Assembly: GCA_016342755.1 (NCBI GenBank)
Contig: JAEINS010000036.1
Location: forward strand, 1 to 34,924
From: Melioribacteraceae bacterium
Lineage (GTDB): Bacteria > Bacteroidota > Ignavibacteria > Ignavibacteriales > Melioribacteraceae
Length of the DNA stretch: 34,924 nt
Direction of reading: 5' to 3'
Part shown: positions 1-34,924 of the stretch, piece by piece
Layout: every line of letters begins with the position of its first letter
Position numbering within the stretch: the first letter of the stretch is position 1
Translations under genes and position numbers: made by a program
Notes under the pieces: generated by a model
Databases searched by the model: none
What the model saw: only the letters and a program-made list of their open reading frames with translations
What the model was told of the DNA's origin: nothing

Positions 1-109
1 TCTGAAGCTACGCTGCGTAAACTCCGCTCCGATTCAGATAAATTATTCCATTTACACAAAACTTTTTACACTACCTAATTTTGTAATTGAGAAAGTACTG
101 TTTTTCTCG

Positions 110-1264
110 ATGTTCCTATTTTTTGCCGTTATATTAAGTAATTATGCCTTTAACGATACTATATCTACCGCTATAACTACAGGTTATTGGTTTCTAATTA
201 TATTAAGCTGGCTGCTTAACCGGTATAAAACATTTAATCATTTATATTTGTACCTGTATTTTGCCACAGTTATTTTTATTATTGCTCTAATGCTGGTTAA
301 TGACGGGATTCATGATTCAGCTATTTTAATATTTCCGGTTCTTATTATGGCTTCAGGGTTTTTTCTAAAACAAAGGGTTTATAGATTATCTCTGCTTTTT
401 AATTTACTAGTAATTCTTTGTATAAGTTTTTTCCAGTATACTAATTTAATTGTAAATGATTTTAATAAGTTTGTTGATATGCAGTATATCTCAAATATTT
501 TTATGACATTTGTCGGTATGTCATATTTTATGTATTTAATTATTAAATATGTTGATTATAAAGAGAAGAAATTAAAAGCCGTTAATGATACCAAAGACAG
601 ATTCTTAAATATTCTTGCTCACGACCTGAAAAATCCCTTTCAATCATTAATTGGTATTTCAAGTTATTTGAAAGAAGAATATGAAGATTTAAGTAACGAA
701 GAAAAATTGGAATCAATTACTGTCTTAGAAAACAGTATTAAGGAACAATATAATTTACTGGATGAGTTATTAAAATGGGGAAAACTTCAATCGGGTGTTT
801 ATAAAAATGAACTAAAAAAACTTTTGTTGAAAAAAATTGTAGACGAAGTTATAACTTCAGTTTCTATAATTGGTCATCAAAAAAATGTAATAATAGTGAA
901 TGAAATACCCGATGAATTCTCAATGACTGGCGATAGTATGCTTCTTTCTACAATGATTAGGAACATAATTTCTAATTCACTAAAATTTGCTCACGAAGGA
1001 AGCCATGTTAAGGTTTCCGCGGCTTATGAAAATTCAAAAGTATACTTAACTATTGAAGATAATGGAATTGGAATGAATGAAGATCAAATTAGCATTTTAA
1101 AAAAACGGACAGAGAGTAATATTACTTTAAATATGGAAGGTGAGTTAGATTCAGGTCTTGGTTTATTACTTGTTGGTGAAGTATTAAAAATTCATAATGG
1201 ACAAATTGATATTGAAAGTGAAGTTGGAAAAGGAAGTAAGTTTATTGTTTCACTTCCTAAATAG
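110..1264 (+). CDS. Membrane sensor histidine kinase (N-terminus possibly incomplete)
   Basis: Predicted membrane-bound histidine kinase that autophosphorylates on His and passes the phosphate to a response regulator not encoded next to it. From the ATG at 110, residues 1-145 form several hydrophobic membrane segments without a recognisable ligand domain. A HisKA domain follows with H-box LAHDLKNP (His171), then a HATPase_c domain with N-box NIISNSLKF, G1 box DNGIGM and G2 box GLGLLLV, ending near residue 384. The ATG has no well-spaced SD (GAGAAAG is about 14 bases upstream). The frame stays open to base 2 with no ATG, GTG or TTG, and the extra translation continues into the first membrane segment, so the real start may lie outside the window. 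The signal sensed is unknown. Transcription can end at the hairpin at 1392-1419. Confidence 0.85.
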   Translation: MFLFFAVILSNYAFNDTISTAITTGYWFLIILSWLLNRYKTFNHLYLYLYFATVIFIIALMLVNDGIHDSAILIFPVLIMASGFFLKQRVYRLSLLFNLLVILCISFFQYTNLIVNDFNKFVDMQYISNIFMTFVGMSYFMYLIIKYVDYKEKKLKAVNDTKDRFLNILAHDLKNPFQSLIGISSYLKEEYEDLSNEEKLESITVLENSIKEQYNLLDELLKWGKLQSGVYKNELKKLLLKKIVDEVITSVSIIGHQKNVIIVNEIPDEFSMTGDSMLLSTMIRNIISNSLKFAHEGSHVKVSAAYENSKVYLTIEDNGIGMNEDQISILKKRTESNITLNMEGELDSGLGLLLVGEVLKIHNGQIDIESEVGKGSKFIVSLPK

Positions 1265-1391
1265 AATTGAATTTATGATGTCACTCTGAGCCTGGTTAAA
1301 GAGTAAAAATACCCTGAAATAGCTAGTTCCTGACATCGCCCGGACTGACATTATTCTCAATTTTCTCAGGTAATAAGTTTATAAAAAAACT
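1265..1391. repeat. 127-bp dispersed intergenic repeat, copy A
   Basis: Aligns without gaps to 23911-24037, with about 19 mismatches in 127 positions counted by eye (roughly 85% identity). The core is 74 bp, bounded by ATGTCA (1278) and TGACAT (ending 1351), and is an imperfect palindrome. The 3' flank up to about 1391 is conserved as well. This copy's palindrome is more degraded than copy B. It lies between the kinase stop codon and a terminator hairpin. It encodes nothing visible and resembles a REP/MITE-like non-autonomous element. Confidence 0.8.
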
Positions 1392-1419
1392 AAAGCATCT
1401 CTATTGAGATGCTTTTTTT
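1392..1419. terminator. Bidirectional Rho-independent terminator between kinase gene and glnA
   Basis: A 10-bp perfect stem (AAAGCATCTC / GAGATGCTTT) with loop TATT is followed by seven T on the plus strand. On the minus strand it is followed by AGTTTTTTT. It can therefore end both the plus-strand kinase transcript and the minus-strand glnA transcript. Confidence 0.85.
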
Positions 1420-1422
1420 ATT

Positions 1423-2805
1423 TTACAAAGTAAAGTACATTTTATATTCAAAGGGATGAGGCATTGTAGCTATAGCTTTAATTTCCTCTTCTTTAATTTT
1501 CACCCATTGGTCAAGAAGCTCATCGGTGAATAAACCATCACGTTTCAGGAAATCACTATCTTGTTTAAGAGCATTTAATGCATCTGATAAACGTGTTGGC
1601 AAAAAATGAATATCTTCATGATCAGCTTCGTCTTTTATATTTTTATCAAATGGACCAAAACCTTCTTTAACAGGATCAATTTTATTTACAACCCCGTCAA
1701 TACCAGCTAATAACATTGCTGATAAACAAAGATAAGGATTAGCAGTCGCATCCGGTGGTCTGTATTCAAAGCGGGCTTCTTCAGGGTTCATCACATATTT
1801 AGGAATCCGAATAGCTGATGCACGGTTTCCTTGTCCGTAAACCAATGCTACAGGAGCTTCAAACCCGGGAACTAATCTTTTATAAGAGTTTGTACTTGGA
1901 TTTGTAAATGCTGAAAGGGCTGGCCCGTGTTTTAACATTCCACCAATAAAATATCTTCCAAGTTCGTTTATGTTTCCATATTCACCTTTTTTATAAAAAG
2001 CATTTTTGCCATTTTGGGTTAGGTATAAGTGAAGATGCATTCCGTTACCGGCCTGGCGGTACATTGGCTTTGGCATAAAAGTAATGTGTAAGTTTTTCTC
2101 ACGGGCAAAGTTGAACAGAATATACTTAGCAGTAATAATATTATCTGATGTAATTAACAAATCATTAAAAGTAACTTCAATTTCTTGCTGTCCTCTTTCG
2201 CCAACTTCGTGATGATGGTACTTAACTGGAATCCCACTTTTTATAAGTAGTTTACAGGCTTCATCACGGAAATCATCATATATATCAAAAGGATTTGCTG
2301 CATGATACGCGTTTTTGTGAAATTCTTCATCATGTTTAACATGATAGTAGGACGCTGATGTTCTTGTATCATAATCAACATCAGAGAAAATGTAGAATTC
2401 AAATTCAGGACCCCATAAAGATTTATCGGCACCTGTATATTTTTTTAATAAGGATTCCGCCTTAGCTGCTAAATATCTGCCGTCTTGCGAAAACGGAGTA
2501 TGCTTGCCATCAGTTAAAACAATATGGCAATAAAAGCTTAAAGTTGGAGCTTCTCTAAAAAGATCCATAATAGCTGTGTTTAAATCCGGTATCAAAATCA
2601 TATCGCTGTTTTCAACTTTTCTAAAGCCGTAGCTAGATCCGTCGAAACCAACACCTTCGGTCACAAGTTTTTTGATGATACCAGGGTATACCGGTAATGT
2701 AATATGATGGAGCTTACCGGCAAGGTCAATACATTTCAGATCAATAAATTCAATCTTATGTTTTTTTAACAGATTGTTTACTGACTGAGCGGTCTGTACA
2801 GTCAT
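1423..2805 (-). CDS. glnA: Glutamine synthetase, type I
   Basis: ATP-dependent ligation of ammonia to glutamate in the cytoplasm. The 460-residue protein has the N-terminal beta-grasp region (FIDLKCIDLAGKLHH), the catalytic GNGMHLH motif, the NRASAIRIP loop, and a C-terminal FEYKMYF segment like the GSI end. The ATG at 2805 is chosen over the GTG at 2811 because AGGTG lies directly upstream of ATT-ATG and the GTG falls inside that SD. The region matching the GSI-beta adenylylation loop reads PFDKNIKDE and has no NLYDLP tyrosine motif, so adenylylation control is unlikely. The gene lies 89 bp downstream of eno, with a strong terminator between them and no convincing promoter of its own in the gap. 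Confidence 0.95.
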   Translation of the reverse strand: MTVQTAQSVNNLLKKHKIEFIDLKCIDLAGKLHHITLPVYPGIIKKLVTEGVGFDGSSYGFRKVENSDMILIPDLNTAIMDLFREAPTLSFYCHIVLTDGKHTPFSQDGRYLAAKAESLLKKYTGADKSLWGPEFEFYIFSDVDYDTRTSASYYHVKHDEEFHKNAYHAANPFDIYDDFRDEACKLLIKSGIPVKYHHHEVGERGQQEIEVTFNDLLITSDNIITAKYILFNFAREKNLHITFMPKPMYRQAGNGMHLHLYLTQNGKNAFYKKGEYGNINELGRYFIGGMLKHGPALSAFTNPSTNSYKRLVPGFEAPVALVYGQGNRASAIRIPKYVMNPEEARFEYRPPDATANPYLCLSAMLLAGIDGVVNKIDPVKEGFGPFDKNIKDEADHEDIHFLPTRLSDALNALKQDSDFLKRDGLFTDELLDQWVKIKEEEIKAIATMPHPFEYKMYFTL

Positions 2806-2833
2806 AATCACCTCGATAAATAAAGAACTATAT

Positions 2834-2864
2834 ATAAAAAAAGCGTCCCAAAATTTGGGACGCT
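2834..2864 (-). terminator. Rho-independent terminator after eno
   Basis: Near-perfect hairpin with AGCGTCCCAAA (2842) facing TTTGGGACGCT (ending 2864). On the minus strand it is followed by TTTTTTTATATA, a good T-tract. It lies 30 bases after the eno stop codon and about 37 bases before the glnA start, so it either ends eno or attenuates readthrough into glnA. Confidence 0.9.
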
Positions 2865-2894
2865 CAATTTATTCAAATAATCTACTATTCGCAA

Positions 2895-4199
<1,305 letters not shown>

Positions 4200-4439
4200 T
4201 TATTATTATTTTACATTTGGAAACAATTCAAAAATTTTGATCAAGAAAGATATCAAAAAGGGCTTCTAATAGCAATAAATTGAATTTTCAAAATTTTAAC
4301 TTATTTAAGTGTTCCCGGGGTTTTTAGGAATGAAATGAATGAAAAGTATTTGTTTTTATTTAATTTAGAAAGGATTAGTCAGCTATTATTTTAATATCTT
4401 AATTAGCAGTGTCTTATTAAGTTTCTGTTAAATTGTGAT

Positions 4440-4949
4440 TTACAGCAAAGCAATACTTTTATAATCATCAAAATCACTTTTACTAAAACAGATGAGGTAA
4501 ACTTTTTTAATAGTACTATCATTTTTCAAGAATTCAGTAATAACTTTTAGAGCTATTTTACAAGCTCTTTCAAATGGGAATCCATAAATTCCCGTGCTGA
4601 TGGAAGGAAAGGCGATTGTATTAATTTTATTCCCGATTGCCAAATTAAGAGAATTTTTATAACAGTTAGATAATAATTGGTCTTCGTTATTATTACCGCC
4701 TTTCCAAACCGGACCAACTGTATGAATAACAAATTTTGTGGGCAGATTATATCCATTAGTTATTTTTGCGTATCCGGTTTTACAGCCATTTAAAGTTCTG
4801 CATTCTTCCAGTAACCTTGCTCCGGCTTTTCTGTGGATTGCTCCGTCAACACCGCCGCCGCCAAGTAAAGACTCATTAGCCGCATTTACAATTGCATCAA
4901 CTTTTAATTCTGTAATATCTCCTCGAATTATTTCAATACGTTTATCCAT
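4440..4949 (-). CDS. Macrodomain protein (ADP-ribose / O-acetyl-ADP-ribose hydrolase type)
   Basis: A stand-alone 169-residue macrodomain of the MacroD/YmdB type. These bind ADP-ribose and many remove O-acetyl or protein-linked ADP-ribose. Motifs seen are IIRGDIT at the N-terminus, [23 protein letters not shown] (residues about 18-40, with the catalytic Asn and the glycine-rich loop), IHTVGP, and the second loop [12 protein letters not shown]. All expected ADP-ribose-contacting segments are present. The start is one base after the cupin stop codon and uses GAGG inside the cupin 3' end, so the two are probably translationally coupled. The physiological substrate cannot be told from sequence. 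Confidence 0.93.
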
Positions 4950-4950
4950 C

Positions 4951-5445
4951 TTATTGCCTCGTAAACTTTGCGATTATTTCATTATGCTGGGGAAACTGTT
5001 CTGTTAGTTTCTCTTTCTCCGCAAGCTCAAAATCGGCGAAATCAAAACCAGGAGTAACCATACAGCCTAAAAGTGAATAACTATTTTTATCTGTTAACTC
5101 AGCCGCAAACCAGCTTTCAGCTTCAATAATAAACTGCGGCTCAATATTTTTTTCTAAATCAGTGCCAATGTCTTTATGAAAATAATTTCCTTTTTTATCA
5201 ATTACATGAATACGGACATATGATCCGGTGTGATGATACCAAAGTTCATCTGATTTTAATTTATGGAAAGAAGAAAATTGATCTTTTTCCAAAAGGAAAT
5301 AAATAGAAGTTGCTAATGATCTATTGACAGGCAAAGTATTAATAATCAGCTTGGTATTATTATTTGATCTGTAAACTTCTTTGTAATAACCACCTTCAGG
5401 GTGCGGAGTTAATTCCAGTTTTTTTATAATGTCTTTCGAGTCCAT
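4951..5445 (-). CDS. DUF985-family cupin protein
   Basis: A 164-residue single-domain cupin of the Cupin_5/DUF985 family. The characteristic start [16 protein letters not shown], the SIYFLL strand, the DELWYHH segment with the conserved His pair, and the late [14 protein letters not shown] motif are all visible. Members bind small molecules or sugar derivatives, and no reaction can be assigned from sequence. The start is supported by AAGGAATT just upstream of the ATG. It is the first gene of a two-gene minus-strand unit with the macrodomain protein. Its promoter should lie in 5446-5700, opposite to that of the GDH-like operon. Confidence 0.88.
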
Positions 5446-5681
5446 TTAATTCCTTATTGTTTTGTGCCATAAAGCTTGTAGATAACTACAAAAATATCAG
5501 TTCTCTCATCAGATTGATATGATAAATACAGATAATTTTAAAAAATAAAATCATTCATTTCTAAGTTTTATTTAATTATAAACCTAACAGATTTAAAGTG
5601 TAAATTCAATTTCCTAAAAATATTGAAATGTATATTTTATAATACCTTTATTTATGAATTCCCAACTCATATTAAGTAGTT

Positions 5682-5709
5682 TTGTTATTAAAAAGATTAT
5701 ACTTATTAT
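5682..5709 (+). promoter_or_regulatory. Possible promoter of the GDH-like operon
   Basis: TTGTTA and TATTAT separated by 16 bases, in the 317-bp non-coding stretch 5446-5762 between divergent genes. This is an AT-rich region where such matches arise easily. Apart from this site and the dyad at 5731-5748 I see no gene or RNA in the stretch. A shorter inverted pair, ACTTAT / ATAAGT (5701-5717), overlaps the -10 box. Confidence 0.35.
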
Positions 5710-5730
5710 TCATAAGTTGAATGAGTCTCT

Positions 5731-5748
5731 ATTTATTGACCAATAAAT
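5731..5748. promoter_or_regulatory. Perfect dyad in the leader of the GDH-like operon (candidate operator)
   Basis: ATTTATTG and CAATAAAT are exact reverse complements separated by AC. The dyad ends five bases before the SD (AGGTG) of the GDH-like gene and lies just downstream of the possible promoter. A transcription-factor site is the likeliest reading. The loop is too short for a stable RNA hairpin of full length. Confidence 0.45.
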
Positions 5749-5762
5749 AAGTATAGGTGATT

Positions 5763-7049
5763 ATGACTTCAAATATTTATAACCCATTTAAGACCGCACA
5801 AATCCAATGTGAAAAAATATCTTCACTATTAGAATTAAATAAATCCGGTACAAATTATTTAAGTAATATATCAAGGGAATTTCACCTCAATATTCCTGTT
5901 AAAATGGATGATGGAAATATATCGGTTTTCAAGGGATATAGAGTTCAGCATAATAATTCTTTAGGACCTTTTATAGGGGGTGTCAGATTTCATCCTCAGG
6001 AATCGGTTGATATACTGCGGGCTATGGCAATGTGGATGACATGGCAGTGTGCGGTAATGAATTTACCTTTGGGTGGTTCAAATGGCGGAGTAATTTGTGA
6101 TCCTCACGATTTAAGTTTAGGTGAACAAGAAAAAATTTGCCGTGGCTATATTAGGCAGTTGGCAGACAATATTGGACCGGATAAAGATATACTTGCACCG
6201 GATATTATGACTTCGCCCCAGCACATGATCTGGATGCTGGATGAATATGAAATGATATTTAGAAAGAAAATTCCCGGAACTATTACTGGTAAGCCCGTAA
6301 AAATTGGTGGTTCGTTAGGTAGAAAAGAAGCAACCGGATATGGAGTAATTATAGCTTTGCGTGAAGCATTATCTGAACTGGATATTGAGTCGGAGAATAC
6401 AACAGCAAGTGTACAGGGATTTGGATCGGTTGCACAAAATGCAATTCAGCTTTATAATCAGATTGGCGGAGTTGTTAAAAGTGTTGCCTGCTGGGATCAA
6501 GCCGATCAGAAAAGCTATACTTACTTTAAAGCTGAAGGTATCAATTTAAATGAGCTTCAATCAATATCCGATATGTTTGGCGGAATTGAAAAAGACAAAG
6601 CTCAGGATTTGAATTATAAATTATTATCGGGGGAAGAATGGTTAACACAAAATGTTGATATTCTAATCCCGGCAGCAATCGAAAATCAGATTACTAAAGA
6701 AAATTTTGAAACCATTAGTAAAAGTGTGAAAATAATAGTTGAAGGAGCAAATGGTCCCATAGATATTGAAGCAGAACAGAATCTGATAGAAAAAGAAATA
6801 ACAATTCTGCCGGATATCATTTCTAATGCAGGCGGAGTTATTGCAAATTATTATGAACAAGTTCAGGGCATGTCAAATTACTATTGGGAAAAAAATGAAG
6901 TTTTGAGTAAGCTGGATCTGAAAATAACAAATTCATTTAACGATGTAATGGATATATCGAAAAGGATGAAACTTAGTTTACGTGATTCTGCTTATTTATA
7001 TTCAATAAATAATGTGCACGAGGCATCTGTACAGAGAGGCTGGATTTAA
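5763..7049 (+). CDS. Glutamate-dehydrogenase-like protein lacking the three signature lysines
   Basis: Full-length (428 aa) member of the Glu/Leu/Phe/Val dehydrogenase family. The N-terminal substrate domain includes GPFIGGVRFHP, AMWMTWQCAV and GGSNGGV. The C-terminal dinucleotide-binding domain includes GRKEATGYGV, VQGFGSVAQ, IPAAIENQIT and VEGANGPI. In characterised GDHs the matching positions are GPxKGG, TWKCA and GGGKGG, whose three lysines bind substrate and catalyse. Here they are Ile71, Gln95 and Asn107, with the family's exact spacing of 24 and 12. The Asp of APDIMT (147) is kept. Ordinary glutamate dehydrogenase activity is therefore doubtful, although the fold and nucleotide site look intact. 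ATG 5763 is preferred to GTG 5757 because AGGTG is the SD. It heads an operon with two ATP-grasp proteins, 30 bp downstream. Confidence 0.9.
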   Translation: MTSNIYNPFKTAQIQCEKISSLLELNKSGTNYLSNISREFHLNIPVKMDDGNISVFKGYRVQHNNSLGPFIGGVRFHPQESVDILRAMAMWMTWQCAVMNLPLGGSNGGVICDPHDLSLGEQEKICRGYIRQLADNIGPDKDILAPDIMTSPQHMIWMLDEYEMIFRKKIPGTITGKPVKIGGSLGRKEATGYGVIIALREALSELDIESENTTASVQGFGSVAQNAIQLYNQIGGVVKSVACWDQADQKSYTYFKAEGINLNELQSISDMFGGIEKDKAQDLNYKLLSGEEWLTQNVDILIPAAIENQITKENFETISKSVKIIVEGANGPIDIEAEQNLIEKEITILPDIISNAGGVIANYYEQVQGMSNYYWEKNEVLSKLDLKITNSFNDVMDISKRMKLSLRDSAYLYSINNVHEASVQRGWI

Positions 7050-7079
7050 TTTATTCCATTGTAACTAACCGGGTTTAAT

Positions 7080-8816
7080 ATGGATGATAGATCTAAAATT
7101 ACCATTAAAAAATTCAAACGAGATTTTTTTGAAAGTGAAAATCAGATTGCCGGAATTGGAACTGGTAGCATTGGCGGGAAAGCAAGCGGATTAGCTAACA
7201 TCGAAAACTTTCTTGCAGCTAGTTTTAATCATAATGAATTCCCTTCTGTAAAAATAAACATCCCATCCTTAGTTGTAATTAGAACAGATGTATTCGATAA
7301 ATTTATTGAACAAAATAAATTAGAGAAAATTGCATTTTCAGATGAGCGTGATTCTAAAATTGCCAATGCTTTTCAGAAAGCTGAGCTGCCATTTGAAATT
7401 CTTGGTGATCTTAGAACTATAGCTAACAACGTTAAAACTCCATTGGCTGTGCGTTCATCAAGCAAATTGGAAGACGCGCTGTTTGAACCATTTGCGGGTA
7501 TTTATTCAACAAAAATGCTTCCTAATAATCAGACAAGTGCCGATGAACGCTTTGTTAAACTATGCGAAGCAATCAAACTGGTTTATGCATCTGCGTTTTT
7601 TAAGAACGCAAAAGAATATTTTAAGGCAACAAAAAATAATATAGCTGATGAAAAAATGGCAGTTATAATACAGGAAGTTGTCGGCGGCAAGTTTTCAGAT
7701 AAATATTATCCGCATCTATCGGGTGTTGCCCGTTCATATAATTATTATTCATTTGGAAGAGCAAAACCTGAAGACGGAATAGTTAACTTAGCATTGGGAC
7801 TAGGAAAGACTATTGTTGATGGAGGAATTTCATGGTCGTATTCACCAGCATATCCTAAGTTGAGCCCGCCATATTCATCAATCTCAGACTTAATGAAAAA
7901 TACGCAGAATAAATTTTGGGCAATAAACATGGGAAAACCACCAGCTTATGATCCAATTAATGAAGCTGAGTTTATGTTTGAAAAAGATTTGGCAGATGCT
8001 GAAAAGGATAAAACCCTTAAATATTTAGCTTCGACTTATAATGTTAGTTCTGATAGGGTTAATATGGGAATTGGAATTTCCGGTCCGCGTATACTTAACT
8101 TTATGATGCTTTTACATTTTGAAGATATTCCGGTAAATAGAATTGTTAAAAACATGCTTAAGTTTTGTGAAGATAAGCTGAACACTCCTGTTGAAATAGA
8201 GTTTGCAATGACTTTTGATCCGTTACGATTTGGTCTTTTGCAAGTTAGACCAATGGTTGTCTCGGATGAAAAAGTAGATATTAATGAGTCGGGAATTGAA
8301 GAGGGCAATATTCTTTTAGGCTCTGAAAACGTGCTTGGAAACGGAGTTTACAGCGATATCAAAAATATAGTTTATGTGAAGCCGGAATCATTTGAAAGTA
8401 AATTTACAAAAGAAATTGCTGTGGAAGTTGAATCGATAAACAAGGACTTAATTAACAAGAAAGAACCGTATCTGGTAATTGGTTTTGGCCGATGGGGAAG
8501 TTCTGATCCATGGTTGGGAATACCTGTAAACTGGAGTAATATTTCTGGAGCCAGCGTTATAGTTGAGGTTGCTACCGAAAACATGAATGTTGATCTAAGT
8601 CAGGGATCACATTTTTTTCATAATCTGAATAGTTTTAAGGTAAGCTACTTTTCACTTTCAGCAATTAATAAATATAAAATAGATTGGAAATGGCTGGAGA
8701 ATCAGGCTATTATAAGCGATCAAAAGTTTGTTCGGCATATTCATTTAGAAAATCCGTTAAATATATTGGTTGATGGAAGAAAAAGATTAGGTATAGTTGA
8801 AAAATCCAGGGAATGA
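7080..8816 (+). CDS. PEP synthase/PPDK N-terminal-type ATP-grasp protein without phosphohistidine domain (first paralogue)
   Basis: A 578-residue PEP/pyruvate-binding (PPDK_N) family protein. ATP-grasp signatures visible are IGGKASGL (Lys34), AVRSSSKLED (about 122-131), VEIEFA and LLQVRPM (about 370-395), where PPDK usually has DIE. There is no TSDxxxH phosphohistidine swivel and no C-terminal PEP-binding barrel, so the complete PPDK or PEP synthase cycle cannot occur in this chain. Residues from about 410 instead form a module with GFGRWGSSDPWLG and SQGSHFF, which recurs in the next gene. The acceptor and reaction are unknown. It lies between the GDH-like gene and a longer paralogue, and its stop codon overlaps the next possible start (ATGA). 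The start has only a weak SD (GGG). Confidence 0.82.
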   Translation: MDDRSKITIKKFKRDFFESENQIAGIGTGSIGGKASGLANIENFLAASFNHNEFPSVKINIPSLVVIRTDVFDKFIEQNKLEKIAFSDERDSKIANAFQKAELPFEILGDLRTIANNVKTPLAVRSSSKLEDALFEPFAGIYSTKMLPNNQTSADERFVKLCEAIKLVYASAFFKNAKEYFKATKNNIADEKMAVIIQEVVGGKFSDKYYPHLSGVARSYNYYSFGRAKPEDGIVNLALGLGKTIVDGGISWSYSPAYPKLSPPYSSISDLMKNTQNKFWAINMGKPPAYDPINEAEFMFEKDLADAEKDKTLKYLASTYNVSSDRVNMGIGISGPRILNFMMLLHFEDIPVNRIVKNMLKFCEDKLNTPVEIEFAMTFDPLRFGLLQVRPMVVSDEKVDINESGIEEGNILLGSENVLGNGVYSDIKNIVYVKPESFESKFTKEIAVEVESINKDLINKKEPYLVIGFGRWGSSDPWLGIPVNWSNISGASVIVEVATENMNVDLSQGSHFFHNLNSFKVSYFSLSAINKYKIDWKWLENQAIISDQKFVRHIHLENPLNILVDGRKRLGIVEKSRE

Positions 8817-8818
8817 AA

Positions 8819-11554
8819 ATGGGTGAAACTGAAAGTTTAGCAAATCTGATAAGTGAGCTTAAAGAACGGGCAAAAGAGTTAAACTGCCTTTACGAGATTG
8901 ATGAGTTATTGCATGATCATGAAATTTCGATTGGGCAAATTTGTAATGGAATGGTAAACGCGATTCCTCGCGGTTGGCAGTTCCCGGAAATATGCAGCGT
9001 AAGAATTGAATTTGGAAATAAGGTTTATACTTCCTTGGTTTTTGCAGAGACTAAATGGAAGCAGAGTGCCAGTATAAAAGAGCAGAACCAGATAGTTGGG
9101 GAAATTGAAGTTTATTATTTGAAAGAAATGCCTGAACTTGACGAAGGCCCTTTTCTAAAAGAGGAACGTAAGCTTATTAATACAATTGCCGATAGATTTG
9201 GAAATCATATTCTTCATCGCAATTTGAAAAAGGTTTTTTCAGAAAAGGGTAATATTAAACAGCGAAGTGAATGGTGGGTGATTGTTGATCTTCTAAAAAA
9301 AACGGATACAAATTTATTACAGCGAATCTCTAGAAAAATGCTGAATTATCTTTGTTGGAGAGATATAACTAGTGCAAAGGAATTATTAGAAAGTTTTAGC
9401 CAGTTATATAAAGAGTTTATAGAAAATATTCAGGACGAAAATACACCGTTTCCAAAATTTTTGAATTATGATTATCTAAATATTACAGATAAAATTTTTA
9501 GGATTGCAAGTGAAAATATTAGTGAAGATGATATATTAGAATGTATTCAAAAATGGATTAAAGAAGATAGATCTGATTTTTTATTCGATACTTTGGAGAA
9601 TCAGAGTTCATCGCTTGCAGAAATTGCCGGAGCAATAGAGAAATATTATAATTTAGATCCGAGTGGACAGGAAATCTCTGAACCCAGATTAAAAGGGATT
9701 ATTGTAGCACTTATACGCAGATTGTTAAGTGACCAGCCTCAGTTTATCAACATCGCAAAAAATTATATACATATAAGTGAGTTTAATAAAATTTTTAAAC
9801 AAATTATTTTTCATGCTGATAGTAATGGAAAATTAGGAGGTAAAAGTTCCGGTGTAATTTTATCATGTGAGATTCTCAAAAATCATTCTGAAAAAAAACC
9901 GCTATTAACGGATGTGAAATTTCCTAAAACCCGGTACATAACTTCCGATGTACTTTTGAATTTTATAAACTATAATAATCTGGAAGATGTACTTGAGCAG
10001 AAATATAAGAGTATTGACGAGGTAAGGCAAGAATATCCATATATAATACATCTTTTTAAGAACTCGCAATTGCCACCCGAAATTATAAAAGGACTTCTAT
10101 TAATTATGGATGATCTGGGAGATTCGCCGCTTATTGTCCGAAGTTCAAGTTTACTGGAAGATAGAATGGGAACTGTATTTGCCGGCAAATACAAAAGTCT
10201 GTTTATTGCTAATCAGGGTAATAAAGAAGAACGGCTTATTGCTTTAATAGATGCAATCCTGGAAGTTTATGCTTCAACGTTTGGCCCAGATCCTATAGAA
10301 TATAGAGTTGATAGGGGATTAGAAGATTTTCATGAAGAGATGGGTATTCTGATTCAGGAAGTAGTGGGGAAGAAAATCGGGAAATACTTTTTCCCCTCAT
10401 TTGCCGGAGTTGCGTTTAGTAATAACGAATTTAGATGGTCCAGCAGAATTACCCAGAAAGATGGATTGTTAAGATTGGTTCCCGGACTTGGTACAAGAGC
10501 AGTTGATAGATTAAGCGATGATTATCCAATTTTAATTTCACCCGGTAAACCTAATTTAAGAGTAAATGTAACAGTTGATGAGGTTGTTAAATATTCTCCT
10601 AAAAAAATTGATGTTATAAATCTTGAGACAAATAAGTTTGAGACAAAAGACATTAATGAATTTATTAATGAAGTTAGATATGAATATCCGAAAATCAGAC
10701 AATTATTAACTATAATTGAGGATGATTGTTTACGCAACCCAAACGCGTTTGATCTTGATTTCGATAGCAATAAACATGTTATATCATTCGAAGGACTGTT
10801 GACAAAAACTCCGCTGATTAAACAGATTCATGAAATAATGAAATTACTAGAAGAAAAAATGAAATCGCCCATTGATATTGAGTTTGCCCATGACGGTGAT
10901 AATTTTTATCTGCTTCAATGCAGGGCCCAGAGTTATGGTGAAAACAATCAGCCGGCACTTATACCGATGGATATTAAAAGTGGTGAGGTATTATTTACTG
11001 CCAGAAGGTTTATTACTAACGGACTTGTAGAAGGAATTTCACACATTGTTTATGTAGACCCCAATAATTACTCTAGTCTGGAAACAAAAAATGATTATTT
11101 CAACATTGGGAAAATTGTTGGTAAACTGAACAAACTTCTTCCTAAGAAAAAATTTATTTTGATTGGACCGGGAAGATGGGGTTCCCGCGGTGATATAAAA
11201 CTCGGAGTTAATATAACTTATTCGGATATCAATAATACAGCTATGTTAATTGAGGTTGCGAAGAAAAAGAAAGATTTTGTACCTGATCTGTCTTTTGGTA
11301 CACATTTTTTCCAGGATCTTGTTGAAGCATCAATTAAGTATTTACCTCTATATCCGGATGATGAAGGGATAATTTTCTTTGAAGAGTTTTTCTTATCAAC
11401 TAAGAATAAGTTGGAAGAATATCTGCCGGAATTTAAAAAATATTCCGATACTGTAAAACTAATTGATATAAAAGAAGCTAAGGAAGGTAAGATGTTAAAG
11501 GTTTTAATGAATGCAGATATTGAAAAGGCAATTGGGCATTTCTATGAGGTTTAA
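8819..11554 (+). CDS. PEP synthase/PPDK N-terminal-type ATP-grasp protein with GAF-like N-terminal region (second paralogue)
   Basis: About 911 residues. Residues 1-145 resemble GAF-like input regions found in some sensor kinases, ending with an LKEERKLINTIADRFG-type helix. A helical middle region follows, then the ATP-grasp part with LGGKSSG (about 340), IVRSSSLLEDRMG (about 440), and DIEFAHDG plus LLQCR (about 685-700). The C-terminal module has GPGRWGSRGDIKLG (about 783) and SFGTHFFQDL, shared with the upstream paralogue. No phosphohistidine motif or PEP barrel is present. ATG 8819 is favoured over 8813 because AGGGA is six bases upstream. ATG 8813 would overlap the previous stop codon. 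The gene ends the operon. ATP binding is likely, while substrate and product are unknown. The GAF-like label is by eye. Confidence 0.82.
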   Translation: MGETESLANLISELKERAKELNCLYEIDELLHDHEISIGQICNGMVNAIPRGWQFPEICSVRIEFGNKVYTSLVFAETKWKQSASIKEQNQIVGEIEVYYLKEMPELDEGPFLKEERKLINTIADRFGNHILHRNLKKVFSEKGNIKQRSEWWVIVDLLKKTDTNLLQRISRKMLNYLCWRDITSAKELLESFSQLYKEFIENIQDENTPFPKFLNYDYLNITDKIFRIASENISEDDILECIQKWIKEDRSDFLFDTLENQSSSLAEIAGAIEKYYNLDPSGQEISEPRLKGIIVALIRRLLSDQPQFINIAKNYIHISEFNKIFKQIIFHADSNGKLGGKSSGVILSCEILKNHSEKKPLLTDVKFPKTRYITSDVLLNFINYNNLEDVLEQKYKSIDEVRQEYPYIIHLFKNSQLPPEIIKGLLLIMDDLGDSPLIVRSSSLLEDRMGTVFAGKYKSLFIANQGNKEERLIALIDAILEVYASTFGPDPIEYRVDRGLEDFHEEMGILIQEVVGKKIGKYFFPSFAGVAFSNNEFRWSSRITQKDGLLRLVPGLGTRAVDRLSDDYPILISPGKPNLRVNVTVDEVVKYSPKKIDVINLETNKFETKDINEFINEVRYEYPKIRQLLTIIEDDCLRNPNAFDLDFDSNKHVISFEGLLTKTPLIKQIHEIMKLLEEKMKSPIDIEFAHDGDNFYLLQCRAQSYGENNQPALIPMDIKSGEVLFTARRFITNGLVEGISHIVYVDPNNYSSLETKNDYFNIGKIVGKLNKLLPKKKFILIGPGRWGSRGDIKLGVNITYSDINNTAMLIEVAKKKKDFVPDLSFGTHFFQDLVEASIKYLPLYPDDEGIIFFEEFFLSTKNKLEEYLPEFKKYSDTVKLIDIKEAKEGKMLKVLMNADIEKAIGHFYEV

Positions 11555-11584
11555 AACAGAAAAGTCCTTACATTGTAAGGACTT
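11555..11584 (-). terminator. Terminator after tRNA-Cys
   Basis: A 10-bp perfect stem AAGTCCTTAC / GTAAGGACTT (11562-11584) with a 3-base loop. On the minus strand it is followed by TTCTGTTTT. It ends the minus-strand tRNA transcript a few bases after tRNA-Cys and may also stop the converging plus-strand operon, although the plus side has no T-tract. Confidence 0.75.
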
Positions 11585-11596
11585 AGAAGGATTGTG

Positions 11597-11670
<74 letters not shown>

Positions 11671-11708
11671 ATTTATAAATTTTTATAATTTCAAAACACA
11701 AAGAACAG

Positions 11709-11731
11709 AAAAAAAAGCCCCGATAACGGGG
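11709..11731 (-). terminator. Hairpin with T-tract between tRNA-Gly and tRNA-Cys
   Basis: On the minus strand CCCCG-TTAT-CGGGG is followed by C and eight T. It lies immediately after tRNA-Gly and before tRNA-Cys, so it would end or limit readthrough between the two tRNAs. Confidence 0.75.
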
Positions 11732-11736
11732 ACTAT

Positions 11737-11812
11737 TGGAGCGAGAGACGGGACTCGAACCCGCGACAGCTACCTTGGCAAGGTAGTGCTCTACCAACTG
11801 AGCTACTCTCGC
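11737..11812 (-). tRNA. tRNA-Gly (anticodon GCC)
   Basis: On the minus strand the 5' acceptor GCGAGAG pairs with CTCTCGC. The anticodon stem CTACC/GGTAG encloses TTGCCAA, giving GCC. The T arm is GCGGGTTCGAGTCCCGT, the discriminator is U, and CCA is encoded (11737-11739). Confidence 0.96.
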
Positions 11813-11853
11813 ATACACCAACTTTATAAAAGAACCACAAAATTGAGATTCCT

Positions 11854-11882
11854 AATATAGAGTAAGCCTAAATAAAAAGCAA
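11854..11882 (-). promoter_or_regulatory. Promoter for tRNA-Gly and tRNA-Cys
   Basis: On the minus strand TTGCTT and TATATT are separated by exactly 17 bases. The -10 box is 41 bases upstream of the tRNA-Gly 5' end, which fits a short 5' leader. Confidence 0.6.
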
Positions 11883-11973
11883 CAGTCTTGTGAAAAAAAC
11901 AGCGTATACAAAAATCAAAATACCAGGTTCATCTTTATAGTTAGAAGTTTGGAACTTAAAATGCAAAACATTT

Positions 11974-12492
11974 TTATTTCCTGGCTCCATGAACAAATCC
12001 CCGGTAAGGTCTTGAATGCTGTACCGTTATAAATGAATCACTGTCAATTTCATCAATAACAGTTTTTACAAATTTTAAGTCTTTTCTTTTAATGATTGCA
12101 ACTAAAACAGAAACTCCGCCAGTTCCGCCTTCACCTGTAAGTAGTGTAACACCAACATGCGAAAGCCTTAATCTATTTGCAATTGCACCAGCTTTATGTT
12201 TAGAAATAATATTTAGCTGTACATAACCTATTGCAACTTTTTGCTCTAATGAAACGCCTAAAATATTTCCTATTGCAAAGCCGCTTGCGTATGCAAAAAG
12301 GTTTATTGTGCTGTCTAAGTTTTGAAAAATAAACTTCATTGCAATAAGCCAGATAAGTACTTCAAAAAAACCGGCCGCCGCCGCATGATATTTTTTACCC
12401 TGAACAACTAAAATTGTTCTGAAAGTTCCAATTGTTACATCTGTAATGCGCATACACATTATCAACAAAGCACCACCAATAACTTCAATCAT
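11974..12492 (-). CDS. UPF0316/DUF5698-DUF2179 membrane protein
   Basis: A 172-residue protein of the UPF0316 family (YebE-like). Two or three hydrophobic segments fill residues 1-85, with the family's MRITDVTIGTFRTILVVQGKK loop. A soluble DUF2179 domain (about 95-172) follows, with the GVTLLTGEGGTGG motif and a late ITVQHSRPYRG segment. DUF2179 domains resemble small ligand-binding regulatory modules at the C-terminus of YitT-type membrane proteins. The function is unknown. Its start is 85 bp from the divergent pcm start, so they share a promoter region. Confidence 0.88.
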   Translation of the reverse strand: MIEVIGGALLIMCMRITDVTIGTFRTILVVQGKKYHAAAAGFFEVLIWLIAMKFIFQNLDSTINLFAYASGFAIGNILGVSLEQKVAIGYVQLNIISKHKAGAIANRLRLSHVGVTLLTGEGGTGGVSVLVAIIKRKDLKFVKTVIDEIDSDSFITVQHSRPYRGFVHGARK

Positions 12493-12577
12493 ATTCTTAC
12501 TTCATTTTTATAAAAAGGAAGAACAAAGTTAATGAATAAAATCGTATTTTTGTAAGTCAAATTAAAAATGTTGTGGT

Positions 12578-13231
12578 ATGTTAAAAAATAATAATAGAGA
12601 AAAAGATAGAAGAGAATTAGTTGATCTTTTAATCGGAAGGGGCATTAAAGATGAAAAAGTTCTTTCGGCTATTCTAAAGGTTGAAAGACATAAATTTGTA
12701 CTCGATGCAATGCAGATTCATGCTTACAAAGATATTGCTCTTCCAATTGGTTCCGGCCAGACTATTTCGCAGCCTTTTACAGTCGCTTTTATGACAGAGA
12801 AATTGAATGTGAGAAAGGGTATGAAGGTTCTGGAGATTGGAACAGGTTCAGGTTACCAGGCTGCTATTTTAATGGAAATGGGGGCAAAAGTATTTTCGAT
12901 AGAAAGACAGCACGATCTTTTTAATAATACCAGAGCATTGTTTGAAAAAAATGGCTGGCGTGTGCATATGCGCTGTAGTGACGGTACAATTGGCTGGGAT
13001 GATTACGCTCCCTATGATGGAATAATAGTTACAGCCGGTGGGCCATCAATCCCTATGAGTTTGCTTAAACAGCTTGCAGTTGGCGGCAGATTAGTAATTC
13101 CAGTAGGTGATAGGGAAGATCAGGTTCTTAAAATTATTTACAGAGCTACTGAAACTGAGTTTGATGAAGCTGAAGTACCTGAGTTTAAGTTTGTTCCATT
13201 GATTGGACGAAACGGTTGGAAAAAAGCGTAA
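12578..13231 (+). CDS. pcm: Protein-L-isoaspartate O-methyltransferase
   Basis: Repairs isoaspartyl damage by S-adenosylmethionine-dependent methylation of proteins in the cytoplasm. The 217-residue protein has the PCMT signatures: LPIGSGQTISQPF near residue 50, the SAM-binding motif VLEIGTGSGYQAAIL (about 85-99), a SIER segment after it, and IIVTAGGPSIP. Length and order match the family. The last 16 bases overlap the miaA start. A TATTTTTG box about 30 bases upstream resembles a -10 region, but I find no matching -35. Confidence 0.94.
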   Translation: MLKNNNREKDRRELVDLLIGRGIKDEKVLSAILKVERHKFVLDAMQIHAYKDIALPIGSGQTISQPFTVAFMTEKLNVRKGMKVLEIGTGSGYQAAILMEMGAKVFSIERQHDLFNNTRALFEKNGWRVHMRCSDGTIGWDDYAPYDGIIVTAGGPSIPMSLLKQLAVGGRLVIPVGDREDQVLKIIYRATETEFDEAEVPEFKFVPLIGRNGWKKA

Positions 13232-14139
13232 TTGTTATAGTTGGTCCAACCTGTTCAGGCAAGACTGATCTGGGAATTAATCTGGCTCAGAAATTTGGGA
13301 CAGAAATAATTTCGGCTGACAGCAGACAGATTTATAAATATCTGGATATTGGAACTGCAAAACCAAGCCTGGATGAGCTAAAATTGGTTAAACATCATTT
13401 TATAGATGAACTTGCTCCCGATGTAAATTACAATATCAGTAAATTTGAAATTGATTCTCTCAAAATTTGTGAGGATCTTTTTGCAAAATCAAAAATTCCA
13501 ATTGTTGTCGGCGGCTCCGGACTTTACGTAAACGCAATTGTAGACGGCATTTTTGATACTGTTGATACTGATGAAGAGTATAGAAAGCTGCTTCACAAAT
13601 GGCGTGATGAACATGGTAATGAATTCTTATATGAAGAACTTCAAAAAGTTGATCCAGTAAGTGCTGAAAAAATGCTTCCCCAAAATTGGAAGCGGGTAAT
13701 GAGAGCCTTAGAGGTTTTTCATCTTAGCGGAAAACCTATCTGGAAACATCATGAAGATTTTGAGAGAGAAAGTGATATTGAATTTCTCTTATACGGATTA
13801 AGGTGGGATAGAAAAATTCTTTATAGTAATATTGAGCTGCGTGTTGATAAAATGATTGAAGCCGGACTTGTTGAAGAAGTTAAAAAAACTTTGGAAATGG
13901 GATATTCAAAAAATGTGAATGCTTTAAATACTGTTGGCTACAAGGAAATTATTGAATTCTTGGAAGATAAAATTAATTTAGAACGGGCAATTGAGCTGAT
14001 TAAAAGAAATACGCGCCGGTTTGCTAAACGTCAGTTAACCTGGTTTCGTCGTGATGAAAGAATAAAATGGTTTGATGTAGCATGTAAATCTGATTTTGAT
14101 GAAATTGCTAATTCAATTTATAATGAAATAAGCGATTGA
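13216..14139 (+). CDS. miaA: tRNA dimethylallyltransferase
   Basis: Transfers a dimethylallyl group to N6 of A37 in tRNAs that read codons starting with U. The 307 residues include the P-loop GPTCSGKT (Cys where Gly is usual), ISADSRQIYKYLDIGTAKP, VVGGSGLYV, the NTVGYKEI segment, and the C-terminal RNTRRFAKRQLTWFRRD motif. The start is TTG at 13216, inside the last codons of pcm. It gives MEKSVIVIVGPT, the normal distance from start to P-loop, and no other start fits. Overlap with pcm suggests coupled translation. Confidence 0.94.
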   Translation: MEKSVIVIVGPTCSGKTDLGINLAQKFGTEIISADSRQIYKYLDIGTAKPSLDELKLVKHHFIDELAPDVNYNISKFEIDSLKICEDLFAKSKIPIVVGGSGLYVNAIVDGIFDTVDTDEEYRKLLHKWRDEHGNEFLYEELQKVDPVSAEKMLPQNWKRVMRALEVFHLSGKPIWKHHEDFERESDIEFLLYGLRWDRKILYSNIELRVDKMIEAGLVEEVKKTLEMGYSKNVNALNTVGYKEIIEFLEDKINLERAIELIKRNTRRFAKRQLTWFRRDERIKWFDVACKSDFDEIANSIYNEISD

Positions 14140-14162
14140 ATAAATTGGGGAATTTGCTGTTA

Positions 14163-14193
14163 TCCCGGCATGTCTAACAATAGCTATGCGGGA
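14163..14193. repeat. Imperfect hairpin upstream of prfB
   Basis: TCCCGGCAT (14163) faces ATGCGGGA (ending 14193) with a 14-base loop and one bulge. There is no T-tract on either strand, so it is a poor terminator. It resembles the small GC-rich palindromes scattered in intergenic DNA of related genomes. No second copy is seen in this window. Confidence 0.4.
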
Positions 14194-14246
14194 GTTCTGG
14201 AAATAGAAATAAAATCAATAATCTGAATATATATTTGAGGTAAGTG

Positions 14247-15348
14247 ATGTTTGAAGAGCAAATGAAAAAAATAAAAAAATACAATGAGAGAATCGATAAT
14301 TTACGAGGTTATCTTTGATGTAGATAATAAAAAGAATCAAATTTCCGAACTTCAAAAAGAGAGTGAAGCACCTGACTTTTGGAATGATCAGAAGGCTGCT
14401 CAACAAGTTTTGCAAAAAACAAAATCCCTTCAATATTGGGTAGATATCTGGAATAAATTGAAAAGCAAATATGAGAGTGCTGAAGAATATATTGAATTAG
14501 CAGAGATGGAAGATGATGAAAGTCTTTTAGAGGAAGTTGATAATGAAATAACTAAATTAAAAAAAGCAGTTAGCGATATAGAATTTAAAAGTATGTTAAG
14601 CGGGCGCGATGACGATAAAAACTGCATTCTTACAATACATTCCGGTGCTGGTGGAACTGAAGCTCAGGATTGGGCACAGATGATTATGCGCATGTATGTT
14701 AGATGGGGTGAGCAAAATAATTTCAAAATTAAAATGATTGATATGCTTGATGGTGAAGGCGCAGGGATTAAAAGTGCAACTATGAGTATTGAAGGTGATT
14801 TTGCCTATGGTTATATGAAGGCTGAAAATGGTGTTCACCGTCTGGTTCGTATTTCTCCATTCGATTCTAATAAAAGAAGACATACATCGTTTGCCTCTGT
14901 TTTTGTAATTCCCGAAGTTGATGATTCGATTGAGATTGAAATAAATACAGCTGACCTTAAAATTGATACTTATAGAGCCGGTGGTAAAGGTGGTCAGAAT
15001 GTTAACAAAGTTGAGACGGCTGTAAGAATTACCCATATTCCCACAAATACAGTTGCTGCTTGTCAGAGTGAAAGATCGCAGTTGCAGAACAGAACAAACG
15101 CAATGAAGCTGCTTAAAGCTAAGTTATATCAGATTGAAATTAAGAAACAAGAAGCTGAATTGGATGAAATTGAAAAAGGTAAAATGAAAATTGAATGGGG
15201 AAGTCAGATTCGTTCATATGTATTTCATCCTTATAATATGGTAAAAGATCATCGTACAAATGTAGAAACATCCGATACACAAGGCGTGATGGATGGAAAT
15301 ATAAATCAGTTTATTGAATCATTTTTATTAAAGTTTTCTCATAATTAA
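14247..15348 (+). CDS. prfB: Peptide chain release factor 2, expressed by programmed +1 frameshift
   Basis: Recognises UGA and UAA stop codons and triggers peptide release. Translation starts at ATG 14247 (SD GAGG, six-base spacing), reads 23 codons, then meets an in-frame TGA at 14316-14318. Skipping T14316 after CTT continues at GAT 14317 to the stop at 15348, giving about 366 residues, the normal RF2 length. SPF (about residue 202, the stop-codon-reading tripeptide) and GGQ (about 248, catalytic) are both present. The chain read only from 14284 would lack the true N-terminus. The site makes RF2 level autoregulatory, as in many bacteria. It is followed after one base by an MGMT-family gene. 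Confidence 0.96.
14304..14318 (+). promoter_or_regulatory. Programmed +1 frameshift site of prfB
   Basis: CGAGG, then TTAT, then CTT TGA T. The slippery CTT followed by TGA, and an SD-like GAGG a few bases upstream, match the known RF2 recoding element. Here the purine run is shorter than the AGGGGG of Escherichia coli. The TGA is codon 24. Confidence 0.95.
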
Positions 15349-15349
15349 A

Positions 15350-15688
15350 ATGGATAAAAAGAAAGATAAGAGTGATTTTTTTGATAGAGTTTACAAAGTT
15401 GTAGAGAAAATACCTTGCGGTAAAGTTACAACCTACGGAGCTATAGCTGAAGTTTGTGGGATACGTTCATCTGCAAGAGCTGTTGGGTGGGCATTAAATT
15501 CTGCTAAAGTTTCACATCTGCCATGTCACAGAGTAGTAAATCGTTTTGGTGCTTTAACTGGGAAAGTACATTTCCAAACCCCAAACCTTATGCAAGAATT
15601 ATTAGAATCTGAAGGAGTTGAATTTGATAATGATAATTGTGTTTTAATGGATAAGTATCTCTGGAAACCCGATGATGAAATGGAATAA
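15350..15688 (+). CDS. MGMT-family (alkyltransferase catalytic-domain) protein
   Basis: A 112-residue protein made only of the DNA-binding/methyltransferase domain of O6-alkylguanine-DNA alkyltransferases. Motifs seen are GKVTTYGAIAEVCG, SARAVGWALN (Arg finger region) and LPCHRVVN with Cys59. True alkyltransferase-like proteins of the Atl type have Trp in place of this Cys, so alkyl transfer remains possible. However, the N-terminal domain and the usual GGY loop after the Cys are missing, and the TGKVHFQTPNLMQELLE tail is typical of the short MGMT group. It starts one base after the prfB stop codon with no clear SD, implying coupling. Confidence 0.88.
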   Translation: MDKKKDKSDFFDRVYKVVEKIPCGKVTTYGAIAEVCGIRSSARAVGWALNSAKVSHLPCHRVVNRFGALTGKVHFQTPNLMQELLESEGVEFDNDNCVLMDKYLWKPDDEME

Positions 15689-15782
15689 TAAGATTACAAA
15701 TTTTAACTATTTAAGCTATAAATAAAAAAAACTCCCAATTGATATTCTTTTGCAATCCGGACAGTTTAATATTTAGTCCGTT

Positions 15783-15820
15783 TGCAGTATAACACGAATC
15801 ATGATTTATGTTATACTGCA
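15783..15820. repeat. Palindrome between convergent genes
   Basis: TGCAGTATAACA and TGTTATACTGCA are exact 12-bp complements around a 14-base loop, which itself contains ATCATGAT. Just upstream CGGAC / GTCCG forms a smaller nested stem. It lies between the MGMT-family gene (+) and the LiaF-like gene (-). It may act as a two-way terminator, although neither side has a clean T-tract. Confidence 0.6.
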
Positions 15821-15831
15821 CTCTGAATATT

Positions 15832-16731
15832 TTAATATCTCTTAATATTCAGTGAAGAAATTCCGCCATCAATATCTATAACTATCTTATTTTCCGCGTC
15901 TTCATAATTTTCAGTTACATAATAATCGGAACCATGTTTTTCAAAACCATCTAGGTTTTTAATTAGCAGAGCCCAATCACCTTTTAACTTACAGCCAGAA
16001 CTTTTGGGAATATTTATTTCTAGCGAGGCAGCTCCCATATCAACATTTAATAATGTTTTAGGATAATCGTCACCTAATTTTATTTTAATATCGGCCGCGC
16101 CTGTATTTAAATTCATATTTCTGATTTTATAATCAGATAAATCGAATCTTCCTTTTGCGGCACCAATATTTAATTTTAAATCCCAGATTGGTTTTTGATT
16201 TAGTTTTATTTCTAATTTACCGGAAATATTTGCATCTAGTAAATTAAAATGCTTTTGTTCAAGTTCAAGATCAACAACTGCCGAACTATCATAAGTTGTA
16301 GTATTAAAACTATAATCACCTCTTTCTCCTCTGGCTTTAATATTAACCAGTTCTGTTGTGCTGGATTTAAAATAAACGCTGGAGGCAGCAGTTTCTAAAT
16401 TAAATTTTGCTTCTTTAAATGAGTTATTGTAGTTATCCTGAAACGTACTGAATGAAGAATCGTTATCATCAAAATAAAGATCAGTATCACAAGTTGCTCT
16501 AATTGTAAACCCGAAGATCATTAAGCCGGTGAATAAACCAAAGAGCCCGGATAAAAACGGTTTAATAATTGTACCTTTTACCATTACAGCCAATCCCCAG
16601 AAAATGAAGATCAGCGGCCAGATATCCCAAACAAAATAAAAGTCTGACACTAAATAATCATTTTTAACAAGTAGAAACAAAGTTCCTATTGTTATAAATA
16701 AAACTCCCCAAAAAATTTGTCCGCTTTTCAT
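15832..16731 (-). CDS. LiaF-like membrane protein with C-terminal toastrack/DUF2154-type domain
   Basis: 299 residues. The first 95 or so hold three to four membrane segments of the LiaI/LiaF type (WGVLFITIGTLFLL, WPLIFIFWGL). The rest is a soluble beta-rich domain with the recurring NIGAAKG, NTGAADI and DMGAASL repeats that mark the LiaF C-terminal/DUF4097-like beta-solenoid. Such proteins act in cell-envelope stress sensing. The gene is four bases downstream of the PspC gene, so they form one unit. No Lia-type kinase or regulator is adjacent. Its partner and signal are unknown. Confidence 0.8.
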   Translation of the reverse strand: MKSGQIFWGVLFITIGTLFLLVKNDYLVSDFYFVWDIWPLIFIFWGLAVMVKGTIIKPFLSGLFGLFTGLMIFGFTIRATCDTDLYFDDNDSSFSTFQDNYNNSFKEAKFNLETAASSVYFKSSTTELVNIKARGERGDYSFNTTTYDSSAVVDLELEQKHFNLLDANISGKLEIKLNQKPIWDLKLNIGAAKGRFDLSDYKIRNMNLNTGAADIKIKLGDDYPKTLLNVDMGAASLEINIPKSSGCKLKGDWALLIKNLDGFEKHGSDYYVTENYEDAENKIVIDIDGGISSLNIKRY

Positions 16732-16735
16732 AATC

Positions 16736-17191
16736 TTAATCTTCTATTATTGGATCAATTCGTTTTTTATTTTTGAATGATGTAAATAATAGTCCAAGAC
16801 CAACTATTATTAATACAAAGGGTAAAATATCAAAAAAATCAATATAGTAGAAAAATTTATCAAATAAGAATAAACAACCTATACCGATTAATATTGTACC
16901 AAATATTATTCTGCTGCTAGATTTCTTTTTACTCGATGCTCCTCCATTATTCTGAGAATTTTCAGAATCATCGTGGGGTTGATAATGAGGTTCACCAGGG
17001 TTTTTCAATTCATTTTCCGGAATTACAATCCAGAGAATTATATATAGTAATGCTCCTAAGCCGTTAAAAAAAGAAACTAAAACAAATAGTATTCTGATTA
17101 ATACCGGATCAATATTCAAATATTCACCTAAACCACCAGCTATACCAGCAATAACTCTGGAATCTTGCGAACGAAAAAGTCTGTCTTTCAT
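16736..17191 (-). CDS. PspC-domain membrane protein
   Basis: A 151-residue protein. The N-terminal PspC domain has LFRSQDSRVIAGIAGGLGEYLNIDP followed by the membrane segment LIRILFVLVSFFNGLGALLYIILWIVIP. A polar linker rich in Ser, Asn and Lys (about 72-100) leads to a second pair of membrane segments of LiaI/LiaF type. PspC domains take part in phage-shock/envelope-stress responses. The start has SD GAGG seven bases upstream. It precedes the LiaF-like gene and no pspA is present nearby. Confidence 0.88.
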   Translation of the reverse strand: MKDRLFRSQDSRVIAGIAGGLGEYLNIDPVLIRILFVLVSFFNGLGALLYIILWIVIPENELKNPGEPHYQPHDDSENSQNNGGASSKKKSSSRIIFGTILIGIGCLFLFDKFFYYIDFFDILPFVLIIVGLGLLFTSFKNKKRIDPIIED

Positions 17192-17459
17192 AATAATACC
17201 TCATGGTGTTAACTGTGTTCTGCAGGATTAGACGCTAAAGTTTTATAAAAGTTTAACAATTAATTAATAAAAAGATATGGTGTTGTTGACCTTAATAATT
17301 TAATGTAATGCCTTCCAAAACAGAACTAAAAGAGCCAAATTATAAAAAATGCTTTATAGTGTAAAATGATCGGAGTGAAAATACTTACAAACGAAGATTT
17401 ATTAATTTTAAGTATTAATGCAAAAATGAATGATTTTAAGGAATTTCAATCAAATTAGT

Positions 17460-17488
17460 TTGAATAATGCCAATATCTTATTTATGTT
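17460..17488 (+). promoter_or_regulatory. Promoter of nadE
   Basis: TTGAAT and TATGTT with a 17-base spacer put the transcription start near 17495, about 26 bases before the ATG. It lies in the 329-bp non-coding stretch 17192-17520 between divergent pspC and nadE, where I see no other gene or RNA. Confidence 0.5.
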
Positions 17489-17520
17489 ATCAACTGTAAT
17501 TATTTTAAATACGCGCGAAG

Positions 17521-19173
17521 ATGAAGATTGCTTTAGGACAAATAAATCCAATAATCGGCGATATAGAAGGAAATAAAAAAAAGATTTACGATTGTTATCG
17601 TAAAGGTGTAGACTTAGGAGCCGATTTAGTAGTCTTGCCTGAACTTGCCATCTGTGGATATCCTCCATTAGATCTAATCGAAAAAAAGGGTTTTAGGCAA
17701 AAAGTTACCGCAGCTGCAATTGATTTAGCCTCTAAAACAAATTCAACAGGATTAATTTTTGGTTCAATTACCGAGTATGATGGTGATATTGGAACTGGTA
17801 TATACAACTCAGCAATTTTATGTGCTGAAGGTCACATTCAGTTTACACAGCATAAATCCTTAATCCCAAATTATGATGTTTTTGATGAAGTACGTTACTT
17901 TGAGCCTGCTAATGAAGTGAACGTTTTCGATTTTAAAGGAGAAAAATTAGGAATATCTATTTGTGAAGATATCTGGAATGACAAAGATTATTGGAAAAAC
18001 AGAAGATACATTAATGATCCTGTTGAAGCGTTAGTTGAGAAAGGAACTTCTGTTTTAATCAATATTTCTGCAAGCCCTTATTCTTATGGAAGAAGAGAAG
18101 AACGCCGCGAAATGCTTTCAGCTCTTGCAAAGACAGATAATGTTCCAATAGTTTATACTTGCTGTGTTGGTGCCCAGACAGAATTGATCTTTGACGGCGC
18201 AAGTATGTGTTTAGATTCCCAGGGAAATTTGTGCGAGTTAGGCAAAGCATTTGAAGAGGATTTTCTTTTCTTTGATACTGAAAAAAAATATGAAAATATT
18301 CCGGAATGTGAAGATGTATTTGAAAAAGAAGTTTTAGATGCTTTAATATGCGGGTTAAAAGATTATGCCCGTAAAACTGGCTTTACAAAAGGACTTGTAG
18401 GGTTAAGCGGCGGAATTGATTCTGCAATTGTAACTTATATTGCTGCTGAAGCTTTAGGACATGAAAATGTTCATGTAGTAATGATGCCTTCGCAATACTC
18501 AAGCGAAGGAAGTATAAAAGATTCAGAGAAACTTATAGATAATCTTAATATAACATCAGATTTAATGAGCGTTGAGCCGGTATTTCAGAAATCGTTAGAA
18601 GTACTTAATCCGGCTTTTAAAGGATTACCTCTTGATGTAACAGAAGAAAATTTACAGTCCCGTATTAGAGGTCTTTATTTAATGGCTTTATCAAATAAGT
18701 TTGGTTATTTATTATGTACCACTGGAAATAAATCGGAAATGGCAGTTGGATATGCAACCTTATATGGAGATATGAACGGTGCATTAGGAATTATTTCTGA
18801 CGTCTACAAGACAGATGTTTACAAGTTATGTAATTATATTAACCGTGAAAAAGAAATTATTCCGTACGAAATAATTACTAAAGCACCATCTGCCGAGTTA
18901 AGACCGGATCAAAAAGATGAAGATTCACTTCCTCCTTACGATCTTTTAGATACAATACTTAGAATGTATCTTGAAGAGGGAAAAGAGTTTTCGGAAATAG
19001 TTGATGCAATTAAAGATGCTGAAGTTGTTAAAAAAATTCTAAAACTTGTTGATCTAAATGAGTTTAAACGAAAACAAGCAGCTCCTGCATTGCGTGTTTC
19101 TAAAAAAGCATTTGGTTACGGAAGAAGATTTCCAATTGTACAGGGGTGGCGCAGGTTACCCGAATTTAATTAA
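17521..19173 (+). CDS. nadE: Glutamine-dependent NAD+ synthetase
   Basis: Makes NAD+ from nicotinic acid adenine dinucleotide, using ammonia released from glutamine. The 550 residues combine an N-terminal nitrilase-type glutaminase (LPELAICGYPP with the catalytic Glu, HKSLIPNYDVFDE with the Lys, SICEDIW with the Cys) and a C-terminal synthetase (LSGGIDSAIV P-loop, TGNKSEMAVGY, KAPSAELRPDQKDED). Both catalytic halves appear intact. The ATG is preceded only by GCGAAG. It is 20 bp upstream of the dsbD-like gene and may be co-transcribed with it. Confidence 0.96.
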   Translation: MKIALGQINPIIGDIEGNKKKIYDCYRKGVDLGADLVVLPELAICGYPPLDLIEKKGFRQKVTAAAIDLASKTNSTGLIFGSITEYDGDIGTGIYNSAILCAEGHIQFTQHKSLIPNYDVFDEVRYFEPANEVNVFDFKGEKLGISICEDIWNDKDYWKNRRYINDPVEALVEKGTSVLINISASPYSYGRREERREMLSALAKTDNVPIVYTCCVGAQTELIFDGASMCLDSQGNLCELGKAFEEDFLFFDTEKKYENIPECEDVFEKEVLDALICGLKDYARKTGFTKGLVGLSGGIDSAIVTYIAAEALGHENVHVVMMPSQYSSEGSIKDSEKLIDNLNITSDLMSVEPVFQKSLEVLNPAFKGLPLDVTEENLQSRIRGLYLMALSNKFGYLLCTTGNKSEMAVGYATLYGDMNGALGIISDVYKTDVYKLCNYINREKEIIPYEIITKAPSAELRPDQKDEDSLPPYDLLDTILRMYLEEGKEFSEIVDAIKDAEVVKKILKLVDLNEFKRKQAAPALRVSKKAFGYGRRFPIVQGWRRLPEFN

Positions 19174-19193
19174 TATCGAACGGAAGGTTTATT

Positions 19194-20954
19194 GTGATTG
19201 TAAAAAAATATATTGTTCTCTTTGTTTTTATGTTATCAGTTTTAACATTTGGTCAATTTGATTTTGGTGGAGGCCAGGCTGATTTAAAAGTACATGTATC
19301 ACATAAAAATATTCATAAGCTAAATGAATTAACAGTTGTATTAGAAGTTAATGTTCATGAAGGCTGGCATATAAATTCTAATGTTCCTAAAGATGAATTT
19401 TTAATCCCAACAACAGTTACAATCGATTCTAATGATGTTTTCAATTTTAGTTTAGTGAAATTTCCTGAAGCGCACGATTTTCAGTTTGCGTTCTCAGAAA
19501 ATCCGGTTTCAGTATTTGAAGGGAAAATTTATCTTGGCGGAAAAATTCAAGTGCCGGCAAATGTTGAGTTAGGAAAACATTCATTAAATATAAGCTTAAA
19601 CTATCAGGCATGTAATAATGAAGCATGTATGCCGCCAACTACAATTTCAGAAAAAATAAATTTTGAAGTAGCAGCTGATTCTGAAAAAGAAGTTACAAAC
19701 CCGGATGATGTTTTTAGCAAAGTTGATCTTTCTTATGGTAGTGTTACAGAAGAAGGAGGGTCGCTTGCAGAACAGCTAGAATCAAGCGGATTGTTAATTA
19801 GTCTGCTTATAGTATTTGTTGGCGGACTTGCATTAAATCTTACGCCATGTGTGTACCCGTTAATTCCTATTACAATTGGTTATTTTGGCGGGCAGAGTGA
19901 AGGCAGTACACAAAAACTTTTCTTTTTAGGGTTATTCTATATTTTAGGAATGGCACTTACATATTCGGTTGTTGGTGTAGTAACGTCTTTAAGCGGAGCA
20001 CTTTTTGGCACTCTAATGCAGAACCCGATTGTTATTATTGTTATAGCATTAATTTTTATAGCACTTGCTTTAAGTATGTTTGGTATGTATGAATTAAAAA
20101 TGCCGGATAAATTAGTTATGCAAGCGGGCGGAGCAAAGTCGGGTGTATTTGGTGCCTTTTTCATGGGCTTAACAATGGGAATAGTTGCCGCGCCATGTAT
20201 AGGCCCGTTTGTATTAGGTCTTGTAACTTATGTTGGCGCAAAAGGAGATCCATTCTACGGATTTATTATGTTCTTCACTTTAGCAATTGGTTTAGGTCTG
20301 CCTTATTTATTTCTGGCATTATTCTCAGGTAAATTAAATAGTCTTCCCCGTGCCGGAATGTGGATGGAAGCTGTTAAACATATATTCGGATTTTTATTAT
20401 TCGGGATGGCATTTTATTTTGCCGCACCTCTTTTCCCAAAAGTTGTAAATATATATTTAATACCCGTGTTTATGGTAATAGCTGGTGCTTATTTATTGTT
20501 TATAGATAAATTAGCCAATGATATAAAGGGTTTCAGAATATTCAAGTCTATCTTCTCTGTTACGATAATAGTTTTAGGAATTTACTTTTTAATTCCAACA
20601 GAAAAGAAAGCACCCGAATGGATAAAGTTTAGTAAAAACGGATATGAACAAGCATTATCTTCTAATGAGGTAATGATAATTGACTGTTATGCAGATTGGT
20701 GTATAGCTTGTAAAGAACTTGATGCGCTAACATTTTCGAATGATTCCGTGATAGCAGAATCAAAGAAATTTAAAATGTTGAAAGTTGATATGACAGTTGC
20801 AGGTTCAGAAATTTCGGAATACGCAAGAAACCAGTTTGATATTAAAGGATTGCCAACTGTAATTTTTGTCGGTTCAGACGGTAAAGAAGTGAGTAGAATT
20901 ACTGGTTTTGTAAATGCAGAAGAATTTAAAAAGATTATGAATGAAGTGAAATAA
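19194..20954 (+). CDS. dsbD: DsbD-like thiol:disulfide interchange protein
   Basis: Carries reducing equivalents from cytoplasmic thioredoxin across the inner membrane to periplasmic proteins. 586 residues. A signal peptide (about 1-22) precedes an N-terminal beta domain with the Cys pair in YQACNNEACMPP. About eight membrane segments follow, with the CcdA-type cysteines in NLTPCVYPLIP and VAAPCIGPFVLG. A C-terminal thioredoxin domain has DWCIACKELD. All three redox pairs are present. The start is GTG 19194, with GGAAGG six bases upstream. It is followed 49 bp later by korA, with TATAAT in the gap as a possible internal -10 box. Confidence 0.9.
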   Translation: MIVKKYIVLFVFMLSVLTFGQFDFGGGQADLKVHVSHKNIHKLNELTVVLEVNVHEGWHINSNVPKDEFLIPTTVTIDSNDVFNFSLVKFPEAHDFQFAFSENPVSVFEGKIYLGGKIQVPANVELGKHSLNISLNYQACNNEACMPPTTISEKINFEVAADSEKEVTNPDDVFSKVDLSYGSVTEEGGSLAEQLESSGLLISLLIVFVGGLALNLTPCVYPLIPITIGYFGGQSEGSTQKLFFLGLFYILGMALTYSVVGVVTSLSGALFGTLMQNPIVIIVIALIFIALALSMFGMYELKMPDKLVMQAGGAKSGVFGAFFMGLTMGIVAAPCIGPFVLGLVTYVGAKGDPFYGFIMFFTLAIGLGLPYLFLALFSGKLNSLPRAGMWMEAVKHIFGFLLFGMAFYFAAPLFPKVVNIYLIPVFMVIAGAYLLFIDKLANDIKGFRIFKSIFSVTIIVLGIYFLIPTEKKAPEWIKFSKNGYEQALSSNEVMIIDCYADWCIACKELDALTFSNDSVIAESKKFKMLKVDMTVAGSEISEYARNQFDIKGLPTVIFVGSDGKEVSRITGFVNAEEFKKIMNEVK

Positions 20955-21003
20955 ATATTCTCTAACTAACTAAATAAAAATATAATATAAGAGTTGTTAA
21001 AAA

Positions 21004-22845
21004 ATGGAAAAAGAGCTCAAAAGCTTAAGCGAAGTTACCATCAGATTTGCTGGGGATTCTGGGGATGGTATGCAGTTAACGGGGTCACAATTTAGTGATA
21101 CTACTGCTTTTGTTGGGAATGATTTAAGTACATTGCCAGATTATCCTTCAGAAATTCGTGCGCCTGCTGGTACACTGTATGGCGTTAGCGGATTTCAATT
21201 AAAATTCAGTTCAGATAGTGTTAATACTCCCGGAGATATGCCGTATGTACTTATAGCTATGAATCCGGCTGCTTTAAAGACCAATGTAAAGGATTTAAAA
21301 AGCAATGGTATTATCATTATAAATGAAGATGCTTTTGATAAAAAGAACCTTAAATTGGCTAATTATGAAACCAATCCTCTTGAAGATGATTCTTTAAAAG
21401 GCTTCAAGGTTATTCCGGTTCCTATTTCCACCTTAACTGCTAATGCTCTTAAAGATACAAACCTTACACCTAAAGAGGTTGCGCGCTGTAAAAACTTTTT
21501 TGCCTTAGGGTTAACGTATTGGTTATTTAATAGACCGGTTGAGCCTACAATTAATTGGCTTCATAAGAAATTTTCGAAGATGCCTGAAATAGCTGAAGCA
21601 AATGAATTAGTTCTAAAAGCCGGCAGTAATTTTGGTGAAGTAACTCAATTAATTACTGTAAGGTATAATGTTGAATCAGCAAAATTAGAAAAAGGTATCT
21701 ATAAAAACGTTTCAGGTAACGAAGCAACGTCAATCGGTATGGTTGCGGCAGCTCACAAAGCAGGCATTCCGTTATTTTTAGGATCATATCCAATTACTCC
21801 TGCTACTGAAATTCTTCAAAATTTAAGTAAATACAAAAACTTTAATGTTAAAACATATCAGGCGGAAGATGAGATTGCCGGAATTACTTCTGCAATTGGT
21901 GCTTCGTTTGGCGGAAATCTTTCGTATACAACAACAAGTGGTCCTGGTCTTGCGTTAAAAACAGAAGCTCTGGGATTAGCTGTTATAACTGAACTTCCTC
22001 TTGTTGTAATAAATGTTCAGCGTGGAGGTCCAAGTACCGGTCTGCCAACTAAAACTGAACAGAGTGATTTATTACAGGCAGTTTACGGAAGAAATGGAGA
22101 AGCTCCTATTCCTGTATTAGCGGCATCGACACCTAAAGATTGTTTCTACATGGTTTATGAAGCTACAAGGATTGCTTTAAAATATATGACTCCGGTAATA
22201 TTACTTACAGACGCATATATTGCAAACGGTTCTGAACCATGGAAACTGCCTCATGCGGACGAACTTCCTGACATTGATGTTAAATTCCAAACAGAAACTG
22301 AAAACTTTTATCCATATTCCAGAAATGAATTTAATGCTAGACCATGGGCAGTACCAGGTACTCCGGGATTAGAACATAGAATTGGCGGATTAGAAAAATC
22401 TCATATTTATGGCAACGTTGCTCATGATCCGGACAATCACGATTTTATGGTTAAGCTTAGAGCTAAAAAAGTTGCGGATATTGCTAACGATATTCCTGAA
22501 TTAGAAATTGAAGGTGATATTGATGCTGATCTGATTGTTTTAGGATGGGGCGGAACAAAAGGAACTATTACTGAATCAGTTAGAAGAGCAAGAAAAAATG
22601 GTTATAAAGTTGCTCAGGCTCATTTAAAATACTTAAATCCTTTGCCTAAGAACACCGAAGAAGTTCTAAAAAAATATAAAAAAGTACTTATTCCAGAAAT
22701 TAATCTTGGTCAATTAGCCAGAATAATTAAAAGTGAATTTTTAGTGGATGTAGAACAGTATAATAAAGTAAGGGGATTGCCATTTAAAGCAGTCGAGATA
22801 CAAACTAAGATTGCTGAAATGCTTGGAGGAAATAATGGAGAATAA
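21004..22845 (+). CDS. korA: 2-oxoglutarate (2-oxoacid):ferredoxin oxidoreductase, fused gamma-alpha subunit
   Basis: With KorB it reversibly converts a 2-oxoacid plus CoA to acyl-CoA, CO2 and reduced ferredoxin, a central step of reductive or anaerobic TCA metabolism. In the 613 residues, positions about 10-190 are the gamma domain (IRFAGDSGDGMQLTG). The rest is the alpha domain with GSYPITPATEI, YQAEDEIAGI, TTTSGPGLALKTEALG and NVQRGGPSTGLPTKTEQSDL. The gamma-alpha fusion is typical of the 2-oxoglutarate enzyme, but exact substrate choice is not certain from sequence. It overlaps korB by 11 bases. Confidence 0.93.
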   Translation: MEKELKSLSEVTIRFAGDSGDGMQLTGSQFSDTTAFVGNDLSTLPDYPSEIRAPAGTLYGVSGFQLKFSSDSVNTPGDMPYVLIAMNPAALKTNVKDLKSNGIIIINEDAFDKKNLKLANYETNPLEDDSLKGFKVIPVPISTLTANALKDTNLTPKEVARCKNFFALGLTYWLFNRPVEPTINWLHKKFSKMPEIAEANELVLKAGSNFGEVTQLITVRYNVESAKLEKGIYKNVSGNEATSIGMVAAAHKAGIPLFLGSYPITPATEILQNLSKYKNFNVKTYQAEDEIAGITSAIGASFGGNLSYTTTSGPGLALKTEALGLAVITELPLVVINVQRGGPSTGLPTKTEQSDLLQAVYGRNGEAPIPVLAASTPKDCFYMVYEATRIALKYMTPVILLTDAYIANGSEPWKLPHADELPDIDVKFQTETENFYPYSRNEFNARPWAVPGTPGLEHRIGGLEKSHIYGNVAHDPDNHDFMVKLRAKKVADIANDIPELEIEGDIDADLIVLGWGGTKGTITESVRRARKNGYKVAQAHLKYLNPLPKNTEEVLKKYKKVLIPEINLGQLARIIKSEFLVDVEQYNKVRGLPFKAVEIQTKIAEMLGGNNGE

Positions 22846-23869
22846 AACAATAGATCAAGAAGTTAAATTAAAACCTAAAGATTTTGCATCCGATCAGGAT
22901 GTTCGTTGGTGTCCGGGTTGTGGCGATTACTCAATTCTTTCACAAGCTCAAAAAGTAATGCCCGAAATTGGTGTTCCGAAAGAAAAAATTGTCTGGGTTT
23001 CCGGAATTGGCTGTTCAAGTCGTTTCCCGTATTATATGAGTACTTATGGATTTCATGGAATTCATGGCAGAGCACCAGCTATAGCTACCGGATTAAAATT
23101 AAGTAATCCGGAATTATCTGTGTGGGTTGCTACCGGTGATGGTGATTTAATGAGTATTGGTGGAAATCACTTTATACATACTTGCAGAAAAAATATTGAT
23201 CTAAATATTTTAATGTTCAATAATGAAATTTATGGACTTACAAAAGGTCAGTATTCACCTACTTCTGAGAGAGGTAAAGTTACTAAAACTACACCATATG
23301 GAAGTATCGATACTCCTTTCAATCCAATTTCATTGGCGTTAGGTTCAAAAGCAACTTTCATTGCACGTTCTATTGATAGAAATCCAAAACATCTAAAAGA
23401 AGTTTTAACTAAGGCTAATGCTCATAAAGGAACGTCATTTATTGAGATCTATCAAAACTGTATAATTTTTAATGATGGTGCGTTTGACGATTTATCGAAT
23501 AAAGAAACTAAAGAAGATAATGTATTAGAAATGAAACATGGTGAACCTCTTGTATTTGGTAAAGACAACAATAAAGGAATTAAGCTGGATGGATTTACTC
23601 CTAAAGTTGTTGATTTAACAACGGGTGAATATTCATTAGATGATCTTTGGGTTCATGATGAATTTGATGAAAGTCAAAATAGAGCATATATTTTAAGTCA
23701 ATTCCACGACAATCCAAATCTGCCTGTTCCAATCGGTGTTTTTCGCCAGGTTAATTCTCCAACTCTTAACGAAGAATTAGAAAAACAGATTAAATTTCAA
23801 ATAGAGAAAAAAGGGAAAGGCAATTTAGAAAGTCTTCTCTTTAGCGGAAATACATGGGAAGTTGAATAA
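22835..23869 (+). CDS. korB: 2-oxoglutarate (2-oxoacid):ferredoxin oxidoreductase, beta subunit
   Basis: TPP-binding subunit partnering KorA. In 344 residues it has WCPGCGDYSIL at the N-terminus, SGIGCSSRFPYY with cluster-type cysteines, the TPP/Mg motif TGDGDLMSIGGNHF and NNEIYGLTKGQYSPT, which is of the 2-oxoglutarate type. ATG 22835 is chosen because GGAGGA lies four bases upstream. An upstream TTG at 22811 would put the SD inside the gene. No separate ferredoxin subunit follows. The gene is followed by duplicated hairpins and a dispersed repeat. Confidence 0.94.
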   Translation: MENKTIDQEVKLKPKDFASDQDVRWCPGCGDYSILSQAQKVMPEIGVPKEKIVWVSGIGCSSRFPYYMSTYGFHGIHGRAPAIATGLKLSNPELSVWVATGDGDLMSIGGNHFIHTCRKNIDLNILMFNNEIYGLTKGQYSPTSERGKVTKTTPYGSIDTPFNPISLALGSKATFIARSIDRNPKHLKEVLTKANAHKGTSFIEIYQNCIIFNDGAFDDLSNKETKEDNVLEMKHGEPLVFGKDNNKGIKLDGFTPKVVDLTTGEYSLDDLWVHDEFDESQNRAYILSQFHDNPNLPVPIGVFRQVNSPTLNEELEKQIKFQIEKKGKGNLESLLFSGNTWEVE

Positions 23870-23877
23870 AAACTTTT

Positions 23878-23900
23878 AAGGCGGATTTTTAATCCGCCTT
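23878..23900 (+). terminator. Hairpin after korB, first copy (weak terminator)
   Basis: A 10-bp stem AAGGCGGATT / AATCCGCCTT with a TTT loop, starting nine bases after the korB stop codon. It is followed by AATAATA rather than a T-tract. The same hairpin recurs at 24039-24060 with a real T-tract, on the far side of the dispersed repeat. The whole 325-bp gap 23870-24194 holds this hairpin pair, the repeat and the kinase promoter, and no gene. Confidence 0.7.
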
Positions 23901-23910
23901 AATAATATAC

Positions 23911-24037
23911 AATTAAATTTATTATGTCACTCTGAGTCTTGTCGAAGAGTGAAAATACCCTGAAATAGCTAGTTCTCGACTTCGCTCGAACTGACATAAT
24001 TCTCAATTTTTTATGGTAATATGTTTATCAACAAACT
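23911..24037. repeat. 127-bp dispersed intergenic repeat, copy B
   Basis: Ungapped counterpart of 1265-1391 (about 85% identical by eye). The 74-bp core runs from ATGTCA (23924) to TGACAT (ending 23997). In this copy the arms pair better (CTCTGAG and GTCGAAGAG facing CTCGACTTCGCTCGAA), so it is the less decayed copy. The conserved 3' flank (23998-24037) is also shared. It is flanked by two copies of a 22-bp hairpin. Confidence 0.82.
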
Positions 24038-24038
24038 C

Positions 24039-24064
24039 AGGCGGATTTTTAATCCGCCTTTTTT
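24039..24064 (+). terminator. Rho-independent terminator after korB, second hairpin copy
   Basis: The same GGCGGATT-TTT-AATCCGCC hairpin as at 23878-23900, here followed by six T. It is the functional-looking terminator of the korAB transcript. Confidence 0.88.
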
Positions 24065-24080
24065 ATTGCTATTTCTTCTA

Positions 24081-24109
24081 TTGTATTTGAATATAAAAGA
24101 TTTTATATT
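24081..24109 (+). promoter_or_regulatory. Promoter of the sensor-kinase operon
   Basis: TTGTAT and TATATT with a 17-base spacer, the same pattern as the tRNA promoters here. The predicted transcription start is near 24116, leaving a leader of about 80 bases before ATG 24195. Confidence 0.6.
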
Positions 24110-24110
24110 C
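24089..24110. promoter_or_regulatory. Perfect dyad over the -10 box of the kinase promoter (candidate operator)
   Basis: GAATATAAAA and TTTTATATTC are exact reverse complements with two bases between. The dyad fills the promoter spacer and covers the whole -10 hexamer, the classic position for a repressor site. No other copy is seen in the window. Confidence 0.5.
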
Positions 24111-24194
24111 CACGGTTGCGGGTGTTATCGATTATAAATAGCTTTAGAAGAATTACTCAATAATAATATATTCCGGTTAACGAAGGTACTGTTG

Positions 24195-26357
24195 ATGCCG
24201 AAAAATTCTGAGATAGAAAAACTTCAAAATGAAATAAAGTTTCTCAAGGAAAAAATTGATGAAGCTGATTCATTAATTACTTCGGATGAAGATTCTTTTA
24301 AACTGTTAAATAACCTAAATCAAATTCTCTTTGTTGTTGATGATGAATCAAATAAAATAGTTTTTTGCAATAGAAAATTTATATCTGTCTTTGATGATTA
24401 TACCGGCAAAAAATATTGGGAAGTTTTTTCTGAAAGGGGAATGGGTGATGAAGCTAACCAAAATAAATGTAAAGACAACGAAAACCGGCAAACTGTTTTC
24501 TATTCTAAAAAAATAAAACAATGGTACGAAATTAATACCAGCAGAATTAAACTTAGTGATAATAAAAGTTATATTCTGGAAAGCTTAACTGTTGTTTCTA
24601 AAGAAGAAATACCTGCCGAAGATAATGATAAAAAATTCAGACTGCTTTTTAACAATAGTCCCGATGCCATATTTTTTATTGATGCCGCAACAGGAATTAT
24701 TATTGATACTAATATTGCCGGAATAAAACTTCTTAATAGAGAATATGAAGATATAATTGGACTTAAGCATACAGAAATATTTCCTATTAAAATTAAATCT
24801 GATAAAAATAACAAAGATCAAAAGTTTGATTTCATTTTAACATCTGATAGACGTGAAATACCTGTCGCGGTATCAGAAAAAAGAATAATAATGGATAACA
24901 AACCACTGCTGCTTGTTATTTATAGAGATATCTCGGAAATAAATAAATATAGCGGACAGCTACTAAAAGCAAACAATAAGATTGAAAATATTCAGAAAGC
25001 CAAGCTAGAATTTTTAGCAAACCTGAGTCATGAAATGAGAACTCCGCTGAATGCAATTCTTGGATATTCACAAATTTTATTAAAAGATACTTCTTTAAGT
25101 GATGAACAAAGTGATTTTATTAGCGTTATAAAAAACAGTGGTGATTTTGTTTTAAGCATGATAGATGATTTAATGCTGATGGCTAAGTTTGAATCGGGTA
25201 AAAAAAGAATAAAGAAAAATCCGTTTAGTTTATTATCACTTATAAATGATATAAATCATGTTATAAAGATTAAAGCCAGTGATAAAGCACTTATTTACCA
25301 ATATGAACTTCTTGGCAATTTGCCCGACATGGTTGTTGGCGATAAACTTTTATTAACTCAGGTAATTCTTAATCTTCTTAATAACGCCATTAAATATACT
25401 AATAAAGGGAAAGTGTTTTTCAGAGTTGGCAATCATGACGACAGTATTAGATTTCAAGTTGAAGATACGGGTATTGGAATACCTGAAGAATTTAAAGAAG
25501 AAATCTTTATTCCATATTCACAAGTAGGTTCAAAATACCATAGCGAAGGTTCGGGATTAGGATTATCAATCTGCAAAAGACTTATTGAGATTATGGGCGG
25601 CGAATTAAAAATGAAAAGTCTTTCAAGAGTCGGAACACTTTTCTGGTTCGATTTAAAACTTCCTTTTATTGAAATACAAGACGAATTACCTTTTGAGTTA
25701 GAGAAAAAAATAATTGGTTACGAAGGAACAAGAAAAAAAATACTAATTGTTGATGATGATGATGATAATAGATTAATGCTTAAAAGGATGCTTCAGCCTC
25801 TGGATTTTAAATTAATGCAGGCTTCAAACGGAATTGAAGCAATAAATAAATCTAAAAAAGATACACCGGATTTAATCCTTATTAATCTTATATTATCCGG
25901 GTTAAGCGGTTTGGAGACAACCAAACTGTTAAGAAATGAAGACAAATTACAGAAGGTGAAAATTATTGCGGTTTCCTCGGAAAATGAAGATCAGTATAAC
26001 GATGATTATTTGGCTGCCGGCTGTGAAGATATAATAAATAAACCAATTAATTATGAAGCACTTCTAGATAAAATTGAAGAATATTTACATGTTGAATGGA
26101 AATTTAAGGATGATTATAATAGTACTATTAGCGGAGAAAATATAATTGTTCCACCCCGGGAAATTACAAGACCTATATATAACGCAATTAAATCGGGCGA
26201 TCTTGAGTTGTTAAAAAAAGAACTTAGTATAGCTAAGGAAATTGAAAAACAATATATACCGTTTTTCGAGATCATTAAAAATTTATTGAAGAATTTTAGG
26301 ATAAAGGGCTTACATGATTTTATTGATAAATATGTAGGTGATACAAATGTTAAATAA
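24195..26357 (+). CDS. Hybrid sensor histidine kinase (PAS-PAS-HisKA-HATPase-receiver) with Asn in place of the receiver Asp
   Basis: About 720 residues, no membrane segment, so likely cytoplasmic. A short coiled coil (1-30), PAS-like region 1 (about 35-135) and a clearer PAS 2 (about 148-250, with NNSPDAIFFID) precede HisKA (LANLSHEMRTPLNAILGY, His279) and HATPase_c (NNAIKYT, DTGIGIP, GSGLGLSI). The receiver (about 520-640) keeps the acidic cluster VDDDDDN and the KPI lysine, but the phospho-acceptor position reads LILINL, so Asn564 replaces Asp and normal phosphorylation there is not expected. A helical tail of about 70 residues follows. ATG 24195 has GAAGGT seven bases upstream. The 3' end overlaps the next kinase gene by 11 bases. 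Confidence 0.88.
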   Translation: MPKNSEIEKLQNEIKFLKEKIDEADSLITSDEDSFKLLNNLNQILFVVDDESNKIVFCNRKFISVFDDYTGKKYWEVFSERGMGDEANQNKCKDNENRQTVFYSKKIKQWYEINTSRIKLSDNKSYILESLTVVSKEEIPAEDNDKKFRLLFNNSPDAIFFIDAATGIIIDTNIAGIKLLNREYEDIIGLKHTEIFPIKIKSDKNNKDQKFDFILTSDRREIPVAVSEKRIIMDNKPLLLVIYRDISEINKYSGQLLKANNKIENIQKAKLEFLANLSHEMRTPLNAILGYSQILLKDTSLSDEQSDFISVIKNSGDFVLSMIDDLMLMAKFESGKKRIKKNPFSLLSLINDINHVIKIKASDKALIYQYELLGNLPDMVVGDKLLLTQVILNLLNNAIKYTNKGKVFFRVGNHDDSIRFQVEDTGIGIPEEFKEEIFIPYSQVGSKYHSEGSGLGLSICKRLIEIMGGELKMKSLSRVGTLFWFDLKLPFIEIQDELPFELEKKIIGYEGTRKKILIVDDDDDNRLMLKRMLQPLDFKLMQASNGIEAINKSKKDTPDLILINLILSGLSGLETTKLLRNEDKLQKVKIIAVSSENEDQYNDDYLAAGCEDIINKPINYEALLDKIEEYLHVEWKFKDDYNSTISGENIIVPPREITRPIYNAIKSGDLELLKKELSIAKEIEKQYIPFFEIIKNLLKNFRIKGLHDFIDKYVGDTNVK

Positions 26358-27453
26358 TTCCAGCGAAAATCCGGTTGTACTTATTGTAGATGATGAAGGC
26401 GATAACATTGGGATACTTTATAATTTTTTAGAGAATCAAAAATTTAAAGTACTTGTGTCGCACTCAGGCGAAAACTGTCTTACTCTTTTAGAAAAATCAA
26501 TTCCCGATCTTATACTATTGGATATAAGGCTTCCTGATATTGATGGCTTTGAAGTGTGTAGAAAAATTAAACTGAACGAACAAACTGAAAATATTCCAAT
26601 AATATTTATGAGTGCGCTTTCTGATACTGATAGTAAAATAAGAGGATTTGAAGTTGGCGGTGTTGATTATATTTCTAAACCTTTTCATCGTGAAGAAGTT
26701 TTAGCAAGAATAAACGCGCATCTGACTATAAAATCGCAGCAGAAAATTTTAAGAGATTTAAACGCCAGTAAAGACAGGCTTTTCTCAATATTATCGCACG
26801 ATTTAAGAAGTCCGTTTATGTCATTAAATGGATTCAGCGAATTATTAGTTTCATCTGTTGATAACTTTACAAAAGATGAAATAAAAGAAATTGCTGATAA
26901 GATATTATTAACGGGACAAAACACATTTCGCCTTTTAGAAGACATTCTAAAATGGGCTAACTTACAAAAGAATAATATTAAACTTGAATTAGAAAAATTT
27001 AATCTTAGTGAAAATATTGATTCCCTATTTATACTTTTTAAGGAACATGCTGCTAATAAAAAAATAAAACTTATAAATAATGTTGATAAGAATGCCGTTT
27101 TTTATTCCGATAAAAATGCACTATCAACAGTGCTTAGAAACCTTTTGTCTAACGCGATAAAATTTTCATACAGCAATAGTAATATCTTAATTGATCTTGA
27201 AAGGAACGAAAAATTTTTAAAATTATCAGTTACAGATTCCGGAGTCGGAATTCCTGAAGCCGATATTATTAAGTTATTTAGAATTGATGAGATTGTTACA
27301 AGAGAAGGAACCTACGGAGAAAGCGGTACAGGACTTGGTTTAATAATTTGCAAAGATCTTGTTGAAAAAATGGGAGGGAAAATATGGGCTGTAAGTGAAG
27401 ATAACAAAGGTTCAGTATTCTCTATAATAATTCCTAATAAGAATATTGCCTAA
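26347..27453 (+). CDS. Receiver-histidine kinase fusion (REC-HisKA-HATPase)
   Basis: 368 residues. An intact receiver domain (1-125: LIVDDEGDN, phospho-acceptor Asp59 in LILLDIRLPDIDG, FMSALSD, SKPF) joins a HisKA domain (SILSHDLRSPFMSLNGF, His151) and HATPase_c (SNAIKFSYS, DSGVGIP, GTGLGLIICK). There is no DNA-binding output domain, so it is probably a middle step of a phosphorelay whose final regulator is elsewhere. ATG 26347 is preferred to GTG 26338 because AGGTGA is five bases upstream. It starts inside the end of the hybrid kinase gene, which suggests that kinase as its phosphodonor. Confidence 0.9.
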   Translation: MLNNSSENPVVLIVDDEGDNIGILYNFLENQKFKVLVSHSGENCLTLLEKSIPDLILLDIRLPDIDGFEVCRKIKLNEQTENIPIIFMSALSDTDSKIRGFEVGGVDYISKPFHREEVLARINAHLTIKSQQKILRDLNASKDRLFSILSHDLRSPFMSLNGFSELLVSSVDNFTKDEIKEIADKILLTGQNTFRLLEDILKWANLQKNNIKLELEKFNLSENIDSLFILFKEHAANKKIKLINNVDKNAVFYSDKNALSTVLRNLLSNAIKFSYSNSNILIDLERNEKFLKLSVTDSGVGIPEADIIKLFRIDEIVTREGTYGESGTGLGLIICKDLVEKMGGKIWAVSEDNKGSVFSIIIPNKNIA

Positions 27454-27478
27454 TTTTATTTATTCAATGCAAATTTGT

Positions 27479-27502
27479 AAATTTGTCCTCCACAAATTTT
27501 TT
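27479..27502 (+). terminator. Weak hairpin with T-tract after the kinase operon
   Basis: AAATTTGT and ACAAATTT (8 bp) around the loop CCTCC, with the T run continuing to 27502. The stem is AT-rich and therefore weak. It lies between the kinase stop codon and the DHH gene. Confidence 0.4.
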
Positions 27503-27524
27503 AATTAATATCGAAAGACCACCA

Positions 27525-28508
27525 ATGTTAAATTTTCAAAAATTAAAAGAAATTATAAATAACAATAATAGTTTTATTATAACTACTCATGTTAATCCGG
27601 ATGCCGATGCAATAGGTTCAGCACTGGCTGTTTATAGTGTTATAAAAATGTTTAATAAAGAAGCTTCAATTATTAATCATAGTAATACTCCGGAGAATAT
27701 AAGATTCCTTGATAAAAATAATGTAGTAGAAGTGTTTGAATTTGAAAAACATGATGAACTTATCAATAATTGTGATGTGTTAATCACTGTTGATATAAAT
27801 GATTTGAAGCGTACAGTAAGTATGCTTACTACTCTGGAAAAATTTAAAGGTATAAAAGTATGTATTGATCATCATGATTATGCACCGGGATTTGAAGATT
27901 ATTCATTCATTGATATTAGCTATTCATCAACCGGAGCTATAGTTTATGATTTTATTAAGAGTCTGGGAAAAGTTACGATTACAAAAGAAATAGCAGAGTA
28001 TATTTACGCGGCTATAATGACAGATACCGGATCATTCCGTTTTGAACGCACTACATCAGGTACACATAAAATTATTGCGGATCTATTGGATGCAGGTGTT
28101 GATCCCAAATTTATATATGAACAAATTTATGAGCAAAACAATTTTGAAAGAACTAAACTTTTAGGTGAAGTTTTATCTTCTCTGAAATTAAATTCCACAA
28201 ATGAAATTTGCTATATGATAATTTCTCAGGATATGTTAGTCAGGCATAAAACAAGAGAAGAAGATGTTGAGGGATTTGTAAATCATGGTCTTTCAATTAA
28301 AGGTGTAAATATGGCAATTCTCTTTTTTGAACTTAAAGATGGTGTTAAGATAAGCTTCCGTTCAAGAAATTCTATAGCAGTAAATTTATTAGCGCGCCAT
28401 TTTGATGGCGGAGGTCACTTTCATGCAGCCGGAGCACGGTTATTTGATGTAACATTAGAAGATACAATTAATAAAGTTTTAGAGAAAGCTGAAGAATATC
28501 TGAAATAA
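27525..28508 (+). CDS. nrnA: DHH-family phosphoesterase (NrnA-like oligoribonuclease / pAp phosphatase)
   Basis: A 327-residue DHH-DHHA1 protein. The N-terminal domain has TTHVNPDADAIGSA (His22, Asp26, Asp28), a second Asp in TVDIND, and DHHDYAP, and TDTGSF completes the metal site. The C-terminal DHHA1 domain ends with GGGHFHAAGA. This architecture and length match NrnA-type enzymes that degrade nano-RNA and/or 3'-phosphoadenosine 5'-phosphate, though some homologues cleave cyclic dinucleotides. ATG 27525 gives the family's usual N-terminus. The TTG at 27483 would add a non-conserved extension through the hairpin. It is followed 12 bp later by pepA. Confidence 0.88.
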   Translation: MLNFQKLKEIINNNNSFIITTHVNPDADAIGSALAVYSVIKMFNKEASIINHSNTPENIRFLDKNNVVEVFEFEKHDELINNCDVLITVDINDLKRTVSMLTTLEKFKGIKVCIDHHDYAPGFEDYSFIDISYSSTGAIVYDFIKSLGKVTITKEIAEYIYAAIMTDTGSFRFERTTSGTHKIIADLLDAGVDPKFIYEQIYEQNNFERTKLLGEVLSSLKLNSTNEICYMIISQDMLVRHKTREEDVEGFVNHGLSIKGVNMAILFFELKDGVKISFRSRNSIAVNLLARHFDGGGHFHAAGARLFDVTLEDTINKVLEKAEEYLK

Positions 28509-28520
28509 TTTGGAGTTATA

Positions 28521-30008
28521 ATGGTTAAACTAAATATTAAACATTTAGGTGAAAAATTTACATTCAAAGCAGATTCTATGTTATTGGAATTTTTAACGAA
28601 ATCAAAATCATTAAAAAGTGAGGTTTCTAAACTTTGTGAAAAATGGGAAATTGAAATTCCTAAAGTATTGCTAACTGATTTTTTGGATGAAAAATCTTCC
28701 GAACTGAAATCGTTCAGCTCTTCTAAACCCGAGAGCTTTGTAATTGCAAAAGTTGATTTAGAAAAAAACTTTTCCGCCGATTTCTTCAGAAATTATATTG
28801 CCGGTTTTGTTAAGGGAATAAAGCTTGACACAATTTCCAATCTATATATAAAAGTTCCGGATTACGAAAATTTTCAATCATATTTTCATAGCGAAGAGTA
28901 TTATTATCAATCGTTTATAGAAGGCTTATATCTGGGTACATACTCGTTTGATGTTTATAAATCGGAGAAAGATAAACCAAAGTCCGTGAATGTTTTTTTA
29001 ATTTCGCAAAGTAAAGAAAAAACTGTTAAGGCTATAAGTAAAGGAACCTCAATATCAGAATCAGTTTATTTTACACGCGATCTTATAAATGAGCCGGCTA
29101 TCACTTTAACTCCGGTTGAACTTGCGAACAGAACAAAAAAAGAACTGACTAAGTATGGTGTTAAAGTTACAGTATATAACAAAAAAGAACTTGAAAAAAG
29201 AAATATGCATGCAATTCTTGCTGTTGGAAATGCAAGTGATAATCCGCCTTGTTTAATTGAAATGAATTACAAACCGCGTGGCGCAAAGAAAAAAATATTG
29301 CTGGTTGGTAAAGGATTAACTTATGATGCCGGTGGTTTGTCAATTAAACCAACTGAGGGCATGATTGATATGAACGTTGATATGGCTGGTGCCGGAACTG
29401 TAATTGGTACTCTGTTAGCCGCTGCAAAGTTAAAATTAAAAGTAGAAATAATTGGATTGGTTCCTGCAGCCGAGAATATGATTTCCGGTAATTCTTATAA
29501 GCCGGGCGATATAATTAACTCTTATTCCGGTAAGTCGATTGAAGTTAAAAATACAGATGCCGAAGGCCGTATTGTTCTTGCTGATGCGCTTGCTTACGGA
29601 ATGAAGAAAAAGCCTGACACAACAATTGATTTAGCAACTTTAACCGGAGCGTGTGTTGTAGCACTTGGCGAATATGCAGCCGGACTTTTTACTAAGGATG
29701 ATAAACTTGCCGCGGAACTTGGCGGCAGCGGTTACGAAACACACGAGCGGGTTTGGCGTTTACCTATGTGGGATGAATATGCCGAACTTATAAAAAGTGA
29801 TTTAGCGGATGTTGCTAATCTTGGTTCTAAATGGGGCGGAGCAATTACTGCCGCTAAATTTTTAGAAAACTTTGTTGAGAAGGATACATCATGGGCGCAT
29901 ATTGATATAGCGGGTCCGTCTTGTAAAAATAAATTAAATAACTACACAAAAGATTTTCATCCCGGATTTGGTGTAAGACTTTTGGTTAATTATTTAGAAA
30001 ATAAGTAG
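28521..30008 (+). CDS. pepA: Leucyl aminopeptidase, M17 family
   Basis: A cytoplasmic dimetal peptidase that removes N-terminal residues. 495 residues. The C-terminal catalytic domain has GKGLTYDAGGLSIKP (about 263-277, with metal-binding Lys and Asp), MNVDMAGAGTVIG, and the signature NTDAEGRIVLADAL (about 342-355, with metal-binding Asp/Glu and catalytic Arg). The N-terminal half is divergent, as is usual. The start has GGAG seven bases upstream. Probably co-transcribed with nrnA. Confidence 0.95.
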   Translation: MVKLNIKHLGEKFTFKADSMLLEFLTKSKSLKSEVSKLCEKWEIEIPKVLLTDFLDEKSSELKSFSSSKPESFVIAKVDLEKNFSADFFRNYIAGFVKGIKLDTISNLYIKVPDYENFQSYFHSEEYYYQSFIEGLYLGTYSFDVYKSEKDKPKSVNVFLISQSKEKTVKAISKGTSISESVYFTRDLINEPAITLTPVELANRTKKELTKYGVKVTVYNKKELEKRNMHAILAVGNASDNPPCLIEMNYKPRGAKKKILLVGKGLTYDAGGLSIKPTEGMIDMNVDMAGAGTVIGTLLAAAKLKLKVEIIGLVPAAENMISGNSYKPGDIINSYSGKSIEVKNTDAEGRIVLADALAYGMKKKPDTTIDLATLTGACVVALGEYAAGLFTKDDKLAAELGGSGYETHERVWRLPMWDEYAELIKSDLADVANLGSKWGGAITAAKFLENFVEKDTSWAHIDIAGPSCKNKLNNYTKDFHPGFGVRLLVNYLENK

Positions 30009-30028
30009 AGTAAATTTTAGTATTTAAA

Positions 30029-30105
30029 TGTCTTCTCGAATTGAGCGGAGCGGTAATGAGAGATCTTAAGTAAGATCTCTCATTACTTCGATTATAGAAA
30101 TGACA
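30029..30105. repeat. Palindromic intergenic repeat between convergent pepA and lolD
   Basis: The core is a perfect 16-bp inverted repeat (30053-30068 with 30071-30086, arms GTAATGAGAGATCTTA and its complement) around AG. The outer ends read TGTC (30029) and GACA (ending 30105), and the flanks TTCTCGA...GAGCGGAGCG and CTTCGATTATAGAAATGACA resemble the ends of the 127-bp repeat core. It may also work as a two-way terminator. Relationship to the other family is by eye and loose. Confidence 0.65.
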
Positions 30106-30113
30106 ATTGTTTA

Positions 30114-30794
30114 TTACTTCTCAAATAGTTTTCCGTCTTTCATTTCAAGAACACGGTCCGCAAGCTTTACTAACTCAGGATTGTGAGTAACAATTAATAA
30201 AGTCATATTAAAATCATTGCGTAATCTTAAAAAAAGATTATGTATGTCTTCACTATTATTCGAATCAAGATTACCTGTAGGTTCATCCGCAAAGATTATA
30301 TCGGGATTATTTGCAAGCGCACGCGCAACAGCAACTCTCTGCTGTTCTCCGCCGCTTAATGCCGCCGGTTTATGATCATAACGCTCAGAAAGTCCGACTA
30401 TATCTAACAACTCCTTAGAACGGATCTCAGCTTTTTTAAGATGTGTTTTTTTTATCATTTGCGGAATTGAAATGTTTTCGAGAGCAGAAAATTCTGGGAG
30501 TAAATGATGGAACTGAAATATAAAGCCCATATTATTATTTCTGAAAGCCGAAATAGCTTCATCTTTTAATGAGAATAAATCGATATTATTAATATGAACA
30601 ACTCCGTTATCCGGCTTATCTAACCCGCTTAAAATATGTAGCAATGTACTTTTGCCGGAGCCGGACGCGCCAATTATCACAGTTATTTTATTTTTTTCAA
30701 TATCAAAAGAAATGTTTTTAAGAATTTCTAGTTTATCTTTTTTTTCTGTATCAAATGATTTTGAAATATTTTCTGCTATTAAAATTTTTTCCAT
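30114..30794 (-). CDS. lolD: LolD-like ABC transporter ATP-binding protein
   Basis: ATPase of a lipoprotein-release-type (LolCDE/MacB class) exporter at the inner membrane. 227 residues with Walker [11 protein letters not shown]-loop [10 protein letters not shown], signature [15 protein letters not shown], Walker [13 protein letters not shown] and switch His in THNPEL. ATG 30794 is chosen because it gives the family N-terminus ([14 protein letters not shown]) and lies seven bases after the permease stop codon. A start at 30821 or 30824 would overlap the permease by about 20 bases. It is last in a three-gene minus-strand operon. Confidence 0.92.
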
Positions 30795-30801
30795 GAAAAC
30801 G

Positions 30802-32028
30802 TTATTCCCACTTAATTGCATCAATTAGTGATATCTTAACTGCTTTTTTTGCCGGATATATAGACGCTCCAAACGATAGAAGTATAGACATCCCGCTTAT
30901 AGCTATAATATCCGTTATTCGTATTTCTAATGGAATTGTATCAATAATATATTTAGCCCCGTCTAGCGCATAAATATTAAATTCAATCTGAACAAAACAC
31001 ACCATTAGACCTAAAATTAATCCGGCAAGTGTTCCAATAAGTCCTACCAATAATCCTTCGAACATAAATATTTTTAATATTGAATTTTCGGTTGTTCCCA
31101 TAGAACGGAGAATGCCAATATCCTTTTTCTTTTCAATAACCGACATTGTTAACGAACCAAGTATATTAAATGCCGCAACCGCAATAATAAGGCATAACAT
31201 TATATAAGCCGCCCAACGTTCAAGCAGCATCACAATATAAAGGTCGCTATGAAGATCAAACCATGTGTTTAAATCAAAATTATTATTTTTAATTACACCG
31301 GATAAATTACTTTTTACTGCTTCCGAATTATCAATCTCGTTCAGCTCAATATCAAAACCGCTAATTCTATTTTTTACACCAAGTGCTTTTTGTCCAGATT
31401 TAATGGATGTAAAAATGTATCCATAATCATATTCCTTATTATTAGTCTGGAATATGCCGCTTACAACAAACCGTTTTGTTTTTGGCAAAGAAAAATCGGT
31501 AACAAGCCTTTGTATATTATTAAATGAAGAGACAACAATGGTATCGCCGACTTTACAAACCAGTCTCAGAGCTATTGGATAACCGATTACAATATTGGGA
31601 ATTCTGCTGTCATCATTCAATTCAAATTTACCGGACATTATTGATTTATTAAGTTTCCACTCGTTTGTAACACTTTTTTCAATCCCTTTTAGGTTTACAA
31701 TTTCATAACGTTCTTTGTTCATTACAACGGTTTTGCCCTCTACAAAAGGGATTTTCTCTATTATATTATTATTACCGTTAATACTCTGAACAACATTGTT
31801 TAAGTTTTCATCAGAATAATTGCCAACCGTACTAATCCTAATGTGCGGATCAAAACTTATCATCATAGAAGTAACCAGCGAACCAAATCCGTTAAAAACA
31901 CTTAATATAATTACTAATGCCGCTACACCAATAGTAATACCAAGTGTAGATAGTATTGAAATGATAGTAATCATATTTACTCTGTGTTTCGACTTCAAAT
32001 ATCTTCTGGCTATAAATAGTTCTATCAT
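30802..32028 (-). CDS. LolC/LolE-family ABC permease (second gene)
   Basis: A 408-residue integral membrane subunit of the MacB/FtsX-like class. The N-terminal FIARRYLKSKHRVNMITIISILSTLGITIGVAALVIILSVFNGF segment carries the first membrane helix. A large periplasmic MacB-PCD-like domain (about 45-265) and three further helices near the C-terminus follow, with the coupling-loop motif DIGILRSMGTTENSI. The adjacent gene encodes a paralogue of the same length. Together with LolD they should form a heterodimeric exporter that extracts lipoproteins or another envelope substrate. The true substrate is inferred from family only. Confidence 0.9.
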   Translation of the reverse strand: MIELFIARRYLKSKHRVNMITIISILSTLGITIGVAALVIILSVFNGFGSLVTSMMISFDPHIRISTVGNYSDENLNNVVQSINGNNNIIEKIPFVEGKTVVMNKERYEIVNLKGIEKSVTNEWKLNKSIMSGKFELNDDSRIPNIVIGYPIALRLVCKVGDTIVVSSFNNIQRLVTDFSLPKTKRFVVSGIFQTNNKEYDYGYIFTSIKSGQKALGVKNRISGFDIELNEIDNSEAVKSNLSGVIKNNNFDLNTWFDLHSDLYIVMLLERWAAYIMLCLIIAVAAFNILGSLTMSVIEKKKDIGILRSMGTTENSILKIFMFEGLLVGLIGTLAGLILGLMVCFVQIEFNIYALDGAKYIIDTIPLEIRITDIIAISGMSILLSFGASIYPAKKAVKISLIDAIKWE

Positions 32029-32030
32029 TT

Positions 32031-33257
32031 TTAATTAAACTTTATTGATGTTATGGGATTAAATTTTGACGCTATATAACTAGGTATTATTGATGCAAGG
32101 ACTGAAAGTATAAACGCTGTTATTGAAACAATCAGATAGTTCTCTATATCAATTGAAATTGGTACTGAGGAAATAAAATAAACTGAAGAGGGAAGTGAAA
32201 TTAAATTATAATTTTTTTGAAGAATACTCAGAACCAGAGCAAATAAATTTCCAGATACAATACCAATTAATGCGAGGTAAATTCCCTGATATGTGAATAT
32301 CCCTATTATCTGTTTGCGTGAAGTACCCAATGACTTCAAAATACCGATTGTACCAGTCTTTTCTATCACAATCATTAATAAAGTACCAACAATGTTAAAT
32401 ACCGCAACAAGAGTTATTAAACCAAGCACAATTGGAATAGGCTTTTTCTGAAGATCGAGCCAGGTAAATATGTGCTGGTGCAGTTCAAACAAAGTTCTGG
32501 AATAATAAGGATATGGAAGACTTTTATTAAGATAATCGGAAAGACTATCAAGTTTTGCAATGCTGTTTAATTGAATATTATAACCTGAAACATTATTGTT
32601 TATATTAAATATATTCTGCGCTTTATTTAAGTTGATGTACGCTGTAAGATCATCATAAGCCGCAAAACCGCTTTCATAAATTCCGGTAACAATAAACTGT
32701 TCAACTCCCGGCGGATTAACAAACGAAGGCACTTCATTATTTCTAATTGTAAAGAGCGTTACCTTATTACCTATTTTTAGATCAAGTTTATTCGCAAGTT
32801 TTTTCCCGATAACAATTTTATTATTTTGTATTGAATCTGATAAGTTATAGTTCCCTTCAATAATATATTTGCCAATATTGCTGTTATCCATTTCTGGGAG
32901 AATTCCTCTAATCTCTACTCCGTCTGCGGAATGTTTCGATTTTATAATCGCGCTTTTTGATACAAAAGGGGAAATGCTCTTTAAATCCTTATCTATCTCT
33001 TTTTTTAGCATTGGAATTGCAAATTTGTAATCCGGCAGATTTTGTCTGCCAAATGCCGAAATATGTATATGCGAGTTAAAATTTGTGATCTTTTCTTCAA
33101 CAGTTTTTTCGAAACCGTTTAATATTGTTAATGCTAATATTAAAACAGCAACACCGAGTGCAATTCCCACTATAGAAATAACAGAGATTAATGAGATAAA
33201 GTTAGAATCTTTTTTAGATTTAACATATCTTTTTGCAAGAAAAAGGGGAAAACTCAT
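32031..33257 (-). CDS. LolC/LolE-family ABC permease (first gene)
   Basis: A 408-residue paralogue of the downstream permease with the same layout. A first helix region (KDSNFISLISVISIVGIALGVAVLILALTILNGF) is followed by a periplasmic domain and three C-terminal helices, with the loop motif TIGILKSLGTSRKQIIG. Its stop codon is two bases before the next start, so translation is coupled. First gene of the lolCDE-like operon. No promoter boxes were convincing in 33258-33330. Which of the pair corresponds to LolC and which to LolE cannot be settled by eye. Confidence 0.9.
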   Translation of the reverse strand: MSFPLFLAKRYVKSKKDSNFISLISVISIVGIALGVAVLILALTILNGFEKTVEEKITNFNSHIHISAFGRQNLPDYKFAIPMLKKEIDKDLKSISPFVSKSAIIKSKHSADGVEIRGILPEMDNSNIGKYIIEGNYNLSDSIQNNKIVIGKKLANKLDLKIGNKVTLFTIRNNEVPSFVNPPGVEQFIVTGIYESGFAAYDDLTAYINLNKAQNIFNINNNVSGYNIQLNSIAKLDSLSDYLNKSLPYPYYSRTLFELHQHIFTWLDLQKKPIPIVLGLITLVAVFNIVGTLLMIVIEKTGTIGILKSLGTSRKQIIGIFTYQGIYLALIGIVSGNLFALVLSILQKNYNLISLPSSVYFISSVPISIDIENYLIVSITAFILSVLASIIPSYIASKFNPITSIKFN

Positions 33258-33329
33258 AGAACCACATTTTTGATTAACTTAATGGCTAAAATACGAATAA
33301 AAAAAGTTAAGAAAAATGTTAAAAACTAT

Positions 33330-33360
33330 TTGACATTAAAATAATAAGCCCATATATTTG
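33330..33360 (+). promoter_or_regulatory. Promoter of the tRNA cluster
   Basis: TTGACA and TATATT with a 17-base spacer, the best promoter in the window. The -10 extends to TATATTTG, which also fits the TAnnTTTG box known from Bacteroidetes. It lies about 55 bases upstream of tRNA-Pro and can drive all four tRNAs. Confidence 0.8.
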
Positions 33361-33412
33361 TTGTCTAATATTTATTGATGTGAGCATAACAGGTTATGTT
33401 CAATTGTGATTT

Positions 33413-33487
33413 CGGGGCGTAGCGTAGTCCGGTCAGCGCGCCTGCTTTGGGAGCAGGAGGTCGCAGGTTCGAATCCTGCCGCCCCGA
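33413..33487 (+). tRNA. tRNA-Pro (anticodon TGG)
   Basis: Acceptor CGGGGCG pairs with CGCCCCG. The anticodon stem CCTGC/GCAGG encloses TTTGGGA, giving TGG. The T arm is GCAGGTTCGAATCCTGC and the discriminator is A. CCA is not encoded. Confidence 0.96.
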
Positions 33488-33561
33488 CATATATGAAAAT
33501 TTGGTTTTTTAGTCAAATTTTTTTTGTTCTTAAGAAGATTGAATTAAGCTGTTATTGAGAT

Positions 33562-33635
33562 GCGCCAGTAGCTCAATTGGATAGAGCAACAGCCTTCTAA
33601 GCTGTAGGTTAATGGTTCGAGTCCATTCTGGCGTA
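33562..33635 (+). tRNA. tRNA-Arg (anticodon TCT)
   Basis: Acceptor GCGCCAG pairs with CTGGCGT (terminal G-U pair). The anticodon stem ACAGC/GCTGT encloses CTTCTAA, giving TCT. The T arm contains GGTTCGAGTCC and the discriminator is A. CCA is not encoded. Confidence 0.95.
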
Positions 33636-33649
33636 CTTAGTATCTAGAT

Positions 33650-33727
33650 GGTGGGTGTAGCTCAGTTGGTTAGAGCGTCTGGTTGTGGCCCAGAAGGTCG
33701 TGGGTTCAATCCCCATCACTCACCCCA
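33650..33727 (+). tRNA. tRNA-His (anticodon GTG)
   Basis: Acceptor GTGGGTG pairs with CACTCAC, with the extra G at -1 (33650) facing C73, as specific to tRNA-His. The anticodon loop TTGTGGC gives GTG. CCA is encoded (33725-33727). Confidence 0.96.
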
Positions 33728-33748
33728 ATCTTATTTAATTTTTAATCT

Positions 33749-33822
33749 GGCCCGTTGGTGTAATTGGTTAACACGTCGCCCTTTCACGGCGAAGAGTACG
33801 GGTTCGAGTCCCGTACGGGTCA
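33749..33822 (+). tRNA. tRNA-Glu (anticodon TTC)
   Basis: Acceptor GGCCCGT pairs with ACGGGTC. The anticodon stem TCGCC/GGCGA encloses CTTTCAC, giving TTC. The T arm is ACGGGTTCGAGTCCCGT and the discriminator is A. It is the last of the four tRNAs and the one nearest the integrase remnant. Confidence 0.95.
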
Positions 33823-33830
33823 CATAATTA

Positions 33831-33857
33831 AGGCAGTTGAGAAACTGCCTTTTTTTA
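33831..33857 (+). terminator. Rho-independent terminator of the tRNA cluster
   Basis: AGGCAGTT and AACTGCCT form an 8-bp stem with a GAGA loop, followed by seven T. It lies nine bases after tRNA-Glu. Confidence 0.9.
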
Positions 33858-34136
33858 TGCCTTTTCGGGCTTTTTTACTAACAACACACCTTAATAATTT
33901 AGGCAAAACACCCTATTTCTACCTATTTGCGAACAGAAATAACTGTACTGGAAATCTCAAGTAGTTCTACATGAAGAAGAATAATTAAAATATTTACGGA
34001 TTGATATAAGTTAATTCTATTTAATTTGAACTAAACTTATACTAGTTGAGTGAATGTATTTTGTTATTTTTAACTGTACTTTTTGATGTGTTTTTAAAGT
34101 AAAGTTAGAAAACACGCTAAAAGCTAAGGTTTTCTC
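33858..34136. other. Non-coding stretch between tRNA terminator and integrase remnant
   Basis: No gene is seen. The 9-mer AACTGTACT occurs at 33941 and 34072, and again at 34147 inside the integrase 3' end. The last two copies share 15 bases (TTTTAACTGTACTTT). These could be recombinase arm-type or attachment sites, but this is only a possibility. Confidence 0.35.
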
Positions 34137-34852
34137 TCAAAATTTTAACTGTACTTTAAAGGAAATCCGGGAATTGATCTCATCGGCTGCTTTTTGATGA
34201 TCTACTCCAGCGTAATACTTTAGAGTAGTTTTTATATTACTGTGTCTTGCAAAATTTTTCACTAGAAAAATATTTACTCCGGCATTGGCCATGTTACTTA
34301 AACAATATTTTCTAAAATCATGCGATTTAATTTTTACTCCAGTTGCTTCTTCTGCTCTCCGGAGAAATGCTTTGAAGTTTCCATAAGTTGTATTAAAATA
34401 AATTTCTCTTTCTTTGGACACTGGGCATTCCTTAAAAAACTCTTTGAGATCTTCAGTGAGAGGAACAGCTGCTTTTTTATTTCCTTTGCCTAAGACATTT
34501 ATTTGAATGGAATTTACATCAGATTTCTTTAGGTTGAGAGCTTCCTCTATTCTGAATGCAGATAAAACTAAAAACTTGACCAGGTAATAATGCTTTTTTC
34601 CTTTTGCATATTCAAAAAACTTCCTCATGTTTTCATCAGAAATAATCTCAAGATCCTTAACTTCTTCAGCAACGGTTTTCATATGATTTTTCTGAATAAC
34701 ATTTTCTTTCGAGAGCCAGTTAAATATTGCATAAACCCTTGAAGTGTAAATCGCTTGAGTATTTTGAGAAAGCTTAGCTCTCTCCATCTCATCAATAAAA
34801 TAGTAATAGTCTTCTCTGGTGTATGTCGAGATTGCCTTATCTGGAACTGATG
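34137..34852 (-). pseudogene. Tyrosine recombinase (integrase) truncated at its 5' end by an insertion sequence
   Basis: The C-terminal catalytic domain is complete by eye: Arg in SAFRIEEALNL, Lys in VLGKGNKKAAVPL, the HDFRK box, FARHSNIKTTLKYYAG with the second His and the nucleophile Tyr. Upstream there is only the second half of the N-terminal core-binding domain (from about TSVPDKAIST). The frame runs on for 16 residues into an IS-like end at 34853 and its only start there is a TTG inside that IS, so the original N-terminus has been cut off. It faces the tRNA cluster about 300 bp away, the usual setting for integrated elements. It is probably inactive, although a fusion protein from the TTG cannot be excluded. 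Confidence 0.72.
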
Positions 34853-34924
34853 TGAGCCCTAAAAAGTGGACATAAAAAAAATAGTATATTACTCTAACCA
34901 AGGAGGAAATTATGTCTACCGAAA
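34853..34924 (+). mobile_element. Left end of an IS3-like insertion sequence (cut by window edge)
   Basis: TGAGCCCTAAAAAGTGGACA starts with TG and carries the AGTGGACA stretch common in IS3-family terminal repeats. It is followed by a short leader, a strong SD and a start codon, the layout of an IS3 orfA. The right end is outside the window, so family assignment is provisional. The boundary could be 34851 (TGTGAG) rather than 34853. Confidence 0.55.
34912..34924 (+). CDS. Start of a probable IS transposase gene (partial)
   Basis: ATG at 34912, preceded by AAGGAGG at five-base spacing, reads Met-Ser-Thr-Glu before the window ends. Its position just inside the IS end suggests transposase OrfA. 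Four residues cannot confirm this. Confidence 0.45.

Follow-up and report, generated by a model that had tools for sequence, protein, structure and literature searches.

A glutamate dehydrogenase-fold protein with all three signature lysines replaced, encoded in an operon with two PPDK_N proteins of a Melioribacteraceae bacterium

Results and Discussion

The window, i.e. the whole stretch of 34,924 nucleotides from a Melioribacteraceae bacterium that was analysed, encodes a full-length protein of the glutamate dehydrogenase (GDH) fold, P0001, in which the three signature lysines of the family and a fourth substrate-site residue are all replaced. P0001 is probably, and we say so with moderate confidence, a catalytically dead GDH paralogue that has been retained for the role of a regulatory or scaffold subunit. 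The initial annotation had offered a pseudoenzyme, a sensor or an enzyme of changed chemistry as possible readings, and among these the pseudoenzyme is best supported, by the intact reading frame and fold, by the presence of an intact paralogue in the host and by the recurrence of similar losses in 12 other genes.

Sequence and predicted fold of P0001

The gene and its replaced residues are located in the window as follows.

5763–7049, forward strand: lysine-less GDH-fold protein P0001, 428 residues; open reading frame from ATG, Pfam domains ELFV_dehydrog_N and ELFV_dehydrog, model pLDDT 93.7
5973–5975, forward strand: Ile71 (ATA), in place of the GPxKGG lysine (Clostridium symbiosum K89 type), from alignment and codon
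6045–6047, forward strand: Gln95 (CAG), in place of the TWKCA lysine (K113 type), from alignment and codon
6081–6083, forward strand: Asn107 (AAT), in place of the catalytic GGGKGG lysine (K125 type), from alignment and codon
6846–6848, forward strand: Asn362, in place of serine (S380 type), the fourth substrate-site change; coordinates counted from the ATG at 5763

An alternative start, GTG at 5757, is possible. Residues 7–428 of P0001 align with the Pyrococcus/Thermococcus GDH structures 1gtm, 1bvu and 1euz (348.6, 336.2 and 335.3 bits, respectively), without any gap across the GPxKGG, TWKxAV and GGGKGG motifs and with the same motif spacing, as the initial annotation had read from the letters. 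Since the alignment is gap-free over the motifs, the three lysines are indeed replaced by Ile, Gln and Asn, a claim that the codons bear out as well. In 81 orthologues, lysine is found at the positions of residues 71, 95 and 107 in 81, 81 and 80 sequences, respectively, the sole exception at position 107 (L139) being itself another lysine-less paralogue; as these positions are near-universally lysine, the substitutions are not due to chance. Position 362, which we take to be the equivalent of Ser380 in the C. symbiosum enzyme, is a serine in 81 of 81 orthologues and an asparagine in P0001. In the C. symbiosum enzyme, the residues of the K89, K113 and S380 types bind the substrate carboxylates, and those of the K125 and D165 types serve in catalysis. 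P0001 lacks both of these marks of a catalytic GDH, the three signature lysines (I71, Q95, N107) and the Ser380-type substrate residue (Asn362), whereas the catalytic-type aspartate, Asp147, is retained, as had been noted.

Further changes concern Pro144, replaced by leucine, and Asn222 within the GFGNVA motif, replaced by serine. Because of this last change the nucleotide-binding motif, described initially as kept, is only partly so: most of it stands, but its asparagine does not, and cofactor binding may be altered. The two Pfam families PF02812 and PF00208 give 171.9 and 201.9 bits against cut-offs of 25.3 and 23.4, and the two-domain ELFV fold is present. The score with the NCBIfam equivalog GdhA_Arch (NF040817), 395.2 bits against a cut-off of 750, does not discriminate, since two intact relatives miss the cut-off too (462.4 and 466.5). 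The match to leucine and phenylalanine dehydrogenases (LeuDH/PheDH) is weak at the sequence level. P0001 retains 120 of 143 near-invariant GDH columns and departs at 23.

The AlphaFold2 model of P0001 has a mean pLDDT of 93.7, and the 50 entries listed among its structure matches all belong to the GDH family (Z 48.6–58.0). Chain D of the Thermus heterohexamer 3aoe matches with Z 54.4, an rmsd of 1.6 and 32% identity, and the Pyrococcus furiosus enzyme (1gtm) is 42% identical to P0001. Together with the retained columns, the model upholds the earlier statement that the rest of the fold is kept.

Intact GDH paralogues in the host genome

A search of the host genome (4.73 Mb in 56 contigs) reveals two GDHs beside P0001. 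L002, located on another contig (C14) and outside the P0001 operon, has all three lysines (KKK) and is 57% identical to P0001; it adjoins a long PPDK_N protein carrying a nucleotidyltransferase. L003, on contig C28, is of the 450-residue type and also has all three lysines. A normal GDH, which the initial annotation had proposed to look for, is therefore found in the host in the form of L002. The dN/dS between P0001 and this intact host copy is 0.22, a value that mixes both lineages.

Organization of the operon

Downstream of P0001 two genes follow on the same strand.

7080–8816, forward strand: short PPDK_N ATP-grasp protein P0002, 578 residues; well conserved, the sole short-type copy among the host's four matches
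8813–11554, forward strand: long PPDK_N protein P0003, 913 residues; ATP-grasp, C-terminal nucleotidyltransferase absent

P0002 starts 30 bases after P0001, and P0003 overlaps P0002 by 4 bases; all three operon genes (3/3) are open. P0002 departs at only 2 of 109 near-invariant columns, and P0003 at 18 of 191, five of these departures falling in the part that P0003 has in common with its orthologues and 13 in the domain that it lacks. In the P0003 model, whose mean pLDDT is only 71.5, the N-terminal strand-helix order looks GAF-like and the remainder matches the ATP-grasp domains of rifampin phosphotransferase and PEP synthase.

The same operon is headed by an intact GDH at many of the loci fetched from the host family and from other phyla (among L033–L075 and L125–L164). 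The usual order is GDH, short PPDK_N protein (sometimes missing) and long PPDK_N protein of about 1060 residues, the C-terminus of the latter corresponding to NTP_transf_2 (28.3 and 32.5 bits in two scanned proteins, the cut-off being 21) and carrying a GS...SDIDL motif of the GSTKNATAGPxSDIDL type. P0003 stops before this nucleotidyltransferase domain. The functions attributed here to the PPDK_N proteins and to the nucleotidyltransferase are those predicted from the domain names. In the titles and abstract beginnings covered by our literature search, no description of a GDH-PPDK_N-nucleotidyltransferase operon or of a GDH control module of this kind was found. A search for defence systems with PADLOC gave no match for P0001, P0002 or P0003, which speaks against a role of this kind, and a promoter scan returned 30 sites where 31.4 were expected.

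GDHs of the second subfamily, i.e. the 450-residue type, are paired with PPDK_N proteins of about 1000 residues as well (L126:3237-7717 on host contig C28 and other loci, e.g. L163 and L137), which suggests a wider GDH/PPDK_N partnership; in L126 a sub-threshold, receiver-like match lies near the N-terminus of the PPDK_N protein. Elsewhere in the window, the reverse strand upstream of the operon (4440–5445) encodes a macro-domain protein and a Cupin_5 (DUF985) protein, and an open reading frame at 34137–34901 (reverse strand), tyrosine-recombinase-like by eye, adjoins a cluster of four tRNAs (33413–33823) at the contig end.

Recurrence of the catalytic-lysine loss

Several groups of genomes were searched for related genes. 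In the host family (79 genomes) all 29 of the 29 other archaeal-type loci returned were read, then the operons of 38 chosen places. From the host phylum, 395 genomes were drawn out of a larger group, of which 14 outside the family matched at E ≤1e-150 and five were read. In the phylum of G448 (245 genomes, 11 matches) every returned locus was read, in that of G449 (40 genomes) the returned loci and second copies, and in that of G454, where 132 genomes were queried with the L165 protein, each of the 70 matches; a genome-contig search added the best 80 of 289 confirmed stretches. Among the 315 GDH-like open reading frames thus read, a number that includes duplicates and partial frames, 289 are K/K/K with the aspartate and the serine, and the exact Ile/Gln/Asn set occurs only at the window locus (three copies of it). 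After removal of duplicates, of frames shorter than 395 residues and of sequences below 47% identity, 173 distinct KKK genes stand against 13 genes that have lost the catalytic lysine, the window gene included. The replacing residue in these 13 is Asn in six, Met in five, Arg in one and Ala in one; the 12 genes other than P0001 are L139, L165, L242–L250 and L300. The initial annotation had made its reading depend on the substitutions not being confined to one genome: among the loci read they are confined to it as an exact set, but the loss of the catalytic lysine is not.

The phylum of G454 is the richest in such genes. There, 61 of the 132 genomes match at E ≤1e-120 and 11 of the 70 matches are without the catalytic lysine; all nine two-copy genomes (9/9) pair one intact copy with one lysine-lost copy, and in G793 and G829 nothing but the lost copy matches at that threshold. 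The four two-copy genomes of the G449 phylum, on the other hand, all keep the lysine in both copies (4/4), which shows that duplication by itself is not enough to bring about its loss. Nine of the 12 other lost genes share their genome with an intact copy.

What these paralogues have in common with P0001 is the loss of the catalytic lysine. Unlike P0001, all of them keep Ser362 and most keep K71 and K95, the exceptions being Ala71 in L165 and L249 and Gln95 in L247 and L249. Judged from the GDH tree, P0001 and the other lost paralogues are likely to have separate origins. Remodelling around the former active site is recurrent: Ala145, two residues before Asp147, is changed in 11 of the 13 lost genes, and Val85, Thr84, Leu88 and Asn222 are changed in 10, eight, seven and six of them, counts that are inflated by shared ancestry inside clades. 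Ala145 is unchanged in L139 and in the window gene. The latter differs from the other silenced copies in the absence of this common change and in a substrate site that is more extensively lost. The other lost genes depart at 6–37 of the 143 near-invariant columns, compared with the 23 of P0001 and with a median of 0 and a maximum of 9 in intact genes. In the Met/Arg-type copies (L242, L243, L245, L246, L247 and L250), the alanine before the catalytic-type aspartate is a glutamate in six of six, a recurring charge change at a dead active site; in L250 the catalytic-type aspartate itself is also a glutamate.

Partner genes and the nucleotidyltransferase domain

Of the 11 lost genes whose flanks could be read, 10 have a gene of this PPDK_N family as a neighbour (9/10 without the window gene). 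The exception is L242, which has no PPDK_N partner in an operon, only a weak 374-residue open reading frame on the opposite strand. Outside this count are L300 and L248, the latter on a contig that stops 500 bases past the gene and holds nothing before it. In L165 and L249 the gene order is reversed, yet the GDH gene still abuts that of the long PPDK_N protein, at a distance of 12 bases and with a 4-base overlap, respectively.

The nucleotidyltransferase was scored by profile in 70 distinct pairs of GDH and long PPDK_N protein with a complete C-terminus. It is present in 57 of 62 pairs with an intact GDH, in four of four with a GDH of the Met/Arg type and in none of the four with a GDH of the Asn/Ala type (the window copy, L165, L244 and L249). 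Low scorers among the 57 are L161 (46.8 bits) and L258 (18.9). The five intact exceptions comprise L045, whose partner is split in two open reading frames, L159, in which it is degenerate, L064 and L066, where a 766-residue protein lies more than 3 kb away, and L046. The last of these (L046:7391-9733) has an intact-lysine GDH with a 780-residue long PPDK_N partner that is truly without the nucleotidyltransferase. An exact test of 0/4 against 57/62 gives p = 1.7e-4, with the reservation that the cases are not independent, the coupling being founded on four of them, two of which (L165 and L249) share an ancestor; in the tree of the long proteins three losses are required to explain the four labelled rows. 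Nor is the coupling strict, since the Met/Arg copies keep the domain and at least one KKK locus, L046, lacks it.

Phylogeny and selection

The GDH tree (65 rows) puts the lost genes in five places. The window gene groups with Neomarinimicrobiota (100/95), L139 falls in the host family (95/85) and the rest lie elsewhere: the pair L244/L248 near the intact copies of the same genomes, the six Met/Arg copies in a clade (96/97) and an AKN/AQA pair (97/97). The starred branches force at least three changes to catalytic-lysine loss. The losses need four changes, and a single clade of all silenced copies is rejected at the borderline by the AU test (p = 0.048). Both the exact number of origins and the placements are unsure on account of long branches, that of the window gene most of all. 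A recent duplication of the intact host gene as the origin of P0001 is unsupported, given the grouping with Neomarinimicrobiota. Horizontal gain is possible; the G+C content of the operon (0.33–0.36) does not stand out from the range of the window (0.29–0.37).

The branch of the window GDH measures 1.5 against a median of 0.24, and the branches of the two operon partners (0.57 and 0.56) are much shorter; the length of the GDH branch could also reflect relaxed constraint. In its tree P0003 belongs to a starred set of six rows (98), its nearest neighbours by path being from Calditrichia, a same-class genome and Delongbacteria, whereas the tree of P0002 places this protein outside any starred set. 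The searches yielded no relative of the window gene above about 60%. For the K-to-N trio L244, L248 and L300, dN/dS amounts to 0.047, 0.053 and 0.058 at dS of 0.84–1.53, compared with 0.031 for the intact KKK copies of two of these genomes, all values being obtained by a simple count method with partly saturated synonymous sites. With dN/dS near 0.05, the K-to-N class has been maintained by purifying selection since it lost the lysine, and is not decaying. The initial proposal that P0001 is not a decaying gene gains support by analogy with this trio and from the kept columns of the window gene itself.

Proposed role and alternative explanations

We propose that P0001 would be unable to turn over glutamate while forming an oligomer of the GDH type, either a hexamer of its own or one mixed with the 57%-identical intact paralogue, possibly with NAD(H) binding retained. 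It could serve as a regulatory or scaffold subunit that couples the co-encoded ATP-grasp proteins to catalytic GDH activity, much as GdhA of Thermus acts on GdhB; the nucleotidyltransferase would act on, or respond to, a working GDH and be dispensable beside some dead ones. Since the substrate site is erased entirely, a sensor of glutamate or 2-oxoglutarate is less likely for the window gene than for the copies that have lost only the catalytic lysine, and a structural or regulatory role toward the intact GDH or the PPDK_N proteins is favoured for the same reason. A broader picture, which we put forward only tentatively, is that several phyla use a GDH control module made of a GDH, two PPDK_N proteins and a nucleotidyltransferase that acts on or senses the working GDH; the GDH would repeatedly have become a signalling subunit without catalysis through replacement of its catalytic lysine, the nucleotidyltransferase would have been dropped with some of the silenced copies, and the window gene, its substrate site wholly erased, would be the most extreme case.

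P0001 might instead be a substrate-free NAD(H) sensor, or a homohexameric scaffold for the two PPDK_N proteins that never touches a catalytic GDH. The retention of the operon partners and, largely, of the nucleotide-binding half would agree with such a role, as would the location of the intact paralogue elsewhere in the genome and the way in which L165 and L249 stay in contact with the long PPDK_N gene in spite of the reversed order. We nevertheless hold it to be unlikely: the serine at position 222 lies in the nucleotide motif, at a position altered in 6/13 silenced copies, and the intact copy kept by every two-copy genome (9/9) of the phylum of G454 fits a partner role. Slow decay, in which P0001 would be a redundant copy under relaxed selection with its frame still unbroken, could account for the very long branch, for the fact that the exact substitution set is seen nowhere else among the loci read and for the domain lost by the long partner P0003. 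The open frames of all three genes, the 120 of 143 columns kept, the near-perfect conservation of P0002 (2/109 changed) and the strong constraint on three similar silenced genes elsewhere argue against it, and we regard decay as very improbable.

LeuDH and PheDH have a hydrophobic residue at the K89 position, and Ile71 could by analogy line a hydrophobic pocket as in leucine dehydrogenase, so that P0001 would act on another amino acid, an imine or a simple amine. We take Gln95 and Asn107 to correspond to K68 and K80 of LeuDH; with positions matched in this way, P0001 does not have the two lysines of the K68/K80 type. Such changed chemistry would be in line with the kept Asp147, and an engineered amine dehydrogenase derived from LeuDH tolerates K68S (PMC6033044). 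The same engineered variant, K68S/E114V/N261L/V291C, leaves untouched K80, a residue called highly conserved (PMC6033044). The counterpart of K80 is lost in P0001. As the catalytic lysine itself is gone, and with the match to LeuDH/PheDH being weak, changed chemistry is disfavoured and seems to us hardly probable.

If our preferred reading of P0001 as a catalytically dead, regulatory or scaffold paralogue is true, the fact that maintained paralogues have lost the catalytic lysine again and again, with the same ATP-grasp partners next to them in 10/11 cases with readable flanks, would mean that a GDH is readily converted to a regulator. It would moreover give an entry into the GDH, PPDK_N and nucleotidyltransferase operon, where carbon metabolism meets nitrogen metabolism, and the idea can be tested directly on the intact and silenced copies that occur in pairs.

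Comparison with known systems

Compared with the archaeal-type NAD(P)-GDH (GdhA_Arch NF040817, 1gtm), P0001 shares the full-length fold and the motif spacing but replaces all three lysines and the Ser380-type residue. LeuDH and PheDH belong to the same superfamily, and their two lysines are Gln and Asn in P0001; the active-site lysines in question are K68/K80 in LeuDH and K66/K78 in PheDH (PMC6033044). In Bacillus GudB, a GDH is inactivated by a repeat and not by lysine loss. S. aureus YwlG is a GDH-related protein for which its authors suggest a possible role as a pseudoenzyme activating another GDH (PMC9522360); it has half the size of a GDH and is without the N-terminal catalytic domain, unlike the full-length P0001 (PMC9522360). 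The title of PDB entry 7mfm, a glutamate synthase, glutamate dehydrogenase counter-enzyme complex, suggests that a GDH may be the partner of another enzyme.

That inactive relatives of an enzyme regulate its active form is well known. The closest likeness is found in Thermus thermophilus, whose GdhA is a catalytically inactive regulatory subunit of the GdhA/GdhB heterohexamer, for leucine activation (PMC9570180); in the text passages covered by our literature search, this is the only established case of such an inactive relative for a full-length bacterial GDH. In both systems a GDH-fold subunit exists beside a catalytic GDH, the likeness being drawn from the reported inactivity of GdhA and from the fold match. 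The host indeed has a catalytic paralogue in the same genome (L002), and P0001 has lost catalytic residues, GdhA's own lysine positions standing outside this comparison. The two systems differ in their further partners, which is an adenine phosphoribosyltransferase homologue for the Thermus complex (PMC8387880) whereas the neighbours of P0001 are PPDK_N proteins.
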